A DNA stretch of 6,360 bases from JAYKJB01 sp035284745 [NCBI: Candidatus Sericytochromatia bacterium] (lineage in GTDB: Bacteria > Cyanobacteriota > Sericytochromatia > S15B-MN24): NCBI GenBank assembly GCA_035284745.1, contig JAYKIL010000032.1, positions 1-6,360 of the forward strand. The letters are read 5' to 3'. Positions 1 to 6,360 of this stretch are shown piece after piece. Made by a program: the position numbers and the translations under genes. The notes below the pieces were generated by a model. It was not told the DNA's origin. It searched no databases and was given only the letters and a program-made list of their open reading frames with translations. Positions within the stretch are counted from its first letter, which is position 1. Each line of letters begins with the position of its first letter.

Positions 1-639
1 CGCGGTCTGTGCGGTGGTTACAACGCCAACGTTCTTCGAATGGCGATGAACCGCTACCGCTATTGGATTGATGAGATGGATGAGGTCAGGTTGATTTTGG
101 TGGGCACGAAGGGTGTGCAGTTTTTTAAAGGTGCAGACTTCAACGTGGTCGCGAAGTTCCAGAATTTGCCTCAAATTCCTACTTTCTCGGACGCTCAGGC
201 CATCGTTGATGCGGCGGGTGAGCTTTTTGAGGCAGAGGATGTGGATCTGGTCGAATTGATACACACTCGTTTTCGGTCCATGGTCAGTTTGGTTCCCACG
301 GATACGGTGTTGCTTCCGGCCATCGTACCCGGGCGTGATATGGACTTGCATGGCCCGGAAGCGGCCGCTCCGGTTCCTATTCAGGCCCAGTATGTTTTGG
401 AACCGGGTCCCCAAGAGGTGTTGGACGCCTTGGTTCCAAAATATTTGGGAACCGTCGTATATCAGGCACTGCTTGAGTCAGCAGCCTCTGAGTTGGCTGC
501 AAAAATGACTGCCATGAGTGCGGCGTCAAAGAACGCGAAAGAATTAGCTGGTGAGCTCACCTTGATTTACAACAAAGCTCGCCAGGCATCGATCACCCAG
601 GAGATCCTCGAGGTCGTGGGCGGCGCAGCTGCCCTCTAG
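1..639 (+). CDS. atpG: ATP synthase F1 gamma subunit (partial, N-terminus missing)
   Basis: Gamma is the central rotor shaft of F1: it turns inside the alpha3-beta3 ring and links proton flow through Fo to ATP synthesis at the cytoplasmic face of the membrane. The reading frame is open from base 1 and gives 212 residues. It begins in the family signature RGLCGGYNAN, which normally lies about 75 residues into a protein of ~285-295, so the N-terminal helix is off the window. The C-terminal helix is classic: an ESAASELAAKMTAM stretch, then NKARQASITQEI and the ending VVGGAAAL, matching the gamma segment that reaches into the catalytic head. An internal ATG at 40 is not a start, because the conserved motif lies upstream of it. 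The next gene, atpD, follows after 25 bases, as in standard atp operons. Identification is secure. Confidence 0.97.
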   Translation, partial: RGLCGGYNANVLRMAMNRYRYWIDEMDEVRLILVGTKGVQFFKGADFNVVAKFQNLPQIPTFSDAQAIVDAAGELFEAEDVDLVELIHTRFRSMVSLVPTDTVLLPAIVPGRDMDLHGPEAAAPVPIQAQYVLEPGPQEVLDALVPKYLGTVVYQALLESAASELAAKMTAMSAASKNAKELAGELTLIYNKARQASITQEILEVVGGAAAL

Positions 640-652
640 CCCGATTACGTAA

Positions 653-2098
<1,446 letters not shown>

Positions 2099-2101
2099 AA
2101 A

Positions 2102-2512
2102 ATGACCAAGACCATTGCATTGAGAGTCGTAACACCGGAACGTAGCGTCTTCGAAGAGTCCGTCGCGTTCTTTTCCCTGAGGGGTGAGGCGGGGGAGTTG
2201 GGCATTTTGCCTGAGCACATTCCCTTATGCGCGAACCTGTCTCGCGGGGTTCTTAGCTATCGGTTGCCCGATGGCCGTTCCGGTTCGCTGACGGTGATGG
2301 GTGGGATTCTGAACGTGCAACCGGACCGGGCGACGGTTTTGGCTGAGGCCGCCGAAAGGGCTGAGGAGATTGATGTGGCCCGGGCGCGGGCCGCGAAGGC
2401 ACGGGCGGAGTCACGTATGGCTGATCAGAGGGACCGGGCGGACGAGTTGGCGCTCGAAAGGGCTTTGGTTCGAATTGAGGCCTTTGATGCCGTTGCGTCA
2501 AGCCGGCGTTGA
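2102..2512 (+). CDS. atpC: ATP synthase F1 epsilon subunit
   Basis: Epsilon sits at the foot of the gamma shaft and helps couple F1 to the Fo ring; in many bacteria its C-terminal helices inhibit ATP hydrolysis. The 136-residue product has the family layout: an N-terminal beta-sandwich (about 1-85) starting with LRVVTPER and containing GELGILPEHIPL (31-42) and GGILNVQPDRATVLAE (68-82), then a charged helical hairpin (about 86-130) with AERAEEIDVARARAAKARAE. So the full two-domain form is present, not the short form. The ATG lies 3 bases after the atpD stop and uses AAGG (2091-2094) inside the last atpD codons, so translation is probably coupled to atpD. It is the last gene of the atp operon; a strong terminator follows 28 bases later. 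Confidence 0.97.
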   Translation: MTKTIALRVVTPERSVFEESVAFFSLRGEAGELGILPEHIPLCANLSRGVLSYRLPDGRSGSLTVMGGILNVQPDRATVLAEAAERAEEIDVARARAAKARAESRMADQRDRADELALERALVRIEAFDAVASSRR

Positions 2513-2540
2513 CGTTTTCATTGATCTTGTCGTGGTGGGT

Positions 2541-2571
2541 TCCCCCTGCTGAGAGCAGGGGGATTTTTCTT
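2541..2571 (+). terminator. Intrinsic terminator of the atp operon
   Basis: TCCCCCTGCT (2541-2550) pairs perfectly with AGCAGGGGGA (2554-2563) across a GAG loop, giving a 10-bp GC-rich stem (the innermost pair may open). It is followed at once by TTTTTCTT (2564-2571). It lies 28 bases after the atpC stop, the expected place to end the atp transcript and insulate the ribosomal genes downstream. Confidence 0.93.
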
Positions 2572-2656
2572 GGGACAAACGCTTGACTGTGAGATGGATG
2601 CGTTCCCCCAGCGATCAGGAGGTTATGTTTTATTTAAAACAAGTGGGTTTTCTTCG
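2572..2656. other. Non-coding spacer between atp terminator and rpmG promoter
   Basis: This is part of the 310-base gap between atpC and rpmG. I see no supported gene here. It contains an imperfect inverted repeat (GGG..AACGC at 2572-2582 against GCGTTCCC at 2600-2607) and an AT-rich stretch around 2624-2640, which lies just upstream of the -35 box at 2657 and could act like a weak UP element. AGGAGG at 2617-2622 is followed by a 12-codon open frame (ATG 2625 to TGA 2660), but the 2-base spacing is too short for good initiation. No tRNA fold was found. Confidence 0.5.
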
Positions 2657-2685
2657 TTGACACCCTTTCAATCAGTGTGTTAACT
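2657..2685 (+). promoter_or_regulatory. Probable sigma70-type promoter for rpmG-secE-nusG
   Basis: A perfect -35 box TTGACA (2657-2662) is followed after 17 bases by TTAACT (2680-2685), a weak -10; with an 18-base spacer, TAACTT (2681-2686) is preceded by TG and would be an extended -10. Transcription should start near 2691-2694. It is the best promoter candidate between the atp terminator and rpmG, where one is expected. The perfect -35 and the position support it; the poor -10 lowers confidence. Confidence 0.6.
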
Positions 2686-2705
2686 TGAATGAGCACTTGT
2701 TAGCG

Positions 2706-2788
2706 CCTGACGATTGATACTTGGGATCTTACAGGGGGTTGCAAACCCCCTTTTTGATGACACACCGTTGGTGTTTCCCGTCGTCAGG
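2706..2788 (+). ncRNA. Candidate structured leader RNA upstream of rpmG
   Basis: Seen in sequence: CCTGACGA (2706-2713) is exactly complementary to TCGTCAGG (2781-2788). Between these arms lie two more hairpins, AGGGGGTT/AACCCCCT (2733-2751) and ACACC/GGTGT (2762-2774, loop GTT). Together they could fold as a three-way junction starting about 14 bases into the transcript from the promoter at 2657. The rpmG Shine-Dalgarno region (2804-2814) lies outside the fold, so any control would be at transcription rather than direct sequestration. The central helix is also a terminator-type hairpin. I do not recognise a named RNA family. That it is functional is inference. Confidence 0.4.
2733..2755 (+). 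terminator. Terminator-like hairpin in the rpmG leader (possible attenuator)
   Basis: AGGGGGTT (2733-2740), loop GCA, AACCCCCT (2744-2751), running into TTTTT (2751-2755): an 8-bp stem with five pairs being G-C, and a short U-tract ending in GATGA. It lies only ~45 bases after the inferred transcription start and ~70 bases before the rpmG start codon. Either it ends a very short RNA, or it attenuates the rpmG operon, or it backs up the atp terminator. The U-tract is short, so read-through is likely. Confidence 0.65.
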
Positions 2789-2822
2789 ATGAGTTTTTCT
2801 CCGAAAGGATGAGGTTACGACC

Positions 2823-2972
2823 ATGCGGGTCATCATCACGCTGGCTTGCAACGAATGCAAGCGGCGCAACTACGTCACCACTAAGAATAAGAAGACAACT
2901 CCGGACCGATTGGAAAAAAGTAAGTATTGCCGGTTCTGCCGCGCACATCATCCGCACAAGGAAACCAAATAG
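2823..2972 (+). CDS. rpmG: 50S ribosomal protein L33 (bL33), zinc-binding form
   Basis: bL33 is a small protein of the large ribosomal subunit near the exit (E) site. The 49-residue product [17 protein letters not shown]...KETK is a near-consensus member in length and sequence. Two CxxC pairs, Cys9/Cys12 and Cys36/Cys39, mark the zinc-ribbon (C+) form rather than the cysteine-free paralogue used under zinc limitation. The ATG is supported by GGATGAGG (2807-2814), with GAGG 8 bases upstream of the start. It is the first gene after the promoter at 2657 and precedes secE by 30 bases. The order rpmG-secE-nusG is widespread in bacteria, but tuf and tRNA-Trp, which often precede rpmG, are not in the 310 bases upstream. 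Confidence 0.96.
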
Positions 2973-3002
2973 CGTCAGCGCTGTTTTCTAAAGGTAAAGC
3001 GC

Positions 3003-3362
3003 GTGGCCCACATGGATGATCCAAAGCTTAAAGTACTGTCTCAAGAGCGTCTTGGAAGTTCTGAAACGGCGGGAGGCGGTTCAGCCCCCGATGTCGATGA
3101 TGAAGCCCGAGAACGGTCTTTGCAGTTGGGCGGCGGTATCCCTGGTGGTCGCTTTTTCGGGCGCTATGCAGCGTTTATTCAGGAAGTCCGGCTGGAACTC
3201 GGCAAGGTGACTTGGCCGTCGCGGAAGCAGGTGGTGACTGAAACCATCGTCGTGCTTTGCGTTGTTGCCTTTTTTACCTTGCTGATAACTGGGGTGGATA
3301 ACGTGTTTGCTACGTTTTTCAACTGGTTGCTGTTCGGCAAGCAGTTCCCCTGGCAGAGCTGA
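3003..3362 (+). CDS. secE: Preprotein translocase subunit SecE, single-membrane-segment form
   Basis: SecE clamps SecY in the SecYEG channel that exports proteins across the inner membrane. The 119 residues hold the family core: an amphipathic helix with FIQEVRLELGKVTWPSRKQV (residues 58-77, including KVTWPSR at 68-74), then one hydrophobic segment of about 80-105. The ~50 residues before the core are hydrophilic, acidic and glycine-rich (GGGSAPDVDDEARERS), with no extra membrane helices; many single-span SecE proteins total only 60-80 residues, so this tail is long. The GTG at 3003 is preferred over the ATG at 3012: AAGG (2991-2994) is 8 bases from the GTG but 17 from the ATG. nusG follows after 28 bases, the usual partner arrangement. 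Confidence 0.93.
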   Translation: MAHMDDPKLKVLSQERLGSSETAGGGSAPDVDDEARERSLQLGGGIPGGRFFGRYAAFIQEVRLELGKVTWPSRKQVVTETIVVLCVVAFFTLLITGVDNVFATFFNWLLFGKQFPWQS

Positions 3363-3390
3363 AGCGGCTCACGAGGAGTCAATCTACGAC

Positions 3391-3912
3391 ATGGCCAAAA
3401 AGTGGTACGTCATCAACACATACTCGGGTTACGAAGACAAGGTGAAAGAGAACCTTCTTCGACGGGTAGAAACGATGAATCTGACAGACCGGGTCTTCCA
3501 CGTGGAGGTTCCGGAAGAAACCGTCGTTGAGATCAAAGACGGGAAACGTGTTGAAAAGCCGCGCAAGGTTTTTCCTGGCTACGTGCTCGTGGAAATGGAC
3601 TTGGATGAAGAGTCGTGGCACGTTGTGCGGAGTACGCCTGGTGTTACAAGCTTTGTGGGGAGCAGTGCTAAACCTGTTCCGCTTCAGGAGCGGGAGGTCC
3701 GAAAAATCTTTCGGCGGGCGGCGAGTAAGCAGAAAGTGCAGATTGATTTGCACATGGGAGAGCACGTCAAGGTTATCTCCGGTCCTTTTGCCGAGTTTAG
3801 CGGTGAAATTATTGAGATTAATCCTGAGCGTGGGAAACTCAAGGTATCGGTATCGATCTTCGGGCGTGCGACACCCGTTGAGCTGGAATTCTCTCAGGTC
3901 GCGAAAGTTTGA
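3391..3912 (+). CDS. nusG: Transcription termination/antitermination factor NusG
   Basis: NusG binds RNA polymerase, modulates pausing, and links it to Rho or the ribosome. The 173-residue product is near the usual ~175-180. The N-terminal NGN domain (about 1-110) opens with MAKKWYVINTYSGYEDKVKENL and contains RKVFPGYVLVEM (58-69) and RSTPGVTSFVG (80-90); the C-terminal KOW domain (about 122-173) has GEHVKVISGPFAEFSGEI and ends LEFSQVAKV. The frame is open upstream to 3307, overlapping secE, but family alignment fixes the start at ATG 3391. The AGGAG (3374-3378) lies 12 bases from this ATG, longer than usual, so initiation may be modest or coupled to secE translation. No second NusG paralogue is seen. 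Confidence 0.97.
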   Translation: MAKKWYVINTYSGYEDKVKENLLRRVETMNLTDRVFHVEVPEETVVEIKDGKRVEKPRKVFPGYVLVEMDLDEESWHVVRSTPGVTSFVGSSAKPVPLQEREVRKIFRRAASKQKVQIDLHMGEHVKVISGPFAEFSGEIIEINPERGKLKVSVSIFGRATPVELEFSQVAKV

Positions 3913-3918
3913 ATTGTT

Positions 3919-3944
3919 GCGGGGTTTGTCTCGGACAGCCCCGC
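3919..3944 (+). other. Stable hairpin just after nusG
   Basis: GCGGGG (3919-3924) pairs with CCCCGC (3939-3944), and TGTC (3927-3930) with GACA (3934-3937) around a TCG loop, separated by a small internal loop (TT against G). It begins 6 bases after the nusG stop. What follows is pyrimidine-rich but not a run of T, so it is not a convincing intrinsic terminator. It may be a pause, an mRNA-processing or 3'-end-protecting structure, or part of the rplK leader. Confidence 0.6.
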
Positions 3945-3993
3945 CAAGCGTCTCTTCCTTCCGGATGGAGGTTGAGCGCACAGTAATTCCCGT

Positions 3994-4037
3994 CCCCTGG
4001 TTGCCGTGAAACAACGCGGGGGCATTGGTACCAGGAG
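3994..4037 (+). promoter_or_regulatory. Candidate regulatory leader of rplK-rplA
   Basis: Two mutually exclusive folds are visible. Fold one: CCCC (3994-3997) with GGGG (4018-4021) and GTTG (4000-4003) with CAAC (4012-4015), separated by a 2x2 internal loop, leaves the Shine-Dalgarno site free. Fold two: CCTGGT (3996-4001) with ACCAGG (4030-4035), which covers part of the AGGAG (4033-4037) used by rplK. In E. coli, protein L1 represses rplK-rplA by binding the rplK leader, so a control site is expected about here. I cannot confirm an L1 recognition motif; the link is inference. Confidence 0.4.
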
Positions 4038-4048
4038 CACCTATTTCT

Positions 4049-4474
4049 ATGGCGAAGAAAGCAACCGGCTTCATCAAGCTCCAGTTGCCGGCTGGTAAAG
4101 CGAACCCCGCTCCCCCGGTTGGTCCAGCCTTGGGTCAGCATGGTGTCAACATCATGGAATTCTGTAAGGCCTACAACGCCGCGACGGCGGAAAAGGCCGG
4201 CACAATTATTCCTGTTGAAATCACTGTCTACGAGGATCGGTCCTTCACTTTTGTTTTGAAGACGCCGCCTGCGGCTGTTTTGATTACGAAGGCCTTGGGG
4301 ATTGAAAAGGGTTCGGGCAAACCCAACAAGGAAAAGGTGGGGCGCCTCACTGCAGCTCAGGTGACTGAGATTGCGAAGTCCAAGATGCCTGACCTCAATT
4401 GCACCACGCTGTCGTCTGCTGAGCAGATGATTCGCGGTACTGCCCGTTCGATGGGCGTCGAGATCGAGGCGTAG
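4049..4474 (+). CDS. rplK: 50S ribosomal protein L11 (uL11)
   Basis: uL11 binds the GTPase-associated centre of 23S rRNA at the base of the L7/L12 stalk, and in bacteria that have RelA it is needed for its activation. The 141 residues match the family's 140-145. The N-terminal domain starts [29 protein letters not shown] with the proline-rich motif at 20-29, where resistance changes to thiostrepton-type drugs occur in other species. The RNA-binding C-terminal domain (about 75-141) shows [14 protein letters not shown] and ends [12 protein letters not shown]. The ATG at 4049 is fixed by alignment; AGGAG (4033-4037) is 11 bases away, a longer than average spacing. An in-frame TTG at 4025 would add residues unknown in the family. 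rplA follows after 64 bases. No clear promoter precedes it, so read-through from nusG is likely. Confidence 0.97.
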
Positions 4475-4538
4475 TCCTCTACAAGTGGCAGGAAGGCTTG
4501 GCAGAGTCTTCCGTGACCGACCACGAAAGGAATTCTTT

Positions 4539-5252
4539 ATGGCAAAACTGAGTAAACGGCAAAAAGCGTTGGCTGAACTGTTCGACAGTGCTTCGTCCTT
4601 CGGGCCTCGAGAGGGTGTCGAATTGGCGCGAAAGGCTGCGACCGCGAAGTTTGATGAAACGATCGAAGCCCATTTCCGGCTTGGCATCAACACAAGGCAC
4701 GCCGATCAGCAGGTCCGCTCTACGGTGGTCCTTCCGGCGGGAACAGGGAAGACAGTTCGTATTGCGGTGATTACCAAGGGCGAGCGTATCAAGGAGGCCG
4801 AGGGCGCCGGAGCTGATTTTGTCGGTTCTGATGAAATGATTGCCAAGATTGAGGGCGGCTGGATGGACTTTGATCTCCTGATCGCATCGCCGGATATCAT
4901 GGGCGCCTTGGGTAAGTTGGGTAAGGTGCTTGGACCACGCGGTTTGATGCCTTCTCCCAAGGCGGGCACTGTGACCACCGAGGTGGGCAAGGCTGTTCGT
5001 GAATTCAAGGCGGGTAAGGTAGAGTTTCGCGCCGACAAGCAAGGCATCGTGCATGTTCCCGTTGGCAAGGCCAGTTTCGACGAGGATCGCTTGTACACGA
5101 ACTTGGGTGCGCTGTTTGACGCCATCAATAAGGTTAAACCGGCGGCGGCGAAGGGTACCTACATTCGCAGCGTGTTCCTGACATCGACAATGGGACCCAG
5201 CGTGCGCTTGGATCTGCAACGATTGAACGAACTGGCTGGCGTTAACAAATAG
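4539..5252 (+). CDS. rplA: 50S ribosomal protein L1 (uL1)
   Basis: uL1 forms the mobile L1 stalk of the large subunit, which moves deacylated tRNA out of the E site, and in E. coli it also represses translation of its own rplK-rplA mRNA. The 237 residues agree with the family's 225-240. Key segments: RKAATAKFDETIEAHFRLGI (31-50, domain I), the hinge-domain motif LGPRGLMPSPKAGTVT (131-146; most relatives have Asn where this has Ser139), FRADKQGIVHVPVG (163-176) and the domain I return YIRSVFLTSTMGPSVRLD (208-225). The frame extends upstream to 4485, but ATG 4539 gives the standard MAKLSKRQKAL start, with AAAGGA (4526-4531) 7 bases before it. It is probably co-transcribed with rplK. Confidence 0.97.
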   Translation: MAKLSKRQKALAELFDSASSFGPREGVELARKAATAKFDETIEAHFRLGINTRHADQQVRSTVVLPAGTGKTVRIAVITKGERIKEAEGAGADFVGSDEMIAKIEGGWMDFDLLIASPDIMGALGKLGKVLGPRGLMPSPKAGTVTTEVGKAVREFKAGKVEFRADKQGIVHVPVGKASFDEDRLYTNLGALFDAINKVKPAAAKGTYIRSVFLTSTMGPSVRLDLQRLNELAGVNK

Positions 5253-5271
5253 TTTTTGGTAAAATTTTAAA
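5242..5271 (+). promoter_or_regulatory. Possible internal promoter for rplJ-rplL
   Basis: TGGTAAAAT (5257-5265) is an extended -10 (TG, one base, then TAAAAT, five of six to consensus), placing a start near 5271-5273, exactly where the L10-leader structure begins. No good -35 is spaced for it. Alternatively TTAACA (5242-5247, overlapping the last rplA codons) pairs with TTTAAA (5266-5271) at 18 bases. E. coli has a separate promoter between rplA and rplJ, so one here is plausible. Confidence 0.45.
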
Positions 5272-5272
5272 A

Positions 5273-5331
5273 CAACCATAGACAGCAGGTCGTCCAAAAG
5301 ACGGTAATGGGTTTCCCGCCAGCCGAGGTTG
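5273..5331 (+). promoter_or_regulatory. L10 leader RNA (autoregulatory L10-L12 binding site)
   Basis: This region fits the known ribosomal protein L10 leader upstream of rplJ. CAACC (5273-5277) pairs with GGTTG (5327-5331); the conserved ATAGACAG (5278-5285) faces GCCGA (5322-5326), as in the kinked stem bound by the L10(L12)4 complex; CGTC/GACG (5291-5294, 5300-5303) caps one arm and GGG/CCC (5309-5317) makes a small second arm. The inner helix GCAGG/CCAGC (5285-5289, 5319-5323) carries an A-A mismatch where relatives usually have a pair. In B. subtilis this leader controls rplJL by transcription attenuation; the terminator at 5354 suggests the same here. Confidence 0.85.
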
Positions 5332-5353
5332 CGGTTTTTACAAGTTTTTCGTT

Positions 5354-5400
5354 AGCGAGAGCTTGGACTGCAATTGGCGTCCTGCTCTCGCTTTTTCTTT
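5354..5400 (+). terminator. Intrinsic terminator/attenuator upstream of rplJ
   Basis: AGCGAGAGC (5354-5362) pairs perfectly with GCTCTCGCT (5384-5392), and the stem continues with GGAC/GTCC (5365-5368, 5379-5382) and a small GC/GC tip around CAATTG. TTTTTCTTT (5392-5400) follows. This is a strong intrinsic terminator lying in the leader of rplJ, 67 bases before its start codon, so it most likely works conditionally as an attenuator coupled to the L10 leader. It might also limit read-through from rplA. Confidence 0.88.
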
Positions 5401-5436
5401 GAGTCAGCTCGCAACTTTTGCGGGAAAGACTCAAAG
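5397..5436 (+). other. Second long hairpin in the rplJ leader
   Basis: CTTTGAGTC (5397-5405) pairs with GACTCAAAG (5428-5436), nine uninterrupted pairs, and inside it CTCGCAA (5408-5414) pairs with TTGCGGG (5418-5424, one G-T pair) around a CTT loop. Its 5' arm shares bases with the U-tract of the preceding terminator, and it ends 19 bases before the rplJ Shine-Dalgarno site. It could stabilise read-through mRNA, present the ribosome site, or be a processing signal. Confidence 0.55.
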
Positions 5437-5454
5437 GTTCCCCCCTCTCTCATT

Positions 5455-5460
5455 GGAGGT
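5455..5460 (+). promoter_or_regulatory. Strong ribosome binding site fixing the TTG start of rplJ
   Basis: GGAGGT lies 6 bases before TTG 5467. No in-frame ATG or GTG gives an L10-like N-terminus, so this near-perfect site decides in favour of the rare TTG start. Confidence 0.85.
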
Positions 5461-5466
5461 ATTCCC

Positions 5467-6000
5467 TTGCCGACGAAAGATCAAAAGCAATCGACGGTCG
5501 CCGAGCTTACGCAGGCGTTCGGTCGTGCGCAAATGGCTGTCGTGGCTGACTACCGGGGTCTCTCGGTTTCCGAGTTGACGGACCTGCGCCGTCGGGTGCA
5601 GGCCGCTGGTGGTGACGTTACGATTGCCAAGAACACTTTGCTCAAGGTCGCGACGAAGGGGCAGGAAAACTGGACTGCGCTCGACAGTTTGTTGGCGGGT
5701 CCGACGGCTGTGGTGTTCGGCTTTGATGACGTCGTGGGGCCTGCCAAGGCTCTTTCCGATTTCGCCAAAGAAAAGCGCGCAGTAAAAATCCAAATCCGCG
5801 GTGCGGTTCTGGAAGGTAAGCCTGTTGACGCCAAGGGTGTTGAAGGCCTCGCCAACCTGCCGAGTCGCGAGGTGCTTGTGGCCCAATTGTTGGGTGTACT
5901 GCAAGGACCGTTGCGCAACCTGGTCGGCGTCCTCGCTGGTCCTTCGCGCAAGATGGTGTATGCCTTGGAAGCCATTCGGAAGTCCAAGGAATCCGCGTAG
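5467..6000 (+). CDS. rplJ: 50S ribosomal protein L10 (uL10)
   Basis: uL10 anchors the L7/L12 dimers to the ribosome at the factor-binding stalk; free L10-L12 complex also binds its own leader RNA. From TTG 5467 the product is 177 residues (family about 165-180). The N-terminal rRNA-binding domain shows MPTKDQKQSTVAELTQAF, AVVADYRGLSVSELTDLRR (24-42) and AKNTLLKVA (54-62); the middle has AGPTAVVFGFDDVVGPAK; then LPSREVLVAQLLGVLQGPLRNLVGVLAGP (131-159) and a C-terminal helix (about 160-177) that holds L12 dimers. The frame stays open upstream to 5374, but those 31 residues overlap the attenuator and look unrelated to L10. The TTG start with a strong Shine-Dalgarno is unusual and may set output. 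rplL follows after 105 bases. Confidence 0.96.
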   Translation: MPTKDQKQSTVAELTQAFGRAQMAVVADYRGLSVSELTDLRRRVQAAGGDVTIAKNTLLKVATKGQENWTALDSLLAGPTAVVFGFDDVVGPAKALSDFAKEKRAVKIQIRGAVLEGKPVDAKGVEGLANLPSREVLVAQLLGVLQGPLRNLVGVLAGPSRKMVYALEAIRKSKESA

Positions 6001-6019
6001 TTTTCTGCTCTTTTGGAAA

Positions 6020-6041
6020 AAAGTGTTGGTACCAACACTTT
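6020..6041. repeat. Perfect 22-bp palindrome between rplJ and rplL
   Basis: AAAGTGTTGGT (6020-6030) is followed directly by its exact reverse complement (6031-6041). In RNA it would give a 9-bp stem with a GTAC loop. On the + strand no T-run follows, so it is not an ordinary terminator for rplJ; on the minus strand the stem would run into six T residues and could stop antisense transcription. A DNA operator site, an RNA-processing hairpin, or a translational spacer before rplL are other options. Confidence 0.8.
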
Positions 6042-6105
6042 CGCTCCACGGTTCCCCGTTTTACCCCAGGCCTCGCGTCGCGTGAGCCTTGAAGGAGAAG
6101 TTACG

Positions 6106-6360
6106 ATGCCTACTATGACCCAAGAAGATATGATTAGCGCCATCGAGTCGATGACCGTTCTCGAGTTGAACGATCTCGTGAAGGCGTTGGAAGACAAGTT
6201 CGGCGTTTCTGCCGCTGCGCCCGCGATGATGATGGCTGCTGGCCCTGCTGCGGGTGCTGCTGCTCCTGCCGCTGAAGAGCAAACTGAGTTTGACGTCATC
6301 CTCGAGTCGGCTGGCGAGAAGAAGATCAACGTTTTGAAGGTTGTGCGTGACGCGACCGGT
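6106..6360 (+). CDS. rplL: 50S ribosomal protein L7/L12 (bL12) (partial, C-terminus missing)
   Basis: bL12 forms the flexible multi-copy stalk that recruits and activates translational GTPases. The window holds 85 of about 125 residues. The N-terminal dimerisation domain (about 1-33) includes [29 protein letters not shown]; the hinge (about 36-58) is alanine- and proline-rich with a run of three methionines (41-43); the C-terminal domain begins at [26 protein letters not shown] and is cut by the window edge before the factor-binding helices. ATG 6106 is preferred over ATG 6115: AAGGAG (6092-6097) is 8 bases from the first and 17 from the second. Downstream rpoB-rpoC would be expected from common gene order but is not visible. 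Confidence 0.96.

Follow-up and report, generated by a model that had tools for sequence, protein, structure and literature searches.

A candidate transcription attenuator in the leader of rpmG-secE-nusG in a Sericytochromatia lineage

Why should a signal that stops transcription stand between a promoter and the essential genes behind it? This question is raised by positions 2657-2822 of the window, by which we mean the whole stretch of 6,360 nucleotides analysed here (contig JAYKIL010000032.1 of a Candidatus Sericytochromatia bacterium). The window carries on one strand atpG-atpD-atpC, rpmG (ribosomal protein L33), secE, nusG, rplK, rplA, rplJ and the start of rplL; atpC and the genes from rpmG to rplJ were confirmed by NCBIfam, and the remaining genes were named from their reading frames. 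An original prediction had placed in the gap between atpC and rpmG a promoter, a terminator-type hairpin and a three-way junction enclosing it. We consider it about an even chance (roughly 0.5) that 2657-2822 forms the leader of an rpmG-secE-nusG(-rplK-rplA) transcript and controls it by transcription attenuation, most likely with feedback by a product of the operon. The features discussed below are collected in Table 1.

Table 1. Positions of the leader features and the adjoining genes in the window
Feature	Positions	Strand	Basis
Intrinsic terminator of the atp operon	2541-2568	+	strict terminator match at 2541-2563; counterpart in G001 and G008
Promoter: TTGACA 2657-2662, 18-nt spacer ending in TGn, TAACTT to 2686	2657-2686	+	conservation
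5' box AGCACTTGTTAGCGCCTG, from the presumed transcription start	2692-2709	+	AGCACTTGTYANNGCCTG in the window, G008 and G001
Possible antiterminator: CUUGU 2696-2700 with ACAGG 2731-2735	2696-2735	+	invariant strands; putative
P0, possible local hairpin of the box: 2697-2703 with 2707-2713	2697-2713	+	prefix folds of the window and G008; putative
P1: CCTGACGA 2706-2713 with TCGTCAGG 2781-2788	2706-2788	+	fold, shuffles, comparison with G008
Junction helices: GGG 2723-2725/CCC 2777-2779 and AUC 2726-2728/GAU 2756-2758	2723-2779	+	kept in G008
Terminator hairpin 2733-2740/2744-2751 and T tract to 2755	2733-2755	+	strict match; compensatory changes
P3 hairpin: 2762-2766/2770-2774	2762-2774	+	counterpart in G008; absent in G001
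rpmG, ribosomal protein L33 with CxxC pairs	2823-2972	+	NCBIfam TIGR01023 above cut-off
secE	3003-3362	+	NCBIfam TIGR00964 above cut-off
nusG	3391-3912	+	NCBIfam TIGR00922 above cut-off

Terminator, promoter and 5' box in three genomes

Among 18 genomes of the class, a NusG match was found in 16 and an L33 match in 15. NusG of the window is 98% identical to that of G008, 90% to that of G001 (MAG RYN_339, locus L001) and 78-82% to those of loci L002-L005. The layout of the window, namely atpC, terminator, promoter, leader terminator and rpmG-secE-nusG, recurs in 2 of the 18, G008 and G001, as judged partly by eye, and the comparison of the leader is one of three sequences, two of them close. 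The window and G008 agree at 102 of 137 aligned leader positions; for the 60 nt that precede +1 the figure is 36 of 62.

At the level of sequence, the terminator is the solid part of the observation. The predicted hairpin is present with the letters and positions originally given, its 8-bp stem being followed by a T tract of only five T and then GATG, and it sits between the promoter and the start of rpmG. Under a strict rule (at least 7 pairs, at least 4 of them G-C, a loop of 3-6 and T at four of five positions), which overlooks terminators whose loops exceed this range, that of the L10 leader among them, only this hairpin and that of the atp operon were found on both strands of the window. 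A strict terminator arose in 0.6% of shuffles of the window leader (0.6%, 1.0% and 0.2% across the three leaders), while a looser rule gave no excess in the window, with 7 found against 8.1 expected. The hairpin reads AGGGGGTTGCAAACCCCCT in the window, AGGGGGTGGTGCACCCCCT in G008 and AGGAGGGTTGCGACCCTCTT in G001. All 8 pairs are kept in G008, one of them by a compensatory change; in G001 two compensatory pairs and one G-U are seen by eye when the loop is taken to be one base longer, whereas an automatic alignment breaks 2 of the 8 pairs there. The covariation proposed as a check on this helix is thus present in G008 and, with the longer loop, in G001.

The leader hairpin is not needed for atpC, because a separate terminator of the atp operon sits upstream; a hairpin with a T-rich tail 3' of atpC is also found in G001 and G008. 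We considered the leader hairpin as a second terminator of the atp operon and rejected it, as the promoter and the +1 box intervene, likewise in the two relatives.

The predicted promoter has its TTGACA at the expected place and its elements are kept in both relatives, the features common to the three genomes being TTGAC[AG], an 18-nt spacer ending in TGn, and TA...T. The support for this promoter is its conservation; a consensus scan of the window does not list it, because its -10 element matches at 3 of 6 positions. The same scan found no other promoter-like site on the + strand of the window, a weak result, as it misses the conserved promoter too. RNA synthesis probably starts near A2692, and from this presumed +1 onward an 18-nt box, AGCACTTGTYANNGCCTG, is common to the window, G008 and G001, being retained in G001 although most other leader sequence there differs. 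That the box does not vary suggests that some factor or pairing reads it. When up to one mismatch was allowed, the box pattern matched in 44 of 386 genomes of the phylum and a reversed control likewise matched in a number of genomes; exact matches were confined to G001, G008 and one place in G346. The context of seven box loci outside the leader, judged by eye, included no rpmG leader, and several of them resemble coding sequence.

Two other candidates around the box were discarded. One would join CACTTGTT to AACAAGTG, located upstream of the promoter; its upstream letters were not seen in G008 or G001. The other was a leader-peptide attenuator: by eye, neither ATG nor GTG occurs from +1 to the terminator hairpin in the three genomes, the TTG codons present there are without a Shine-Dalgarno sequence, and no conserved short ORF with a ribosome-binding site precedes the terminator.

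Pairing partners of the box and the order of folding

The 8-bp pairing P1 and the small hairpin P3 are present as originally described, and the three-way-junction shape is indeed the minimum-energy fold of 2690-2825 (-42.2 kcal/mol), with pair probabilities of 0.91-0.94 for P1. The leader is only moderately more stable than its shuffles (z -1.89; 9 of 200 at least as stable). In a post hoc test with 5000 dinucleotide shuffles of the flanks, 0.7% gave an enclosing Watson-Crick helix of at least 8 bp; one of 8 bp came up in 0.3% when the downstream part alone was shuffled. The earlier estimate of one in eight for a chance match was thus too pessimistic.

The comparison with relatives is less favourable to P1 than to the terminator. 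By hand alignment, 7 of its 8 pairs are identical in G008 and one is broken, and the 2706/2781 helix shows no compensatory substitution; the minimum fold of G008 is without P1, whose pair probabilities there are 0.23-0.61, and the 7-bp helix occurs in 12.7% of shuffles of its own flanks (4.0% with the downstream part alone shuffled). In the same hand alignment, the GGG/CCC helix of the junction is identical, AUC/GAU has become GUU/GAU by two one-sided changes, and P3 shows one compensatory and one one-sided change. Both P1 and P3 are absent from the leader of G001, in which TTATTGC of the box pairs with GCAATAA just past the T tract, forming a 7-bp helix of other letters (4.5% of flank shuffles; 6.4% with the downstream part alone shuffled). 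Pairing of the box with sequence behind the terminator therefore recurs by different letters, the window and G008 not being independent of each other.

Counted from the end of the T tract, P3 occupies nt 7-19 downstream and the 3' strand of P1 nt 26-33. Because the 3' strand of P1 and P3 exist only after read-through, the three-way junction cannot decide termination. The proposal that it is the attenuating structure did not survive this, nor the finding that G001 has neither helix, and we reassigned it as a fold of the read-through RNA.

Two pairings of the box could form before the terminator is complete. One is P0, which is no more stable than shuffles. The other is CUUGU:ACAGG, both strands of which are invariant across the window, G008 and G001. 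In prefix folds of the window its probability is 0.53-0.68 at RNA lengths of 44-50, with a partial return to 0.32-0.48 at 58 and at most 0.16 at 60-64; elsewhere it reaches 0.11-0.35 at lengths 44-50 in G008 and 0.19-0.48 at 26-32 in G001. The pairing is outcompeted upon completion of the terminator. Structure in the first 41 nt does not exceed that of shuffles, of which 45% are as stable in the window and 86% in G008. CUUGU:ACAGG may act as an antiterminator in the three genomes, and on these grounds we keep it as a weak and putative one.

Known leaders and distribution among relatives

Searches of Rfam with the window (up to E 5) and with loci L087 and L001 (up to E 1) gave no match at the leader, and none of the known Rfam ribosomal-protein leaders, that of L10 included, has a covariance match at 2657-2822. 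The original prediction of a control element ahead of L33/SecE/NusG that could not be named agrees with this and with the retention of promoter, box and terminator in two relatives.

Two known leaders are of a comparable kind. The nusA leader of Bacillus subtilis is described as a site of intrinsic termination stimulated by NusA, negative feedback being its proposed logic; like the putative rpmG attenuator, it places an intrinsic terminator in the leader of an elongation-factor operon, but the operon and the factor differ. The rplJL leader (RF00557) is described as attenuated by L10(L12)4 through an antiterminator/anti-antiterminator arrangement, and resembles the rpmG leader as an attenuator-type leader of a ribosomal-protein operon, whereas the rpmG leader has no covariance match and its CUUGU:ACAGG antiterminator is only putative. 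The gene cluster of the window itself carries a candidate L10 leader ahead of rplJ, at 5258-5406, scoring 39 bits, just under the Rfam cut-off of 44; further matches score 43.3 bits in L087 and 37.7 bits in L001, and the L10 leaders of Sericytochromatia seem to fall under the curated threshold of Rfam.

A covariance model, R1, built from two sequences with P3 omitted, gave hits in 6 of the 18 genomes of the class with E no higher than 5: at 1.1e-26 in G008, at 2.94 in G001 through its box, and, weakly, at 0.18-3.5 in G007, G014, G016 and G018. The full fold was found in the window and G008 only. We also surveyed 73 of 80 nusG loci for hairpins (7 with a nusG start less than 600 nt from the end were dropped; the L33 start was recognised in 65 loci, and G009 and G011 fell outside the scan). 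A hairpin with a T-rich tail lies at most 100 nt ahead of rpmG in 4 of the 73, L001, L040, L042 and L050, of which L040 and L042 share one element whose hairpin directly follows TTGACA and could be part of a promoter. Judged by these sequences, leader terminators at the rpmG position are sporadic. The element of L040 and L042 (a Dormibacteraeota MAG and a Chloroflexi MAG) is a near-identical palindrome about 55-70 nt ahead of rpmG, and L050, from an Omnitrophota MAG, has two tandem T-tailed hairpins ahead of rpmG at about 1960-2050.

A different structured leader, a hairpin of GGATCC...GGGTCC type followed by a T/A-rich stretch, was seen ahead of rpmG in G004, G005 and G011, and a similar one in G006 ahead of a tRNA gene, secE and nusG, where no L33 match was found; the coordinates are L004 4130-4198, L005 4130-4198, L006 4462-4520 and L134 1436-1500. 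Its consensus fold has 11 pairs, of which 2 are compensatory and 6 broken or gapped in one genome (covariation term -0.06). That G006 keeps such a leader although no rpmG was detected there is a weak argument for secE-nusG over L33 as the source of the acting product. Both relatives of the window have a second L33 gene without CxxC pairs, at 1501-1644 of L144 (G001:C422) and in L145 (G008:C105), beside which Fur-like frames in L144 and a His-rich membrane-like frame in L145 were noted by eye; these genes and their neighbours would fit what we presume to be zinc-regulated L33 paralogs.

A word comparison with rRNA loci (16S and 23S) from other genomes of the class gave no clear sign that the leader mimics rRNA. 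G001 and G008 yielded no 16S gene, and detection in the class gave 16S in 1/10 and 2/8 and 23S in 2/6 genomes. One of 20 tests fell below 5% (23S loci including flanks), that of the 11-mer TCCGAAAGGAT at 2799-2809 near the ribosome-binding site, which matches the 16S of G011 (3.4% of shuffles). The same TCCGAAAGGAT is a possible GAAA-loop hairpin over the rpmG ribosome-binding site, with CCGAAAGGA kept in G008.

Proposed attenuation and the readings that compete with it

An attenuator layout, with promoter, leader terminator and gene in conserved order, is present in the window, G008 and G001, and a terminator between a conserved promoter and essential genes would make their expression depend on read-through. 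RNA polymerase would start near A2692 and make the terminator hairpin (RNA nt 42-60), with the outcome that either a leader RNA of about 60-64 nt is released or transcription reads through into rpmG, secE and nusG. Termination in vivo is a prediction, and the most likely control would be negative feedback in which NusG or a ribosomal protein, as a product of the operon, targets either the conserved 5' box or the elongation complex when it is at the terminator. Three partners are open to the box: its own letters (P0), the terminator's foot (CUUGU:ACAGG) and, once polymerase has read through, sequence past the terminator (P1); which of them it takes could set termination. The attenuator reading is favoured because synteny, promoter, +1 box and a compensated terminator are kept in G008 and G001, and the separate atp terminator and the nusA and rplJL precedents also speak for it; it is weakened by the small number of sequences, the weak antiterminator, the two pairs broken in G001 by the automatic alignment, the tract of five T, the confinement of the layout to 2 of 18 class genomes and the scarcity of hairpins close to rpmG in other loci.

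A simpler possibility, which we regard as rather unlikely, is that the terminator is partial and unregulated, reducing expression of rpmG-secE-nusG by a fixed factor with no effector, while the box serves initiation or promoter escape. The hairpin is complete and strong unaided, no stable antiterminator faces it, and the box starts at +1, where the initial transcribed sequence matters; but a fixed brake on essential genes would be set more simply at the promoter, and the box spans 18 nt and is retained in G001. It is also conceivable, at a distinctly lower probability, that the functional part is the fold of the read-through RNA, which would protect the 5' region of the mRNA or bind a ribosomal protein controlling its stability or translation. 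The rarity of an 8-bp P1 among shuffles, the post-terminator pairing of the G001 box by other letters (0.064 of shuffles) and the junction helices and P3 kept in G008 speak for such a fold, yet P1 is without compensatory change and outside the minimum fold of G008, P3 is missing from G001, R1 finds the full fold in two genomes, and P1 ends about 17 nt short of the likely ribosome-binding site, leaving the site uncovered.

We think it very unlikely that the terminated product, about 60-64 nt long, acts in trans as a small RNA, with the terminator simply as its 3' end. It would have its own promoter and terminator and a conserved 5' end, but rpmG-nusG would then require another promoter, of which none was seen, and its position ahead of rpmG is constant in the three genomes. 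Antitermination of the boxA type, in which the 5' box would recruit NusB-S10 and other Nus factors to carry polymerase through the terminator, is the most improbable of these readings. The box does resemble boxA/NusB-S10 sites in that it too is short, conserved and placed where the RNA of a Nus-factor operon begins, and boxA ahead of translation genes together with Nus autoregulation is described in PMC5725501. The rrn leaders of G011, G015 and G016, however, carry by eye a boxA-like element, GATC[TCA]TTGAAAA, with which the letters of the box share little, and a boxA identity is disfavoured because of this lack of likeness, the leaders compared being those of other class genomes.

We return to attenuation as the preferred reading. 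Taken together, the sequences point to a real, conserved and narrowly distributed attenuator-like leader that is absent from Rfam and known from three genomes. More tentatively, and as a claim that we would hold with low confidence, it may be a new class of leader in which switching of the 5' box among three partners lets NusG or a ribosomal protein autoregulate rpmG-secE-nusG-rplKA by attenuation. No attenuator ahead of rpmG-secE-nusG was found described in a literature search from which most subscription journals were out of reach, so that absence is not proven. A conserved stop signal at the start of an RNA resembles a brake to be read through, which is an ordinary form of control in an unusual place. 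If the attenuator reading is true, the leader terminator would determine how much NusG, or how much of the ribosomal proteins encoded alongside it, is made in this Sericytochromatia lineage, and the feedback would be testable with one short template. Should the leader prove to be a new class, it would place a feedback loop on a universal elongation factor in deep relatives of cyanobacteria.
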